Below are positions 1-64,000 of a stretch of 64,000 bases of DNA, one piece after another (positions within the stretch are counted from its first letter, which is position 1; each line of letters starts with the position of its first letter). The position numbers were made by a program, and so were the translations under genes. Below the pieces are notes generated by a model. It did not search any database. It was not told where the DNA came from and worked only from the letters and a program-made list of their open reading frames with translations. The DNA is from Cryobacterium sp. MP_M3 (lineage in GTDB: Bacteria > Actinomycetota > Actinomycetes > Actinomycetales > Microbacteriaceae). Where the stretch lies: assembly GCF_015752155.1 (NCBI RefSeq), contig NZ_JADOVI010000012.1:1-64000 (forward strand). Direction: 5' to 3'.

Positions 1-154
1 TCCTTAACGGCTACGTGTGAGTGCCGCCACACTGGGCCGTCTGGGCCAACGATCGCTGACCATTAGCCGGTCACGAATCCGCAGGGGCACCAGTAAGGGA
101 TTCCGGACACTCTCCCCACGGCCGTTCCGCGCCGCTGGGCCTCAGCGTAACGGG

Positions 155-841
155 TCAGTCGAAGATCCGGTCCAGCCAGTCCTGCCAGGAGTTCTGCAGG
201 GCCGTCGGGTCGGCGGCGCCGAAATGGTGCACGGTGACGCCGACCGGCGCCCCGAAGGCGTTGCGTCCGAAGAATCGGTAGAGCGCGTCACCCGTGCGCA
301 CGCCGATGAAGTTGTCGTTCCAGAAATCGACGACGGCCGTATCCGAGGCGATCCCAGGCAGTGCCGCCGGCACGCTGTCCCCGGCCGCGGCGCCGGCGAT
401 GAGCCCGAGGGCGGCCTTCACGCGGTCGAAGGCGCCGGGAGCGGCGGAGGCGGCCGGCCCGTCCACCGACGCGAAGACGACCGGACGCCCCGCGAAATGC
501 TCGAGGTACTCGGCCAGGGTGTGCAGGTAGAAGGCGGTGTGCGCGCTTGCACCGTCGTACTGGGTGTCCCAGTCCTCCGTGAATACCCCGCTGTGCACCC
601 AGCGCAGGAACGCGCGCCCCTCCGGGCGATCCTCGATGACCTGTTCGAGCTGGTTGAACCAGCCGTCCGCGCCCTCCATCCGGTTGACGTGGTGCGTCGG
701 GCGTTCGGAGACGATGTCCTCCCCGGGCATCCCGTCGGTGGGGAAGAGCCACGCCGCGGTCTCCGTTGTCACCGCGTCCCAGACCTGGTCCGGGGTTCCC
801 GGGAACTCCCCCTCGAAGACGATCTCGAATTCCTTGCTCAT
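155..841 (-). CDS. SRPBCC (START/AHSA1-like) domain protein
   Basis: A 228-residue protein that opens with a typical SRPBCC first strand and helix (FEIVFEGEFPGTPDQVWDAV) and carries the usual aromatic-rich middle, followed by a C-terminal helix rich in Trp (QNSWQDWLDRIFD). This fold binds small hydrophobic ligands or supports activator functions; no substrate can be read from the sequence. Its ATG overlaps the stop of the upstream HTH regulator by 4 bp (ATGA), so the two are translationally coupled. ArsR-type regulator plus SRPBCC protein is a common actinobacterial pair, in which the regulator controls the pair. No signal peptide or membrane segment is present. The family is clear; the function is not. 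Confidence 0.85.
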   Translation of the reverse strand: MSKEFEIVFEGEFPGTPDQVWDAVTTETAAWLFPTDGMPGEDIVSERPTHHVNRMEGADGWFNQLEQVIEDRPEGRAFLRWVHSGVFTEDWDTQYDGASAHTAFYLHTLAEYLEHFAGRPVVFASVDGPAASAAPGAFDRVKAALGLIAGAAAGDSVPAALPGIASDTAVVDFWNDNFIGVRTGDALYRFFGRNAFGAPVGVTVHHFGAADPTALQNSWQDWLDRIFD

Positions 842-1536
842 GGTCGGTGCTCCTCGTGGGTCGTGGCTGACACCGGGCGGGCGCCCGGATGGTTGCCGGT
901 CGTGGGCGCGTCGGCACCCTGCGTTTCCAGCTCGGCGCTGTGCCGGGCCGTTCCGTCGGCGGTGATCCGCGGGTGCAGGGCGAGCACGAGCCGGTAGGCG
1001 CGCCCATTCGGCGCCGCGGGCGTGTCGTAGCGCTCGACGAGGCCGGCGACGCTCCGCCCGAGTTCCGCCGCGAAGGCGGCCCGGTCCGACGCCGTGGCGA
1101 AGCGGAGCTCGCTGTCGATGGTGAACGTCGGCAATGGCTTGCGGGCGTGGTCAGAGCGGGTGATCAGGGTGCCGACGTCCTGCACCAGGCGCGCCGCCAC
1201 CGCCAGCATCCAGCGCGCCGAGAAGTGGTCCACTCCCCTGCCAGGGTCGGGGGCGACTCCCCCGAGTGCGCTCGGCAGGATCACGAAGCTCGCGGCGGTC
1301 GCCTGCATGATCCGCTCGGTCATGTTGCCCCTGCGTCGTTCCTCGACGAGCTCGACGAGGCCGTGTCGCTCGAGTTCGCGCAGGTGGTAGTTGACCTTCT
1401 GGCGCGGCAGCCCGATTCGTGCCGCGAGCGTCGTCGCGGACCCCGGCTCCCCCAGTGCCGCGAGGATCCGGCTCCGGATCGGGTCGAGGGATGCTTCGGC
1501 CGCGCCGGCTCCGTCGATCACCGCGATATCCAACAT
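838..1536 (-). CDS. ArsR-type winged-helix transcriptional regulator
   Basis: A 232-residue protein with an N-terminal winged helix (about residues 15-75: DPIRSRILAALGEPGSATTLAARIG, then a recognition helix around KVNYHLRELERHGLVE and the wing EERRRGNMTERI). The C-terminal part is a longer effector or dimerisation region of unknown ligand. It is the first gene of a two-gene unit with the SRPBCC gene, with a 4-bp overlap. A perfect-arm palindrome lies just upstream and overlaps a TTGACA -35 element, so autoregulation is likely. The putative -10 lies only 6 nt before the ATG, which would make the transcript leaderless. The N-terminal HTH family assignment is firm; the target genes are inferred from position. 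Confidence 0.87.
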   Translation of the reverse strand: MLDIAVIDGAGAAEASLDPIRSRILAALGEPGSATTLAARIGLPRQKVNYHLRELERHGLVELVEERRRGNMTERIMQATAASFVILPSALGGVAPDPGRGVDHFSARWMLAVAARLVQDVGTLITRSDHARKPLPTFTIDSELRFATASDRAAFAAELGRSVAGLVERYDTPAAPNGRAYRLVLALHPRITADGTARHSAELETQGADAPTTGNHPGARPVSATTHEEHRP

Positions 1537-1547
1537 GATGCCAGCCT

Positions 1548-1575
1548 GTCACCGACAATAAAATTTGTCAATGAC
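1548..1575 (-). promoter_or_regulatory. Palindromic operator overlapping the promoter of the ArsR-type regulator
   Basis: The palindrome has arms GTCA and GACAA on the left and TTGTC and TGAC on the right, separated by mismatched CC/AA pairs and a 6-bp AT-rich centre. On the minus strand it contains TTGACA (a perfect -35), followed 17 bp later by CAGGCT as a possible -10 and then, after 6 nt, the ATG. This is the usual arrangement for an autorepressed, leaderless ArsR-type gene. The palindrome is seen directly; the function is inferred. Confidence 0.55.
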
Positions 1576-1588
1576 GCGGGAGCCGCGG

Positions 1589-2974
1589 TCACCCGGCGAA
1601 GATCGACGGCTGATGAGCGGCCCACGGCATGGCCTGCTCGAGCTGCGCCGCCAGCCGGATGAGCACGTCCTCCCGGCCCGCCGCTGCCACGAGTTGCACG
1701 CCGATCGGCAGACCCTCACGGCTCATCCCGAGCGGCAGGCTGATCGCCGGGTGGCCTGACAGATTGAACGGCGCCGTGAACGGCCCGTACTCGAAGATCC
1801 GCCGCAACCAGCCCCGCACGGAGTAGCTGGCGTTGTCGTAGTCGAGGGTGCCATGGCGGGCGGGCAGCCGACCGATGGTGGGCGTGACCAGCACATCGTG
1901 GCCGGAGAAGAACTGGGCGATCGAGGCCGACAGCTGTCGCTGGGCGCGGACCGCACCGGCGAGGTCCGCATCCGTTCGAGCGAGGGTTTCCCTGAGGACG
2001 GCACGGGTCACCCCTTCGAGGAGGGCGCGGTCGGGTTGTCGGGGCGCCCCGAGCAAGGCCGTGCCGGCCGCATACACGGCCAGCATCTCCCCCTCCACGA
2101 CAAGGTCAGAGTCGATGGTGGGGCTGGTCTCGACCACGCGGTGCCCGATCCAGTCCAGCATCGCGGCGACGGCCACCGTGGCAGCGGCCACCTGGGCGTC
2201 GATGGGGACTCCCGACCAGGCGGCCGTGGTCACCGCCACCCGCAACGGCTCCGCCGGGGCGCGGAGCTGGTCGGCGTAGCCTCTCGACCCCGGTGTGCCG
2301 TGTGCGACCACATCGAGCAGGTGGGCGGCGTCGCGAACGGTGCGGGTCAGCGCGAAGTCCACCGCGACGGATTCTCCCGGCCCCGCGTAGCCGCCCGGGG
2401 TGCGGCCGCGAGCGGGCTTGAGGCCGACCAGTCCGCAACACGACGCGGGCACCCGCACCGATCCTGCACCGTCACTGCCGTGGGCCACCGGCACTGCGCC
2501 GGCCGCGACGAGGGCTGCCGACCCGCCGCTCGAGCCGCCGACACCTCGGGTGAGATCCCACGGAGACCGGGTCACGCCGTACATCGCCGATTCTGTGGCG
2601 AAGCTGAAACTCATTTCCGGAGTGGTCGTCTGCCCGATCGCGGCGAGCCCGGCGGCCCGGAACCGGGCCATCAGCTCGTGGTCCAGACCGGTCACGGCCC
2701 CGCGGATGCCGCGGCTGCCGAGTGTGAACGGCACTCCCCGGGCGAACGGGCCGCTGTCCTTGACCAGGAACGGCACGCCGGCCAGCGGCCCATCGGGCTG
2801 ATAGCCCTGCGCCGGTTCGAAGAGCGGCCGGGTCAGCGCGTTGAGGTCGTCGTTGACCGCGGCCACTGCTCGCCGGGCCGCATCTTCGGCCTCGTCGGCG
2901 CTGACCTGCCGCGACCGGATCAGCGCGGCCAGGCCCACGGCATCCTGACGGCAGTAGTCCCGCAAATCCAACAT
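1589..2974 (-). CDS. Amidase (amidase signature family)
   Basis: A 461-residue amidase-signature hydrolase. The catalytic Lys is in PFLVKDSGP (K72), the cis-Ser is in the Gly/Ser-rich loop GVGGSSGGSAAL (about residues 144-154), and the nucleophile Ser is in GSVRVPAS (S172). All three of the Ser-Ser-Lys triad are therefore present. The family hydrolyses amides to acid plus ammonia; substrate range cannot be predicted, although enzymes annotated this way include indole-acetamide and aliphatic amidases. The start was placed at MLDLRDYC, with GGAAG about 9 nt upstream, rather than the open frame extending 86 codons further into the neighbouring gene. It sits 22 bp downstream of the LOV-GGDEF-EAL gene on the same strand and may be co-transcribed with it. 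Confidence 0.88.
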   Translation of the reverse strand: MLDLRDYCRQDAVGLAALIRSRQVSADEAEDAARRAVAAVNDDLNALTRPLFEPAQGYQPDGPLAGVPFLVKDSGPFARGVPFTLGSRGIRGAVTGLDHELMARFRAAGLAAIGQTTTPEMSFSFATESAMYGVTRSPWDLTRGVGGSSGGSAALVAAGAVPVAHGSDGAGSVRVPASCCGLVGLKPARGRTPGGYAGPGESVAVDFALTRTVRDAAHLLDVVAHGTPGSRGYADQLRAPAEPLRVAVTTAAWSGVPIDAQVAAATVAVAAMLDWIGHRVVETSPTIDSDLVVEGEMLAVYAAGTALLGAPRQPDRALLEGVTRAVLRETLARTDADLAGAVRAQRQLSASIAQFFSGHDVLVTPTIGRLPARHGTLDYDNASYSVRGWLRRIFEYGPFTAPFNLSGHPAISLPLGMSREGLPIGVQLVAAAGREDVLIRLAAQLEQAMPWAAHQPSIFAG

Positions 2975-2996
2975 CGCGCCTACTTCCGGGCCGCGC

Positions 2997-5006
2997 TCAC
3001 GGCCGGCTTCTGCCCGCCGCCTCAGCCTGGGCTTGCTCGGCCAGCCAGTCCTGCAAGAACCGCCCGGCCGCAGGGTGCGCGGTGACACCCTCGTGCAGTT
3101 GCGCGTGCCGGTGGATCTGGTCCCCAGCGGCGGCCGGATGGGCGGCGAGGTACCCGGTGACCGGGCAGTCGGCCAGGGTGTGCGGGTGAGGTGACCCCCA
3201 TCGCAGGAACTGCCAGTGGTACGCCAGGGCACCCAGCCCGGTCCTCACCGCGTCGGGGACAAGCGGAGACCGGAATCCCGTCACCCAGTCCGGCACAGCC
3301 TCCGCGGGCATCGGGGCCGAGAAATAGTAGCCCTGGCCGGCGGACGCGCCGAGTACGGCCGCGGCCTCGGCCACACCCGCTGATTCCAGGCCCTCCACGA
3401 CCACGCGCACGCCGAAGTCGCGACCCAGCTGGGTCAGGGTGGCGATCAGGCTCAGGGATTCGATCGGCTTGGCGTCGATCTCGAGCAGCAGATCCCGGTC
3501 GAGTTTGATGGAGTCGAACGGGAGGTCGGAGAGGCGTTTCAGACTGCCGTAGCCGGACCCGAGGTCGTCCAGGGCGAGCCGGACCCCGAGAGCCTTGAGC
3601 CGGTCCACGGCGTTCGCCTGCACGGCGGAGTCCATCGTCTGGGTCTCGAGTAGTTCCAGCTCGAGCCGCTCGGGCGCAATGCCGTGCAGGGCCAGCAGGG
3701 TCCCGACCCAGTCGGGGCAATCGAGATTGAGGAGGGTCGACGGTGCTAGATTGACGGAGACCCTGGTCACCAGACCCTGGCCCTCCCACCCGGCGAGGCT
3801 GCCGAGTGCCTCACCGAGCGCCAGGCGGAAGAGTTCGTCCTCGTCGACGTCACTGAGGCCGGGCAGGAAGACGTCCGGCGGGACAACCGTGCCGTCGTCC
3901 AGCACGAGGCGCGCCAACGCCTCCACGTGGCTGAGCGCCCCCGAGCGAAGATCGAGGATCGGCTGCATGTACATCCGCAGGCCACCACCGAACAACCGCT
4001 CGCGGTAGGCCCGGGCCAGGTCATCCGTCAGGGTGCCCTGCGCCCGGGTCTCGCGATCCACGGACTGCGCCGGCGCCGTGCCGGGAGCCTGCCGGGGCCG
4101 GGCACTCCGCCACCACTTCTCTCGATCTCCCTTGCCGGCCTTAGCCTCGTACAGGGCGGCATCAGCCTCTCGCAGGAGGGTCGCGCAGTCCGTCCCGTCA
4201 CGAGGGCACAATGCGACGCCCATGCTGAATCCCACCGAGACCGGGGCGCCTTCGATGACGAACGGGGTCTCCACCGCGCGGTGGAGACCGGCCAGGACAC
4301 GATTCAGCTGGTCCTCGTCGTCAATCTCGTCGACGACAACGACGAATTCGTCACCGTTCAGGCGAGCGAGAAAGTCGTCCTCGCCCAGCAGCGCTCCCAG
4401 GCGGCGTCCGAATTGGCGCAGAAGGTCGTCGCCGCCCAACGACCCGAACCGGTTGTTCACCAAGCGGAAGTCGTCGATGTCGATCACACCGAGCGCCGCC
4501 GAACGGTCGCCGCGAGGCGCGGCCTGGGCTGCGGCGAGGTGCTCTTCGAGCGCTCTCCGGTTGGGCAGCCCGGTCACCGGGTCGTGGGTGGCCTGAAATC
4601 GCAGTTGCTCCTGCAACGCCATGCGCGTGTTGATGTCCCGCTGCACACTGACGAAGTGCGTGACCGCTCCCCCCTCGTCGCGCAGCGCGGTGATGCTCAG
4701 CCCGTTCCAGAACGGTGAGCCGTCTTTCCGGTAGTTGAGGATGTCGCCCTCGAAAGAGTCCCCGCCCCGGAGGGCGCTCCGGATCGCCACCCGGGCGGTC
4801 GGGTCGGTGCCCGGTCCCTGCAGGAGGCGACAATTGGTGCCCAGGATTTCCTCGGCCCGGTAGCCGGTGATCGCGGTGAAGGCGTCGCTGACGTGGAGGA
4901 TGTTCTCCTGCGCGTCGGTGATCAGGGAAACCCGGCTCGTCGCGGCGAATGCGCGGGCGAGGAGGGACGCCTCAACCGGTTGCCCGAGCCGCAGGAATGT
5001 GTTCAT
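2997..5006 (-). CDS. LOV-GGDEF-EAL protein: putative blue-light-regulated cyclic-di-GMP enzyme
   Basis: A 669-residue cytosolic protein. Residues about 22-130 form a PAS/LOV domain with the photoactive motif GTNCRLLQ (Cys59, with Asn58, Arg60 and Gln63), the second flavin-binding stretch NYRKDGSPFWN (Asn91, Asn101) and the terminal Gln122 in FVSVQ. A GGDEF domain follows (about 140-300), with the active motif as NGDEF (217-221). The EAL domain (about 335-580) keeps the EAL motif (Glu362), SVNL, DDLGSGYGSL, KLD, VEGLE and QGYYFS, so phosphodiesterase activity is plausible. The last ~90 residues contain His, Cys (ADCPVTGYL) and HRHAQLH in an order resembling the CZB zinc-binding domain. The start was set at MNTFLRLG, close to the first domain. 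Light should switch synthesis or degradation of cyclic-di-GMP; which activity dominates is unknown. Confidence 0.9.
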   Translation of the reverse strand: MNTFLRLGQPVEASLLARAFAATSRVSLITDAQENILHVSDAFTAITGYRAEEILGTNCRLLQGPGTDPTARVAIRSALRGGDSFEGDILNYRKDGSPFWNGLSITALRDEGGAVTHFVSVQRDINTRMALQEQLRFQATHDPVTGLPNRRALEEHLAAAQAAPRGDRSAALGVIDIDDFRLVNNRFGSLGGDDLLRQFGRRLGALLGEDDFLARLNGDEFVVVVDEIDDEDQLNRVLAGLHRAVETPFVIEGAPVSVGFSMGVALCPRDGTDCATLLREADAALYEAKAGKGDREKWWRSARPRQAPGTAPAQSVDRETRAQGTLTDDLARAYRERLFGGGLRMYMQPILDLRSGALSHVEALARLVLDDGTVVPPDVFLPGLSDVDEDELFRLALGEALGSLAGWEGQGLVTRVSVNLAPSTLLNLDCPDWVGTLLALHGIAPERLELELLETQTMDSAVQANAVDRLKALGVRLALDDLGSGYGSLKRLSDLPFDSIKLDRDLLLEIDAKPIESLSLIATLTQLGRDFGVRVVVEGLESAGVAEAAAVLGASAGQGYYFSAPMPAEAVPDWVTGFRSPLVPDAVRTGLGALAYHWQFLRWGSPHPHTLADCPVTGYLAAHPAAAGDQIHRHAQLHEGVTAHPAAGRFLQDWLAEQAQAEAAGRSRP

Positions 5007-5141
5007 CAGGCCGACCTTCGTCTCAGCGGAAGAAGTGGCACGGCGAGTGGACGCTCGCGAGCCGACCACATGGCCTGTTCGAAAGTGCCGGTCCCCGCAC
5101 TATTCGAGAATCAATCTAGCGCCACTCGCGCCGACTTGACC

Positions 5142-5453
5142 TCACCCCGTTTGCGGGAGGTCGTGGCGACGGTGGGTCACCATCCCGAACTCATTCACCG
5201 GCTCGAACGCGTCCCGGTCCCATGCCCCTGGATGCGCGACCGGGCAGTTGAGGATGCTGTCATGGGCGGCGTGGACGATGGTGTGTTCCCGCATGGCGTG
5301 CCCGCAGACCGGGCAGCGCTTGAGACTGACCGGGTCGTCGGCATCGAAGCCGCCCGGCGGGGGCGGACTCGCGATGGGCCGCAGGGTGTGGTCGACCCAT
5401 TCGAAGCGATGCGCGGGCGCCGTGCCCCGCCGCGACCTGTTGTGCTGGACCAT
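5142..5453 (-). CDS. Small putative zinc-binding protein, function unknown
   Basis: A ~103-residue soluble protein of no family I recognise. It has CPVCGHAM in the middle, followed by two His and then a Cys-Pro pair (SILNCPVAHPG), which could make a one-metal zinc site of the CxxC...C/H type. The N-terminal third is basic and Pro-rich. The ATG at 5453 (MVQHNRSRRG) is preferred. A TTG start nine codons earlier is possible, but neither has a strong ribosome site. It lies between the LOV-GGDEF-EAL gene and dhaM on the same strand and is probably an independent unit. Confidence 0.6.
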   Translation of the reverse strand: MVQHNRSRRGTAPAHRFEWVDHTLRPIASPPPPGGFDADDPVSLKRCPVCGHAMREHTIVHAAHDSILNCPVAHPGAWDRDAFEPVNEFGMVTHRRHDLPQTG

Positions 5454-5507
5454 GGCGACAGCGTACGCCGGATTGGACAAGACCGCGCTTGTCTGATAGG
5501 TGCGGGG

Positions 5508-6197
5508 CTACTCTTCGCCGAAACCGGACTCGAGCAGGTTCGCCAGAGCCTCAACGGCCTGAGCGCCGTGGGCGTCTGAGGACGAGATCTCCGCCGTCTT
5601 CCCCCGGATCAGGCCGAGTGACATGATCGCCAGCAGGCTCGTCGCGTCCTTGCCGTTGACGGTGACCCGGGCGTCGAACGTGCTCGCCAGTTTCACGAAG
5701 TCGGCGGCCGGCCTGGCGTGCAGGCCGTCCTTGTTCGTCAGGGTGACCGTGCGGGTCACCACGGCCGGGCCGGCCGGGGTGCCTTCGGGCGGCGAACCGT
5801 CGGATGCCGGGGCTGCCGACCGGGCGGCCCGCACCACATCGTCGAGGCTGTCCCTGACCTCCGCGGCCACGGCCGCCGCCACTCCCCCCTCGACGATCGG
5901 CGCATCGACGATTCGCACCCGTGCCCGCAGGCCCTCGTCGAGAAAGTCGAGCGCGGTCTCGGCGGTGAGGATGGCCGAGCCGAGATCGCAGAGCACCGCA
6001 ACGCCCGCCCCGGCATCCGCCCGCTCGATCCCCCCGAGCACCAGTGTGAAGCTGGTGCCGATTCCACCCTCATCGGTGCCGCCGGCCGCGACGAGGACGG
6101 TGTGTGGAGCCATCTGGCCCGCCAGTTCGACGAGACCCTCGGCGATCTTCACACTGTGGGACACGAAGACCAGTCCCACCCGGGGAGCATCCGCCAT
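5508..6197 (-). CDS. dhaM: PTS-dependent dihydroxyacetone kinase phosphotransferase subunit DhaM (EIIA-HPr fusion)
   Basis: A 229-residue two-domain phosphocarrier. Residues 1-125 are the EIIA-mannose-like domain, with the phosphorylated His14 in VFVSHS. Residues about 148-229 form an HPr domain, with His160 in DGLHARPAAD and the regulatory-site Ser187 in SLLAIMSLG. It passes phosphate from PEP and enzyme I to DhaL-bound ADP, which DhaK-DhaL then uses to phosphorylate dihydroxyacetone. The enzyme I-like third domain of the E. coli protein is absent, so enzyme I must be encoded elsewhere. It is the last gene of dhaK-dhaL-dhaM, 2 bp after dhaL. Confidence 0.95.
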   Translation of the reverse strand: MADAPRVGLVFVSHSVKIAEGLVELAGQMAPHTVLVAAGGTDEGGIGTSFTLVLGGIERADAGAGVAVLCDLGSAILTAETALDFLDEGLRARVRIVDAPIVEGGVAAAVAAEVRDSLDDVVRAARSAAPASDGSPPEGTPAGPAVVTRTVTLTNKDGLHARPAADFVKLASTFDARVTVNGKDATSLLAIMSLGLIRGKTAEISSSDAHGAQAVEALANLLESGFGEE

Positions 6198-6199
6198 GC

Positions 6200-6838
6200 T
6201 CAGGCCTCCGCGGCGGTGTCGGCCGCGGCCCTCAACAGGAGGGCGGACGACTGGGCGCCGGGGTCGCGGTGCCCGATGGCCCGCTCACCCAGGTAGCTCG
6301 CACGACCCTTGTGGGCGACGAGGGGCTCGGTGGCCAGCGCACCGGCCTCTGCGGCATCCGCCGCCGCCCGCAGGATGGCCAGGTCGTCGGCCCCGGCGGC
6401 CTGGGCGGCGCCGGCGGCGTCGACCGCCGGCGTCCAGGCGTCCACCATCGTCTTGTCGCCGGATTCGGCCTTGCCGCGCAGCACGATGCCGTCCCTGGCG
6501 GCCGTCAGGAGCGTCACGAGCGCGGCTCCGTCCAGGTCGGTCTTGTCGGCGATCGCGATCGCCGCCTTCAGGAACGCTGTGCCGTACAACGGGCCGGCCG
6601 CACCGCCCACTGTCGAGATGAGCGTCGTGGCGACCATCTTGAGGACGTCACCCGGGCCGGCCTCGGCAGGAACGGCATCCAGCTTGGCCAGAACGGCCTG
6701 GAAACCCCGATCCATGTTCTCGCCATGGTCCCCATCGCCGATCTCGCGGTCCAGGTCGATCAACTCGATCCGGTGCTCGCTCATGACATCCGCGCTGTTT
6801 CTGATCCAGGCTTTGGCCCAGGTGGCACCCAAGTTCAT
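6200..6838 (-). CDS. dhaL: Dihydroxyacetone kinase ADP-binding subunit DhaL
   Basis: A 212-residue all-helical nucleotide-binding subunit. The Mg/ADP-binding acidic signature is DREIGDGDHGENM (about residues 29-41), followed by the Gly-rich segment ISTVGGAAGPLYGTAF and the SGDKTMVDAW helix; a late RASYLGERAIGHRDPGA motif completes the family pattern. DhaL holds ADP as a permanent cofactor and is rephosphorylated by DhaM. The ATG at MNLGATW was chosen because the family begins there. The gene lies 11 bp after dhaK and 2 bp before dhaM. Confidence 0.95.
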   Translation of the reverse strand: MNLGATWAKAWIRNSADVMSEHRIELIDLDREIGDGDHGENMDRGFQAVLAKLDAVPAEAGPGDVLKMVATTLISTVGGAAGPLYGTAFLKAAIAIADKTDLDGAALVTLLTAARDGIVLRGKAESGDKTMVDAWTPAVDAAGAAQAAGADDLAILRAAADAAEAGALATEPLVAHKGRASYLGERAIGHRDPGAQSSALLLRAAADTAAEA

Positions 6839-6849
6839 CTGATCTCCCT

Positions 6850-7851
<1,002 letters not shown>

Positions 7852-8077
7852 GACTCTTCCTTCGATCGAGTTGGCGGAACGACGCGGCATTCGGGTCGCG
7901 GCGTGTGTATTTGCAGGTTCGCCCCCAACTTACGCGCTGCCGCGGTCGCCGGTAAGGGCCAGATAATGGCACGGCCACCTGCCTATTCCACTCCCGAAAC
8001 CACCGCGCTATGTTGTTGCCAACCGCTCACCGCGAGGGGATCGTCTGGTATCTCCAGCCTCACCAAGGAAGGTCACA
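7852..8077. promoter_or_regulatory. Divergent dhaK / glpF intergenic region
   Basis: These 226 bp separate the two divergent glycerol-type operons and must hold both promoters and any operator. I found no convincing -35/-10 pair or long palindrome; the only small dyad is GTTGCCAAC near 8014. The ribosome site AAGGAAGG before the glpF GTG is clear. Confidence 0.4.
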
Positions 8078-8842
8078 GTGGACAATATTGGAGTCGTATT
8101 TTTGTCGGAGGTCGTGGGCACAGCGATGCTCGTCCTCCTCGGTACCGGAGTCGTCGCCAACGTAGCCCTGGCTAAGAACAAGGGACTCGGCGGCGGCTTC
8201 CTCATGGTGACCATCGGCTGGGGTTTTGCCGTCTACGCGGGTGTCATCGTCGCCTACAACTCCGGCGCCCACCTGAACCCTGCCGTCACACTCGGCTTGG
8301 TGGCCTCCGGCGCGACCGAGTTCGGTTCCGGCGTGACCGTCAGCTTCCTGTCGGTGCTGGTCTACATCGCCGGCCAGATGCTGGGCGCGTTCCTCGGCGC
8401 CGTGGCCTGTTGGCTGGCCTACAAGCAGCACTTCGATGCGGAACCCAACCCGGCCAACAAACTAGGTGTGTTCTCGACCGGCCCGGCCATCCGTTCCTAC
8501 GGCTGGAACCTCGTCACGGAGATCATCGGCACCTTCGTGCTGGTGTTCGTGGTGATCGCGTTCGGCGGTGGGCGCCAGGGTGAGAGCGGCGGCCTTGCCG
8601 CCCTCGGCGCCCTGCCCGTCGCCATCCTCGTCATCGTGATCGGCACCTCGCTCGGTGGGCCGACGGGGTATGCGATCAACCCGGCCCGTGACCTCGGCCC
8701 GCGGATCGCGCACTTCCTGCTGCCGATCAAGGGCAAGGGCTCCTCCGACTGGGCCTACTCGTGGGTTCCGGTCGTCGGCCCGATCATCGGCGGGCTGCTC
8801 GCCGGCTGGGCGTCCTTCGCCCTCCTGCCGCTCCTCACCTAA
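8078..8842 (+). CDS. glpF: MIP-family glycerol facilitator (aquaglyceroporin)
   Basis: A 254-residue membrane channel with about six transmembrane segments and two re-entrant NPA loops: [10 protein letters not shown] in the first half and [10 protein letters not shown] in the second. The Asp after the second NPA (NPARD) is the hallmark of glycerol-conducting rather than water-only channels. It starts at GTG, preceded by AAGGAAGG. It lies directly upstream of glpK, though a strong hairpin with a T-run separates the two. Glycerol entering here is trapped by GlpK. This is the second half of a divergent glycerol/dihydroxyacetone locus. Confidence 0.93.
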
Positions 8843-8852
8843 CTCACGGAAC

Positions 8853-8888
8853 GGGCCGATTCAGTCTCTGGATCGGCCCCTCTTTTTT
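8853..8888 (+). terminator. Intrinsic terminator between glpF and glpK
   Basis: Perfect 8-bp stem GGGCCGAT / ATCGGCCC with an 11-nt loop, followed by CTCTTTTTT. This is a standard rho-independent terminator placed 10 bp after the glpF stop codon. It should reduce read-through into glpK, so glpK either has its own promoter in the remaining 40 bp or depends on partial read-through. Confidence 0.85.
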
Positions 8889-8928
8889 GCGTCACCCCAT
8901 CAACGCGCCACACAATAAGGAGTTATCC

Positions 8929-10443
8929 ATGGCTCAGTACGTAATCGCGATCGACCAGGGAACGACGAGTTCCCGCGCGATCATCTTCGACAAGGCCGGG
9001 TCGATCGTCTCGACCGGCCAGCTCGAGCACGCCCAGATCTTCCCCCAGGCCGGCTGGGTCGAGCACGACCCGATGGAGATCTGGAACAACACCCGTGAGG
9101 TCATCGGCCAGGCCCTCTCCAAGGCCAACCTCACCCGCCACGACATCGCCGCCGTCGGCATCACCAACCAGCGCGAGACCGCCGTGGTCTGGGACCGCAC
9201 CACCGGACTGCCCGTCTACAACGCCATCGTCTGGCAGGACACCCGCACCCAGCCGATCGTCGACCGGCTCGCCGCCGACGGCGGCGTCGAACGGTTCAAG
9301 GCCCAGGTGGGCCTGCCGCTGGCGACCTACTTCTCCGGCACCAAGATCGTCTGGATCCTCGAGAACGTCGAGGGCGCCCGGGCCAAGGCCGACGCCGGCC
9401 AGCTGATGTTCGGCACGACCGACTCCTGGGTGCTCTGGAACCTGACCGGCGGGCTCGAAGGCGGCGTGCACGCCACCGACGTCACCAACGCCAGCCGCAC
9501 CATGTTCATGGACCTGGAGACCCTGCAGTGGGACGACGACATCCTCGCCGCGTTCGACGTGCCCAAGTCGATGCTGCCCGAGATCCGCTCCTCCAGCGAG
9601 GTCTACGGCATCGTCAATGAGCACAGCCTGCTCCGGGAGGTGCCGATCGCGGGCATCCTCGGCGACCAGCAGGCGGCGACCTTCGGCCAGGCCGCGTTCG
9701 ACCAGGGCGAGGCGAAGAACACCTACGGCACCGGTAACTTCCTCATCTTCAACACCGGCACCGAGATCGTCCACTCCAAGAACGGTCTGCTCACCACGCT
9801 GGGCTACAAGCTCGGCACCGACGCGCCCCATTACGCCCTGGAGGGTTCGATCGCCGTCACCGGTGCGCTCGTTCAATGGCTGCGCGACAACCTCGGCATG
9901 ATCAGCAGCTCTGAGGAGATCGAGACCCTGGCCAAGACCGTGGACGACAACGGCGGCGCGTACTTCGTGCCCGCGTTCTCCGGCCTGTTCGCGCCGTACT
10001 GGCGTTCGGATGCCCGCGGCGCCCTGGTCGGCCTGACCCGGTTCGTGAACAAGGGCCACATCGCCCGTGCCGCGCTCGAGGCGACGGCGTTCCAAACCCG
10101 GGAGGTGCTGGACGCGGTCAACGCGGACTCCGGGGTGCCGCTGACCGAGATCAAGGTGGACGGTGGCATGATCGCCAACAACACCCTGATGCAGTTCCAG
10201 GCCGACATCCTCGGCGTGCCGGTCGTGCGCCCGGTCGTCGCGGAGACCACCGCGCTCGGCGCTGCCTACGCGGCCGGCCTCGCGGTCGGCTTCTGGGGCA
10301 GCCTCGACGAACTGCGCGCCAACTGGCAGGAAGACAGTCGGTGGACACCCCAGATGAGCGAAGAGGAGAAGAACCGGCAGCTGCGCAACTGGAAGAAGGC
10401 CGTCACGAAGACCTTCGGCTGGGTTGACGAGGACGTCGTCTAG
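8929..10443 (+). CDS. glpK: Glycerol kinase
   Basis: A 504-residue FGGY-family kinase. The N-terminal phosphate loop is [14 protein letters not shown] (residues 7-20); the glycerol-binding region includes [10 protein letters not shown] and the WQDTRT segment. The C-terminal half carries [11 protein letters not shown] and the late DGGM nucleotide motif ([10 protein letters not shown]). It converts glycerol and ATP to sn-glycerol-3-phosphate in the cytosol. The ATG at [11 protein letters not shown] has AAGGAG about 8 nt upstream; an in-frame extension back into glpF was rejected. It follows glpF across a terminator and converges with trpD. Confidence 0.97.
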
Positions 10444-10444
10444 C

Positions 10445-10495
10445 CCGGCTGGTCATCGCAGCCGGAGGGTGGCGTTCGGCCGGGTCAGACCCGGC
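10445..10495. terminator. Two hairpins between convergent glpK and trpD
   Basis: CCGGCTG/CAGCCGG (7-bp stem, 7-nt loop) begins just after the glpK stop. GCCGGGT/ACCCGGC (7-bp stem, 3-nt loop, 10479-10495) covers the trpD stop codon. Neither has a U-tract, but their position between convergent genes suggests bidirectional termination. Confidence 0.45.
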
Positions 10496-11537
10496 TGGCC
10501 GCCACCCACTCGGCGAGTTTGGCCGTGGCCGCACCGGAGTCGACAGTCTCCGCGGCCACGGCCATTTTCATGCGGAATCGATCGAGGATATTCACCTGGG
10601 CCTGAGCCGGGTCGTTGGCGAGGTCGAAGGCGACCAGGCCGGCCGCGGCGTTGAGCAGGACGATGTCCCGCACCGCGTCGTCCTGGCCGGAGAGCATCTG
10701 GTGAACGACGGCCGCGTTGTGCTCGGCGTCGCCGCCGACCAGCTCGCTGATCTTCGACCGCTTGATTCCCAGTTCCCGGGGATCGATGTCGTGTTCGGTC
10801 ACGAGCCCGCGCGAGACTTCCCACACGTGACTGTGCCCGGTCGTCGTGAGCTCGTCGAGGCCGTCATCCCCACGGAACACGAGGGCGGTGGCGCCCCGGG
10901 TCTGGAAGACGCCGACGATCAGCGGAACCCGGTCAAGGCTGGCCACACCGACGGCGGACGCCTCCGGGCGCGCCGGGTTGCAGAGCGGGCCGAGGTAGTT
11001 GAACACCGTGGGGATGCCGAGTTCCTTGCGGGCGGTCGCCGCATGGCGGAATCCGGGGTGGAACGCAGCGGCGTAGGCGAAGGTGATTCCCGCGGAATCA
11101 AGGATGGCTGCGACCCTGTCGGGCGCGAGGGTCAGGTCGATCCCGAGTGCCGCGAGCACGTCGGAGGAGCCTGACGCGGAGCTTGCCGCCCGGTTGCCGT
11201 GCTTGATCACCGGCACCCCGGCCCCGGCACAGACGATGGAGGCCATTGTGGAGATGTTGACGGTGCCGAAACGGTCCCCGCCCGTGCCGACGATGTCGAG
11301 GGCCATCGGGTTCACGGCCAACGGCACAGCGTGCTCGAGGATCGCGTCGCGGAAACCGACGACTTCGTCGACCGTTTCACCCTTGGCCCGCAGGGCCACG
11401 AGGAATCCCGCGAGCTGCGCTGGAGTGGCTTCCCCCTGCATCACCTGTTCCATGCTCCACGCCGCATCGGAGACACTCAGGTCCTCACCCGCGAGGAGGG
11501 CGCTGATCACGTTGGGCCAGGACTGGAATTCAAGCAT
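10485..11537 (-). CDS. trpD: Anthranilate phosphoribosyltransferase
   Basis: A 350-residue enzyme of tryptophan synthesis that joins anthranilate and PRPP to give phosphoribosyl-anthranilate. The PRPP-binding signature DIVGTGGDRFGTVNIST is intact (about residues 80-97), followed by KHGNRAASSASGSSDVLAALG, which contacts the substrate, and the Mg-binding segment FRGDDGLDELTTTGHS. The length is typical for the family. It stands apart from other trp genes, divergent from ctaE. An inverted repeat lies in the shared upstream region. Confidence 0.95.
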   Translation of the reverse strand: MLEFQSWPNVISALLAGEDLSVSDAAWSMEQVMQGEATPAQLAGFLVALRAKGETVDEVVGFRDAILEHAVPLAVNPMALDIVGTGGDRFGTVNISTMASIVCAGAGVPVIKHGNRAASSASGSSDVLAALGIDLTLAPDRVAAILDSAGITFAYAAAFHPGFRHAATARKELGIPTVFNYLGPLCNPARPEASAVGVASLDRVPLIVGVFQTRGATALVFRGDDGLDELTTTGHSHVWEVSRGLVTEHDIDPRELGIKRSKISELVGGDAEHNAAVVHQMLSGQDDAVRDIVLLNAAAGLVAFDLANDPAQAQVNILDRFRMKMAVAAETVDSGAATAKLAEWVAASRV

Positions 11538-11562
11538 GGAACGATCTTAAGCGAGATCCGCC

Positions 11563-11612
11563 GACCACCCGAATTGGTCCTCCGGGGGCGTCTTTGTTCC
11601 AATCGGGTGGTC
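11563..11612. repeat. Long inverted repeat in the trpD / ctaE divergent region
   Basis: The left arm GACCACCCGAATTGG and right arm CCAATCGGGTGGTC are reverse complements apart from one extra A in the left arm, with a 21-nt loop. It lies 25 bp upstream of trpD and 70 bp upstream of ctaE. It could be an operator for either gene or an attenuator-type RNA hairpin; the sequence alone does not decide. Confidence 0.6.
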
Positions 11613-11682
11613 ATTCCGGTTTTTGAGCGACAGGCAAGCCCAGTTGAGCGAAACCCCGTCGGATATCGGCCATAATGGAACG

Positions 11683-12312
11683 GTGACGAGCCCTTCAATT
11701 ACTTATTCAGCCACAGCGCCCGTGGTTAATCGGCCCAACAGCGTGGCTGTGGGCACAATCGTCTGGCTCGGCAGCGAGGTGATGTTCTTCGCCGGTCTCT
11801 TCGCGATCTACTTCACCCTCCGGTCGACTTCGCCGGAGTTGTGGCAGTTCGAGACGGAGAAGCACAATTTCTCCTACGCGCTGGTCAACACGCTCATCCT
11901 GGTGACGTCCTCCGTGACCTGCCAGTTCGGCGTGTTCGCGGCCGAACGGCTGCAGGCCAGGTCCACCGGCTGGAAGCCGAGCCAGTGGGGCATGGTCGAG
12001 TGGTTCTTCCTCACCTACGCCCTCGGTGCGATCTTCGTCTCCGGCCAGATCTTCGAATACGCCACGCTCGTGTCCGAGGGTGTCGCCCTCTCCAGCAACG
12101 CGTACGGATCCGCGTTCTACCTCACCACCGGGTTCCACGGCATCCACGTCACCGCCGGCCTCCTGGCCTTCCTGCTCGTGATCGGCCGCGGCTTCGCGGT
12201 CAAGAACTTCGGCCACAAAGAGGCAACCAGCGCCATCGTCGTGTCCTACTACTGGCACTTCGTCGACGTCGTCTGGATCGGCCTGTTCCTCGTCATTTAC
12301 GTTCTCAAATAG
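11683..12312 (+). CDS. ctaE: Cytochrome c oxidase subunit III
   Basis: A 209-residue, five-helix subunit III of the aa3 oxidase, the short actinobacterial form. Family residues include [17 protein letters not shown] in helix 1, the Glu-rich turn before helix 3 ([19 protein letters not shown]), [15 protein letters not shown] and the terminal [14 protein letters not shown]. The GTG at 11683 is chosen: a CATAAT -10 element ends 6 nt before it, which points to a leaderless message. A TTG twenty codons earlier lies within the promoter. It is the first gene of ctaE-qcrC-qcrA-qcrB, encoding the bcc-aa3 supercomplex. Confidence 0.94.
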
Positions 12313-12337
12313 ACAGTCGAAAGTGGAAAACGCACAA

Positions 12338-13150
12338 ATGACCACGATCAAGAAGCCCAAGAGTCCCGGCGGGCGCAAGGCCGGCCGCCGCCACCCTCTG
12401 TCCAGCGTCGCCCTCATCGCGATCGGTCTCCTCTTCACGGGCGGGGCGTACGCCGCGTTCAGCACGAGCACCGCCAGCGCCGAAACCAGCGCCACGTCCC
12501 AGCAGACGATCGGTGAGGGCAAGAAGCTCTTCGCCGCGAACTGCGCCACCTGCCACGGCCTGGCCGCGCAGGGCACCGGCAGCGGTCCGAGCCTGATCGG
12601 CGTGGGCGCCGCGGCGGTGGACTTCCAGGTCGGCACCGGCCGGATGCCGATGCAGATGGACGGGCCGCAGGCGCAGAAGAAGGCCGTCCAGTTCACGGAC
12701 GAGCAGATCGCCACCCTGGCCGCCTATGTGTCCTCGCTCGCGCCCGGCCCCGGACTGCCTGAGGCCAAACTCCTCGACGAGAAGGGCGACGCTGCCAAGG
12801 GCGCCGAGCTCTTCCGAATCAACTGCGCGATGTGCCACAACGTGGCCGGCGCCGGTGGAGCGCTGACGGAGGGCAAGTTCGCACCGTCGCTCGAGGGAGT
12901 CACGTCCAAGCACATCTACGAGGCCATGGTCACCGGCCCGCAGAGCATGCCGGTCTTCAACGAGATGAACATCTCCCCCGAGAGCAAGCGCGACATCATC
13001 ACCTACCTCAAGTACCTCGAGAACAACCCTTCTCCCGGTGGCTACGCGCTCGGCTCACTCGGACCGGTCTCTGAAGGCCTGTTCCTCTGGATCTTCGGGC
13101 TCGGGACGATCGTCGCCCTGACCGTGTGGATCACGGCGAAATCGAACTGA
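12338..13150 (+). CDS. qcrC: Cytochrome bc1 complex diheme cytochrome c subunit
   Basis: A ~270-residue membrane-bound diheme cytochrome c. An N-terminal signal/anchor helix (LSSVALIAIGLLFTGGAYAAF) is followed by two c-type heme sites, CATCHG and CAMCHN, and a C-terminal membrane anchor (LFLWIFGLGTIVALTVWI). It replaces soluble cytochrome c by carrying electrons straight from QcrB to the CuA site of CtaC. The ATG at 12338 is preferred, with GGAAA upstream; a GTG five codons earlier is an alternative. It sits in the ctaE-qcrCAB operon. Confidence 0.95.
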   Translation: MTTIKKPKSPGGRKAGRRHPLSSVALIAIGLLFTGGAYAAFSTSTASAETSATSQQTIGEGKKLFAANCATCHGLAAQGTGSGPSLIGVGAAAVDFQVGTGRMPMQMDGPQAQKKAVQFTDEQIATLAAYVSSLAPGPGLPEAKLLDEKGDAAKGAELFRINCAMCHNVAGAGGALTEGKFAPSLEGVTSKHIYEAMVTGPQSMPVFNEMNISPESKRDIITYLKYLENNPSPGGYALGSLGPVSEGLFLWIFGLGTIVALTVWITAKSN

Positions 13151-13204
13151 CCGGTCATCCGGTCTCGAACAACTTGTATATGAAACTGCCGATGAAGGAG
13201 AACA

Positions 13205-14278
13205 ATGGCCAAGGACGATAACAGCGGAAAGGACCTGGCCGCTGCTGACTCGTCGGGCGTCGGGCATGAGGGAGCTCCCGCAGGCACCGCCGTCGTCGTA
13301 CGGGACGCCGTGGCCAACCCGGGCTTCCCGCCGCACCGCCCTCGTGTGACCGATCTCGACCCGAGCGCCGAGCGCCGGGCCGAGCGCACCGTGTACACGC
13401 TGTTCTACCTGTCGATCGTCGGCAGCGTCTTCGCCATCGCGGCGTACATGGCGTTCCCGATCGTCCCCGAGGACCCGGGTTCGGTTCGCACCAACAATCT
13501 TTTCATCGGCCTGGGCCTCACCCTCGCTCTGATGGCGATCGGCATCGGTGCCGTGCACTGGGGCAAGGCCCTGATGTTCGACCATGAGGGCATCGACGAA
13601 CGCCACCCCGTTCGCGGCTCGGAGGAGACCCGCTCACGCGCCGTCGAGATCTTCCAGGAGGCCGGCGAAGAATCCGGCATCGGTCGACGCACCCTCATCC
13701 GCAACAGCCTGATCGGTGCGCTCATCGCGTTCCCGCTTCCTGCGGTCGTGCTGTTCCGCGGCCTCGGCCCGCAGGACGACAACCCGGCAGCACTTCTCAG
13801 CCACACGATGTGGAAGAAGGGCACGCGTCTCGCCCTCGACCCGACCGGCACTCCGATCAAGGCATCCGACATCACCCTGGGCTCCGCCTTCCACGTGATC
13901 CCTGAGGGGCTCCAGGACCTGGAGCACGGCAAGCTCGAAGAAAAGGGCAAGGCCGCCGTCCTGTTGATGCGGCTCAAGCCTGAAGACCTCAACGAACTGC
14001 CCGAACGCAAGGGCTGGTCGTATGACGGGATCGTCGCCTACTCGAAGATCTGCACCCACGTCGGCTGCCCGGTGGCGCTGTACGAGCAGCAGACCCACCA
14101 CCTCCTCTGCCCCTGTCACCAGTCGCAGTTCGACGTGTCGAACCACTGCGAGGTCATCTTCGGACCGGCCAAGCGCCCCCTGCCCCAACTGCCCATCGCG
14201 GTAGACTCAGAGGGTTACCTCATTGCGCAGAGCGATTTCACTGAACCCGTCGGACCGAGCTTCTGGGAGCGGCATTGA
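13205..14278 (+). CDS. qcrA: Cytochrome bc1 complex Rieske iron-sulfur subunit
   Basis: A 357-residue actinobacterial-type Rieske subunit with three N-terminal transmembrane helices (around residues 61-82, 97-120 and 161-182) rather than the usual one. The 2Fe-2S cluster ligands are Cys283 and His285 in CTHVGC, and Cys302 and His305 in CPCH; the disulfide cysteines Cys288 and Cys304 are also present. It takes electrons from menaquinol and passes them to QcrC. The ATG is preceded by AAGGAG. Its stop overlaps the TTG start of qcrB by 4 bp. Confidence 0.96.
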   Translation: MAKDDNSGKDLAAADSSGVGHEGAPAGTAVVVRDAVANPGFPPHRPRVTDLDPSAERRAERTVYTLFYLSIVGSVFAIAAYMAFPIVPEDPGSVRTNNLFIGLGLTLALMAIGIGAVHWGKALMFDHEGIDERHPVRGSEETRSRAVEIFQEAGEESGIGRRTLIRNSLIGALIAFPLPAVVLFRGLGPQDDNPAALLSHTMWKKGTRLALDPTGTPIKASDITLGSAFHVIPEGLQDLEHGKLEEKGKAAVLLMRLKPEDLNELPERKGWSYDGIVAYSKICTHVGCPVALYEQQTHHLLCPCHQSQFDVSNHCEVIFGPAKRPLPQLPIAVDSEGYLIAQSDFTEPVGPSFWERH

Positions 14279-15894
14279 GCACTACAACTACGACCACTGA
14301 GCTGGTCGAAACCAAGAAGTCCGACGGCCTGACGGCCGTCGCCGCCAACTACATCGACGAGCGCACCAGCATCTCGACGGCGGTCAAGGAACTGGGCCGG
14401 AAGATCTTCCCCGACCACTGGTCCTTCCTCCTCGGCGAGGTGGCGCTCTACAGCTTCGTCATCATCCTGCTGTCCGGATCGTTCCTGACATTCTTCTTCA
14501 GCGCGTCCATGGCGCCCGTGCAGTACGACGGTTCCTACGTCCCGTTGAAGGGCGTGGAGATGTCCGCGGCGATGTCGTCGTCACTCGACATCTCCTTCGA
14601 CATCCGTGGCGGGCTGCTGATGCGCCAGGTCCATCACTGGGCCGCGCTGCTCTTCGTCGCGGCCATCGGCCTGCACATGCTCCGGATCTACTTCACCGGC
14701 GCGTTCCGCAAGCCCCGCGAACTGAACTGGGTGATCGGCTTCATCCTCTTCATCCTCGCCATGGCCGAAGGATTCACCGGCTACTCCCTTCCCGACGACC
14801 TGCTCTCGGGCAACGGCCTCCGCATCATCGACGGGATGGTCAAGGGCATCCCGCTCGTCGGCACCTGGATCTCCTACCTGCTCTTCGGCGGGGAATTCCC
14901 GGGCGAAGCCATCGTCGGACGCCTGTACTCGCTGCACATTCTGCTCCTGCCGGCGATCATCGTCGCGCTGATCGCGATGCACCTCTTGTTCGTCGTCGTC
15001 CACAAGCACACCCAGTACCCCGGTGCAGGGCGCACGAACCAGAACGTTGTCGGCTACCCGGTCCTCCCTGTCTACGCGGCCAAGGCCGGCGGCTTCTTCT
15101 TCATCGTCTTCGGCGTCGTGATGCTGATGGCCTCCTTGTTCACGATCAACCCGATCTGGAACTACGGCCCCTACGACCCCTCCCCCGTGTCTGCGGGAAC
15201 CCAGCCGGACTGGTACATCGGATTCGCCGACGGGGCGCTGCGCCTGATCCCGCCGGGACTGGAGTTCGTCTGGCTCGACCACACGTTCTCGTTCAACATC
15301 CTCATCCCCCTCGTCTCTCTCGGGTTGTTCATCCTCGTGGTGCTCATCTACCCGTTCATCGAGGCCTGGGTGACCGGGGACAAGCGCGAGCACCACATCC
15401 TCGATCGCCCGCGGAACGCCCCGACCCGCACGGCCATCGGTGCGGCCGGCGTCACGTTCTACGCCGCCCTGTGGGCCACGGCCTCCTCGGACATCATCGC
15501 GACGCACTTCTCGGTCACGATGGAGGGTGTCATCCACACGATGCAGTTCCTCACGATCGTCGGACCGTTCATCGCGTTCTTCGTCGCCAAGCGGGTCTGC
15601 CTGGCGTTGCAGAAGAAGGACCGTGAGATCGTGCTGCACGGCTACGAGTCCGGTCGGATCGTGCGCCTTCCCGGCGGCGAGTACATCGAGGTGCACCAGC
15701 CGATCGACGAGTACGAGCGCTGGAAGCTGGTCAGCTACTCGGACTACAAACCGCTGATGATCCGCCCGAACGCCCAGGGCAAGATCACCACCGGGCAGAA
15801 GCTCCGCGCCGGCATGTCCCGCTGGTTCTTCGAGGACCGGATCGAACCGGTCGGCAGCGCGGAACTCGAACAGTCCCACGGAGACCACCACTAG
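14275..15894 (+). CDS. qcrB: Cytochrome bc1 complex cytochrome b subunit
   Basis: A 539-residue fused cytochrome b with the two heme-b helices (HHWAALLFVAAIGLHMLRIYF and the later LHILLLPAIIVALIAMHLLFVVVHKH) and eight or more membrane spans. The Qo-site PEWY motif of other lineages appears as PDWYIGFADG here. A ~120-residue hydrophilic C-terminal extension is usual in actinobacteria. The start is an unusual TTG that overlaps the qcrA stop (TTGA), so expression is coupled. It oxidises menaquinol in the bcc-aa3 supercomplex and is the known target of imidazopyridine-type inhibitors in mycobacteria. Confidence 0.96.
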   Translation: MSTTTTTTELVETKKSDGLTAVAANYIDERTSISTAVKELGRKIFPDHWSFLLGEVALYSFVIILLSGSFLTFFFSASMAPVQYDGSYVPLKGVEMSAAMSSSLDISFDIRGGLLMRQVHHWAALLFVAAIGLHMLRIYFTGAFRKPRELNWVIGFILFILAMAEGFTGYSLPDDLLSGNGLRIIDGMVKGIPLVGTWISYLLFGGEFPGEAIVGRLYSLHILLLPAIIVALIAMHLLFVVVHKHTQYPGAGRTNQNVVGYPVLPVYAAKAGGFFFIVFGVVMLMASLFTINPIWNYGPYDPSPVSAGTQPDWYIGFADGALRLIPPGLEFVWLDHTFSFNILIPLVSLGLFILVVLIYPFIEAWVTGDKREHHILDRPRNAPTRTAIGAAGVTFYAALWATASSDIIATHFSVTMEGVIHTMQFLTIVGPFIAFFVAKRVCLALQKKDREIVLHGYESGRIVRLPGGEYIEVHQPIDEYERWKLVSYSDYKPLMIRPNAQGKITTGQKLRAGMSRWFFEDRIEPVGSAELEQSHGDHH

Positions 15895-15908
15895 GCACCC
15901 GCCTTACC

Positions 15909-15970
15909 AACAGATCGGGCATCGATGTCCCTCCAGACCCTGTCGGAGTGGCTTCGGTGCCCGATCTGTT
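15909..15970 (+). promoter_or_regulatory. 13-bp inverted repeat enclosing the rlmA-like start codon
   Basis: The left arm AACAGATCGGGCA (15909-15921) and right arm TGCCCGATCTGTT (15958-15970) are perfectly complementary with a 36-nt loop. The ATG of the methyltransferase gene lies 3 nt after the left arm, inside the loop. The right arm is coding sequence for the zinc motif CPIC. In RNA this would form a stable hairpin over the initiation region. Confidence 0.55.
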
Positions 15971-16752
15971 TTGGTCCCCTCGCGCCCGGCGGCGCGCTCG
16001 TCCTCCGCTGCGCCACCGGCCACGCCTACGACGCGAACAAGCGCGGCTACGTCTCGCTGGCCGGCGGCTCCCGGCGCCTGATCGGCGACAGCGCGGCAAT
16101 GCTCGATGCTCGTGACGCGTTCCTCTCCGCGGGCTGGTACGAGCCCCTGCGTGACAGCATCGCCGCACTGGTAGCTCAGGAGGACCCGCTCGCTGTCCTC
16201 GACGTCGGCTGCGGCACCGGCTACTACCTGCGCGGCGTGCTCGCCACCCTGGACAGCGCCCGGACCCTCGGCATGGACCTCTCCCCCGTCGCCGTCGCTC
16301 GCACTGTCGCCGGCGATATCCGGATCGACGGGCTGGTGGCGGATGTCTGGGCACCGTTGCCGGTGCGGGATGGCGTTGTCGACGTCATCCTCAACGTCTT
16401 CGCGCCGCGCAATCCGGCCGAGTTCCACCGGGTGCTCCGCCCGGGCGGCCTCCTGGTCGTCGTGGTGCCGCAGGAGACCCATTTGCAGGAGCTCCGCGCG
16501 GCCGGACTTGCCCTCGGGGTGCAGGCGAACAAGTCGGACGAACTGGTTGCGTCCCTCGACGCGAACTTCGTGCTCGAGTCCCGGCGGATATCGTCCGAGT
16601 TGCTCACGCTCGATGCCAGCCAGGTGACCAGGCTGGTCGGGATGGGGCCGTCGGCCCACCATACGGATGCCGCCACCCTGGCCCAGGAGCCGCACGCCGA
16701 TCGCCCCGTGACCGTCGCCGTCGAACTGCTCGGGTTCCGCCGCCGAGGCTGA
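15925..16752 (+). CDS. RlmA-like 23S rRNA (guanine-N1) methyltransferase
   Basis: A 275-residue SAM-dependent methyltransferase. The N-terminus has the RlmA-type zinc ribbon, CPIC and CATGH (about residues 12-32), followed by the family stretch YDANKRGYVSLAGG and the GDSAAML region with its RDAFLSAGWYEPL helix. The SAM-binding loop is LDVGCGTGYYL (about 92-102). RlmAI and RlmAII methylate G745 or G748 in helix 35 of 23S rRNA, the latter giving tylosin resistance; I cannot tell which position is used here. It follows qcrB by 30 bp and converges with ctaF. The start codon lies in the loop of a strong RNA hairpin. Confidence 0.82.
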   Translation: MSLQTLSEWLRCPICFGPLAPGGALVLRCATGHAYDANKRGYVSLAGGSRRLIGDSAAMLDARDAFLSAGWYEPLRDSIAALVAQEDPLAVLDVGCGTGYYLRGVLATLDSARTLGMDLSPVAVARTVAGDIRIDGLVADVWAPLPVRDGVVDVILNVFAPRNPAEFHRVLRPGGLLVVVVPQETHLQELRAAGLALGVQANKSDELVASLDANFVLESRRISSELLTLDASQVTRLVGMGPSAHHTDAATLAQEPHADRPVTVAVELLGFRRRG

Positions 16753-16775
16753 CACGCGGTTGCGCCTGCGCCTAC

Positions 16776-16802
16776 GTCCGGGCACGCAAACGGCGCCCGG
16801 AC
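16776..16802. terminator. Hairpin between the rlmA-like gene and convergent ctaF
   Basis: GTCCGGGC / GCCCGGAC form a perfect 8-bp stem with an 11-nt loop in the 101-bp gap between convergent genes. A weaker GGCCGT/ACGGCC dyad follows. There is no long T-run, so this is a probable bidirectional terminator of the GC-rich type. Confidence 0.55.
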
Positions 16803-16853
16803 TTCTGTCGCGGACGCCATAGCGGATGGCCGTGAACGGCCGTGTAGTGCGTT

Positions 16854-17276
16854 CTAGCGGGCGAACATGCCCCGGTAGTACTCGTAGACCCAGCCGACGA
16901 GGCAGATGACTCCCAGCCCGAGGGCGATGATGGAGATCCACACGCCAACGGCCAGGCCGAGGAACAACAGTGCGGCGCTGCCGGCGAGCAGGATCGGCCA
17001 CCAGCTCCACGGGCTGAAGAACCCGACCTCGGGGTCGCCGTCGTCGATGTTGGAGTCCAGGCGGTCTTCAGGCAGTTCCCCGCCCTGGGCGCCGTGCACC
17101 CGATTGAGGTAGAACGCTACGAAGCTGACGAACACGGCGCAGAGTCCGAGGGCGAAGGTGCCGGCCCACTCGACGCTGTGCTGCTTGGGGTCCAGCAGAC
17201 CCCACACGACGTACGCGGTGGTGACGACGGTGAAGAAGCCTGCGAGGATCCAGAGCAGGTTGACGTTGGCTCTCAT
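16854..17276 (-). CDS. ctaF: Cytochrome c oxidase subunit IV (actinobacterial)
   Basis: A 140-residue membrane protein with four predicted helices (NLLWILAGFFTVVTTAYVVWG; FALGLCAVFVSFVAFYLN; WPILLAGSAALLFLGLAVGV; IIALGLGVICLVGWVYEY). It is the accessory subunit IV of the actinobacterial aa3 oxidase. The ATG abuts the ctaD stop with no gap, so it is the last gene of ctaC-ctaD-ctaF. Confidence 0.93.
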   Translation of the reverse strand: MRANVNLLWILAGFFTVVTTAYVVWGLLDPKQHSVEWAGTFALGLCAVFVSFVAFYLNRVHGAQGGELPEDRLDSNIDDGDPEVGFFSPWSWWPILLAGSAALLFLGLAVGVWISIIALGLGVICLVGWVYEYYRGMFAR

Positions 17277-19022
17277 TTATTTCACCTTGTTCGAAGCAGC
17301 GTCGTACGTGGGGGCATCCGGAGCGTCCTTGCCGGGGCCGATGCCGACGGCCATGGCCACCTCGGGGTGGTTCAGGTCGAAAGCGGGACGCTCGGAGCGG
17401 ATCCGCGGGATCGAGGTGAAGTTGTGCCGCGGCGGCGGGCAGGACGTCGCCCACTCGAGGGAGGCGCCGAAACCCCACGGATCGTTCACGGTGACCAGCG
17501 GAGCCTTGCGTGCCGTGATGTACACGTTCAGGAAGAACGGGATCATCGACACGGCGAGGATCATCGCGCCGATCGTCGACAGCTGGTTCATCCAGGTGAA
17601 GCCATCCTCCGGCGAGTACGACGCGTACCGACGGGGCATCCCGACGACTCCGAGCCAGTGCTGCACGAGGAACGTGGTGTGGAAGCCGATGAACAGGAGC
17701 CAGAAGTGCCACTTGCCCAGGCTCTCGTTGAGCATCTTGCCGGTCCACTTGGGCCACCAGAAGTAGAACCCGCTGAACATGGCGAACACGACGGTGCCGA
17801 AGATCACGTAGTGGAAGTGCGCCACGACGAAGTAGGTGTCGGAGACATGGAAGTCCAGCGGCGGCGACGCCAGGATTACACCGGTCAGGCCACCGAAGGT
17901 GAACGTGACCAGGAACCCGAGGGCCCACAGCATCGGAGTCTCGAAGGTCAGCGAACCGCGCCACATGGTTCCGATCCAGTTGAAGATCTTCACGCCGGTC
18001 GGCACCGCGATGAGCATGGTCATCAGGGAGAAGAACGGCAGCAGAACGGAACCGGTGACGTACATGTGGTGCGCCCACACCGCGACGGACAGCGCCGCAA
18101 TGGAGATGGTCGCGTAGATCAGGGTCTTGTAGCCGAAGATCGGCTTACGGCTGAAGACCGGGAACACCTCGGACACAATTCCGAAGAACGGCAGCGCGAT
18201 GATGTACACCTCGGGGTGGCCGAAGAACCAGAACAGGTGCTGCCAGAGAATGGCGCCGCCGTTGGCCGGATCGTAGATGTGCGAGAGGAAGATCCGGTCG
18301 GAGGCGGCGGCGAGAAGCGCGGCAGCGAGAACCGGGAACGCCATCAGCACGAGGATGGAGGTGACCATGGTGTTCCAGGTGAAGATCGGCATCCGGAACA
18401 TGGTCATGCCGGGCGCGCGCATGGTGATGATGGTGGTGATGAAGTTCACCGCGCCGAGGATGGTACCGAAGCCGGAGAGCCCCAGGCCCACCATCCACAG
18501 GTTGCCGCCGACGCCGGGCGAGAAGGTCGTGCTCGCCAGAGGTTGATAGGCGAACCAGCCGAAGGATGCCGCTCCCTGCGGGGTCAGGAACCCGCCGACC
18601 GCGATCAGGCTGCCGAAGAAGAACGCCCAGAAGGAGAAGGCGTTCAGCCGCGGGAACGCCACGTCGGGCGCGCCGATCTGGAGGGGCATCAGCGAGTTCG
18701 CGAATCCGAAGAACAAGGGCGTCGCGAACATCAGCAGCATGATCGTGCCGTGCATGGTGAAGAGCTGGTTGTACTGCTCTTTCGTCTGCACGACCTGCAG
18801 GCCGGGCTCGAACAGCTGGGCCCTGATCACGAGCGCCATCACGCCGGCGAGGCAGAAGTAGACGAAGGAGGTGATCAGGTACATGTACCCGATGACCTTG
18901 TGGTCGGTGGAGGTGATCCACCTCACCAGGACGTTGCCCTTGCGGTCGACGCCGGACACGCGCCGGGGTGCGGCGGGTGCGGCGGGGGCGGTGGGGGCGG
19001 TGGGAGCAGTGGTGGTACTCAT
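17277..19022 (-). CDS. ctaD: Cytochrome c oxidase subunit I
   Basis: A 581-residue, twelve-helix catalytic subunit of the aa3-type oxidase. Metal ligands are visible: the heme-a His in [11 protein letters not shown]; the CuB His and cross-linked Tyr in FGHPEVYI; the CuB pair in WAHHMYV; and the heme ligands in [10 protein letters not shown]. It reduces oxygen to water and pumps protons. The first ~20 residues are a low-complexity Thr/Ala/Pro run. It lies 3 bp after ctaC and abuts ctaF. Confidence 0.97.
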
Positions 19023-19025
19023 GGC

Positions 19026-19913
19026 CTAGTTACCCTCCTGAACCGTCGGGGCGGTCGTGCCCGGAAGATTTTGATTGCGCTTGTAGCCGTTGTCGAGCTG
19101 GCCTTCGTTGCCGGCGACCCGCAGCGATTGGATGTATGCCTCGTAGTCGGACTCGGAGACTACCTTGACCTGGAACAGCATCAGGGAGTGGTACTCGCCG
19201 CACAGTTCGGCGCACTTGCCCTTGTATGTGCCAATGCGTTCGGGGATGACCGACATGTAGTTGGTCTTGTCGGGGATCATGTCCTTCTTGTAGAGGAAGT
19301 CGATGACCCAGAAGGAGTGGATGACGTCGCGGGACTCGAGCGCGAGCTCGATCTTCTTGCCGACGGGGAGCACGAGGGTGGGGAGCTCGGACTCGACCAG
19401 CGAGCCCTTCGGCCCGTTGAGGTCGGGCTGGCCCTGGATGCCGGCGGAGTAGACGTCTTCGTTGACGTAGTTGAAGTCCCAGGCCCACTGCTTGCCGATG
19501 ACCTCGATCTTCACGTCGGGCGACTCGAAGCGCGCCTCGATCGCGGCCTGGTCACGCGCCGTGAAGGCGAAGAAGCCCAGCACGAGGATGAGGGGCACGA
19601 CCGTGTAGAAGATCTCGATCGGCATGTTGTAACGGAGCTGGACGGGCAGGCCGGTCTGGCCCTTGCGACGGCGGTAGACGACGACGGTCCAGATCGTGAG
19701 ACCCCACGTGATCAGGCCGACCACGAGCAACACGAGCCAGGACGTCGTCCACAGCCCGCCGATGCGGTCGGTCTGGTTGGTCACCGCCGGCTGACCCTCT
19801 TCGAAGCCGGGGAGGAAGCCGTGAAGCTGGGCCTGCGTGCACCCCGCCAGAACAATGGCCAACGACGCTGCAATCGGAATAGCAGCCCATCGGAAACGAT
19901 GGTTTTTGCGCAC
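19026..19913 (-). CDS. ctaC: Cytochrome c oxidase subunit II
   Basis: A 295-residue CuA subunit. It has a lipoprotein signal ending in VLAGC (Cys25), two transmembrane helices (about 51-73 and 95-116) and an extracytoplasmic cupredoxin domain. The CuA ligands are the His of VIHSFWV and the block CAELCGEYHSLM. It takes electrons from QcrC. The GTG at 19913 gives a normal-length signal peptide and has GAAAGG 7 nt upstream; a GTG ten codons earlier is less likely. It is the first gene of ctaC-ctaD-ctaF. The 216 bp upstream should contain the operon promoter, but I saw no strong consensus there. Confidence 0.95.
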   Translation of the reverse strand: MRKNHRFRWAAIPIAASLAIVLAGCTQAQLHGFLPGFEEGQPAVTNQTDRIGGLWTTSWLVLLVVGLITWGLTIWTVVVYRRRKGQTGLPVQLRYNMPIEIFYTVVPLILVLGFFAFTARDQAAIEARFESPDVKIEVIGKQWAWDFNYVNEDVYSAGIQGQPDLNGPKGSLVESELPTLVLPVGKKIELALESRDVIHSFWVIDFLYKKDMIPDKTNYMSVIPERIGTYKGKCAELCGEYHSLMLFQVKVVSESDYEAYIQSLRVAGNEGQLDNGYKRNQNLPGTTAPTVQEGN

Positions 19914-20129
19914 CAGTAACCTTTCGGGAAGACTCGACGACACTTCACTGGAAGTGCATTTCTCGTTTCACAGCCTACTGCGAGAGACGGCTCCGGATGT
20001 GCACCAACGCGGCCGGGCGGATAACGAATTCGCCCCCAGTCACAGTATTTGCGGGTGCCAACCCCTGCCGAACCGCGACACGCCCGGTGCCTGGTGTGTT
20101 CGGACAGGGGCGGCACTCGGCCGCAGCGA

Positions 20130-20489
20130 TCAGCTGAAGGAGTCTCCGCAGGCGCAGCTTCCGCCGGCGTTCGGATTGTCGATCGTGAACCCCTGCTTCT
20201 GGATGGTGTCCTCGAAGTCGATGGACGCTCCGTCGAGATACGGCACGCTCATCTTGTCGACGACGACCTCGACCCCGTCGAAGTCGACGAGAGCGTCACC
20301 CTCGAGCACGCGCTCGTCGAAGTAGAGCTGGTAGATCAGGCCGGAACAGCCTCCGGGCTGCACGGCGACGCGCAGCCGCAGGTCTTCACGGCCTTCCTGG
20401 GCGAGCAGGCTGCGGACTTTCTGGGCGGCGGTAGCGCTGAGGCCCACGCCGTGGGCTGCGGTGCCGGTCTGGGCGATGGTGTCGGTCAT
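20130..20489 (-). CDS. erpA: Iron-sulfur cluster insertion protein (A-type carrier, HesB/IscA family)
   Basis: A 119-residue A-type Fe-S carrier with the three conserved cysteines Cys48 (GGCSGL), Cys112 and Cys114 (CACGDSF). Such proteins deliver clusters to apo-enzymes; ErpA is the usual actinobacterial annotation. The start at MTDTIAQTG has GAGGAGCAG just upstream. It is monocistronic, between the dipeptidase and ctaC on the same strand. The neighbouring Rieske, LipA and other Fe-S proteins are possible clients, but that is only inference. Confidence 0.92.
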   Translation of the reverse strand: MTDTIAQTGTAAHGVGLSATAAQKVRSLLAQEGREDLRLRVAVQPGGCSGLIYQLYFDERVLEGDALVDFDGVEVVVDKMSVPYLDGASIDFEDTIQKQGFTIDNPNAGGSCACGDSFS

Positions 20490-20600
20490 GCTGCTCCTCT
20501 TACTCTCGCGCCGGTACGGTCCCGTCACGTCGCTGCTGTCAATCGGTGGGGCCGCGCGGCCGGCCTCGGCCGGCACGCACGGGTTGCCACCGCGATTCTA

Positions 20601-20628
20601 CCGAGGGAAACGGTGAAAGCACCCTCGG
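20601..20628 (-). terminator. Possible terminator downstream of the M20 dipeptidase
   Basis: Perfect 7-bp arms CCGAGGG/CCCTCGG with a 14-nt loop, 35 bp after the dipeptidase stop. A second GC-rich dyad, GCCGGC/GCCGGC, lies at 20559-20574. There is no U-tract. Confidence 0.4.
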
Positions 20629-20663
20629 AATTCCCGATCCGGACGTCGACTTGGCCGGGCCGG

Positions 20664-22094
20664 TCAGGATGCCTCCGGCTGGACCCTCCGGTTGAGCCGG
20701 CCGAGGAGGAAGGCCTCGCCGAGGACCGCGCGTTTGAACACTCCGAGGTGGAGTGACTCATTGGGGCTGTGCGCGCGTGAATCGGGGTCCTCGACGCCGG
20801 TGACCAGGATTTGGGCTTCGGGGAAGACCCGCACGAGGTCCGCGATGAACGGGATCGAGCCGCCGACGCCGATGTCGACCGGCGCGCGCCCCCAGGCCTC
20901 CTCCATGGCGAGCCGGGTCTCGGTGACGGCCCAGCCGCTCGTGTCGACGAGGAAGGCCTCCCCCGTGTCGACGTCGTCGATGTCGATCTGCGCGCCGAAC
21001 GGGGCGTTTTCGCGCAGGTGCGTCTCGAGGGCGGCGAAGGCATCCGCTGCGGGCTGGCCGGGGGCGATCCGGGTGCTCAGGCGAACCGAGATCACGGGCG
21101 ACAGGGTGTTGGAGGCGTTGGCGACGGTCGGCGCGTCGATGCCGGTGATCGTGATCGCCGGCTGCGACCAGATCCGGCTGAGCACGGAACCGTGGCCGAT
21201 CGGGCTCACTCCCGCGGCCAGCCCGGTCTCCTGGCGGAGCTGGTCCTCGGAGTAGTCGGGGGTGGCCGTGTCGTGGCTGGTCAACCCTGCGACCGCCACC
21301 GATCCGTCGGCGGCGTACAGGCTGCCCAGAAGGCGGACCGTGGCCATCATCGCGTCGGGGACGGCTCCGCCGAACATGCCGGAGTGCGACGCGTGGTCGA
21401 GGGTGCGGACGGTGAGCCTGAATGTGACGTTGCCGCGCAACGCGATTGTCAGCGCCGGAGTGTCGATGTCCCAGTTGTTCGAGTCGGCGACCACGATGGC
21501 GTCGGCGCGCAGCGCCTCCCGGTTCTCCTCCAGGAAGGTGGCGAAGGACCGGCTGCCGAACTCTTCCTCCCCTTCGATGAAGAGCGCGAGGCCGAGGTCG
21601 AAGTCGGGTCCTTCCGCTTCGACGAGGGCGCGGATCGATGCGATGTGCGCCATCACACCCGCCTTGTCGTCGGCTGCTCCGCGCCCGTACAGACGATCTC
21701 CGCGCACGGTCGGTTCGAAGGGAAGCGTTTCCCAGTCCCCGTCGTTGCCGGGAGGCTGTACATCGTGGTGCGCATAGAGCAGCACCGTCGGCCGGCCGTT
21801 CCGGGCAGCCCGGGTGGCGAGAACCGCCGGCTGGCCCAGTTCCGAGCCGCCCGGGATGCCGGCCTGCTTCACCTCGACGGTGTCGAACACGCCCAGGCCC
21901 CGCGCGAGTTCCGCCACCATCTCGGCGCTGCGGGCCACCTGGCCACGATCGAAGGCATCCCACGACACCGACGGGACCCGGACGAGCGCGCAGAGGTCCG
22001 CGATCGTCGACGGCAGGCCCCGCTCCACGGCCGCCAGGATGCCGTCCACGGCCGTTGTCGACGAATTCGGTTCTGTTTCTGGAATATCGCTCAT
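20664..22094 (-). CDS. M20 family dipeptidase
   Basis: A 476-residue zinc peptidase of the M20 (PepV/CNDP-like) family. The metal-binding motif YAHHDVQP (His109, Asp111), the bridging Asp in GRGAADDKAG and the general base/metal pair in IEGEEEFGS are all present, as is a dimerisation domain in the middle. It removes single residues from dipeptides or short peptides in the cytosol. The start at MSDIPETE lies 37 bp from the divergent DUF3043 gene. Confidence 0.92.
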   Translation of the reverse strand: MSDIPETEPNSSTTAVDGILAAVERGLPSTIADLCALVRVPSVSWDAFDRGQVARSAEMVAELARGLGVFDTVEVKQAGIPGGSELGQPAVLATRAARNGRPTVLLYAHHDVQPPGNDGDWETLPFEPTVRGDRLYGRGAADDKAGVMAHIASIRALVEAEGPDFDLGLALFIEGEEEFGSRSFATFLEENREALRADAIVVADSNNWDIDTPALTIALRGNVTFRLTVRTLDHASHSGMFGGAVPDAMMATVRLLGSLYAADGSVAVAGLTSHDTATPDYSEDQLRQETGLAAGVSPIGHGSVLSRIWSQPAITITGIDAPTVANASNTLSPVISVRLSTRIAPGQPAADAFAALETHLRENAPFGAQIDIDDVDTGEAFLVDTSGWAVTETRLAMEEAWGRAPVDIGVGGSIPFIADLVRVFPEAQILVTGVEDPDSRAHSPNESLHLGVFKRAVLGEAFLLGRLNRRVQPEAS

Positions 22095-22131
22095 CGGGTA
22101 ATCTTAAGCCAACCAATTGCAAGGAACTGAT

Positions 22132-22728
22132 GTGGCTAAGCCTGTGAACCCAGACGCACAACCCCCCATGGAGACCGTGGATGAGACGAAAGCCCGCCTC
22201 GCGGCCGGTCACCCGTCCGGCAAGGGGCAAGCGACGCCCAGCCGCAAGCAGCAGGAGGCGCTGAACAAGCGCCCGCTGGTGCCCGACGACCGCAAGCTCG
22301 CGGCCAAGCAGGCGAGAGGCAAGGCGGCCGAGGCCAGGGACCGCGCCCGTGTCGGCATGGCCGCCGGCGACGACAAGTTCCTTCCGCAGCGCGAACGCGG
22401 GCCTCAGAAACGGTTCGTCCGCGACTACGTCGACGCCCGCTTCAACATCGGCGAATTCATGATCCCGGTGATGTTCCTGGTCATCCTACTGACGTTCTTC
22501 CCCGACCCGATGGTGCAGACCTACGGCATCCTGGCGCTGTGGGCCTTCTTCCTCGTCGCCGTGGTCGACTGCGTCATCCTGGGTTTCACGCTCACCCGCA
22601 AGGTGAAGGCGAAGTTCGGCGAGGCCAAGGCCGAACGGGTGCGCTGGTACGCGGCGATGCGCGCGCTGCAGCTCCGTCCGATGCGCCTGCCCAAGCCGCA
22701 GGTCAAGCGCGGCCAGTACCCCGCCTGA
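22132..22728 (+). CDS. DUF3043 membrane protein
   Basis: A 198-residue actinobacterial protein of unknown function. It has a long charged N-terminus (Lys/Arg/Gln-rich, about residues 1-100, including RKQQEALNKRPL) and two adjacent transmembrane helices (FMIPVMFLVILLTFF and GILALWAFFLVAVVDCVILGF), then a basic C-terminal tail. The GTG at 22132 has AAGGA 7 nt upstream. It is divergent from the M20 dipeptidase and convergent with the phosphodiesterase gene. The topology suggests both ends are cytosolic. Confidence 0.88.
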   Translation: MAKPVNPDAQPPMETVDETKARLAAGHPSGKGQATPSRKQQEALNKRPLVPDDRKLAAKQARGKAAEARDRARVGMAAGDDKFLPQRERGPQKRFVRDYVDARFNIGEFMIPVMFLVILLTFFPDPMVQTYGILALWAFFLVAVVDCVILGFTLTRKVKAKFGEAKAERVRWYAAMRALQLRPMRLPKPQVKRGQYPA

Positions 22729-22738
22729 CTTTTGCGTG

Positions 22739-22759
22739 CCGGGTCGGGCTCACACCCGG
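22739..22759. terminator. Hairpin between convergent DUF3043 and hydrolase genes
   Basis: CCGGGT/ACCCGG stem with a 9-nt loop, with further GC pairing outside it (GCCGG...CCGGC). It fills most of the 48-bp convergent gap and probably terminates both transcripts. Confidence 0.5.
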
Positions 22760-22776
22760 TCCGGCAGGTGCCGGCC

Positions 22777-23919
22777 TCAGGCCGAATGCGCGCCGAACCG
22801 GATCAACGGGACCCGGAGTTCCTCGTCGGTCAGCGATCCGTGCTGGCCGATCATCTTGCGAGCCGACTGGTTCGGTTCGCGTGAGTCGTAGTACGCGACC
22901 AGCTTGCGGGCGGCGACGATGACGTCTCCGATCCTCGGAAGCACCTCTGGCGCAACCTCGCCGAACAGCCCGGCCTCGACGGCCTCGGCTCGGGTGAACA
23001 CCCAGGCACGGTCCCCCTCGGTCTCTCGCCAGGATTCGGCCAGGGCCGGCGCCCCCTCGGCGCGCTCCGGTTCCAGGTAGAGCTGAACGCACCGAGGGTC
23101 TCCGCCGATGTGGCGCACTCCCCCGACGAGCTCGGGAACGGTGTCGAAAAGCACATGCCGGGTCGCCGGGACGTCGATGACGCCGTGATCGGCGGTGAGC
23201 AGCAACCCCTCGTCCCGTCTGAGGCCGGCGGCGAACCTCGCCATCGCGGCGTCGAGGGCCTCCAGTTCGGCCAGCCACCGGGCGGACTCCCAGCCGTGCG
23301 CGTGCGCGGCCATGTCCAGTTCGGGGATGTACAGGTAGACGAGCGCCCTCGGCTCGGAGTCGAGCAGGGCGCGGGCGGCCGCGAACCGGTCTGCCAGGGT
23401 CTCCGCGGGCACGTAGCGCGCTCCCCGGAGCACGGCCAGGGTGAAACCGGACGCGGTGTAGCGCTTGGGCCCGATCGCGAAACTGGGCACCCCGTCGTCG
23501 GCGGCGCGCTCGAAGACCGTGCGTTCCCGTTGCCACAGCGCCGGATCCATTGCGTCGTCCCAGCCGGTCAGCTGGTTCACGACCCGGTCCCTGGCCGCGT
23601 CGCGCACCCGGTAGCCGACCAGGCCGTGCCGACCCGGCTCGACGCCGGTTGTGAGGGTGGCGATTCCCGCGGCCGTCGTGGCCGGGAAGACGCCGTCGAG
23701 CACGCCTGCCTTCGTGAGATGGGAGCAGAGGAAGCGCGCGTGCCCGGCGCGCGCTCTGAGCTGGCCGACACCGAGCCCGTCGGCCAGCACCACGACGGTC
23801 CGGCCGGCCGAGCCAAGGCCGAGGGCATTGGGGCGGTCGAGGATCGCGGACAGGGAACTTGTCAGAACGTCGGCAAGCCGCAGGGCACTGAATTGGCGGG
23901 CCGGTAGCATGGGGGGCAT
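22777..23919 (-). CDS. Alkaline-phosphatase-superfamily nucleotide pyrophosphatase/phosphodiesterase
   Basis: A ~380-residue hydrolase of the type I phosphodiesterase/NPP family. The first metal site is VVVLADGLGVGQL, the nucleophile region is FPATTAAGIATLTTG followed by GRHGLVGYRV, and later metal ligands appear in YLYIPELDMAAHAHG and LLTADHGVIDVP. No signal peptide is apparent, so it may be cytosolic. MPPMLPARQF was chosen as start; an ATG three codons later is equally possible, and a longer open frame would run into the parC promoter. The substrate cannot be assigned. Confidence 0.85.
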   Translation of the reverse strand: MPPMLPARQFSALRLADVLTSSLSAILDRPNALGLGSAGRTVVVLADGLGVGQLRARAGHARFLCSHLTKAGVLDGVFPATTAAGIATLTTGVEPGRHGLVGYRVRDAARDRVVNQLTGWDDAMDPALWQRERTVFERAADDGVPSFAIGPKRYTASGFTLAVLRGARYVPAETLADRFAAARALLDSEPRALVYLYIPELDMAAHAHGWESARWLAELEALDAAMARFAAGLRRDEGLLLTADHGVIDVPATRHVLFDTVPELVGGVRHIGGDPRCVQLYLEPERAEGAPALAESWRETEGDRAWVFTRAEAVEAGLFGEVAPEVLPRIGDVIVAARKLVAYYDSREPNQSARKMIGQHGSLTDEELRVPLIRFGAHSA

Positions 23920-24011
23920 CCGGCCAATTCTGACATAGACCCAGGCCGCACGTTCCAGCGCCCACCCGAAAGTGCCTGCCCCGAGCCAGCACGCCTCAAC
24001 AGAATTCACGA

Positions 24012-26498
24012 ATGAGCCGTTCAAACAGCACGCCGCCCGCCGATTTCACCGAGCGCATCGAAGACGTCGACGTGTCGACGGAGATGCAGGGGTCCTTCCT
24101 CGAGTACGCGTACTCGGTGATCTACTCCCGGGCGCTCCCCGACGCCCGGGACGGGCTCAAGCCGGTGCAGCGCCGCATCCTCTACCAGATGAGCGAAATG
24201 GGACTTCGTCCGGACCGCGGGCACGTCAAGAGCGCGCGGGTCGTCGGCGAAGTGATGGGCAAGCTGCACCCGCACGGAGACACGGCGATCTACGACGCCC
24301 TGGTTCGGATGGCCCAGGCGTTCACCCTGCGGGTGCCCCTGATCGACGGGCACGGCAACTTCGGTTCTCTCGACGACGGCCCGGCCGCGCCCCGCTACAC
24401 CGAGGCGCGCCTGGCCGCCCCGGCCCTCGCCATGACGGAGAACCTCGACGAGGACGTCGTGGACTTCGTGCCCAACTACGACAACCAGCTCACCCAGCCC
24501 GACGTGCTGCCGGCCGCGTACCCGAACCTGCTGGTCAACGGCGCGAGCGGCATCGCCGTCGGGATGGCGACGAACATGGCGCCGCACAACCTGATCGAGG
24601 TGGTCGGCGCGGCCCGGCACCTCCTGGCGCACCCGGACGCCACCCTCGAGGACCTGATGGAGTTCGTGCCCGGTCCCGACCTGCCCACCGGAGGCACCAT
24701 CGTCGGCCTGGCCGGGATCAAGGATGCCTACGCCACCGGCCGCGGCAGCTTCAAGACCCGGGCACGCGTCTCCGTCGAGGCGATCACCGCCCGCAAGGCG
24801 GGGCTGGTCGTCACTGAGCTGCCCTACCTCGTCGGCCCGGAGCGGGTCATCGAGAAGATCAAGGACGGGGTGAATTCGAAGAAGCTCAGCGGCATCTCCG
24901 ACGTCACCGACCTCACCGACCGCACCAAGGGACTCCGCCTCGTCATCGGCATCAAGACCGGGTTCAGCCCGGAGGCCGTGCTCGAGCAGCTCTACCGGGT
25001 CACCCCGCTCGAGGACTCGTTCAACATCAACGCCGTCGCCCTCGTCGACGGCGGACCGCAGACCCTGGGCCTGCGCGAACTGCTGATGGTCTACGTCGGC
25101 CACCGGATCGAGGTCGTCACCCGGCGGTCGGCGTACCGGCTGGCCCGCCGCAAGGAACGCCTGCACCTCGTCGAGGGTCTGCTCGTGGCCATCCTCGACA
25201 TCGACGAGGTCATCCAGGTGATCCGCGCCAGCGACGACAGCGAACAGGCCCGCACCCGCCTGATCGACGTGTTCGACCTGAGCCAGATCCAGGCCGAGTA
25301 CATCCTCGAGCTCCGGCTGCGCCGGCTGACCCGGTTCTCCCGGATCGAGCTGGAGACGGAACGCGACCAGCTGCTCGCGGAGATCGCCGCCCTCGAGAAG
25401 TTGCTCGGCAGCAAGCAGGCCATCCGCACCCTCGTGTCCGACGAGCTCGCCACCGTGGCCGAACGATTCGGCACCCCCCGGCGGACCGTGCTCACCGAGG
25501 CCCGGCCGAGCATCGCCGGGGCCGCCGCGAAACGCACGGCCGCGATCCTCGAAGTCACCGACACCCCGACCCGGCTCTACCTCAGCACGACCGGCCGGAT
25601 CGCCCGGGTCGACCTTCCCTCGGCCGACGAACCGTTGAACGAGCGCATCGTCCCGGCACAGCGCCGCAGCAAGCACGACGCGATCCTGTCCAGCCTGGAC
25701 ACCACCAGCCGCACCGAGGTCGGCGCCGTGACCAGCCTGGGCCGCCTCATCCGCTTCTCCCCCGTCGACCTGCCCGTGATGCCGCCCACCTCGATCCAGC
25801 TGGCGGCGGGCGTGCGCATCGGGGACTACCTTGCCGTGCCGAACAGGGAGGAAAAGGTGCTGGCCCTTGTCTCCCTCGACTCCGACCGGGCCATCGCGCT
25901 CGGCACGCGCTCCGGCGTCGTGAAACGGGTGACGTCGGGTGATTGGGCGAACCGGCCCGACTTCGAGATCATCGCGTTGAAACCGAAGGATGTCGTCGTC
26001 GGCGCCGCACAGGGTTCCGAGGCCGACGAGCTCGTCTTCATCGCCTCCGACTCCCAGCTTCTGCGTTTCCAGGCGGGCTCGGTGCGCCCGCAAGGGCGCA
26101 CGGCCGGCGGGATGGCCGGGATCAAGCTCGCCCCCGGCACCCAGGTGGTCTGTTTCACCAGCCTGCCGCCGGAGGCGGCCGAGTCCGCCGTGGTCGCCAC
26201 GATCGCCACCGGCAGCCAGACGCTCGCCGGAACGGATCCCGGCAGCGCCAAGGTCTCCGACTTCGCCGAGTACCCGGCGAAGGGCCGCGCCACCGGGGGC
26301 GTGCGATCGCACCGCTTCCTCAAGGGCGAGGACACCGTGTCCGTCGCCTGGGTCGGGCCGATGCCGGCCCGCGCCGTCGGCCCGGACGGGTCGCCTCGTT
26401 CGCTCCCCGAATCCGGTTCGCGCCGCGACGCCTCCGGCACGATGCTGGACGCCGTGGTCGGTTCGATCGGAGCCCAGATCGGCACGCAGAACGGCTGA
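24012..26498 (+). CDS. parC: DNA topoisomerase IV subunit A (type IIA topoisomerase, ParC)
   Basis: An 828-residue type IIA topoisomerase A subunit. The catalytic Tyr is Tyr129 in APRYTEARL; the quinolone-determining region [15 protein letters not shown] carries Thr91 and Asp95 at the positions equivalent to E. coli GyrA Ser83 and Asp87. The C-terminal beta-pinwheel lacks a QRRGGKG-like GyrA box, and the nearby parE and sigA match the actinobacterial ParC/ParE locus, so decatenation (topo IV) is preferred over gyrase. A gyrA should exist elsewhere, near dnaA. It is separated from parE by an SDR gene. Confidence 0.9.
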
Positions 26499-26577
26499 CC
26501 GACACGGCACCTGCTGCCTCCCGCGGAGGCCGGCCCGGGTGGGCCGTCCGGGCAGAAAGCTCGGCTAGGGTGGCGAC

Positions 26578-27318
26578 ATGACCCAGCTTCGTGACGCATC
26601 CATCCTCGTCGTCGGCGCCTCAGGGGGCCTCGGTCGTGACATCGCCCGGCGCCTCGCGGACCAGGGCGCGCGACTGATCCTCAGCGGACGGGACCGAGGC
26701 AGCCTCGAGGCCCTTGACCTTCCCGGGACGATCATCACCGCCGACCTCGCCGTGCCGGCCGACATCGCCGACCTGGTCGCCGCCGCGGTCGCCGTCGCAG
26801 GCCGCCTCGACGGCATCGTGAACGCCGCCGGCGTCGTCGCCTTCGGAGCGGCGACCGAGGTGACCGACGCGACGCTGGAACGGCTGTTCGCCGTGAACAC
26901 GCTCGCCCCGATCCGGTTGCTGCGGGCCGCGCACGCGGCCCTGACCGAGTCGGCAGCGGCGGGGCGAAGTCCCTTCCTGGTGACGCTGAGCGGGGTCGTG
27001 AGCGAAAGCCCGACCGCCAACCTGGCGGCGTACTCCGCATCGAAGGCAGCTCTTGCGGCCTTCGACAAGGCCGCCGGCCGGGAGCTGCGCCGGAGCGGCA
27101 TCCGCATTGTCGACGCCCGGCCGGGCCACACCGAGACCGGGCTGTCCGCGCATCCGATCGCCGGAGCGGCGCCACGGCTGCCCGCCGGGCACGCACCCGA
27201 CCTGGTCGCCCGGCGCATCGTCGCCGCGATCATGGCCGACGAGGCCGACCTGCCGAGCACGGCCTTCTCGGTTCCCGCGGTGAGGCCGTTCGCGGAGGGC
27301 GCGGGTACCGATGCTTAG
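26578..27318 (+). CDS. Short-chain dehydrogenase/reductase
   Basis: A 246-residue classical SDR. It has the Rossmann glycine motif VGASGGLGR (residues 12-20), the NAAG structural motif (82-85), catalytic Ser138, and Tyr152 and Lys156 in YSASK. It uses NAD(P)(H); the substrate is unknown. It lies 79 bp after parC, and its stop codon overlaps that of the convergent parE by 4 bp. Confidence 0.88.
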   Translation: MTQLRDASILVVGASGGLGRDIARRLADQGARLILSGRDRGSLEALDLPGTIITADLAVPADIADLVAAAVAVAGRLDGIVNAAGVVAFGAATEVTDATLERLFAVNTLAPIRLLRAAHAALTESAAAGRSPFLVTLSGVVSESPTANLAAYSASKAALAAFDKAAGRELRRSGIRIVDARPGHTETGLSAHPIAGAAPRLPAGHAPDLVARRIVAAIMADEADLPSTAFSVPAVRPFAEGAGTDA

Positions 27319-29396
27319 ACGTCGATCCGGTCGCGGCTGAGCTTGTCCGAGCTGTCGATGATGAATTCCTTGCGGGGGGCGACGTCGTTGCCCATCAGGA
27401 GTTCGAATACCTTCCCTGCCATCTCCGCGTCGGACACCCTGACCCGGCGGAGGGTGCGGTGCGCGCGTTCCATGGTCGTGGTGGCGAGCTGGTCGGCATC
27501 CATCTCGCCGAGCCCCTTGTAGCGCTGGATCGGGTCCTGGTAGCGCTTGCCGCTCTTCTTCAACCCGGCGAGCACACCGTGCAGTTCAGGCTCCGAATAG
27601 GTGTAGATGGTCTCATTCGGCTTGCTGCCCGGGTTCATCACGACCACCCGGTGCAGCGGCGGCACCGCCGCGAAGACACGGCCCTCGGTGATCATCGGCC
27701 TCATATACCGGAAGAAGAGGGTCAGCAGGAGGGTGCGGATGTGGGCGCCGTCAACATCCGCGTCGCTCATGATGATGACCTTGCCGTACCGCGCTGCGGA
27801 CAGATCGAAGCTGCGCCCGGAGCCGGCGCCGATGACCTGGATGATCGACGCGCATTCCAGGTTGGAGAGCATGTCGGACACCGAGGCCTTCTGCACGTTG
27901 AGGATCTTGCCCCGGATCGGCAGGAGGGCCTGGTGCTCGCTGTCCCTGGCGAGCTTCGCGGTGCCGAGCGCCGAGTCACCTTCGACGATGAACAGCTCGC
28001 TCGTGGTCACGTCGTTGCTGCGGCAGTCGACCAGCTTCGCCGGCAGCGACGAGCTCTCGAGCGCGTTCTTTCGCCGCTGGGTTTCCTTGTGGGCACGGGC
28101 GGAAATGCGGGATTTCATCTCGGCGACGATCTTGTCCAGCACGACCGCCGCCTGGGTCTTGTCGTCACGCTTCGTGGATACGAAGCGTTCGTTCATGGCC
28201 TGGGCGACGACGTTGGCGACGATGGCGCGCACGGCCGGTGTGCCCAGGACCTCCTTGGTCTGTCCTTCGAACTGCGGTTCGGGAAGCCGCACGGTCAGCA
28301 CGGCGGTCAGGCCGGCCATCACGTCGTCCTTCTCCAGCTTGTCGGAGCCCATCTTGAGGCGGCGGGCGTTCAACTCCACCTGGGATCGCAGGAATTTCAG
28401 CAGCCCGGCGTCGAAGCCGGCCTGGTGGGTGCCGCCCTTGGGCGTGGCGATGATGTTCACGAAGCTGCGGACGACGGTGTCGTAGCCTGTGCCCCAGCGC
28501 AGGGCGATATCGACGGCGCAGTCCCGGGTCAGTTCGGTCGGCACCATGGCGCCCTTGTCGGTCAACACGGGGACGGTTTCGGTGAAGCTGCCGTTGCCGG
28601 ACAGCCGCCAGGTGTCGGTGATGGGGGTGTCGGTTGCGAGGTGGTCGACGAACTCGGAGATGCCGCCCTCGAACTGGAATGACTCGCGTACGGGTTCGGC
28701 GCCGCGCTGGTCGTCGATGTCGATGGCGAGGCCGGGAACGAGGAACGCGGTCTGCCTGGCCCGGTCGAGGAGCTCCTCAGTCTGGAAGGCCGCCCCCCTG
28801 GTGAAGATCTGCCGGTCCGCCCAGTAGCGCACCCGGGTTCCGGTGACCCCGCGCTTGACCTTGCCGATCACGCGGAGTTCGCTCTGCTTCTCAAACGGTG
28901 TGAAGGGCGCGTCGGGGCTCTTCTCCCCCGTGTCCGCGAAGATCCCGGGTTCGCCGCGGTGGAACGACATCGCCCAGGTCTTGCCGTCACGGTCGACCTC
29001 AACGTCGAGGCGCTCCGACAGGGCGTTCACCACGGATGCCCCCACGCCGTGCAGGCCGCCGGAGGCCGCATACGATCCGCTGCCGAACTTGCCGCCGGCG
29101 TGCAGCTTGGTGAAGACCACCTCCACCCCGGTCAGGCCTGTCTTGGGCTCGATATCCACCGGAACGCCGCGGGCGGTGTCCCTGACCTCGACGCTCTCGT
29201 CCGAGTGCAGGATGATGTCGATCCGGGAACCGAATCCGCCGAGCGCTTCGTCGACCGAGTTGTCGATGATCTCCCAGAGGCAGTGCATCAGACCGCGCGA
29301 GTCGGTTGAACCGATGTACATGCCGGGGCGCTTGCGAACCGCCTCGAGCCCCTCGAGGACCGACAGGTGGCGTGCGGAATAGTCTGAAGAGCTCAC
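27315..29396 (-). CDS. parE: DNA topoisomerase IV subunit B (ParE)
   Basis: A 693-residue type IIA topoisomerase ATPase subunit. The GHKL ATP-binding site includes EIIDNSVDEAL and the GLHGVGASVVNALS lid. The TOPRIM domain has the metal-binding Glu in IVEGDSALG and the acidic cluster in MSDADVDGAHI. The C-terminal QRYKGLGEMD motif contacts subunit A. The start is a GTG giving SSSDYSARHLSVLEGLEAV, the normal family beginning. With parC it forms topoisomerase IV, which decatenates replicated chromosomes; aminocoumarins target this subunit. Confidence 0.93.
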   Translation of the reverse strand: MSSSDYSARHLSVLEGLEAVRKRPGMYIGSTDSRGLMHCLWEIIDNSVDEALGGFGSRIDIILHSDESVEVRDTARGVPVDIEPKTGLTGVEVVFTKLHAGGKFGSGSYAASGGLHGVGASVVNALSERLDVEVDRDGKTWAMSFHRGEPGIFADTGEKSPDAPFTPFEKQSELRVIGKVKRGVTGTRVRYWADRQIFTRGAAFQTEELLDRARQTAFLVPGLAIDIDDQRGAEPVRESFQFEGGISEFVDHLATDTPITDTWRLSGNGSFTETVPVLTDKGAMVPTELTRDCAVDIALRWGTGYDTVVRSFVNIIATPKGGTHQAGFDAGLLKFLRSQVELNARRLKMGSDKLEKDDVMAGLTAVLTVRLPEPQFEGQTKEVLGTPAVRAIVANVVAQAMNERFVSTKRDDKTQAAVVLDKIVAEMKSRISARAHKETQRRKNALESSSLPAKLVDCRSNDVTTSELFIVEGDSALGTAKLARDSEHQALLPIRGKILNVQKASVSDMLSNLECASIIQVIGAGSGRSFDLSAARYGKVIIMSDADVDGAHIRTLLLTLFFRYMRPMITEGRVFAAVPPLHRVVVMNPGSKPNETIYTYSEPELHGVLAGLKKSGKRYQDPIQRYKGLGEMDADQLATTTMERAHRTLRRVRVSDAEMAGKVFELLMGNDVAPRKEFIIDSSDKLSRDRIDV

Positions 29397-29531
29397 AACT
29401 GTCAAGAATACCGACCGGAAGCGCCCGGCTCCCCAGCAACACCCTGCCCACATCGTCTACGCGGTGAGCGAAATGCAACCAAACGGAGTCGAAAACCGGG
29501 GCGGACCGTGTTTACATGGAGCACAGGTTAA

Positions 29532-29551
29532 ATTGGTATCACTTGGTATCA
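29532..29551 (+). repeat. Tandem TTGGTATCA repeat upstream of the DUF7455 gene
   Basis: Two copies of TTGGTATCA separated by one base (29533-29541 and 29543-29551) lie 17 bp before the start codon, immediately upstream of a strong GGAGGAGG ribosome site. A TTTACA hexamer at 29511 with TGGTAT at 29534 (17-bp spacing) is a possible promoter that includes the first copy. The second copy would then lie at or after the transcription start. Confidence 0.45.
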
Positions 29552-29568
29552 GTCTGGAGGAGGAAAAC

Positions 29569-29820
29569 ATGTCCCAGATCGCAACCGGAAATGGTGCCAT
29601 CGACCAAAGTTCCGTCGACGGGCAGAGCGCCCCTCACCAGCTCACCGCGGCCGACCGCTGCGATGCGTGTGGCGCCCAGGCCTACATCCGAGTCGTCGTC
29701 AACAACAGCGAACTGATGTTCTGCGCCCACCACGGCCGCAAGCACCAGGAGAAGCTCGCGGCGATCGCCGAGAGCTGGCACGACGAGTCCAGCCGACTCC
29801 TCGAGGACCAGCGCTCCTAG
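29569..29820 (+). CDS. DUF7455 small zinc-ribbon-like protein
   Basis: An 83-residue actinobacterial protein of unknown function with four likely metal ligands: Cys31 and Cys34 (CDAC), then Cys52 and His54/His55 (CAHH). The C-terminal helix is charged (HQEKLAAIAESWHDE). A very strong ribosome site, GGAGGAGG, precedes the ATG, suggesting high expression. Homologues commonly lie near the principal sigma factor gene, as here. No enzymatic motif is visible. Confidence 0.85.
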   Translation: MSQIATGNGAIDQSSVDGQSAPHQLTAADRCDACGAQAYIRVVVNNSELMFCAHHGRKHQEKLAAIAESWHDESSRLLEDQRS

Positions 29821-29844
29821 TCATATTCGACTTCCCGCTGTCAG

Positions 29845-29880
29845 CGGCGCGGACGACTTCGGTCGGTCCGCGCCGTTTCT
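29845..29880 (+). terminator. Terminator after the DUF7455 gene
   Basis: A 10-bp stem CGGCGCGGAC/GTCCGCGCCG extended by GAC/GTC around a TTCG loop (one bulged G), followed by TTTCT. A convincing intrinsic terminator 25 bp after the stop. Confidence 0.8.
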
Positions 29881-29907
29881 GTGTCCGCGGGCCCGCCGGC
29901 AGCGGCA

Positions 29908-29961
29908 CCCGTCAGTGCCGGAAAACCCGTCAGTGCCGGAAAACCCGTCTGTGCCGGACAA
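29908..29961. repeat. 18-bp tandem repeat, three copies
   Basis: The unit CCCGTCAGTGCCGGAAAA occurs twice exactly (29908-29925, 29926-29943) and a third time with two changes (29944-29961). It lies between the terminator and the gatD stop codon, in non-coding sequence between convergent genes. Confidence 0.85.
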
Positions 29962-29988
29962 CTCTGTTGCCGGACATCCCGTCGGAGG

Positions 29989-30720
29989 CTACTCCGCAGT
30001 GAGACCCAGCGCCACGGCAAGTTGATTGCGCCCGGCTTTCGCTGTCTCGTCGACTGCGATGGCTCGTGCCCCCGGAAGGTACACTGCGCCGGCTCGCGCC
30101 AGGGCCGTGCTGAGCAGGTGGTCGGCGAGGGCGGGGTTCCGGGCCAGCACCGGTCCGTGCAGGTGGGTGCAGACGAGGTTTCCCATGACGAGGCCCTCGG
30201 CGCCGGTGCCGGCGCCGTTGCCCGTTCCGGATCGGACCCGGCCGAGCGGTGACGCCTCGGCGCCGACGTAGTCGCGGGCGTGGTTCTCGAAGCCGACCAG
30301 CCGGCCGAAACGGGAGTCGACGATGAGGTCATCGGTGACTCGTTCGGGACGGGGAACCGCGCGGCCCGTGACGATTCCGAGGCCCTCGACGACGGTACCG
30401 TCACCGAGTTCGATCCCCCAGCTAAGCAGTTCCCACCCGGTGCCGACGGCGAGGATGGGGATTCCCTCCGTGCACCAGGCGCGGAGCTGCTCGGTCATTG
30501 TGGCGAGGATGTCGCGCACGCCGGTCAGGTCGGTGTCGGACCCGGATCCGATCACGACGAGGTCGATCTGCTCCGGCAGGTCGGCGGCCGTGCGCACCGG
30601 GATGACGTCGGCGTCGAAGCCGGCCCAGCGGGCGCGTTGGGCGAGCACCCGGGCGTTCGCGGCGTCGCCGTTCGTGCCGAGAAGTTCGGGCAGTACGGAG
30701 ACGATGCTGAGCGCGCGCAT
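29989..30720 (-). CDS. gatD: GatD-like glutamine amidotransferase subunit lacking the catalytic cysteine
   Basis: A 243-residue class I (CobB/CobQ-type) glutamine amidotransferase domain, paired with MurT as the lipid II isoglutaminyl synthase. In the known enzymes the nucleophile is the Cys of a CGGYQ-type elbow (Cys94 in S. aureus GatD) and the base is a His in LHGP. Here the elbow reads AVGTGWELL, with Gly93 (codon GGC, 30442-30444) where Cys is expected, while His188 in THLHGPVLARNP is kept. It should therefore be unable to hydrolyse glutamine. The reading frame is intact and of normal length. The start overlaps the murT stop by one base (TAATG). The role may be structural or altered; see findings. 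Confidence 0.85.
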   Translation of the reverse strand: MRALSIVSVLPELLGTNGDAANARVLAQRARWAGFDADVIPVRTAADLPEQIDLVVIGSGSDTDLTGVRDILATMTEQLRAWCTEGIPILAVGTGWELLSWGIELGDGTVVEGLGIVTGRAVPRPERVTDDLIVDSRFGRLVGFENHARDYVGAEASPLGRVRSGTGNGAGTGAEGLVMGNLVCTHLHGPVLARNPALADHLLSTALARAGAVYLPGARAIAVDETAKAGRNQLAVALGLTAE

Positions 30721-31988
30721 TACTCCCGCCCTGCCTTGTTGGAGACGAGCCCGAGGTGGGCGCGGGTGCGGCGCATGGAGTCGGCCGAGAAGATGATGGT
30801 TTTCAGTCCGATCCGCGGGTCAGGGAGCGCGAGGAATTCGTCGAGGGCGCGGCCGAGGTCAGGCTCGATGCGCTCAATGGTGACGTCGTCGTAGGCAAGC
30901 TGCAGGGCGATTTCCTGCGCCTTCGAGCCGGAGGCGAAGAGAACCAGGCCAAGCCCGGACGTGTCGACCGGCCAGAAGTAGGATGGGTCACGGACATCCG
31001 AACCGATCGCGATCAGGATCTGGTCGGTTCCGGCCGCGAGGCTGTCAACGTTGAGCTGGAAGCTCGCGGGGTTCTGCACGAGCACGAATTCGACCTTCCG
31101 GCCGCGCACCGTGACGATCTCGCCCCGGCCGAACACCGGCGGGATCGCCGAGATGGCGGCGACCGCTACGGCAGGGTCGAAACGCTCGCCGAGGACCGCC
31201 TGGGCGGTGCTGAGGGCGGTCAGCGCGTCGACGGCATAGTGGGTGCCGCGGGCGGGCAGGCCCATGTCGTAGCTGGCTCCGTTCACCAGCACGGTGGCGT
31301 CGCGGCCGTCGACCGTGGTGAGGAGCATTCCCTCCAACGGGGAGAGGCGGTGGCCGGCCGTCACGCTGTAGCCGAGTCCGCGCGGGTTCGCCGCGAGGAC
31401 ATCCGCGGACACGCCGTAGCGGGACACGCCCACGGTTCCCTCGAGTCGCGATGCCAGGTCCACCAGGTGCTGGTCGTCGGCATTCACGACGACGGTTCCG
31501 GTGGCTCGGGACGCGATTTTGCCGAGCATGGCCGCGACCATCTCGGAATCGTGGAAGCGATCGATCTGGTCGACCATCACGTTCGTCAGCGCGACGACCC
31601 GGGGCTTCAGCGACCCTGAGATCAGGGCGCCGTGCCCCTCATCCATTTCCAGCACGGCCACGTCGCCGCTGATCCGGCCGGCCAGGCTGGCCTGCTCGAG
31701 CAGCGCCGAGGTGAGCCCCTGGCTGATGTTGGCCGTCGACTCGTTCGTGAACACGCCCAGCCCGTGCGCCCGGAGAGCGGCAACCAGCATCTTCGTGGTG
31801 GTGGACTTGCCGCTCGAGCCGGTCACGATGACCAGTCCGCCCGGGAAGCCGTTCAAAGTGCGGGCCAGGAATCCCGGCGCGATGGTATTGACGACGAGAC
31901 CGGGGACCGCTGATCCCCCACCCGGCTTCCGCCATCTCGCCAGGACGCGAACAACCCTGCCGACGAGGATCGCCGGTGCGTAGCGCAC
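30720..31988 (-). CDS. murT: MurT-like Mur-ligase-family protein without the zinc ribbon
   Basis: A 422-residue Mur ligase homologue. The ATP loop is TGSSGKSTTTKML (Lys61), the central domain has NVMVDQIDRF and the NADD motif, and the C-terminal domain keeps DVRDPSYFWPVD, close to the DGRDxSWxWD catalytic signature. Characterised MurT proteins carry a Cys4 zinc ribbon in the central domain; this protein has no cysteine at all. MurT activates the alpha-carboxyl of D-Glu in lipid II as an acyl phosphate. The start is GTG, 8 bp after the sigA stop, and it overlaps gatD by 1 bp, giving sigA-murT-gatD as a likely transcript. Confidence 0.88.
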   Translation of the reverse strand: MRYAPAILVGRVVRVLARWRKPGGGSAVPGLVVNTIAPGFLARTLNGFPGGLVIVTGSSGKSTTTKMLVAALRAHGLGVFTNESTANISQGLTSALLEQASLAGRISGDVAVLEMDEGHGALISGSLKPRVVALTNVMVDQIDRFHDSEMVAAMLGKIASRATGTVVVNADDQHLVDLASRLEGTVGVSRYGVSADVLAANPRGLGYSVTAGHRLSPLEGMLLTTVDGRDATVLVNGASYDMGLPARGTHYAVDALTALSTAQAVLGERFDPAVAVAAISAIPPVFGRGEIVTVRGRKVEFVLVQNPASFQLNVDSLAAGTDQILIAIGSDVRDPSYFWPVDTSGLGLVLFASGSKAQEIALQLAYDDVTIERIEPDLGRALDEFLALPDPRIGLKTIIFSADSMRRTRAHLGLVSNKAGRE

Positions 31989-31996
31989 GCGGCCGC

Positions 31997-33364
<1,368 letters not shown>

Positions 33365-33460
33365 TCGAACACCTCTCATGCCGTGGCGCTGTCGCCGGCG
33401 GCGCTGCCGGGTCGAAACGGCCGAAGTGGAGCTGGCCGTTCCAACACCTGGGCAGTGTGG

Positions 33461-33489
33461 ATTTTGGGCAGTACTAGGACCCATGTCAA
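33461..33489 (-). promoter_or_regulatory. Probable sigA promoter
   Basis: On the minus strand TTGACA (33489-33484) is followed after 17 bp by CAAAAT (33466-33461). The -35 is perfect and the -10 matches at four of six positions. It would give a leader of about 90 nt before sigA. The rest of the 230-bp gap to the MFS gene holds no other feature I can name. Confidence 0.6.
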
Positions 33490-33594
33490 GTCCCGGGCTA
33501 ATCGCAGCGACAAGATTGTCGATACTCCCAGGACCAGAACGGGCCCTATTGACAATTATTGCATGCTTTGTGTATGAGGCAAGCCAGGCGCGTC

Positions 33595-34929
33595 CTATTC
33601 CGGCCGCCGCCGCCGGCGCCACGCGCGGGCCGCCGCCACCCAGATCGGGGCGACTTCGATCCCCTCGTCGTTGGAAAGCTGCCGGCGCGTGCGCGCCCTG
33701 GCTCGCAGCAGGAAGACCACCCCCAGCCCGACGACCAGGTACTGCACGGAGAACGCCACCCGGAACGAGTCGAGCGAGTACAGGTCGCTTGCTGCGCCGG
33801 CGGCGACGCGCCACCCGTCCTGAAGGTCAAGGAGCAGGCCGACCAGGTACACCATCACGAAGCTCGCAGTGAACCCGCCCACATTGACGACCCCGTTGGC
33901 GGAGCCGTGGCTTCGCTGCGGATTGAAGGTGCGTGCGAAATCGAAACCGATCAGGGAACCCGGACCGCCGATGCCCAGGGCGACCAGCAACACGATCACC
34001 AGCCACATAGGGGGCGTCGTCGGCCAGAGCAGGACGAGCGCCCACGCCGCGCCCATCAGCGACACCACGGCCAGAACGATGTTGCTGCGCCGCAGCGGGT
34101 AGCGTGCCGTGAGGATTCCGAGGATCGGTCCGGCGATCACGCCGGCTCCGACCAGGACCATCAGCATCCCGGCCGCGAGGGACGGGTCGTAGCCGAGGCC
34201 GTAGACCATGAACGGGAAGCCCCAGAGGAGGCTGAAAACGGTTCCCGACGACTGGGTCACATAGTGGGACCAGAATCCCAGTTGGGTTCCCGGCCGTTTG
34301 AAACTGTGCTTAAGCAGGGCGAGCGCGGCAGCCCAGCTGGCCGGACGATCCTCCACCAGGACGCCGGCCGGCCGGTCCTGCACGACAATGATCACCACGA
34401 CGAGCGCGACGAGAGCCACGGATGCCGCTGACACGAACGCGGCCGTCCAGCCCCAGGTGTGCAGCACCCAGGCCAGGGGCACCGCGGACATGACCTGACC
34501 CAGCTGGCCGATATTGCCCAGCCACTGGGAGAGCTGCGGCACGCTCCGGCCGGTGAACCAGGAGCCGATCAGCCGGATCATGGAAATGAAGATCGTCGCG
34601 TCCCCGGCCCCGACGAGGATGCGGCCGACCACGGCGACGCCGATCGTCGGCGCGAAAGCCAGGGTGAGCTGCCCGCCGACCATCAGCGCGGTGCCGGAGA
34701 TGACGAGCACGCGGGGCCCGTACCGGTCGATCAGCACGCCCACCGGCACCTGGGCGGCGGCGTAGACGACAAGCTGAACGACCGCGAGGCTGGAGAGCAC
34801 AGCGGCCGAGCCGCCGAAGCGTTCCGTGGCGGCGACCCCGGCGACGCCCAGCGAGGAACGTTGCAGCACGGCGGACAGGTACGCGAACGACCCGATGGAG
34901 AAGATCAACCAGGAGCGACGCGAGTTCAT
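33595..34929 (-). CDS. MFS transporter
   Basis: A 444-residue major-facilitator protein with about twelve hydrophobic segments. The loop 2-3 signature is seen as [16 protein letters not shown], and helix 4 has [15 protein letters not shown] long Arg-rich C-terminal tail (RARARTRRQ and WRRRRRPE) ends in the cytosol. The arrangement resembles nitrate/oxalate-type or sugar-acid MFS members, but the substrate cannot be assigned. The start [13 protein letters not shown] places the first helix right at the N-terminus. It is upstream of sigA on the same strand. Confidence 0.85.
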
Positions 34930-35002
34930 TGCCCCTAACTTACTCGCGCGGCGCTCCCGCACGGTCAGGCGCTCCGGTGGTCGCCCCTCAGGCGGGCGCC
35001 GC

Positions 35003-35926
35003 TCAGGCGGGTGGGCCCTCGTCCCGGCTGCGGCGGGTGGCGAGGAAGTTTTCCAGCTCGGCCGCGATCTCGTCCGCACTGGGGAGCTCGCCTGCCTCGT
35101 CGGTCAGCGGCGACCGCAGGGTGCTTCCCTCCATGTACGCGTCATAGCGCTCTTCGAGGGTGCCGACGAGTTTCGCGAGTTCGGGGTTGTCGTGCACCTG
35201 CTCGTCGATGCGCCCCACGAAATCGCGGTTCTGTTCCCTGAGCTGGTCCGACGGGAAGATGAGGCCGGTCGCGGCGCTCGTGCTCTCCAGGGCGGAGAGG
35301 GCCGTGGCCGGGAACTCCGTGTCCGCAAGGTAGTGCGGCACCAGCAGGACGAAGCCGACAACGGATGCCCCGCTCTCCTGCAGCCGGAACTCGACCAGGT
35401 GGAGGGCATTGGCCGGCACCTGGGTGTGCGGCCTCCAGACCGACATGCTCTCGATCAGGTCCGAACGGTTGCCGCTCACGGTGACGCCGATCGGTCTGGT
35501 GTGCGGCACAGGCATCGGGATCGCGTGCACCCAGGTGGTCGAGGACACCTTGAACCGCCGCACCAGTTCGAGCACCGCGGCCGTGAACTGGTCCCAACGG
35601 AAATCGGGCTCGAAGCCCGCCAGGAGCAGGAACTGCTGCCCGATCTCGTCCCGGGCCAGGTACAGCCGGAGGGTGGCCGGCTGGTAGTCGGTGAGGTGGT
35701 CCTGGTCGAAGTAGATGATCGGGCGGCGCGCCCGGTAGTCGAGGAGGACATCGGCGTCGAATGCGGCGATCACCGAATGGTCGAGGGTGTTGCGCAGGTA
35801 CTCGGTGAATTGCGAGACCGCGCCACCGGCATCCGCGAAGCCGGTCAGCCCCGCGACCAGGTGCAGGCCATCCGGGACGCGCTCGGCGTCCGCGGTCAGC
35901 TCGTAAAGGTCACCAGGATCGCGCAT
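35003..35926 (-). CDS. PAC2 family protein
   Basis: A 307-residue PAC2 protein (proteasome-assembly-chaperone-2-like fold). Family motifs include GLTGFADAGGAVSQF at the N-terminus, the DYRARRPIIYFD segment and GVTVSGNR, and the C-terminal third is helical and charged (LVGTLEERYDAYMEG). Actinobacterial PAC2 proteins are conserved, but their role is not established; some genomes place them near peptidase or proteasome genes, and pepA is the divergent neighbour here. MRDPGDLYEL is the chosen start; an ATG seven codons earlier is possible. Confidence 0.85.
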   Translation of the reverse strand: MRDPGDLYELTADAERVPDGLHLVAGLTGFADAGGAVSQFTEYLRNTLDHSVIAAFDADVLLDYRARRPIIYFDQDHLTDYQPATLRLYLARDEIGQQFLLLAGFEPDFRWDQFTAAVLELVRRFKVSSTTWVHAIPMPVPHTRPIGVTVSGNRSDLIESMSVWRPHTQVPANALHLVEFRLQESGASVVGFVLLVPHYLADTEFPATALSALESTSAATGLIFPSDQLREQNRDFVGRIDEQVHDNPELAKLVGTLEERYDAYMEGSTLRSPLTDEAGELPSADEIAAELENFLATRRSRDEGPPA

Positions 35927-36021
35927 GCCGTCAACTCTAAACGCCATTTTCCGTGCGTCGAAGGAATCGGTCGCCGCGCCGTGGTGCCGAGAGCGAACAG
36001 GCTGACCCGTAGCATCAAGGG

Positions 36022-37518
36022 ATGACCGTTCCCCGCCTTTCCGTGTCCGCACAGCCCGCAATCGAGTCCGATGTCGACGTCCTGATCGTCGGGGCGACCT
36101 CCTCCGGCGACACCGGCGTGTTGTTCGCCGACCCTGCCTTCGAGGGCCTGTCGGCGCAACTCGCTTCCCTCGGCGTCACCGGCGGCCGCGACCAGCTCGT
36201 GCGTCTGCCTGCCTCGGTGGGTGCGGCACGCAGCATCGCCATCGTCGGGATCGGAAAGGAACCGACTGTCGACGCCCTCCGCCATGCGGCCGGATCCGCG
36301 GTCCGGCAGTTGACCGGGGTTTCCTCGGTCGCGTTCGCGTTCCCGACCGCGACGGCGGAGGATGCCGAAGCGATCCTGGAGGGCGCGGCGCTCGGCGCGT
36401 ACTCGTTCACGACCTACCGGCACAGTTCCCTGGCTGCGACCAAGCTCCCCGCCGAGGAGATCGTCGTGCACACGGGGCTGGACCTGGGCGACGTGCCCAC
36501 GCGGGTCGGAATCGTCGCTGACGCGGTGACCCTGATCAAGGACCTCGTCAACACTCCCCCGTCCGATCTCTATCCGGAGTCCCTCGCCCGGCTCGCCGTC
36601 GAGGCGGTCGACGCCCAGCCCGGCCTGCCGATCGAGGTCCGGGTCTGGAACGAGGACGAGCTCATCGCGGACGGTTTCGGCGGGATCGCCGGCGTCGGCC
36701 AGGGCTCGACCCGTCCGCCGCGCCTGGTCAAGGTCACCTACTCGCCGGCCGGGGCGACCAGGCACCTCGCCCTCGTCGGCAAGGGCATCACCTTCGACAC
36801 CGGCGGACTCTCGCTGAAGCCGCCGGCATCGATGGTGGGCATGAAGTACGACATGACCGGGGCGGCCACCGTTCTGGCGGCCACCCTCGCCGCGGCCCGG
36901 CTCAGGCTCGACCTGAAGGTCACGGCGTGGCTCTGCATCGCCGAGAACATGCCGTCCGGGTCGGCGATCCGGCCCAACGACGTGCTCCGGATCCGCGGCG
37001 GCCAGACCGTGGAAGTCCTCAACACCGACGCCGAGGGCCGTCTGGTGCTCGCGGACGGCCTCGTCGCCGCCGGCGAGGAAGCGCCGGACGCGATCATCGA
37101 CGTGGCCACCCTGACCGGCGCAGCCATCGTCGCCCTCGGCACCCGCTACTACGCGGTGATGGGCGAGGACACCATGGTCGCCAGGGTCCTCGACGCGGGG
37201 AAGGCCGTGGGCGAACAGTCCTGGCCGATGCCGCTGCCGGATGAGCTCCGTCCCCTGCTCAACTCGGATGTCGCGGACATCGCGAACGCGAAGATCGGCA
37301 GCGCCGCGGGCGGAATGCTGCTGGCCGGCGTGTTCCTCCGTGAGTTCATCGGCACCCGCGGCGAAGGCGATGACGCGGTGAAGATCCCGTGGGCGCACCT
37401 TGACATCGCCGGCCCGGCCCACAACACGGGCAGTGCGTTCGGGTTCACGGGGGCCGGACCGACCGGGATTTCGCTCCGGGCGTTGCTTCGACTGGCCGAG
37501 GACTTTTCACGCCCGTAG
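36022..37518 (+). CDS. pepA: Leucyl aminopeptidase (M17)
   Basis: A 498-residue M17 aminopeptidase with the two-metal site: Lys and Asp in GKGITFDTGGLSLK, the Asp in MKYDMTGAA, and Asp/Glu with the catalytic Arg in NTDAEGRLVLADGL. The N-terminal macro-like domain is present, so length and domain order are normal. It removes N-terminal residues from peptides as a hexamer in the cytosol. Its start is close to the divergent PAC2 gene. The 105 bp to lpd contains no strong terminator. Confidence 0.95.
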   Translation: MTVPRLSVSAQPAIESDVDVLIVGATSSGDTGVLFADPAFEGLSAQLASLGVTGGRDQLVRLPASVGAARSIAIVGIGKEPTVDALRHAAGSAVRQLTGVSSVAFAFPTATAEDAEAILEGAALGAYSFTTYRHSSLAATKLPAEEIVVHTGLDLGDVPTRVGIVADAVTLIKDLVNTPPSDLYPESLARLAVEAVDAQPGLPIEVRVWNEDELIADGFGGIAGVGQGSTRPPRLVKVTYSPAGATRHLALVGKGITFDTGGLSLKPPASMVGMKYDMTGAATVLAATLAAARLRLDLKVTAWLCIAENMPSGSAIRPNDVLRIRGGQTVEVLNTDAEGRLVLADGLVAAGEEAPDAIIDVATLTGAAIVALGTRYYAVMGEDTMVARVLDAGKAVGEQSWPMPLPDELRPLLNSDVADIANAKIGSAAGGMLLAGVFLREFIGTRGEGDDAVKIPWAHLDIAGPAHNTGSAFGFTGAGPTGISLRALLRLAEDFSRP

Positions 37519-37623
37519 TACAGTCGAGGAGGCAGGATAAGCTTGCCGATCAGCGAATGCCGGCGGCGTCGTCTTCCATGACGCCCGGCAAACCGAGTTT
37601 GTGATGCACGAGGGAGTATCTGG

Positions 37624-38997
<1,374 letters not shown>

Positions 38998-39065
38998 ACC
39001 ACATCCCGCCACTCAGACTCTCAGTAAGCAAATTACAGACAAATGGTTTTGAAGGAGACAGACGC

Positions 39066-40481
39066 ATGAGCGAATCCGTTAACCTCCCGGCACTCGGTGA
39101 GAGTGTCACAGAGGGTACGGTAACCCGCTGGCTTAAGAACGTGGGCGACCACGTCGAAGTCGACGAGCCGCTGTTGGAAGTATCGACCGACAAGGTGGAC
39201 ACGGAGATCCCGTCCCCCATCGCGGGGATCATCGAGGCGATCCTGGTCCAGGAGGACGAGACCGTCGAGGTCGGGACCCCTCTGGTGACCATCGGAGACG
39301 GCTCGGCAGCAGCGGCCACCGGTGCAGCCGCACCGGTCGCCGAGGCTCCGGTCGCGCCTGCACCGGTGGCCGAGGCTCCGGTCGCGCCTGCACCGGTGGC
39401 CGAGGCTCCGGCATACGTCGCGCCCGTCGCGGCTCCGGTTGCCGCACCGGCACCCGTGGCAGCACCCGTCGCCGCCCCAGTCGTCGCACCGGCACCCGTG
39501 GCAGCCCCCGTTGCGGCCCCGGTGGCCGCGCCTGCTCCTGCGGCAGCGCCGGCAGCCGAGCCCGTGTCTCGCGGCTCGCACGCCGGAACCAGCGGCTACG
39601 TCACGCCGATCGTGCGGAAACTCGCCAACGAGGCCGGCGTGGACCTCTCCACCGTCTCCGGCACCGGGGTCGGCGGACGGATCCGCAAGGAAGACATCGA
39701 ATCGGCCAGGGCCACGGCATCCGCCGCGACCGCAGCGCCGGCCGCACCGGCCGTCGAGGTTTCGCCCCTGCGCGGCACCACCGTTCCGATGTCCCGCCTC
39801 CGCAAGGTCGTCGCCGAGCGCGCCGTCATCTCGATGCAGTCGTCGGCGCAGCTGACGACCGTCGTCGAGGTCGACGTCACCCGCGTGGCGATCCTCCGCG
39901 ACAAGGTCAAGGGTGCCTTCCAGAGCAAGACCGGCAACAAGCTCTCCTTCCTGCCGTTCTTCGCCCTGGCCGCGGCCGAGGCGCTGCAGGCGAACCCGAT
40001 CATCAACGCCACCATCGACGGCGACTCGATCGTGTACCCCAGCCAGGAGAACATCAGCATCGCGGTCGACACCGAGCGTGGCCTGCTGACCCCTGTCGTC
40101 CGCAACGCCGGCGAACTCGACCTGGCCGGCTTCGCCGCTCAGATCGCCGATCTGGCCCAGCGCACCCGCGACAACAAGCTCAAGCCCGATGAGCTCTCCG
40201 GTGGTACCTTCACGCTCACCAACACAGGGTCGCGCGGGGCGCTGTTCGACACGCCCGTCGTCTTCCTGCCGCAGAGCGCGATCCTGGGCACCGGCGTCGT
40301 CTACAAGAAGCCGATCGTCGTCACGACCGACGGCCTCGACTCGATCGCCATCCGCTCCACGGTGTTCCTGGCATTGTCCTACGACCACCGCATCATTGAC
40401 GGCGCGGACGCCTCCCGCTTCCTCGTCATGATGAAGCAGCGCCTCGAGGCCGGAGCCTTCGAAGCCAACCTCGGCATCTGA
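39066..40481 (+). CDS. sucB: Dihydrolipoamide acyltransferase E2 (2-oxoglutarate dehydrogenase type)
   Basis: A 471-residue E2 with a single lipoyl domain (lipoylated Lys in EVSTDKVDTEIP, about residue 43), a ~95-residue Ala/Pro/Val linker built of repeats, a peripheral-subunit-binding domain (VTPIVRKLANEAGVDLSTVSGTG) and the catalytic domain ending in SYDHRIIDGADASRF, which contains the active His and Asp. SucB is the usual actinobacterial name, but pyruvate or branched-chain E2 cannot be excluded. AAGGAG precedes the ATG. The lipoate genes lipB and lipA lie just beyond. Confidence 0.9.
   Translation: MSESVNLPALGESVTEGTVTRWLKNVGDHVEVDEPLLEVSTDKVDTEIPSPIAGIIEAILVQEDETVEVGTPLVTIGDGSAAAATGAAAPVAEAPVAPAPVAEAPVAPAPVAEAPAYVAPVAAPVAAPAPVAAPVAAPVVAPAPVAAPVAAPVAAPAPAAAPAAEPVSRGSHAGTSGYVTPIVRKLANEAGVDLSTVSGTGVGGRIRKEDIESARATASAATAAPAAPAVEVSPLRGTTVPMSRLRKVVAERAVISMQSSAQLTTVVEVDVTRVAILRDKVKGAFQSKTGNKLSFLPFFALAAAEALQANPIINATIDGDSIVYPSQENISIAVDTERGLLTPVVRNAGELDLAGFAAQIADLAQRTRDNKLKPDELSGGTFTLTNTGSRGALFDTPVVFLPQSAILGTGVVYKKPIVVTTDGLDSIAIRSTVFLALSYDHRIIDGADASRFLVMMKQRLEAGAFEANLGI
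39331..39412 (+). repeat. 30-bp tandem repeat in the E2 linker coding region
   Basis: A 30-nt unit encoding APVAEAPVAP occurs at 39331-39360 and 39361-39390 with one difference, and partly again at 39391-39412. It lies in frame in the flexible Ala/Pro linker. Shorter APVAAPVAAP-like units continue to about 39550. Copy number should vary between strains without breaking the frame. Confidence 0.85.
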
Positions 40482-40509
40482 CACCCACGGCAGGCGACGG
40501 GTTCGCCCG

Positions 40510-42126
40510 TCAGTAGTCGAAGATCTGCCTGATCCGCCAACCGGCCTCGCCCTTGACCACAAGGACCGAGGCCGGTTTGCTGTTTCCGTGCGCGGAGCCC
40601 ACGGTCAGCACGACGGCCACCAGGGCGATGCCACCCCGGCGTTCGACCAGGGACGGCGCCGATTCTGCGGCCTCCCCGGCGGGCGCCGCGGAGTCCCCCT
40701 GGCGAGACGACCGGGCGGCCTGCCCGTCCGAGGCCAGTGCCGCGGATCCGGCCTGGTCGACACCGTCCAAGCAGGCCACGGATGCCGCACGGAGGCACCC
40801 GGCGCGCAGGCGCAGCAGCACCTGCACCGCCTGCACCGGTTCATCGCCCTCGACGGCGGCGCGATCGGCCGCCGGGTCGCCCGGTACCGTGGTCGGCGCC
40901 GGGAGGACCGGCACGGGGAACGCCGACGAGGGAGCCGGGGCGGGGCCGGCGCTGCCGCCCTGCGCCTCGGCCTGATAGCCGAGCGTGAGCAGCAACACCG
41001 CGCCCGCGACGACGACGAGCGCAGACACGAGGAGCGGACCCCGATGTGCCCGGAGTCCCACGCCCAGGCGGTGACGCAGGCGCTGCCATGGCCGGGCATC
41101 CGCCCGCCGGCCGGGCAGGCCGTGGAGCAGAGTTTTGAGCTCTCCGAACAGTCTCCTGACTCGGCCGGATCTCCCCGCAGGGCCCGGCGCGGGGCGTTCG
41201 CCCGTCCCCGGCCGAACGTCGCCGGCCGGGCCGCCCGCCGCTCGGCGGCCCCGGAGGGCCTCGGTGGCGGCCCAGCCCGCCCCCATCTCGATCCTGCGCC
41301 CCGTGGAGGGCACCCAGGGGGACGGCGCCGAGGACACCGCAGAGGCCGGCGACCACGCGAACAATCGCCGCTCGAGTTCGTCGAGCAGGCGGTGCAAGGG
41401 AAACCCCGGCGGGATCGACTCCAACCATCCGGCCGGTTCCGGCACGGCGGCATCCGCGTCGGTCTCGACACGATCAAGCACTCCCCTGGCGAACGCCGAC
41501 ACTCGCAACACCGCCTGCTCGAGCGGGCGTCGGAGTTCCGGTCCGGGCGGCGGCAGTTCCCGCAGCCGCCCCAGGCTGGTCAGAACCGGTCTCCCGGTGC
41601 GATCGAAGAGGACCGAGGACTGGGCCAGCCCTTCGTGCACGTAGCCCAGGGCCAGCAGTTCGGCCAGCGCCGCCAGGATCGGCGCCAGGATCGTCACCGC
41701 CTCCCCCGGCGCCAGCAGCCTGCCGTCGCCGAGCAGCCTGCTCAGCCGGCTGCCGGAGAGACACTCCTGCACGATGCAGACTCGCCCGTCGGAGAGCGTG
41801 GCCAGGTCGATGAGAGACGCGAATCGAGTCCCGGTCGATTCGGTCAGCACCCGGAATTCCCGCTCGATCACGACTCCGGCCGTTTCCGGGCGGAAGATCT
41901 TCAGGGCGACGGGCGGACGAGTGCCGACCTCGACGGCGCCCTGGAACGGTGCGGTGGAAACGCCGAGGTAGACGTCGGCGCGTTCACTGGCGCCGAGCCG
42001 GCGCAGCACCCGGTACCCGGCGATGACCGTCCCGACGTCCGCAGCCCCGGACGTCGACGCCGCCGTCGACTCGGTTGCGAAGCCGGGGTCGCCGGCGGCC
42101 GGGACCGGATCCGGGTCACGTCCCAC
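40510..42126 (-). CDS. Membrane-anchored pseudokinase-like protein
   Basis: A 538-residue protein with an N-terminal Ser/Thr-kinase fold (about 33-255): a relaxed glycine loop GYRVLRRLGASERADVYLG and the ATP-anchoring Lys76 in VALKIFRP. The catalytic loop reads HEGLAQSSVLF instead of HRDLKPxN, losing the catalytic Asp, Lys and Asn, and the DFG motif is replaced by TSLG. It should be catalytically dead. A disordered Pro/Gly/Arg linker leads to one transmembrane helix (364-383) and an extracytoplasmic region of ~155 residues. The GTG start has AGGTGAG 7 nt upstream. It is divergent from lipB and convergent with sucB. The role is unknown; scaffold or sensor functions are known for similar mycobacterial pseudokinases such as MviN-linked ones. 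Confidence 0.78.
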   Translation of the reverse strand: MGRDPDPVPAAGDPGFATESTAASTSGAADVGTVIAGYRVLRRLGASERADVYLGVSTAPFQGAVEVGTRPPVALKIFRPETAGVVIEREFRVLTESTGTRFASLIDLATLSDGRVCIVQECLSGSRLSRLLGDGRLLAPGEAVTILAPILAALAELLALGYVHEGLAQSSVLFDRTGRPVLTSLGRLRELPPPGPELRRPLEQAVLRVSAFARGVLDRVETDADAAVPEPAGWLESIPPGFPLHRLLDELERRLFAWSPASAVSSAPSPWVPSTGRRIEMGAGWAATEALRGRRAAGGPAGDVRPGTGERPAPGPAGRSGRVRRLFGELKTLLHGLPGRRADARPWQRLRHRLGVGLRAHRGPLLVSALVVVAGAVLLLTLGYQAEAQGGSAGPAPAPSSAFPVPVLPAPTTVPGDPAADRAAVEGDEPVQAVQVLLRLRAGCLRAASVACLDGVDQAGSAALASDGQAARSSRQGDSAAPAGEAAESAPSLVERRGGIALVAVVLTVGSAHGNSKPASVLVVKGEAGWRIRQIFDY

Positions 42127-42247
42127 TCTGTTTCTCACCTGCCGGATTGTGCGCCCCTGGGCGAAGCACCGGGGGCGCCCTCGCGGGTTCCGGGGAGATC
42201 CGGACTGGGCGGCAGACGCCGAGGACAAGCTGACCTAGACTGGCCTG

Positions 42248-42883
42248 ATGCTCGACTTTGTCGTCGCGGGGCTAAGCGCCAACTCCGTGCCGTATGTTGA
42301 GGGCCTTGAGCTCCAACGCGCAGTCCACCGTTCCGTCGTTTCCGGTGAGAAACCCGACACCCTCATCTTCCTCGAACACCCCGCCGTGTATACGGCCGGG
42401 AAACGCACGGAGCCGGAGGAGCGTCCCACGGACGGCACCCCCGTCATCGACGTCGACCGGGGTGGGAAGATCACCTGGCACGGACCGGGCCAGCTGGTCG
42501 GCTACCCGATCCTGCGCCTGGCCGAGCCCATCGACGTCGTCGGTTACGTGCGGATGCTGGAGGGGATCCTGATCGAGGTCCTCGCCGAGTTCGGCATCGA
42601 GGGCCGCCAGGTTCAGGGCCGTTCCGGCGTCTGGGTCGGTCCGGACGGTTTCGAAGAGAAGATCGCGGCCATCGGCATCCGCGTCGCCGAAGGAGTCACC
42701 ATGCACGGATTCGCCCTCAATTGCAGCAACTCCCTGGACGCGTACAGCCGCATCATCGCCTGCGGCATCCGGGACGCCGGCGTGACGACCATGTCGCGCG
42801 TGCTCGGCCGTGACGTCGCCACCTCCGAACTGATCGAACCGATCAGGGCCGGTTTCCTGCGCGCGATGGCGGTGGCGGCATGA
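42248..42883 (+). CDS. lipB: Lipoyl(octanoyl) transferase
   Basis: A 211-residue transferase that moves octanoyl from acyl carrier protein to the lipoyl-domain Lys of E2 and GcvH. The signature [18 protein letters not shown] (about residues 75-92) and the nucleophilic Cys in IACGI with the adjacent NCSNSLDAY segment are present. The stop overlaps the lipA start by 4 bp (ATGA), so transfer and sulfur insertion are coupled. The lipoylation client sucB lies 1.8 kb upstream. Confidence 0.96.
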
Positions 42884-43869
42884 GCGCCGTGCCCGAGGGC
42901 CGCAAGATGCTCCGGCTCGAGATCAGGAACGCGGAGACGCCCATCGAGCGCAAGCCCGAGTGGATCAAGATCAAGGCCAAGATGGGGCCCGAGTACCAGA
43001 AGATGCAGAACCTCGTCAAGAGCGAGGACCTGCACACGGTCTGCCAGGAGGCCGGCTGCCCCAACATCTATGAGTGCTGGGAGGACCGGGAAGCAACATT
43101 CCTGATCGGCGGCTCGCAGTGCACCAGGCGCTGCGACTTCTGCATGATCGACACCGGCAAACCAGCCGAGTACGACCGGGACGAACCACGCCGGGTTGCC
43201 GAGTCCGTCGTCAAGATGCAGCTGCGCTACGCCACCGTGACCGGCGTCGCCCGCGATGATCAGCCCGACGAGGGCTCCTGGATCTACGCCGAGACCATCC
43301 GGCAGATCCACCAGCAGAGCCCGGGCACCGGTGTGGAGATCCTCGTGCCGGACTTCTCAGGCAATCCCGACCACCTGGGCGAGGTCTTCTCGGCGAAACC
43401 GGAGGTGTTCGCTCACAACGTGGAGACGGTGCCGCGCATCTTCAAGCGGGTGCGCCCGGCGTTCCGCTACGACCGCTCCCTCGACGTGCTCAGCCAGGGC
43501 CGCAACGCGGGCCTGATCACCAAGTCCAATCTCATCCTGGGCATGGGCGAGGAACGGGCGGAGGTCAGCCAGGCCCTGCAGGACCTGCACGACGCCGGAA
43601 CCGACATCATCACCATCACCCAGTACCTGCGTCCCAGCGCGCGCCACCTGCCTGTCGCCCGCTGGGTGAAGCCGGAGGAGTTCGTCGAGCTCAAGCAGGA
43701 GGCCGAGGCGATCGGCTTCATCGGGGTGCTCTCCGGTCCGCTCGTGCGATCCTCCTACCGTGCCGGGCGTCTCTGGGCCCAGTCCATGCTGGCAACCGGT
43801 CGTGAGGTGCCCGCGGAACTGCGCCACCTGGCGGATGCGACGCTCGGGTTCGCTCAGGCCGTGAGCTGA
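42880..43869 (+). CDS. lipA: Lipoyl synthase
   Basis: A 329-residue radical-SAM enzyme that inserts two sulfurs into protein-bound octanoyl chains. The auxiliary cluster ligands are in [13 protein letters not shown]; the radical-SAM cluster is CTRRCDFC. The C-terminal RSSYRAG motif, whose Ser binds the auxiliary cluster, is also present. It needs Fe-S supply, for which erpA is a candidate. It follows lipB directly. Confidence 0.97.
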
Positions 43870-43918
43870 CCCGAAAAACGGTCACCCTCCACGCGGGCGA
43901 CTCGGTAGTCTTGGAACC

Positions 43919-44629
43919 ATGGCACGCAGCAAGGACAAGACTCCCCGCACCCCCAAAGAACCCGGCCGTTTGAAGCAAATGTGGCAGGTGTTCCAGATGA
44001 CGAGGCGTTACGACTCGAACATCGTCCTGTTCATGATCCTGGCCTTCCTGATCCCGGTCGCGATCAGCCTCGTGCTCGCGTTCGTGTTATCCCCCGGCAA
44101 CGTGGTCACCATCGTGCTCTGGGTCATCGCGGGAGCTCTCGGCGGGCTGCTCGCCATGCTCATCATCCTGGGCCGCCGCGCCGAGAAGGCCGCCTACTCG
44201 CAGATCGAGGGCCAGCCCGGCGCGGTCGGCGCGGTTCTCCGCAGCTCGCTCAAGCGCGGCTGGGTCGGAAGCGAGATGCCCGTCGCCGTCAACGGCAAGA
44301 CCCAGGATGCGGTCTACCGTGCGGTCGGTCGCGGCGGCGTGGTGCTGATAAGCGAGGGCCCTCGCACCCGGACCGCACGCATGCTCGACGAGGAACGGCG
44401 CATGGTCACCCGGCTGGGCGGCAGCATCGCCGTCACCGTCATCTCGGTCGGGCCGGACCCCGACGCCGTCCCGCTGCACAAGCTCGCCCGGCGCCTCACC
44501 CGGATCAAGCCGACCCTCACCAAGGCCGAAGTCCTCGCCGTGAACAACCGTCTCTCGTCCATGACGAAGAAGCTCCCGATCCCCAAGGGCGTCGACCCGA
44601 TGAAGGCCCGGCCGCAGCGCGGCAACTAG
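43919..44629 (+). CDS. DUF4191 membrane protein
   Basis: A 236-residue actinobacterial protein of unknown function. Two adjacent transmembrane helices (NIVLFMILAFLIPVAISLVLAFVL and VVTIVLWVIAGALGGLLAMLIIL) follow a basic N-terminus, then a ~150-residue cytosolic domain with a glycine-rich patch (AVGRGGVVLISEGP) and a basic tail. DUF4191 next to lipA and an RDD protein is a conserved actinobacterial arrangement. It starts at ATG 49 bp after lipA. Confidence 0.88.
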   Translation: MARSKDKTPRTPKEPGRLKQMWQVFQMTRRYDSNIVLFMILAFLIPVAISLVLAFVLSPGNVVTIVLWVIAGALGGLLAMLIILGRRAEKAAYSQIEGQPGAVGAVLRSSLKRGWVGSEMPVAVNGKTQDAVYRAVGRGGVVLISEGPRTRTARMLDEERRMVTRLGGSIAVTVISVGPDPDAVPLHKLARRLTRIKPTLTKAEVLAVNNRLSSMTKKLPIPKGVDPMKARPQRGN

Positions 44630-44645
44630 CCGAGCCCGGCATCCG

Positions 44646-45089
44646 TCAACTGCGGATGAGGACGGTTCCGGCGATCTTGTCGTGGAATCCGCGCTGGTCC
44701 GAGTCCCAGACCAGCGCGGGGATCGCGAAGCCCAGCAGCACCGAGCGCAGCGCGGGACGCCAGATGCCCGCCCAACCGCCGGTCAGCGAGATCACCCGGA
44801 GCCCGACCAGCCGGTGGCCGATGCTGCCGCCGATGGTCGGAATGAACACGATCTGCAACAACACGAACATGCCGCTCACCGCGAACCCGTTGTAGTCCAG
44901 GAACGTGTAGTCGAAGGCCCAGAACGCGGCCCCCGTGGCCAGGACCTGGTCGATCGCCAGCGCCGAGATGCGGCGTCCCACCCGGCCGACCGAGCCGGCG
45001 CCCTTATCCGGCAGGCCCAGGCGCTCCCCCGGCCACCGGCTGGGCGGAAGCTGTCCGAAGGTGGTCGGTTTCGAGGATGCGGCAGACAC
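44646..45089 (-). CDS. RDD family membrane protein
   Basis: A 147-residue RDD-domain protein. The family Arg and Asp are in GRRISALAIDQVLATG, and three hydrophobic segments follow (AFWAFDYTFLDY; SGMFVLLQIVFIPTIGGSIGHRL; PALRSVLLGFAIPALVW), ending in DQRGFHDKIAGTVLI. The function is unknown; some RDD proteins act in ion transport. It starts at GTG, 28 bp from the GlnR-type site that controls the divergent glnA, so it may share that regulation. Confidence 0.88.
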   Translation of the reverse strand: MSAASSKPTTFGQLPPSRWPGERLGLPDKGAGSVGRVGRRISALAIDQVLATGAAFWAFDYTFLDYNGFAVSGMFVLLQIVFIPTIGGSIGHRLVGLRVISLTGGWAGIWRPALRSVLLGFAIPALVWDSDQRGFHDKIAGTVLIRS

Positions 45090-45117
45090 GCGATGAGTCT
45101 AGCGAGCCGGCCCCGCT

Positions 45118-45155
45118 GTAACATGTGTGAAACATAAGCGTCACTGTCGGGTAAT
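45118..45155 (+). promoter_or_regulatory. GlnR-type nitrogen-regulation box upstream of glnA
   Basis: GTAAC-6-GAAAC-6-GTCAC-6-GTAAT: four 5-mers at exact 11-bp spacing (45118, 45129, 45140, 45151). This matches the actinobacterial GlnR consensus of alternating gTnAC and GaAAC half-sites; only the last 5-mer is weak. It lies 79 bp before the glnA start, in the glnA/RDD divergent region. Confidence 0.85.
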
Positions 45156-45233
45156 GCCGCCCCACTAACCTCAATGGAGCCGCAGTGCGCGACTTTTCGA
45201 GATTAACGCCCACGTCGTTTGGAGTAAAACCGC

Positions 45234-46658
45234 ATGTTCCGCGATTCGTCAGAAGTGCTCAAATTCATCAAGGATACCGACGTCAAGTTCCTTGACATCC
45301 GTTTCACCGACCTGCCGGGTGTGCAGCAGCACTTCAACATCCCCGCGTCGACCGTCGACGAAGAGTTCTTCACGGTCGGCCAGATGTTCGACGGTTCCTC
45401 GATCCGCGGCTTCGCGTCGATCCACGAATCCGACATGCAGCTCATCCCTGACGTCACCACGGCGTACATCGACGCCTTCCGCACCGAGCGCACGCTGATC
45501 ATGCTCTTCGACATCTACAACCCCCGCAACGGGGAGATCTACTCGAAGGACCCGCGACAGGTTGCCAAGAAAGCCGAGAAGTACCTCGCGTCGACCGGCA
45601 TCGCCGACACCGCCTTCTTCGCTCCGGAAGCGGAGTTCTACATCTTCGACGACGTGCGCTATGAGGTCAACCAGTACTCGAGCTTCTACTCCGTCGACTC
45701 CAGCGAGGGTGCCTGGAACTCGGGCCGCAAGGAAGAGGGCGGAAACCTCGCCAACAAGACGCCGTTCAAGGGCGGCTACTTCCCGGTCAGCCCGGTCGAC
45801 CAGCACGCCGACATGCGCGACGACATCTGCCTCAAGCTCATCGCGGCCGGCCTCATCCTCGAACGCAGCCACCACGAGGTCGGCACCGGCGGCCAGGGCG
45901 AGATCAACTACCGCTTCGACACCATGGTGCACGCGGCCGACGACCTGCTCAAGTTCAAGTACATCGTGAAGAACACCGCCAGCGAGTGGGGCAAGACGGC
46001 GACATTCATGCCGAAGCCGCTCTTCGGCGACAACGGCTCCGGCATGCACACCCACCAGTCCCTCTGGTCCGGCGGCAAGCCGTTGTTCTACGACGAGGCC
46101 GGCTACGGCGGACTCTCCGACGTCGCGCGCTGGTACATCGGCGGACTGCTCAAGCACGCCCCGGCCGTGCTCGCGTTCACCAACCCGAGCGTGAACTCCT
46201 ACCATCGCCTCGTCCCCGGCTTCGAAGCCCCGGTCAACCTGGTCTACTCGGCCGGCAACCGCTCGGCCTCCATCCGGATCCCGATCACCGGCACGAACCC
46301 CAAGGCCAAGCGGATCGAATTCCGCGCGCCCGACGCCTCCGGCAACCCGTACCTCGCCTTCGCCGCCCAGCTGATGGCCGGCCTTGACGGGATCAAGAAC
46401 CGGATCGAGCCGCACGAGCCGGTCGACAAGGACCTCTACGAACTGCCGCCCGAAGAGGCCAAGAACATCCCCCAGGTTCCGGCGTCCCTCGAGGCCGCAC
46501 TGCTGGCCCTCGAAGAGGACCACGACTTCCTGCTGGCCGGGAACGTCTTCACGCCCGAACTGATCGAGACCTGGATCGACTTCAAGCGCGAGAAGGAAAT
46601 CAAGCCGCTGGCCCAGCGCCCGCACCCGTTCGAGTATGAACTGTACTACGGCGTCTAA
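45234..46658 (+). CDS. glnA: Glutamine synthetase type I
   Basis: A 474-residue dodecameric glutamine synthetase (I-beta type). Landmarks are the DGSSIRGF loop, the metal-ligand Glu in EAEFYIFD, the [13 protein letters not shown] segment, the ATP-binding [10 protein letters not shown] region and NRSASIRIP. The adenylylated Tyr is Tyr402 in [15 protein letters not shown], so GlnE can switch it off. GGAG precedes the ATG, and a GlnR box lies upstream. It makes glutamine from glutamate and ammonia as the main ammonium assimilation route. Confidence 0.97.
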
Positions 46659-46688
46659 ACCGCACCGGCGGCTGCACCAGTCGCCGCG

Positions 46689-46742
46689 ATGACACTGAGA
46701 AGGGCCGCACTCCCCCGGGAGTGCGGCCCTTCTCAGTGTCAT
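46689..46742. terminator. Bidirectional terminator with 26-bp arms between glnA and glnE
   Basis: The arms 46689-46714 and 46717-46742 are perfectly complementary over 26 bp (ATGACACTGAGAAGGGCCGC...), with a 2-nt centre. It stands between convergent glnA and glnE and would end both transcripts. The remaining 100 bp before the glnE stop shows no feature. Confidence 0.8.
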
Positions 46743-46843
46743 CCGGTCTCAGCCGAACACGGGCACCGGATGCCGCAACTCGAATCGTTCAGGCGCCGAC
46801 GCGCCGTGACCGGCTCACAACAAAGGCGAATCGGAGGCCGCTG

Positions 46844-49800
46844 TCAGCCTGCGAAGGGCCCGGCGCGTTCGACGGGGCCGTAGAAGCGACGTTCGAAGAC
46901 TGCCCGTGCGCGACGGGTAACGGCCAGGTAGTCCTCCTCGAGCCGGTTCGCCGAGCCGGGCGGGTATTCGAGCACCCGCGCGACGCCCTCCAGCTGGATC
47001 CGGTCGGCGGGGAGCACGTCAGCGGTCCGGTTCGTCCAGAGGGTGATCGCGGAGCGGCAGCGGGAGGCGAACAGCCAGGCCGCCCGGAGCGTCTCGGCAT
47101 CCGCTTCACTGACCAGGTCGGCCTCCACGGCGGCCCGGAGCGCCCCGAGGGTGGACGATGTGCGCAGCGCCGGAATACGGGCCGCATGCTGAAGCTGGAG
47201 CAACTGCACAAACCACTCGACGTCGCTGAGGGAGCCGCGCCCCAGCTTGAGGTGACGGTTCGGGTCGGCGCCTTGAGGGAGCCGTTCGCTCTCGACCCTG
47301 GCCTTGATGCGCTTGACCTCTCGTACCTCCTGCTCGCCGATACTCTCCGGGTAGCGGACCGCGTCGGCGACACGGTCGAAGTCGCGGAGGAGCGCGGTGT
47401 CGCCGGCGACACCGCGGCCACGCAGCAGGGCCTGGGCCTCCCAGGTCAGCGACCATCGCCGGTAATAGGCCTCGTACGATTCGAGGGAACGGACCACCGG
47501 CCCGTTCTTGCCCTCGGGGCGCAGGCCCATGTCCAGGTCCAGCGGAAGGCGGTTGTCGTCTGTGAGCCTGTTCAGTTCCCGCACGATGAACTTCGCCCGG
47601 TCGTGCGCGGCGGTCCCCTCCAACGTGCCGGCTCGGAAGACGTACATGACGTCGGCGTCGGACCCGAACCCGAGTTCGGCGCCACCGAACCGTCCCATCC
47701 CGATCACGGCGAATTCGATTCCGTCGGTGGGGCCGTCCGGCTCCCCCAGCAGGTTCGTCCCGCGGATGGCTGCCGTCACCCCCTGGATGACGGTGGCCGT
47801 CACATCGGTGAGCCCGGCCGCAAGCTCATCGATGCTCAGCCGCCCGAGAATGGCGGAGAAGGCGAGCCGCAGCACCTCCCGGCGCCTGGCTGTGCGCATG
47901 ATCGATGCCGCCGCGTCGGGACTCTCGTGCCGGGCCAGCACCGCCCGGGTCTCCTCCTGGAGAACGGCAACCGACCGGGGGCGCAGGTCGTCCTCGTTCT
48001 CCAGCCAGGCCACGGATTCGGGGATCGTCTCGAGCAGTTCTCCGATGAAGCGAGACGAGGACAGAACCCGGGTGAGTCGTTCGGCCGCGCCGGAGGAGTC
48101 GCGGAGCATCCGCAGGAACCAGTAGGTCGACCCAAGGCTGTCGCTGAGCCGCCGAAAGGAAAGCAGGCCGTAGTCGGGATCCGCGCCCTCGGAGAACCAC
48201 TGCAGGAGCACCGGGAGCAGGTGACGCTGGATCGTCGCCCGGCGGGACACCCCGCCGGTGAGGGCCGCGATGTGGCCGAGGGCGCCCTTGGTGTTCCGGA
48301 AGCCGATGGCGGCAAGCCTGGCCTCGGCCTGGGCGCTCGTGAGGTTGAGCCCCTCGGCCGGAAGCGCGGCCACGGCCGAGAGCAGCGGACGGTAGAACAG
48401 GCGTTCGTGCAGGCCGCGAACGCGGCGCTTGACCTCGGCCCAGCGCACGGTCAGTTGCGGGGCGCTCGTGGCCAGCCCGGTTGACCGGGCGAGAATGCGC
48501 AAGCTCGCCTCGTCCCGGGGCATCAGGTGGGTGCGTCGTAGCCGCTCCAGTTGCAGCCGATGCTCCATCAGCCGGAGGATGCGGTAATCCTGGGCGAATT
48601 CGGCTGCTTCCGCCCGGCCGACGTATCCGCTGTCCGCCAGCGCTGACAGCGCCGGAAGGGTGCCGGCCTGGCGCACGGCGGGGTCCGACTGGCCGTGCAC
48701 GAGTTGCAGCAGTTGCACGGTGAATTCGATGTCGCGCAGCCCCCCGGGGCCCAGTTTCAACTGCACCGCGACCTCGTCGTCCGGGATGTTCTCGGTGACC
48801 CGCTCGCGCATCCGTTGCACCGATTCCACGAAGTTCTCGCGGCTTGCGCTGGTCCACACCTTGGGGGCCACCGCCTGGATGTACCGCTGGCCGAGGTCCA
48901 GGTGGCCGGCGAGAGGCCTGGCCTTGAGCAGCGCCTGGAATTCCCAGCTCTTGGCCCAGCGCTCGTAGTAGGCAAGATGGGATTCGAGGGACCGCACGAG
49001 CGCCCCGGACTTGCCTTCGGGACGGAGATTCGGGTCTACCTCCCACAGCTCGGCTTCGATGGTCGGCTGGTTGAGTCCGCGCATCATCAGGATGGCCAGC
49101 CGGGTGGCAATGTCGACCGCGCGCGATGCGTCCAGTTCCGTGGCAGGGTCGGCCTCGGCGACGAAGATGACGTCGACGTCGCTCACGTAATTGAGTTCGG
49201 CCGCGCCGGCCTTGCCCATTCCGATCACGGCCAGCCTGGTGGCCCGGACTTCGGCTTCGGGGAAGACCCCGGGCGCGGCCACCGGACCGCTCGTCATGCT
49301 GCGGGCCACGGCCAGTGACGCCTCGAGCGCAGCGGCCGCGAGGTCGGCGAGTGCCCGGGCGATGCCGTCAAGGCCGGCCACCGGGTCGGCCTGTTCCAGG
49401 TCGAACGCCGCCAGCTCGGCCAGGCGCCTGCGGTACCGCACCCGCAGGGCCACCCAGCCGGCGTCGTCGACCAGAGTCGCGAACCCGTCGACGGCGCCCA
49501 CCGAATCGAGGAGGTCGCCTGTCAACGCCGCGGCGTCGGGAAGGCCGGCGCGGGACTCCGCAAGCACTCCCAATTCCTCGGGATGCTGGAGGAAGAACTC
49601 GGCCAGGCCGGTCGAGGCACCAAGGACCCTGAGCAGGCGCAAGGGGGCACCCGGGCGGCCAAGCAGCGCCGTCAACTCGGCAGGTGCCTGCCGAAGCAGC
49701 GCCAGCAGCCCCGTGAGGGCTCCGTCGGGGCTCGCCGCCTGCGCGAGCAGAGGCAGCAGAACCGACGGCTCAGGTCCGCCCAGGTCGGTGACCTCCGCGA

Positions 49801-49876
49801 GCCGGCCCCTGACCTCGCCGAGTTCGACGAAACCGACCCGGGCCAGGTCGGTCAGGGTCAGCGGTTCCCGCTTCAT
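46844..49876 (-). CDS. glnE: Bifunctional glutamine synthetase adenylyltransferase/deadenylase
   Basis: A 1010-residue enzyme with two nucleotidyltransferase domains. The N-terminal deadenylylase domain has GMGKAGAAELNYVSDVDVIFV (about residues 210-230) and the C-terminal adenylyltransferase domain has GMGRFGGAELGFGSDADVMYVF (about 725-745); each is followed by a helical GlnD-like regulatory domain. It attaches AMP to, or removes AMP from, Tyr402 of GlnA in response to nitrogen status and PII. The start MKREPLTLTD lies 23 bp after glnA2. It is convergent with its target glnA. Confidence 0.96.
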   Translation of the reverse strand: MKREPLTLTDLARVGFVELGEVRGRLAEVTDLGGPEPSVLLPLLAQAASPDGALTGLLALLRQAPAELTALLGRPGAPLRLLRVLGASTGLAEFFLQHPEELGVLAESRAGLPDAAALTGDLLDSVGAVDGFATLVDDAGWVALRVRYRRRLAELAAFDLEQADPVAGLDGIARALADLAAAALEASLAVARSMTSGPVAAPGVFPEAEVRATRLAVIGMGKAGAAELNYVSDVDVIFVAEADPATELDASRAVDIATRLAILMMRGLNQPTIEAELWEVDPNLRPEGKSGALVRSLESHLAYYERWAKSWEFQALLKARPLAGHLDLGQRYIQAVAPKVWTSASRENFVESVQRMRERVTENIPDDEVAVQLKLGPGGLRDIEFTVQLLQLVHGQSDPAVRQAGTLPALSALADSGYVGRAEAAEFAQDYRILRLMEHRLQLERLRRTHLMPRDEASLRILARSTGLATSAPQLTVRWAEVKRRVRGLHERLFYRPLLSAVAALPAEGLNLTSAQAEARLAAIGFRNTKGALGHIAALTGGVSRRATIQRHLLPVLLQWFSEGADPDYGLLSFRRLSDSLGSTYWFLRMLRDSSGAAERLTRVLSSSRFIGELLETIPESVAWLENEDDLRPRSVAVLQEETRAVLARHESPDAAASIMRTARRREVLRLAFSAILGRLSIDELAAGLTDVTATVIQGVTAAIRGTNLLGEPDGPTDGIEFAVIGMGRFGGAELGFGSDADVMYVFRAGTLEGTAAHDRAKFIVRELNRLTDDNRLPLDLDMGLRPEGKNGPVVRSLESYEAYYRRWSLTWEAQALLRGRGVAGDTALLRDFDRVADAVRYPESIGEQEVREVKRIKARVESERLPQGADPNRHLKLGRGSLSDVEWFVQLLQLQHAARIPALRTSSTLGALRAAVEADLVSEADAETLRAAWLFASRCRSAITLWTNRTADVLPADRIQLEGVARVLEYPPGSANRLEEDYLAVTRRARAVFERRFYGPVERAGPFAG

Positions 49877-49899
49877 CGCGTCCCGTTCCTCGGCGTGGG

Positions 49900-51237
49900 T
49901 CAGAGCATCTCCAGGTTCTTGTCGAGCTCGAACGGAGTCACCTGGGAGCGGTATTCCTTCCACTCCTGGCGTTTGTTGAGCAGCACGTAGTTGAAGACGT
50001 GCTCGCCGAGGGTTTCCGCGACCAGCTCGGATTCCTCCATGAACTGGATCGCGTGGTCGAGGCTCGCGGGAAGCTGGCGGTAACCGAGCGCCCGGCGCTC
50101 GGTGTCGCTGAGCCCCCACACGTTGTCCTCTGCCTCCGGCGGCAACTCGTAGCCTTCCTCGATCCCCTTGAGCCCTGCGGCCAGCATGAGCGAGTAGGCA
50201 AGGTACGGATTGGCGGCGGAGTCGATCGCACGGTACTCGATCCGGGAACTCTGGCCCTTGTTCGGCTTGTAGAGCGGCACCCGGATCAGGGCGGAGCGGT
50301 TGTTGTGTCCCCAGCAGACGAAGCTGGGCGCTTCGTCACCGCCCCAGAGCCGTTTGTAGGAGTTGACGAACTGGTTCGTCACGGCCGTGATCTCCGGCGC
50401 GTGCTTGAGCAGGCCGGCGATGAACTGGCGGCCGGTCTTCGACAGCTGGTACTGGGCACCCGCCTCGTAGAACGCGTTGGTATCGCCCTCGAAGAGGGAA
50501 AGATGGGTGTGCATGCCGGAGCCGGGCTGGTCGGACATCGGTTTGGGCATGAAGGTCGCATACACGCCCTGCTCGATCGCCACCTCTTTGATCACGGTGC
50601 GGAAGGTCATGATGTTGTCCGCGGTGGTCAGGGCGTCCGCGTAGCGCAGGTCGATCTCGTTCTGGCCCGGGCCGGCCTCGTGGTGGCTGAATTCCACCGA
50701 GATGCCGAGGTCCTCGAGCATCCGCACCGATCGGCGCCGGAAGTCGTGCGCCGTGCCGCCGGGCACGTTGTCGAAGTAGCCGGCGGAGTCGACCGGGGTG
50801 GGTCCGTTCTTGCCGTACTTGGACGACTTGAGCAGGTAGAACTCGATTTCAGGATGCGTGTAGAACGTGAATCCGCGTTCGGCGGCCTTCGCCAGGGTGC
50901 GCTTGAGCACGTTGCGCGGGTCGGCGACGGCGGGCTGGCCGTCCGGGGTGGTGATGTCGCAGAACATCCGGGCCGTCGGGTCGACCTCCCCGCGCCAGGG
51001 CAGGATCTGGAAGGTGGTCGGGTCGGGGTGGGCCAGCACGTCGGCCTCGAAGGAGCGGGTGAGTCCTTCGATCGCGGACCCGTCGAATCCGAGCCCCTCC
51101 GCGAACGCTCCCTCGACCTCCGCCGGGGCGATGGCGACAGATTTCAGCGTGCCGACGACGTCGGTGAACCACAGCCGAATGAACTTGATGCCCCGTTCCT
51201 CGATGGTCCGAAGAACGAAATCGCGCTGCTTGTCCAT
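49900..51237 (-). CDS. glnA2: Second glutamine synthetase (GlnA2-like)
   Basis: A 445-residue type I glutamine synthetase, corresponding by context to mycobacterial glnA2, which also precedes glnE. Conserved parts are GFDGSAIEG, the metal Glu in HPEIEFYLL, GSGMHTHLSLF and NRSALIRVP. The adenylylation loop is altered: GYELPPEAEDNVWGLSD replaces the [13 protein letters not shown] of GlnA1, so GlnE control is doubtful. It is 29 residues shorter than GlnA1. Paralogues of this group in other actinobacteria can be weak synthetases or gamma-glutamyl-polyamine ligases. Confidence 0.92.
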   Translation of the reverse strand: MDKQRDFVLRTIEERGIKFIRLWFTDVVGTLKSVAIAPAEVEGAFAEGLGFDGSAIEGLTRSFEADVLAHPDPTTFQILPWRGEVDPTARMFCDITTPDGQPAVADPRNVLKRTLAKAAERGFTFYTHPEIEFYLLKSSKYGKNGPTPVDSAGYFDNVPGGTAHDFRRRSVRMLEDLGISVEFSHHEAGPGQNEIDLRYADALTTADNIMTFRTVIKEVAIEQGVYATFMPKPMSDQPGSGMHTHLSLFEGDTNAFYEAGAQYQLSKTGRQFIAGLLKHAPEITAVTNQFVNSYKRLWGGDEAPSFVCWGHNNRSALIRVPLYKPNKGQSSRIEYRAIDSAANPYLAYSLMLAAGLKGIEEGYELPPEAEDNVWGLSDTERRALGYRQLPASLDHAIQFMEESELVAETLGEHVFNYVLLNKRQEWKEYRSQVTPFELDKNLEML

Positions 51238-51338
51238 TCACGCCCCTTCTTGTTGCTCCCTAGGTTACTGGCTGGCGTCGCATCCGGGGTGAAACGGGCC
51301 GCCGACCGCGTGAATGCCGCTCTGACTACACTTGAGGC

Positions 51339-52211
51339 ATGCCAGAGCCGACCTCGTCCGACGTGCCAGCAGCCGTCACCACGCAGAACCCGTTTGTCCC
51401 GGCGCCCGCCGGACCCAAACGGGTGCGAACCAGGCACTTCCACAACGCCAAGCAGCAGGGCATCCCGATTACGGGCCTGACCAGCTACGACATGCTGACG
51501 GCGCAGATCTTCGACGCGGCAGGGATCGACTTCCTCCTGGTCGGCGACTCCGCAGGCAACAACGTGTTCGGCTACGAGACGACCCTCCCGGTCACGGTCG
51601 ATGAACTCATCCCGCTCACCCGCGCCGTGGCCCGTGCCGTCACCCGTGCGCTCGTCGTCGCGGACATGCCGTTCGGCTCATACGAGACCGGTCAGACCGA
51701 GGCGCTGCACACGGCCGTCCGGTTCATGAAAGAGGCCCAGGCGCACGCCGTGAAGCTGGAAGGCGGCGTTCGCAGCTACAAGCAGATCAAACGCATCGTG
51801 TCCAGCGGCATCCCGGTGATGGGGCACGTCGGTTTCACCCCGCAGAGCGAGCACGGCCTGGGCGGACACATCATCCAGGGCCGTGGGGACGACGCCGAGC
51901 GCCTGATCGAGGACGCCCTGGCCGTGCAGGAGGCCGGAGCCTTCGCCGTGGTCCTCGAGATGGTCCCTGCGACGGTTGCCGCTCAGGTCACCGCGCGGCT
52001 CGAGATCCCGACCATCGGTGTCGGGGCCGGCCCCGACGTGGACGGCCAGCTGCTGGTCTGGACCGACTTCGCAGGGATGACCGACGGCCGGGTGCCGAGG
52101 TTCGTGCGCCAGTACGCGAACGTGCGCAGCGTGCTGACGGATGCGGTGCACCGGTTCAAGGACGACGTCCAGACCGGCGCATACCCGGGCCCTGAGCACA
52201 GCTACGAATAG
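51339..52211 (+). CDS. panB: 3-methyl-2-oxobutanoate hydroxymethyltransferase
   Basis: A 290-residue PanB, the first enzyme of pantothenate synthesis, which adds a hydroxymethyl group from methylene-tetrahydrofolate to 2-oxoisovalerate. Metal and substrate motifs are VGDSAGNNVFGYETT, ADMPFGSYE, KLEGG, MGHVGFTPQS and IGVGAGPDVDGQLLV. The common LGH of VGDSLG appears as SAG. It has an N-terminal extension of ~30 residues before KRVRTRHFHNAK. No other pan genes are nearby. Confidence 0.95.
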   Translation: MPEPTSSDVPAAVTTQNPFVPAPAGPKRVRTRHFHNAKQQGIPITGLTSYDMLTAQIFDAAGIDFLLVGDSAGNNVFGYETTLPVTVDELIPLTRAVARAVTRALVVADMPFGSYETGQTEALHTAVRFMKEAQAHAVKLEGGVRSYKQIKRIVSSGIPVMGHVGFTPQSEHGLGGHIIQGRGDDAERLIEDALAVQEAGAFAVVLEMVPATVAAQVTARLEIPTIGVGAGPDVDGQLLVWTDFAGMTDGRVPRFVRQYANVRSVLTDAVHRFKDDVQTGAYPGPEHSYE

Positions 52212-52214
52212 GCG

Positions 52215-52403
52215 TCAGCGCCCTTCAGCCGCATCGTCGGCGGCCCACTTGGCGCTGTTCGCGCGGAGCTTCTCCAGCGCGTGCGACGCCTCCTCCCGGG
52301 TCGCGAACGGGCCGACCCGGTCGACGGACGGGGACTCGAAACCCTGTTCGACCGCGCCGGTGCGCATGTTGTACCAGAACTGTTCTCGCTCATCTTCGGA
52401 CAT
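52215..52403 (-). CDS. Small SPOR-like domain protein
   Basis: A 62-residue protein consisting only of a short motif seen in many actinobacterial SPOR-annotated proteins: [15 protein letters not shown], then [24 protein letters not shown]. There is no signal peptide or membrane segment, so a cell-wall role like true SPOR proteins is doubtful. It sits tail-to-tail with panB (3-bp gap) and head-to-head with map (12 bp between start codons), so its promoter must overlap that of map. Confidence 0.8.
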
Positions 52404-52415
52404 AAGCTTGATCCT

Positions 52416-53282
52416 ATGCCTAAGGATTCCATCGGTCACCTGCTCCCCGGAACGGTGTCCCCGACCCGTCCCGTTCCCCGCCACATCACCCGCCCGGAAT
52501 ACGTCGGAAAGGAGTCACCGGCCCGGTTCACCGGGTCGGACGTCTACTCCGCGGAGAAGATCGAACTGATCCGCGAGTCCGGCCGGATCGCGGCCCGCGC
52601 GATTGAAGCGGTCGGCCAGGCGATCCGCCCCGGCGTCACGACCGAACAGCTCGACGCGGTCGGCCACGACTTCCTGGTCGCCAACGACGCCTACCCGTCG
52701 ACGCTCGGCTACCGCGGGTACCCGAAGTCGTTGTGCAGCTCGGTGAACGAGGTGATCTGCCATGGCATCCCCGACACGACCGTGCTGGAGGAGGGCGACC
52801 TCGTCAACATCGACATCACCGCCTTCAAGAACGGCGTGCACGGGGACACGAACGTCACGTTCCTCGTCGGCCAGGCCAGCGAAGAGGTCACTCTGCTCGT
52901 CGAACGCACACGCGAGGCCCTCGCGCGCGGCATCAAAGCCGTCGCCCCCGGCCGGCAGGTCAATGTGATCGGCCGCACCATCGAGTCCTATGCCAGGCGC
53001 TTCAATTACGGCGTCGTCCGCGATTTCACGGGACACGGCGTCGGCGAGGCCTTCCACTCCGGGTTGATCATCCCGCACTACGACTCCGCGCCCGTCTATG
53101 ACACCGTGATGGAGGTCGGCATGATCTTCACGATCGAGCCGATGCTCACCCTGGGTTCGCCCGACTGGGACATGTGGGCCGACGACTGGACCGTCACCAC
53201 CAAGGACAAGAGCATCACCGCCCAATTCGAGCACACCCTCGTCGTCACCGAGACCGGTGCCGAGATCCTGACGCTTCCCTAA
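52416..53282 (+). CDS. map: Methionine aminopeptidase type I
   Basis: A 288-residue MetAP with the five metal ligands: Asp in [10 protein letters not shown], Asp in HGDTNVTF, His in [11 protein letters not shown], Glu in TIEPMLTLG and Glu in QFEHTLVVT. The ~40-residue N-terminal extension ([16 protein letters not shown]) is the SH3-binding-like linker of actinobacterial MetAP-1c forms. It removes initiator methionine from nascent proteins. The ATG at [10 protein letters not shown] is the chosen start. ppgK follows by 16 bp. Confidence 0.95.
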
Positions 53283-53298
53283 CCGGTAGGTTCTAACC

Positions 53299-54063
53299 AT
53301 GAGTTCAACCACGGCAATCGGCATCGACATCGGCGGCACCGGAATCAAGGGCGCGGTGGTCGACCTGTCGACCGGCACGCTCCTCTCCGAGCGGGTGAAG
53401 CTGCCCACGCCGAAGGGCGGTCGTCCGGCCGACATCGTCGACACGGTGAAGGACCTTCTGAAGACCGTGTCCGACAAGGCGGCGGCCCCCGACCTCCCCG
53501 TCGGGATCTGCTTCCCGGCGATCGTCAAGAACGGCCACACCATGTCGGCGGCGAACGTCTCCGACAAATGGATCGGCCTTGCCGCGGAGAAGCTGTTCGA
53601 GAAGGGGCTCGGCCACCCCATCCACTTCGTCAACGACGCGGATGCCGCCGGTTACGCCGAGTCGCAATTCGGCGCCGCCAAGGGTGTCCCCGGGGTCGTC
53701 ATCCTGACCACGCTCGGGACGGGCATCGGAACAGCCCTGCTCAACGACGGCATCCTGGTACCGAACACGGAGCTCGGCCACCTCCAGATCGACGGCGTCG
53801 ACTACGAGACCAGGGCGGCGTACTCCGCGAAGGAACGGGAAGACCTGAGTTGGGAGAAGTGGGCCGGTCGCCTGCAGAAGTACTATTCGACCCTCGAGGC
53901 TCTCTTCTCCCCCGACCTCTTCATCGTCGGCGGCGGCGTGTCCAAGCACCACCACCAGTTCCTGCCGCTGTTGAACCTGAAGACACCGATCATCCCCGCG
54001 GTCCACCGGAACAATGCCGGCATCCTCGGCGCCGCCGCGCTCGCCGTCAAGAACCGCGCCTGA
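53299..54063 (+). CDS. ppgK: Polyphosphate glucokinase
   Basis: A 254-residue ROK-family kinase. The phosphate loop is IGIDIGGTGIKGAVVD (residues 7-22), the catalytic Asp is in FVNDADAAGYAE, and the second Gly-rich loop is TTLGTGIGTALL. PpgK of actinobacteria phosphorylates glucose with polyphosphate or ATP. It lies 16 bp after map and is probably co-transcribed with it. Confidence 0.93.
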   Translation: MSSTTAIGIDIGGTGIKGAVVDLSTGTLLSERVKLPTPKGGRPADIVDTVKDLLKTVSDKAAAPDLPVGICFPAIVKNGHTMSAANVSDKWIGLAAEKLFEKGLGHPIHFVNDADAAGYAESQFGAAKGVPGVVILTTLGTGIGTALLNDGILVPNTELGHLQIDGVDYETRAAYSAKEREDLSWEKWAGRLQKYYSTLEALFSPDLFIVGGGVSKHHHQFLPLLNLKTPIIPAVHRNNAGILGAAALAVKNRA

Positions 54064-54091
54064 CCGCCCGCGAGCCATCTGCCGGGCGCGC

Positions 54092-54592
54092 TCAGATCGC
54101 CGGTGAGGCCACCGGCGGGAACGGGGGCGGTCCGAGAATCTCGATCGCCCCGGTGGCACTGGCGGCCGCGCGCACCCGTTCGAAGTCGAGCGGAGGTTCG
54201 GCGTCTTCGCCTCCGTCGGGCTCGCTGGCCATCCGGTAGAAGGCCTCCCCCGTCGCAGGATTCTGCAGACACAGCATCCGTGCCCGGGGCGAGGTCACCA
54301 TGAACGCGTGCGGGATACCGCGGGGAATGATCGCGATGCCCCCGGCGTGCAGGCTCTGTTGTTCGCCGTCGAGGTCGAGCAGGATCTCACCTTCGAGCAT
54401 ATAGAACGTCTCGTCCGCATCCGGATGCCGATGCAGCGGCGTGACCTTGCCTGCATCGAGAGCGTCCTCAAAAATCAGGAAGGCGCCTCCGGTCTCGGCG
54501 CCGGTGGCCACCCAGGTGTGCAGGCCACCGCCGCAGAACCAGCGCCGTTCGCCTGCGTCGGTGTCACGAACTGTGGCCGTGAGTGTCGTCAT
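54092..54592 (-). CDS. Cupin domain protein
   Basis: A 166-residue single-cupin protein. The metal motifs are TPLHRHPDADETFYMLEGE (His, His, Glu) and the second-motif His in PRGIPHAF, so a metal centre is likely. Quercetinase-like or regulatory roles are typical of such single-domain cupins. Of three closely spaced ATGs, the one giving MTTLTATV has the best spacing from GAGGG. It is divergent from a TetR-type regulator and shares a palindrome with it. Confidence 0.85.
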   Translation of the reverse strand: MTTLTATVRDTDAGERRWFCGGGLHTWVATGAETGGAFLIFEDALDAGKVTPLHRHPDADETFYMLEGEILLDLDGEQQSLHAGGIAIIPRGIPHAFMVTSPRARMLCLQNPATGEAFYRMASEPDGGEDAEPPLDFERVRAAASATGAIEILGPPPFPPVASPAI

Positions 54593-54617
54593 GGTCGCCC
54601 TCATTCCCTCGTTCATG

Positions 54618-54648
54618 GTACTTGAGTCCCACGACGAGACTAGGGTAC
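54618..54648. promoter_or_regulatory. Palindrome between the cupin and TetR genes, probable TetR operator
   Basis: GTAC-3-AGTC-9-GACT-3-GTAC: a 31-bp dyad with all eight outer and inner bases symmetrical, centred in the divergent gap and adjacent to a TATTGT -10-like element for the TetR gene. This is the usual placement of an autoregulatory TetR operator. Confidence 0.55.
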
Positions 54649-54664
54649 CGTATTGTTCATGTCA

Positions 54665-55255
54665 ATGCCTTACGAGCGGACGGGACGCACCCGGCAAAAG
54701 GTCCGCACCCGGGACGAACTTGTCTCGGCCGCGCGCGGGCTCATCGGGCGGGGCAATTCCGCTCCCACCGTCGAAGACGCCGCCGCCGCCGCCTCCGTGT
54801 CGCGAACGACCGCCTACCGGTACTTCCCCAACCAGACGGCGCTCCTCGTCGCCGCGCATCCCGAAACCGAGCTGTCGTCCCTGCTGCCGCCAGGCATCGG
54901 CGATGATCCGGAGGCGAGACTCCTGGCTGCCGTCGATGCATTCACCCGCCTGATCCTGGAAACGGAACAGCAACAGCGCACCATGTTGAGGCTCTCCCTC
55001 GAGCCGGACGCCGGCTCACGCGAGCTGCCCCTCCGGAAGGGGCGCGCGATCGCCTGGTTCGAGGACGCCCTGTCCCCCCTCGTTCCTCGTCTGTCTGAGA
55101 CCGTGGTGCACCGCCTCGCCGTCGCCGTGCGCAGCACAGTGGGCATCGAGTCGCTGGTCTGGCTGACCGACGTCGCCTGCCTCAGCCGCGAGGAGGCGGC
55201 GGTCCTCATGCGAGGTTCGGCGCGGGCACTGCTGGCCCAGGCGATGGCGGGATGA
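54665..55255 (+). CDS. TetR/AcrR family transcriptional regulator
   Basis: A ~196-residue regulator. The N-terminal HTH (about residues 15-60) has the family recognition helix VSRTTAYRYFPNQTALLVA; the helical C-terminal ligand domain is unassigned. It probably represses the divergent cupin gene and itself via the palindrome upstream. Three starts are possible (TTG 54653, ATG 54659, ATG 54665); the last is 8 nt after a TATTGT element and would be leaderless. No ribosome site favours the others. Confidence 0.87.
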   Translation: MPYERTGRTRQKVRTRDELVSAARGLIGRGNSAPTVEDAAAAASVSRTTAYRYFPNQTALLVAAHPETELSSLLPPGIGDDPEARLLAAVDAFTRLILETEQQQRTMLRLSLEPDAGSRELPLRKGRAIAWFEDALSPLVPRLSETVVHRLAVAVRSTVGIESLVWLTDVACLSREEAAVLMRGSARALLAQAMAG

Positions 55256-55389
55256 GCCGCCTCGACGATTCGGGGTTCCCGTCACCCGTCAAACGCCCGG
55301 AGACTCGAAACAAAAGCATTGCTGCGGCGGTGATGCGGCGCTCGGGAACTCCCGTGCAGGCTCTCCGCCCTGACAAGAGGTGGGAGTGG

Positions 55390-55770
55390 GGAATGGGCCG
55401 GCTGATACGCCGGGTTCTGTCCCGGTGCGCGAAGCACCATGGACGGCCATCTATCTGGGGACTACGTTGCCGCAGCCCTCTAGCGGTCTACCCGGAAACT
55501 CGGCGAGCCGCCTTAACGTTTCCTGTCTGACCTTGCTCCGGACGAGGTTTACCAAGCCGACCAGGTCACCCTGGCCTCTGGTGGTCTCTTACACCACCGT
55601 TTCACCCTTACCTCCGGCCGAAGCCGGTGGCGGTCTACTTTCTGTGGCACTGTCTCGCGGGTTGCCCCGGGTGGGTGTTACCCACCGCCCTGCTCTGTGG
55701 AGCCCGGACGTTCCTCGCCATCCGATGCCCTGCGGCACCGGATGTCGCGACCGTCTTGCCGACCCATTCC
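55390..55770 (-). ncRNA. rnpB: RNase P RNA (bacterial type A)
   Basis: On the minus strand the ends pair as helix P1, GGAATGGGTCGGC with GCCGGCCCATTCC (one G-U pair). Universal blocks follow in order: GAGGAACGTCCGGGCTCC (55716-55699), CCACAGAAAGTAGACCGCC, GGTAAGGGTGAAACGGTG, and near the 3' end AGATAGATGGCCGTCC and ACAGAACCCGGCGTAT. The catalytic RNA matures tRNA 5' ends. At about 381 nt it is of normal size. It lies just downstream of the zinc-ribbon gene on the same strand. Confidence 0.95.
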
Positions 55771-55801
55771 GAGAGTCAAGCCTACAGGGGCGGACGGTGA
55801 C

Positions 55802-56539
55802 TCAGATCCCGGACTCCTCCGTGCGCACGAGGATCGCGCCGCAGTCGGGGCAGAACAGCACCTCGTCGGCCGGCGAGGACCGGACGGCGTCCAGGTCGCT
55901 GCCGGTCAGGGTCATCGTGCAACCGCTGCAGGTGCGGGCGCGCAGCAGGGCCGCCGCGTTCCCTCGCCCCGACACGAACCGCTTCTCGTAGAGCGCGGCC
56001 AGGTCGTCGGTGATGCTGCCGGCGATGGCGGCACGGTCCCGGCGCAACTCGCCGAGCTGACGGTTCAGGTCGGCGAGGTTCAGGTCGCGCGCCTGCTCGG
56101 CTTCGGCAACCCGGGCGGCGATCGCATCACGTTCAGCCTCCACCACGGCGACGGCGGCCTCCGCTTCCTCAAGCCGTTCCATGACGGCGATCTCGATCTC
56201 CTCGAGCGCCAGGAGTCGTTTGCGGAGTGCGGCGAGCTCGGTCTCCAGCGCCTGCACGTCCTTTACCGAGGAGGTGTGCTTCACCCGGTCGGAATCCCGC
56301 GCGATCCGCTTCTCGACCACGTCGACATCCGACTCGATCCGGCGCAGTTCGGTTCGGATGTCCTCCACGGCGCCGCTGCGGGTACCGAGGGTCATTCGCG
56401 TCTTGTCTGCGGTGACGGCGAGTTCCTTGAGCTCGGCGTGCTGTGGGAGCGCCTTCGTCTGGTGCTCGACCTGCTGCAGCCTGATGTCGAGGGCCTGAAG
56501 CCGGAGAAGCTCCTTCTGTTCTGCTGGAGATGCCTTCAC
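55802..56539 (-). CDS. Coiled-coil protein with C-terminal zinc ribbon (zf-RING_7 type)
   Basis: A 245-residue cytosolic protein. Residues about 5-190 form two long antiparallel coiled-coil helices (rich in Glu, Arg, Ala and Leu). The C-terminus has a four-Cys zinc ribbon, CSGC and CPDC, 24 residues apart. This architecture is widespread in bacteria and has been linked to nucleic-acid or ribosome-associated roles in a few cases; no specific function can be read here. It follows the Nif3-like gene and precedes rnpB, and nif3-zinc-ribbon pairing is conserved in many genomes. Confidence 0.88.
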   Translation of the reverse strand: MKASPAEQKELLRLQALDIRLQQVEHQTKALPQHAELKELAVTADKTRMTLGTRSGAVEDIRTELRRIESDVDVVEKRIARDSDRVKHTSSVKDVQALETELAALRKRLLALEEIEIAVMERLEEAEAAVAVVEAERDAIAARVAEAEQARDLNLADLNRQLGELRRDRAAIAGSITDDLAALYEKRFVSGRGNAAALLRARTCSGCTMTLTGSDLDAVRSSPADEVLFCPDCGAILVRTEESGI

Positions 56540-56609
56540 TTGTGTCCTGACCTTCGGGGTATTGGGCTTGCGGTATTGAATTGGAACGGAATGGTGAGTT
56601 CTGGGCAGG

Positions 56610-57431
56610 TTACTGCACGATGACGAAGTCCCACGGATCGGTGCGCAGGTCGCTGACGGTCACGCGAACTCCGGGCAGGGCCGCTCGGAGGGCATCGGCC
56701 GCGGTGTCCAGCCACAGCCATTCGCTGGCCCAGTGTGACACGTCCATCAGCGCCGGCGTGTTTCCGTTGAGGCGGGCCTGTTCGCGAGCCTCGGACGCCG
56801 GGTGGTGCCGCAGGTCAGCGGTGATGTAGACGTCGCTTCCGACCACGCCCGGTGTCCCGAGGAGCGAGTCCCCGGCACCGCCGCACACGGACACGGATTC
56901 CACCATGCTGCCGTAGTCCCCGGACACCCGTACTCCGGAGGCGGTGGCGGGCAGCAGATCTGCGACGCGGCGAGCCAGCCCGCCCAGGGTGGTCGGGTGA
57001 TCCAGCCGTCCCACCCGTCCGATGCCCGTTCCGGGCGTGGACCCTTCGGTGATCGGCCGGCTGTCGACGAGGCCGAGGCGACGGGCCAGGATGTCCGAAA
57101 CGCCGTCGGCGACGACGTCCGCGTTGGTGTGCGCGGCGAGCAGAGCACAATCCGCCCGGATCAGACGGCTGAGGAGTGCGCCCTTATACCGGTCGGCGGC
57201 AACGGACGTGACGCCGCGGAGGAGCAACGGGTGGTGCACCAGCAGCAGGTCGGCGCCGGTTTCGATGGCCTCGTCGACGGTGATCGCCACGGCGTCGACC
57301 GCGAGGTGAATGGCGTCGATGCCGCGCGCGGGGTCACCGCTGGCCAGGCCGGGCGCGTCCCAGCCTTCTGCCCCGGCCAGCGGCCACAATTCGTGGACGG
57401 TGCGGGTGACTGCGGCGAGCGAGAATGACAC
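56610..57431 (-). CDS. Nif3-like dinuclear metal centre protein
   Basis: A 273-residue Nif3/YbgI family protein. The metal ligands are visible as His-His in LLVHHPLLLRG, the Asp in HTNADVV and the late His/Glu in VSHWASEW. YbgI-type proteins form hexameric toroids; annotation as GTP cyclohydrolase I type 2 exists but the reaction is not established. It starts at GTG. The zinc-ribbon gene lies 70 bp downstream on the same strand. Confidence 0.88.
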   Translation of the reverse strand: MSFSLAAVTRTVHELWPLAGAEGWDAPGLASGDPARGIDAIHLAVDAVAITVDEAIETGADLLLVHHPLLLRGVTSVAADRYKGALLSRLIRADCALLAAHTNADVVADGVSDILARRLGLVDSRPITEGSTPGTGIGRVGRLDHPTTLGGLARRVADLLPATASGVRVSGDYGSMVESVSVCGGAGDSLLGTPGVVGSDVYITADLRHHPASEAREQARLNGNTPALMDVSHWASEWLWLDTAADALRAALPGVRVTVSDLRTDPWDFVIVQ

Positions 57432-57511
57432 GTCGCCAGCCTACCGTCGGCCGAGGTCAGCCACCTTCCGGCCGAGCCGCTCGATGCGCGGCCGGGCGGG
57501 AGGTCCGCGCC

Positions 57512-57847
57512 TCAACGCGGCGGCCACCAGCGGCGAAGCCCCCGGCGCACCGCGCCCTGGATCACGTTCTCCTCCGGTTCAACCCGTGCACTGGCTCGCG
57601 GCGGCGGCACCCCGACCGTCACATCGTCGGCGTCGTCCGGCAGGTCCTCGTCCACGCCGGCCGGGAGCACCGGATGCGAGCCCGTCGCGGGCGGTCCGGC
57701 AGCCGAGGTCTCCCCCGGTGCACCGGTGACACCACCGTCGGCGCCCCGGGCAGGGCCGAGCAGCTCAGGACCGGCCGACTCCGGGCTTGCTGAGTCACGG
57801 CCGGGAGGTGCAACGGGATCCTGCCCCGTCGAGGCGAACTCGGGCAT
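57512..57847 (-). CDS. Small disordered protein, function unknown
   Basis: A 111-residue protein, mostly Pro/Gly/Ala/Ser with an acidic middle (DEDLPDDADDV), ending in a basic amphipathic tail (GAVRRGLRRWWPP). No family is recognised. The third-codon-position GC is high, as in its neighbours, which supports real coding. TACAAT ends 6 nt before the ATG, consistent with a leaderless message. It lies upstream of the Nif3-like gene. Confidence 0.6.
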   Translation of the reverse strand: MPEFASTGQDPVAPPGRDSASPESAGPELLGPARGADGGVTGAPGETSAAGPPATGSHPVLPAGVDEDLPDDADDVTVGVPPPRASARVEPEENVIQGAVRRGLRRWWPPR

Positions 57848-57905
57848 GGCCGCATTGTATCGAAGAATGCTCAGATTTACTCAGGGAGCTCACCAGCCGA
57901 GGAAC

Positions 57906-58409
57906 TCACCAGCCGAGCGTGCCGGGCGCTCCTTTGAACGGACCGACCACCCGGGAGGTGATCCAGCCACCGTAGAAGTCACCGGGTTGCGCCCGCACGA
58001 CTTCACCGTCCACCGTGCACGAGTCCATCCGGCCCGGGTAGACGGCCACCCGGGCGGCGAGTTCCTCATAGCCGCTCCACGGCGACGGGTAGGTCCAGGC
58101 CGCGGCCTCCTCGCGCCGGCCGGGCGCGATCAGGGTCAGGTAGGCAGCCTGGCCCTTGTACTCGCAGATCGACCGCCCGGCGGCGGGCACGAGGCTGCCC
58201 GGGCGGAACGCCGTGCGCGGCAGGTAATAGACCGGTGGGTGACTGGTTTCGAGAACCCGCACAGCGTCGGACGTGTCCGCGACGACGGTGCCGCCCAGCA
58301 GGACCACGACGCGCTCGGAGCTCCGCTCGATGCGGGGCGGCCGCGGGTAGTCCCAGACCGATTCCTGCCCCGGGCCGGGAACAACCGGCACCATGCGCTG
58401 TGGTTTCAT
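57906..58409 (-). CDS. DUF427 domain protein
   Basis: A 167-residue protein with the DUF427 core: VWDYPRPPRIERSSERVVV, the strand-turn TSHPPVYYLPRTAF and the Cys-containing SICEYKGQAAYL, then AAWTYPSPW. The fold is a small beta barrel of unknown function; Cys79-type positions are conserved in the family. Its start overlaps the stop of the DevR-like regulator gene by 4 bp, so it is the third gene of the kinase-regulator operon. Confidence 0.88.
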   Translation of the reverse strand: MKPQRMVPVVPGPGQESVWDYPRPPRIERSSERVVVLLGGTVVADTSDAVRVLETSHPPVYYLPRTAFRPGSLVPAAGRSICEYKGQAAYLTLIAPGRREEAAAWTYPSPWSGYEELAARVAVYPGRMDSCTVDGEVVRAQPGDFYGGWITSRVVGPFKGAPGTLGW

Positions 58410-59086
58410 GAGGCCAGCGTACCGGGACCGACGGACCGATTCCGGGCACCGGTGCCCGGATCCTGGTGGTGGAGTTCGGCTCCGAAGACGGCGGCCTGGG
58501 TGCGCCGCTGCATCCCGAGTTTCCCGAGCAGCCCGGAGACGTAGTTCTTGACCGTCTTCTCCGCGAGGTCGAGGTGTTCGCCGATCTGGCGGTTGGTCAG
58601 ACCCCGCGAGATGAGCTCGAGGACCTGTCGCTCCCTGGCGGTCAGGGTCGCCGCCGGTTCGGCCCGATCGGTCCCGAGCGCCGTCACCACGTGCGCGGCC
58701 ACCGCCCGGGTGACCAGGGTCTCACCCAGGGCGACCCGCCGGATGCTCTCGATCAGTCGCTGGCCACGGATGTCCTTGAGCACGTAGCCGGACGCCCCGG
58801 CCAGCACTGCGGCGTAGGTCGCCTCGTCGTCGTCGAATGCTGTGAAGATCAGGCATTGCACCGTCGGGTTCTTCGACCTGATCGCACGGCAGACGTCGAT
58901 CCCGCTGCCGTCGGGCAGGCGCACGTCGAGAACGGCAACGTCGGGCAGCGTCGCGGCGACCCGCGCCACCGCCTGTCTTGCCGTCGCCGCCTCCCCCACG
59001 ACCTCGAGATCGGATTCCGCGTTGATCAGATCGGCGATGCCTCGGCGCACAACCTCGTGGTCGTCGACCAGGAAGACACGGATCAT
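58406..59086 (-). CDS. DevR/DosR-like NarL-family response regulator
   Basis: A 226-residue response regulator. The receiver domain has the acidic pair DDH (8-10) and phosphorylated Asp54 in VLDVRLPDG. A LuxR-type DNA-binding domain follows, with LTNRQIGEHLDLAEKTVKNYVSGLLGKLGMQRRTQAAVF, very close to the DosR DNA-binding helix. The gene lies downstream of its kinase with a 4-bp overlap. Two DevR-like boxes are in the window, one in front of the kinase operon, so positive autoregulation is likely. A C-terminal tail of ~20 residues is unusual. Confidence 0.92.
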   Translation of the reverse strand: MIRVFLVDDHEVVRRGIADLINAESDLEVVGEAATARQAVARVAATLPDVAVLDVRLPDGSGIDVCRAIRSKNPTVQCLIFTAFDDDEATYAAVLAGASGYVLKDIRGQRLIESIRRVALGETLVTRAVAAHVVTALGTDRAEPAATLTARERQVLELISRGLTNRQIGEHLDLAEKTVKNYVSGLLGKLGMQRRTQAAVFGAELHHQDPGTGARNRSVGPGTLAS

Positions 59087-60756
59087 TGTTCCTTCCCATC
59101 TCGTTCGGCGGTCAGTTGCCCGCTCCATCGCAGCAGGCTCCCTCCCGTGTCGATGGCGGACAGGGCCAGCGCGCCCTGCCATTTGCGGGCACGCGCCGCC
59201 AGATTGGCCAGGCCGCTCGACCTGTCTGCGCCGAGGGGTCCGACCCCGTCATCACTGATGTCGACCGTGATGGTGTCGCCGGCAACCCCGATGGACACCG
59301 TCGACTCGCTGGCCTCGGCGTGCCGGAGCACATTGGTCAGCCCCTCACGGAGGACCGCAACGAGGTCGTCGGCCAGCGCGTCGGGGGTGAGCAGGTCGAT
59401 CGGGCCGGAGAAGGTGATCCGCGGTGGATTCTCGAAGAGCGGGCTGAGTTCGGCGAGCAGGTCGAGGATCCGGTGCCGGACCGACGGCCGGTCGGGGTGA
59501 ATCTGGGCCGAGAGGGCGAAGATGGCCGTCCGGATCTCGGAGATGGCGGCATCGAGCGCCGTGACCTGCTCGAGGATCCGATTCCTGAGGTCAGGCTCGA
59601 CGGCCGTGCCCGCAATGGCCTGCAGCCCCAGCCCGGCGGCGAACAGCCTTTGGATCACCTGGTCGTGCAGGTCCCGGGCTATCCGACCCCGGTCCTCGAG
59701 CACGGCCAGCCGCTGCCGCACCGCCCGGCCTCTGGCCAGTTCGAGTGCGACACCGGCCTGCGCGACGAAGTCGGTGGCCATCTCCAGCTCGCTGGGCGAG
59801 AAGCCGGGTCGCCCCGCCCGGCGTGACGCCGTCAGCACTCCGTCGGGCCGGCCGTTCGTCCGCAAGGGAATCACCATTGCCGGTCCGATCAGGATCGCCT
59901 CATCCGGACGCCCGGCCGCGCCGGAGCTCAGGAAGGGCTGTCCGCTTTCCAGCGACCGACCGCACACCGCAGCGGATGCCGGGAAGACGAGACCGCGGAC
60001 CTGTTCGGCGAGAACGCCTCGTGCGGTGTCGACCAGGAGTGTCTCGGGGCCTCCGGGCACGACGACGCAGACGAGGTCGGCATCCGCGATCGCCGCCAGC
60101 CGATCGGCGAGCAGCGCTCGCGGGTCGTCGGCCCGTTCCGCCAAGAGCGCCGCGCTGATCTCGGCGGTGCCGGCCGACCACCGCTGGTGCCGCTGGGTCT
60201 CCTCGAACAGGCGGGCGTTCTCGATCGCGATCCCGGCGGTGGCGGCAAGTGCGCTGAGCAGCTCCTCGTCCTCACCGCTGAAGGCGCCCGCCGCCGGTTC
60301 GGTGAGATACAGGTTGCCGAAGACCGTTCCGCGAACCCGCACCGGAACACCCAGGAAACTGTCCATCGGCGGATGTCCCTCCGGGAAGCCGACCGACCGG
60401 TCGTCGTCGCCGATCCTGGCGAGACGGATCGGCTGCGGGTCATCGATCAGAGCCCCGAGCAGACCCCGGCCGACCGGCAGGTGACCGATCCGTTCGGCCA
60501 GGCCATCCGGCATGCCGACGTGGATGAACTGCTCGAGCCCGCCGTTGGACGCGATCACGCCGAGGGCACCGTAGCGCGCCCCCACGAGTTCGACCGCGAC
60601 GTCGACGATGCGGCGCAATACGGCGGAGAGGTCCAGCTGCTCGACCACGGACTGGCTGGCCTGGAGAAGGCTGCGCAGGCGCACCTCCGGCTCGGTGGCC
60701 GCGGCCGGGTGGGGAAGCCGGTCGGTGACGGTGCTGAGGATGCGTTCAGGGGGCAT
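59083..60756 (-). CDS. GAF-GAF sensor histidine kinase of the DevS/DosT type
   Basis: A 557-residue soluble kinase with two GAF domains (about 40-185 and 205-345), a HisKA_3 dimerisation helix with the His of ARDLHDQVIQRLF, and a HATPase domain (DISDDGVGP, GLANLAARA). In GAF-A, His128 in GHPPMDSFLG and Tyr150 in GNLYLTE are 22 residues apart, exactly the spacing of the heme ligand His149 and distal Tyr171 of M. tuberculosis DosS. An oxygen- or redox-sensing heme is therefore likely. The ATG at MPPERILSTV was chosen; a GTG ten codons earlier lacks a ribosome site. It heads the operon with the regulator and DUF427. Confidence 0.9.
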   Translation of the reverse strand: MPPERILSTVTDRLPHPAAATEPEVRLRSLLQASQSVVEQLDLSAVLRRIVDVAVELVGARYGALGVIASNGGLEQFIHVGMPDGLAERIGHLPVGRGLLGALIDDPQPIRLARIGDDDRSVGFPEGHPPMDSFLGVPVRVRGTVFGNLYLTEPAAGAFSGEDEELLSALAATAGIAIENARLFEETQRHQRWSAGTAEISAALLAERADDPRALLADRLAAIADADLVCVVVPGGPETLLVDTARGVLAEQVRGLVFPASAAVCGRSLESGQPFLSSGAAGRPDEAILIGPAMVIPLRTNGRPDGVLTASRRAGRPGFSPSELEMATDFVAQAGVALELARGRAVRQRLAVLEDRGRIARDLHDQVIQRLFAAGLGLQAIAGTAVEPDLRNRILEQVTALDAAISEIRTAIFALSAQIHPDRPSVRHRILDLLAELSPLFENPPRITFSGPIDLLTPDALADDLVAVLREGLTNVLRHAEASESTVSIGVAGDTITVDISDDGVGPLGADRSSGLANLAARARKWQGALALSAIDTGGSLLRWSGQLTAERDGKEQ

Positions 60757-60788
60757 GGCCGTGGTCCGCCTCTCGGTCTCTTGCACGG

Positions 60789-60815
60789 ATTCTACTCGCG
60801 CGGGACGTTCGGCCC
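60789..60815 (-). promoter_or_regulatory. DevR-like box and promoter of the sensor kinase operon
   Basis: GGGACGTTCGGCCC (60802-60815) is a near-palindrome matching 11 of 14 positions of the mycobacterial DevR core GGGACT-WW-AGTCCC, with the two changes at positions 6 and 9 preserving symmetry. On the minus strand TAGAAT (60794-60789) lies 7 bp downstream, so the box covers the -35 region, the usual position for DevR activation. It is shared with the divergent universal stress gene. Confidence 0.5.
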
Positions 60816-60896
60816 TTTCCCCACCCGGTTCACCCTGCGAACCTTGGTGAGATCGAAGATATGGTGCGGTTTTCCAGGATGAAACGGAGTCCGGTC

Positions 60897-61766
60897 ATGG
60901 TCGAAAGAGTGGTCGTTGCCATCGACGGGGGCCCGGCCAGCACGGCCGCCCTCGACTGGGCTCTCGAACGGGCAAAGAGCCAGGCCCTGAACCTCGAACT
61001 GACGACTGTCGTCGAACTGGGTTGGGCCCCGGCGGGCGGACCCGACGACGACTTCCGACCGGTCTACGAACGGGCCCTCGCCGACGCGACCCGGCGGGTC
61101 GAGCATGAGGCCCCGCACATCAAGAAGACGAGTTACGTGCGACGCGGCGTGCCGGCCGACGAACTGGTCAGGGCCTCGGAATCCGCTGACCTGCTGGTCA
61201 TCGGCACGAACAAGACGGGAGTCCTGGCCGGCGCCGTCTATGGGACCCTGCCCTTGCGCCTCGCCGCACACTCGCGCTGCCCCGTGGTCGTCGTGCCCGC
61301 CGCCTGGACGCCGAAGGCGGGGAACATCATCGCCGGACTGGAAGATGATGCCACCGCCGAGGGAGCGCTCGCCTTCGCGGCCGGCGAGGCGGTGCGCCGG
61401 GGAAAGGTCCTCGACGTCGTCCACGCCTGGTCGATACCGGCCACCATCGCGGTCGAATATGGGGCGGTCATCCCGTTCGACGAGCTCCGGGAGGCTCACG
61501 CCGCCATCCTCGCCGAGGCCGCCGGGCGCGTGCGCGCCGCCCACCCCAGGCTCGAGGTCAGAGAGATTCTCGAACAGGGTCCCGCGGCCATGGTCCTCGT
61601 CGACGCGTCCGGGGAGGCCGAACTGGTCGTCGTCGGCACGCACGGCCGTGGCGCGGTCGGCAGTCTGTTCCTCGGCTCGGTCAGCCACGACGTGCTGCTC
61701 AACCTCAAGTGCCCCGTGGCGGTGATCCCGCGACCTGAACGGCTGCCGGACCCGGTGGAGCCGTGA
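60897..61766 (+). CDS. Tandem-domain universal stress protein
   Basis: A 289-residue protein with two UspA domains (1-140 and 150-285). The first has VERVVVAIDGGPASTAALDWAL and the weaker nucleotide loop GTNKTG; the second keeps the full ATP-binding motif GTHGRGAVGSLFLGSVSH. Such proteins bind ATP and are induced by hypoxia and stasis in other actinobacteria. The ATG at MVERVVV has ACGGAG 9 nt upstream. It is divergent from the DevS-like kinase with a DevR-like box between, and overlaps the next Usp gene by 4 bp. Confidence 0.92.
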   Translation: MVERVVVAIDGGPASTAALDWALERAKSQALNLELTTVVELGWAPAGGPDDDFRPVYERALADATRRVEHEAPHIKKTSYVRRGVPADELVRASESADLLVIGTNKTGVLAGAVYGTLPLRLAAHSRCPVVVVPAAWTPKAGNIIAGLEDDATAEGALAFAAGEAVRRGKVLDVVHAWSIPATIAVEYGAVIPFDELREAHAAILAEAAGRVRAAHPRLEVREILEQGPAAMVLVDASGEAELVVVGTHGRGAVGSLFLGSVSHDVLLNLKCPVAVIPRPERLPDPVEP

Positions 61767-62587
61767 CCACCTGCTATGTGGGCGCTGACGGATCCGGCCC
61801 GAGTCGCGCAGCAATCCGCTGGGCACTGTCCCGAGCGGTCGGAGAGAGCAGCCCGGTCGTCCTCATCCACGTCGTTGACGATGAATGGGGCCTGCTCGGC
61901 GCGGGCTATGCCGCCGAGGCCGAGCGACGGGCCCGGGACCTGTTGGACGTCGAACTGGCCGAGGCAGGGCGCCGGTATCCGGGAGCGGACGTGGGTGCCA
62001 GGATCGTGCACGGCAGCCCGGCGTGGACCCTGGCCGGCCTGCCGTCCGCCGACGATCTCCTGGTTGTCGGTACCCACAAGACCGGTTTTCTGCACGGGCG
62101 CGTGCTCGGGTCACGGAGTGTCCAAGTGGCTGCGGCCGCCCCCTGCTCGGTTGCGGTCGTGCCCGACACGACCTTCGACACGAGGCGGGGTGTCGTCGTC
62201 GGCGTCGACCGCTTCGACGGATCCGCAGCTGCCGTCGTCCGAGGGGCGCGCGAGGCCGCCCGTCTGGGCCAGGAGTTGCTGTTGGTTCATGCCCCACCGG
62301 TGAGTCATGTGCTCCCGTCCAGTGACCTGCCGGAAAGCACGGGTTCGGCCCAACGGCTCCTCGCTGACGCCGCCGACCGCGCCGCACAGGCCGCCCCGCT
62401 CATCACGGTGCGACGCCGGCTGGTGCACCGGGAACCCGCGGAGGCTCTCCTCGACGCCGGGAACGGCGCCTCGCTCCTGGTCCTCGGAGTCGCCCACCCC
62501 CACGCGGTGACCCAGTCGGTCGTCGGTTCGGTCACCCACGACGTGCTGATGAACATCACGGTGCCGGTGCTCGTCGCCCGAGCCTGA
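61763..62587 (+). CDS. Tandem-domain universal stress protein
   Basis: A 274-residue protein with two UspA domains (1-135 and 140-272). The first has YVGADGSGPSRAAIRWAL and GTHKTGFLHGRVLGS; the second has VGVDRFDGSAAAVV and a degenerate nucleotide loop (GVAHPHAVTQSVVGSVTH). It starts at GTG, overlapping the stop of the preceding Usp gene by 4 bp. It is convergent with a third Usp gene (14-bp gap). The substrate or partner is unknown. Confidence 0.9.
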   Translation: MTTCYVGADGSGPSRAAIRWALSRAVGESSPVVLIHVVDDEWGLLGAGYAAEAERRARDLLDVELAEAGRRYPGADVGARIVHGSPAWTLAGLPSADDLLVVGTHKTGFLHGRVLGSRSVQVAAAAPCSVAVVPDTTFDTRRGVVVGVDRFDGSAAAVVRGAREAARLGQELLLVHAPPVSHVLPSSDLPESTGSAQRLLADAADRAAQAAPLITVRRRLVHREPAEALLDAGNGASLLVLGVAHPHAVTQSVVGSVTHDVLMNITVPVLVARA

Positions 62588-62601
62588 CGCGACCGGTGCG
62601 T

Positions 62602-63513
62602 TCAGGTCGATTCGTCCTCAGCCGGTGCGGCCTCGCTCGATTCTGACCCGCTCGATTCCGACCCGCTGAGCGCGGGCCTGATCACCGCCACCGGGCAGGG
62701 CATCGTGAGGACGATCACCTGACTGACCGAGCCGAGCCAGAAACGCTGCAGGCCGTGCCTTCCGTGGCTGCCGACGACCAGCAGCCTGGCACCGGACGCG
62801 ACCCGGGCCAACGTTTCTGAGGGCAGTCCGAGGTCGAGGCGGAGGTCGAGGTCGAGGTCCGGATACTGAGTGGCCAGCCCGGCGACGGCCTCGGCCAGCA
62901 CGAGGCGGTCGGAGTCGTCCGGCTCCATCGGCCAATCGATCACCGCGGTCTCCGCCGTCCACGGTGTCGGCGCGCTCCAGCAATACACGGCGGTCAACGG
63001 CTCATCGTGTCGGTCGGCCTCCTCGGCGGCGAACCGCACGGCCGCCAATGACGCGTCGGACCCGTCCACCCCCACTACGACGCCGCGACCCGGAGACTCC
63101 CTGCGGTCCGGGACCACCACCACCGATCCGGGCGCGCGCGCGGCGATCTGGGCGGCGCGAGTGCTGAACACATAGTCGCGGAACCGGCCGAGGGCGTGAG
63201 AGCCGACAACGAGGAGTTCCGCGCCCGCGGCCCTCTTCGCCAGCACCGAGTTCGGGGACCCGACGAGCACTGTGGAGTGGATGTCGAGGTGTGGTTCCAG
63301 GCGGACCGCTTCGGCCAGTTCCCTGGCGAGTTCCGTCTCCGCCTGTGCCCGGGCAATACCACGGAAGCCGGCCGGGATGTCTCCCCAGGTTTCGTCGACC
63401 ACATGCACGAGATCCACGTCAAACCGGCGTGGCGCAGCGTACTCGAGGGCCCATCGCATGGCACCCTCGTCCGTCGGCCGTCCGCTCAGCCCAACCACAA
63501 TCCGCTTGTTCAT
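62602..63513 (-). CDS. Tandem-domain universal stress protein
   Basis: A 303-residue protein with two UspA domains (1-145 and 155-285). The first has RIVVGLSGRPTDEGAMRWAL and GSHALGRFRDYVFST; the second has the full motif GSHGRHGLQRFWLGSVSQ. The C-terminal ~18 residues are a short Ser/Glu-rich repeat (GSESSGSESSE). A DevR-like palindrome lies 62 bp upstream of the ATG. It is the third Usp gene near the DevSR-like system. Confidence 0.92.
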   Translation of the reverse strand: MNKRIVVGLSGRPTDEGAMRWALEYAAPRRFDVDLVHVVDETWGDIPAGFRGIARAQAETELARELAEAVRLEPHLDIHSTVLVGSPNSVLAKRAAGAELLVVGSHALGRFRDYVFSTRAAQIAARAPGSVVVVPDRRESPGRGVVVGVDGSDASLAAVRFAAEEADRHDEPLTAVYCWSAPTPWTAETAVIDWPMEPDDSDRLVLAEAVAGLATQYPDLDLDLRLDLGLPSETLARVASGARLLVVGSHGRHGLQRFWLGSVSQVIVLTMPCPVAVIRPALSGSESSGSESSEAAPAEDEST

Positions 63514-63574
63514 CCTGCACTCCTCCGCTGCCCGGCGACGCCACCATCGTCGCCGCCCAGGTCAGGGACGGATA

Positions 63575-63588
63575 GGGGCCAAGGTCCC
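63575..63588 (-). promoter_or_regulatory. DevR-like palindrome upstream of the third Usp gene
   Basis: GGGGCCAAGGTCCC has half-sites GGGGCC and GGGACC around an AA centre, like the box at 60802-60815. It is 62 bp before the Usp start codon. No strong -10 element could be picked out. Confidence 0.4.
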
Positions 63589-63626
63589 GGCGACGAAACG
63601 GGCTCGTTCGGGGGCGAGGAAGACGA

Positions 63627-63965
63627 TCAGTAGTCGAACTCGTCGAACTGAGGAGAGTCGAGACCGTCGCCCGTCCAGCCGACCAGCGCCACATCCGCGC
63701 CGGCGAGCGCTCGGCGGCGCAGGTCATGGGACGTCCCTGACTCGATCAGTTCGCGGAGGATCGGCTCGCTCGTCACACTCACCAGCTGGCTGGACGCCCC
63801 GATCAGGAACTGGGCCCGGCCCGGCAAGCCCGAATCGGTAAGCACGGGGATGTCGACCACGTCGACCTGGCTCCGGCCGCTGAGCGACTCGGCGTATTCC
63901 ATCACAGCGTCAGCAAGATCGCTGCCCGTGACGACTGACCCCCCCGGGTGAAAAATACGTTTCAT
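63627..63965 (-). CDS. Small protein linked to universal stress genes, function unknown
   Basis: A 112-residue soluble protein that I do not recognise as a named family. It begins MKRIFHPGGSVVTGSDLADAV, followed by a strand-rich middle (VDVVDIPVLTDSG, QFLIGASSQLVSV) and an acidic C-terminus ending DEFDY. GGAGGG lies 9 nt before the ATG; a GTG seven codons earlier is possible. Similar short proteins appear to travel with Usp clusters in other actinobacteria, but I recall this only loosely. It is 113 bp upstream of the third Usp gene on the same strand. Confidence 0.7.
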   Translation of the reverse strand: MKRIFHPGGSVVTGSDLADAVMEYAESLSGRSQVDVVDIPVLTDSGLPGRAQFLIGASSQLVSVTSEPILRELIESGTSHDLRRRALAGADVALVGWTGDGLDSPQFDEFDY

Positions 63966-64000
63966 GGCCGACCCTCCGAAGCTCACCGAATAGGGGTGCT

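Follow-up and report, generated by a model that had tools for sequence, protein, structure and literature searches.

A MurT/GatD-like pair without its glutaminase cysteine, at one locus of Microbacteriaceae, is a candidate ligase for the group-B peptidoglycan cross-bridge

Microbacteriaceae are classically characterised by group-B peptidoglycan, in which cross-links run through the α-carboxyl of D-Glu. Our search of the open-access literature turned up no description of a ligase for this bridge. In the window, a 64,000-nucleotide stretch of Cryobacterium sp. MP_M3 DNA, a first-pass annotation had noticed a murT/gatD-like gene pair without the residues for amidotransfer, and had proposed that the pair activates the D-Glu α-carboxyl and passes it to the amine of a bridge amino acid rather than to ammonia. 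Having compared the pair across the order and its locus across the family, we lean towards the view that it is a re-purposed isoglutaminyl-synthase complex by which the group-B cross-bridge is begun, through formation of its first amide bond.

The two ORFs overlap by one base (Table 1), and the window genome has one GatD copy. In phmmer searches the GatD-like protein matched the solved GatD of S. aureus (E 2e-26) and the MurT-like protein the solved MurT of S. pyogenes (E 6e-17). The MurT-like protein passed the cut-off of the Mur-ligase middle domain (PF08245, 56.9 bits against 24) and scored 23 bits against a cut-off of 25 for the MurT C-terminal domain (PF08353), for which two same-genus genomes gave 31.4. 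The GatD-like protein scored 59.5 bits with GATase_3 (PF07685), in agreement with its fold. The NCBIfam equivalog cut-offs for isoglutaminyl synthase were not reached by the pair (112.1 of 450 and 75.5 of 800 bits). Predicted structures had a mean pLDDT of 95.0 (GatD-like) and 91.2 (MurT-like), and their top Foldseek matches were solved GatD (S. aureus GatD, TM 0.82) and solved MurT, respectively. The window MurT was nearest to Cryobacterium MurTs (76-78%), and the MurTs of two same-genus genomes were 89-94% identical to Cryobacterium MurTs. Reading of the coding strand bore out what had been noticed of the residues: Gly93 replaces the elbow Cys within LAVGTGWELL, His188 is retained, and the MurT-like protein has an intact P-loop and no Cys at all. 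Where canonical actinobacterial proteins have ADGRDxSWLWDVD, the window MurT has GSDVRDPSYFWPVD.

Table 1. Features of the sigA-gyrB locus in the window
Feature	Position	Strand	Basis
sigA (principal sigma factor ORF), border of the locus	31997..33814	-	
murT-like gene, 422 aa, ATP-dependent Mur-ligase-fold subunit	30720..31988	-	ORF, Pfam/NCBIfam, phmmer, predicted fold
MurT P-loop VTGSSGKST, residues 55-63	31800..31826	-	sequence
MurT motif GSDVRDPSYFWPVD, residues 329-342, with conserved Asp334 followed by Pro335	30963..31004	-	
gatD-like gene, 243 aa, glutaminase-dead	29989..30720	-	ORF, Pfam/NCBIfam, phmmer, predicted fold
Codon GGC, Gly93, site of the catalytic Cys in GatD	30442..30444	-	coding-strand reading
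Codon CAC, His188 (THLHGP), equivalent of S. aureus His189	30157..30159	-	coding-strand reading
Small ORF, 118 aa, between gatD and gyrB, conserved locus marker	29464..29820	+	
gyrB, opposite border of the locus	27315..29453	-	

The pair thus resembles the MurT-GatD lipid II isoglutaminyl synthases (S. aureus 6gs2/6h5e, S. pneumoniae 6fqb, S. pyogenes 9sq9) in both folds, in the two-subunit gene order, in the P-loop and in the conserved Asp, but it lacks the glutaminase Cys, falls far under the NCBIfam cut-offs and lies between sigA and gyrB, a locus with bridge-type genes. It also resembles MurD, MurE and MurF in fold and ATP motif (Foldseek matched MurF, MurE and MurD) and, as proposed here, in acyl-phosphate and amino-acid chemistry; however, it has no N-terminal UDP-binding domain and would need its GatD-like partner.

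How fixed the loss of the Cys is was determined by a wider survey. When Microbacteriaceae were searched for GatD, 110 of 149 genomes gave a match; 90 of the matched places were taken, and murT was matched at the same locus in all 90. Searching the whole order with MurT_C gave matches in 99 of 297 genomes, and 68 loci outside Microbacteriaceae were read. A pattern scan brought the named loci to 120, one of them (L216) without MurT and several incomplete. With a profile built from Cys-less MurTs and four candidates scored per genome, matches at E 1e-30 were obtained in 147 of the 396 genomes from the order; all 21 from the window's family reached at least 582 bits, the best score outside the family being 424. 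The final GatD set comprised 285 sequences (272 distinct), whose classes were assigned from the MurT motif, independently of the elbow. The first-pass annotation had suggested scoring the elbow Cys over such an alignment, and the result was clear-cut: Cys was present in 83/83 distinct canonical GatDs (68 outside Microbacteriaceae and 15 inside, of which L046 was left unclassified by the MurT motif rule) and in 0/189 distinct GatDs of classes II-VII, two of them gapped at the site. The loss seen in the window is therefore not due to chance. Among the 189 Cys-less GatDs, the catalytic His was kept in 95, replaced by another residue in 87 and gapped in 7.

Every one of the 68 loci read outside Microbacteriaceae has the elbow Cys. 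An intact GatD Cys in group-B species had been named in advance as a counter-instance, and 15 Microbacteriaceae loci do encode a Cys-GatD, though 14 of 14 tested had neither gyrB nor its neighbour within about 2.5 kb. The canonical pair was the sole pair in twelve fetched genomes and both kinds were present in three (G050, G060, G113). At one Microbacteriaceae locus, then, the pairs uniformly lack the glutaminase Cys. No MurT-like match better than E 3e-14 was obtained in 27 of the 149 Microbacteriaceae genomes. Thus, the pair is not a universal group-B enzyme, a possibility that we discarded on that count, with the wall type assumed from the family.

The missing Cys4 zinc ribbon of the window MurT had been taken as a further sign of lost amidation. 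The absence itself is real, but the argument from it fails: CxxC was absent in 59 of 68 canonical MurTs outside Microbacteriaceae, all accompanied by an intact Cys-GatD, so that a missing ribbon is uninformative on loss of amidation and was rejected as a mark of re-purposing. In classes V, VI and VII (L371-L385) both the Cys and the His of GatD are lost, and zinc knuckles, scored with one pattern, were retained in 7/8 class V and 2/2 class VI proteins.

The sigA-gyrB interval of Microbacteriaceae houses the pairs from classes II, III, V and VI, as well as one class IV pair. Both borders were visible in 120 intervals, 114 of them distinct by sigA (six were second copies of the same genome). Among the 114, 89 held the pair only, 17 a CofE-like gene only, one (class VI) both and seven neither. 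Four genomes from the last group (G003, G012, G014, G021) have a canonical pair elsewhere, and the remaining three (G017, G045, G047) are pair-less genomes whose interval lacks the CofE-like gene as well. The pair-less intervals were fetched from 20 genomes, namely 15 of the 27 without a MurT-like match and five Microbacterium from the order-wide profile search, and a CofE-like gene was found in the interval in 17 of these 20 genomes without any pair. In 16 of the 17 no other recognised gene lay between it and sigA, and in one it stood behind EctB. Two of the CofE-like proteins pass the PF01996 cut-off and the others were called by similarity to those two. The CofE-like proteins scored far under the NCBIfam CofE cut-off (22.5-39.5 of 180.65), so they are probably not F420 enzymes. 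Like CofE, the F420-0:glutamate ligase, they would be amide ligases, and where the pair is absent their gene fills its place next to sigA, whereas the MurT/GatD pair belongs to an unrelated family.

In seven genera with both states (g7, g9, g54, g55, g71, g77, g78), the fetched pair-less members carried the CofE-like gene in all seven (p = 0.016 by a plain sign test). The pair-less member of an eighth mixed genus (g15), which has a canonical pair elsewhere, had neither ligase in its interval. When the exchange was tested on the SigA tree, which is poorly resolved, there were five supported pairs and the result was not significant (median p 0.125). Exactly five proteins with Mur-ligase domains were counted in 21 of 23 pair-less genomes (six in G020 and seven in G018), whereas 10 of 11 genomes that have the pair showed six; this count, too, led us to reject the pair as the universal group-B enzyme. 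The CofE-like gene in the slot of the pair is, in our view, another candidate by which the group-B bridge may be made.

The CofE-like intervals (L351-L355, L357, L359, L360, L362-L369, L381) often carry an ATP-grasp protein and a racemase-fold gene as well. Three typical Microbacteriaceae loci (L192, L165, L229) stand under the public labels Planococcus sp. or Acidobacteria, which look wrong. A 0.93 Mb genome of the family (G013, locus L089) has a class II pair with a racemase-fold gene at the locus.

Besides the ligases, the sigA-gyrB intervals hold an ATP-grasp protein (PF14397) and alanine-racemase domains (Pfam, NCBIfam). A racemase-fold gene was present in 25 of 62 distinct class II intervals, 11 of 17 CofE-like intervals and 0 of 18 class III intervals, and in all six genomes checked (G051, G053, G093, G096, G210, G341) the racemase of the locus was an extra paralogue. 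At the locus, EctB, the L-2,4-diaminobutyrate transaminase, scored over its cut-off in three intervals (L381, L366, L386) and was called by similarity in L162; in L162 and L386 it occurs with a MurT/GatD pair. Among 68 genomes searched, EctB passed the E 1e-120 threshold in 15, at the sigA-gyrB locus in G018, G053 and G399 and away from it in Clavibacter, Agromyces and others; the same search did not find it in Leifsonia G051, Diaminobutyricibacter G093, Plantibacter G109 or Rathayibacter G041. Neither a racemase nor EctB was found in the interval of the window, and the window genome gave no EctB match and a single copy of full-length alanine racemase. Tandem genes of the alanine-racemase family were seen off the locus in Clavibacter, Curtobacterium and Frigoribacterium (L387, L388, L389).

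Taken with the exchange of ligases, this gene content suggests that the cassette at the locus probably attaches the amino acid that cross-links the Microbacteriaceae wall. The same locus evidence would apply if the pair were a group-B amino-acid ligase acting on another bond, such as that to a second bridge residue or one capping the free carboxyl of the diamino acid. Some intervals contain two candidate ligases (the pair or the CofE-like protein, plus the ATP-grasp protein), as a two-residue bridge would need. However, the D-Glu α-carboxyl, which is the group-B carboxyl, is also the target of the MurT/GatD relatives (PMC3266927), and we hold action on another bond to be improbable.

The residue that follows the conserved MurT Asp334 offers a further connection to the bridge. 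At the named loci it was Pro in Cryobacterium (12/12), Clavibacter (4/4), Herbiconiux (1/1), Leifsonia (8/8), Rathayibacter (5/5), Agromyces (6/6) and Plantibacter (3/3), and Ile or Val in Curtobacterium (25/25), Frigoribacterium (6/6), Frondihabitans (1/1), Salinibacterium (1/1) and Microbacterium (11/11). Labedella has Ile, Amnibacterium, Naasia and others have Pro, and Microbacterium L083 has Thr. The walls of Leifsonia, Rathayibacter, Agromyces and Plantibacter contain diaminobutyrate (DAB) and that of Curtobacterium contains ornithine. Published types are DAB for Cryobacterium, D-Lys for Frigoribacterium, Orn for Frondihabitans and Lys plus Orn for Salinibacterium (PMC7033078), a D-DAB bridge for Clavibacter (PMC9603630), DAB for Herbiconiux (PMC10011130), and D-Orn, L-Lys or, in one species, DAB for Microbacterium (PMC10757982). 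Genus by genus, the residue after Asp334 tracks the diamino acid, Pro going with diaminobutyrate and Ile/Val with ornithine or lysine.

One Microbacterium genome (G399, locus L386) has the gene order sigA-ectB-murT-gatD-racemase-gyrB and Pro after the MurT Asp. The closest MurTs to its own are of the Diaminobutyricibacter/Leifsonia type (59%), and other members of its genus, g78, have MurTs 82-90% identical to named Microbacterium MurTs. Judged by these similarities, the interval of G399 looks like a transferred diaminobutyrate cassette, a swap that would change the diamino acid. A simpler rule, in which class II or class III itself denotes the diamino acid, was ruled out, since two MurE types occur with class III and since in G115 the MurE motif is of the DAB type but the MurT of the Ile type. 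Within Microbacterium, the MurE acceptor motif did not predict presence of the pair (10 of 70 MurE loci were missed by the motif filter).

In five genera the median dN/dS was 0.13-0.42 for gatD and 0.08-0.18 for murT, which indicates that both genes are maintained by selection. GatD evolves faster than MurT in 5/5 genera by median dN/dS, with a small margin in Cryobacterium. Across 30 aligned Cys-less MurTs, the P-loop, the acidic residues and the hinge show little or no variation. These data bear on the reading that the pair has been neofunctionalised or is decaying, without a role in the bridge. Such a history would agree with the lost glutaminase residues and with the genomes that lack a MurT-like match. 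The conserved ATP site, the purifying selection and the confidently predicted folds speak against it, as does the replacement, not plain loss, found in 17 of the 20 fetched pair-less genomes, and we consider it very improbable.

A MurT tree of 91 rows was built by a quick method, with a midpoint root and no bootstrap, and L385 and L089 were on long branches. Classes II, III and IV each formed one group and jointly (SH-aLRT 99) stood beside the canonical actinobacterial type, while classes V, VI and VII formed a distant group. From this separation we infer that the glutaminase was lost at least twice in MurT/GatD, in the lineage of II-IV and in that of V-VII. Fixed differences were sought between 117 class II rows, 61 class III rows and 68 canonical rows, 14 divergent canonical rows being excluded. 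Classes II and III differed from canonical MurT by TGTNGKT to TGSxGKS, Arg90 to Gln and Gly309 to Ser, and by a three-residue deletion (ADG) adjoining the Asp that faces GatD; the deletion also sets these classes apart from the MurT-GatD synthases of known structure. Second pairs of class IV lie off the sigA locus in L071 (G111) and L075 (G145), and both genomes also have a class III pair.

What a pair without glutaminase might do can be judged from S. aureus. There, MurT is inactive alone and requires GatD, and MurT with GatD-C94G can no longer use glutamine; given NH3 it still produces amidated lipid II at pH 8.5 but fails to do so at pH 7.5 (PMC3266927). MurT Asp349 is also required (PMC6113224). 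A structural GatD in a ligase fits this mutant, in which ammonia use was kept. By analogy, the natural Cys-to-Gly enzyme should still activate D-Glu and require an outside amine. The main rival to the bridge-ligase reading is that this amine is free ammonia, so that the pair still amidates D-Glu with a structural GatD while other enzymes build the bridge. Besides the C94G mutant and the conserved MurT active site, the muropeptides of Clavibacter michiganensis, whose pair is Cys-less, point in this direction, with "amidation or hydroxylation of D-Glu" reported in PMC9603630; formation of D-isoglutamine had been named as an observation that would count against the bridge proposal, and this report goes some way towards it. 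However, ammonia was unused at pH 7.5 in the S. aureus work, and free ammonia leaves unexplained EctB, the racemase and the CofE-like exchange at the locus, as well as the MurT residue that tracks the diamino acid. We therefore rate amidation with free ammonia as unlikely. An amino acid is the likelier amine because genes for diamino acids and an alternative amide ligase occupy the same slot.

For the bridge-ligase reading, we infer the substrate, acceptor and chemistry of the pair, and the equivalence of the two ligases, as follows. MurT would activate the D-Glu α-carboxyl of the wall precursor with ATP to an acyl phosphate, as Mur ligases do, and the attacking amine would be that of an amino acid instead of ammonia from glutamine. 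GatD, its glutaminase lost, would persist as a structural, non-catalytic partner. The likeliest acceptor would be the bridge diamino acid, D-diaminobutyrate in the diaminobutyrate genera and elsewhere D-ornithine or D-lysine, unless the bridge begins with Gly, which would then be the acceptor. In pair-less genomes the CofE-like ligase would perform the same step.

Of the original proposal, the bridge-ligase idea gains from the fixed Cys loss and from the locus context, with its diamino-acid-making enzyme, racemases and interchangeable second ligase; the zinc-ribbon argument falls away. Points against a bridge role are the Clavibacter D-Glu amidation, the three genomes with neither ligase, the class VI interval with both, the lack of EctB in several DAB genera, the window interval without racemase or EctB, and the SigA-tree test. 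A fuller model, which we hold tentatively and at somewhat less than even confidence, would make the sigA-gyrB interval an exchangeable cassette. EctB and an alanine-racemase paralogue would supply the D-diamino acid, and the glutaminase-dead MurT/GatD or the CofE-like ligase would join it to the D-Glu α-carboxyl. The residue after the MurT Asp (Pro versus Ile/Val) would set diaminobutyrate versus ornithine or lysine, cassettes would move between genera and change the wall type, and at least two MurT/GatD lineages (II-IV and V-VII) would have lost the glutaminase and reached the slot.

The locus offers candidate enzymes for the ligase of the group-B cross-link. If the bridge-ligase reading is true, an amidotransferase would have become an amino-acid ligase through dropping its ammonia source, and the wall type of these bacteria could be read from genome sequence.
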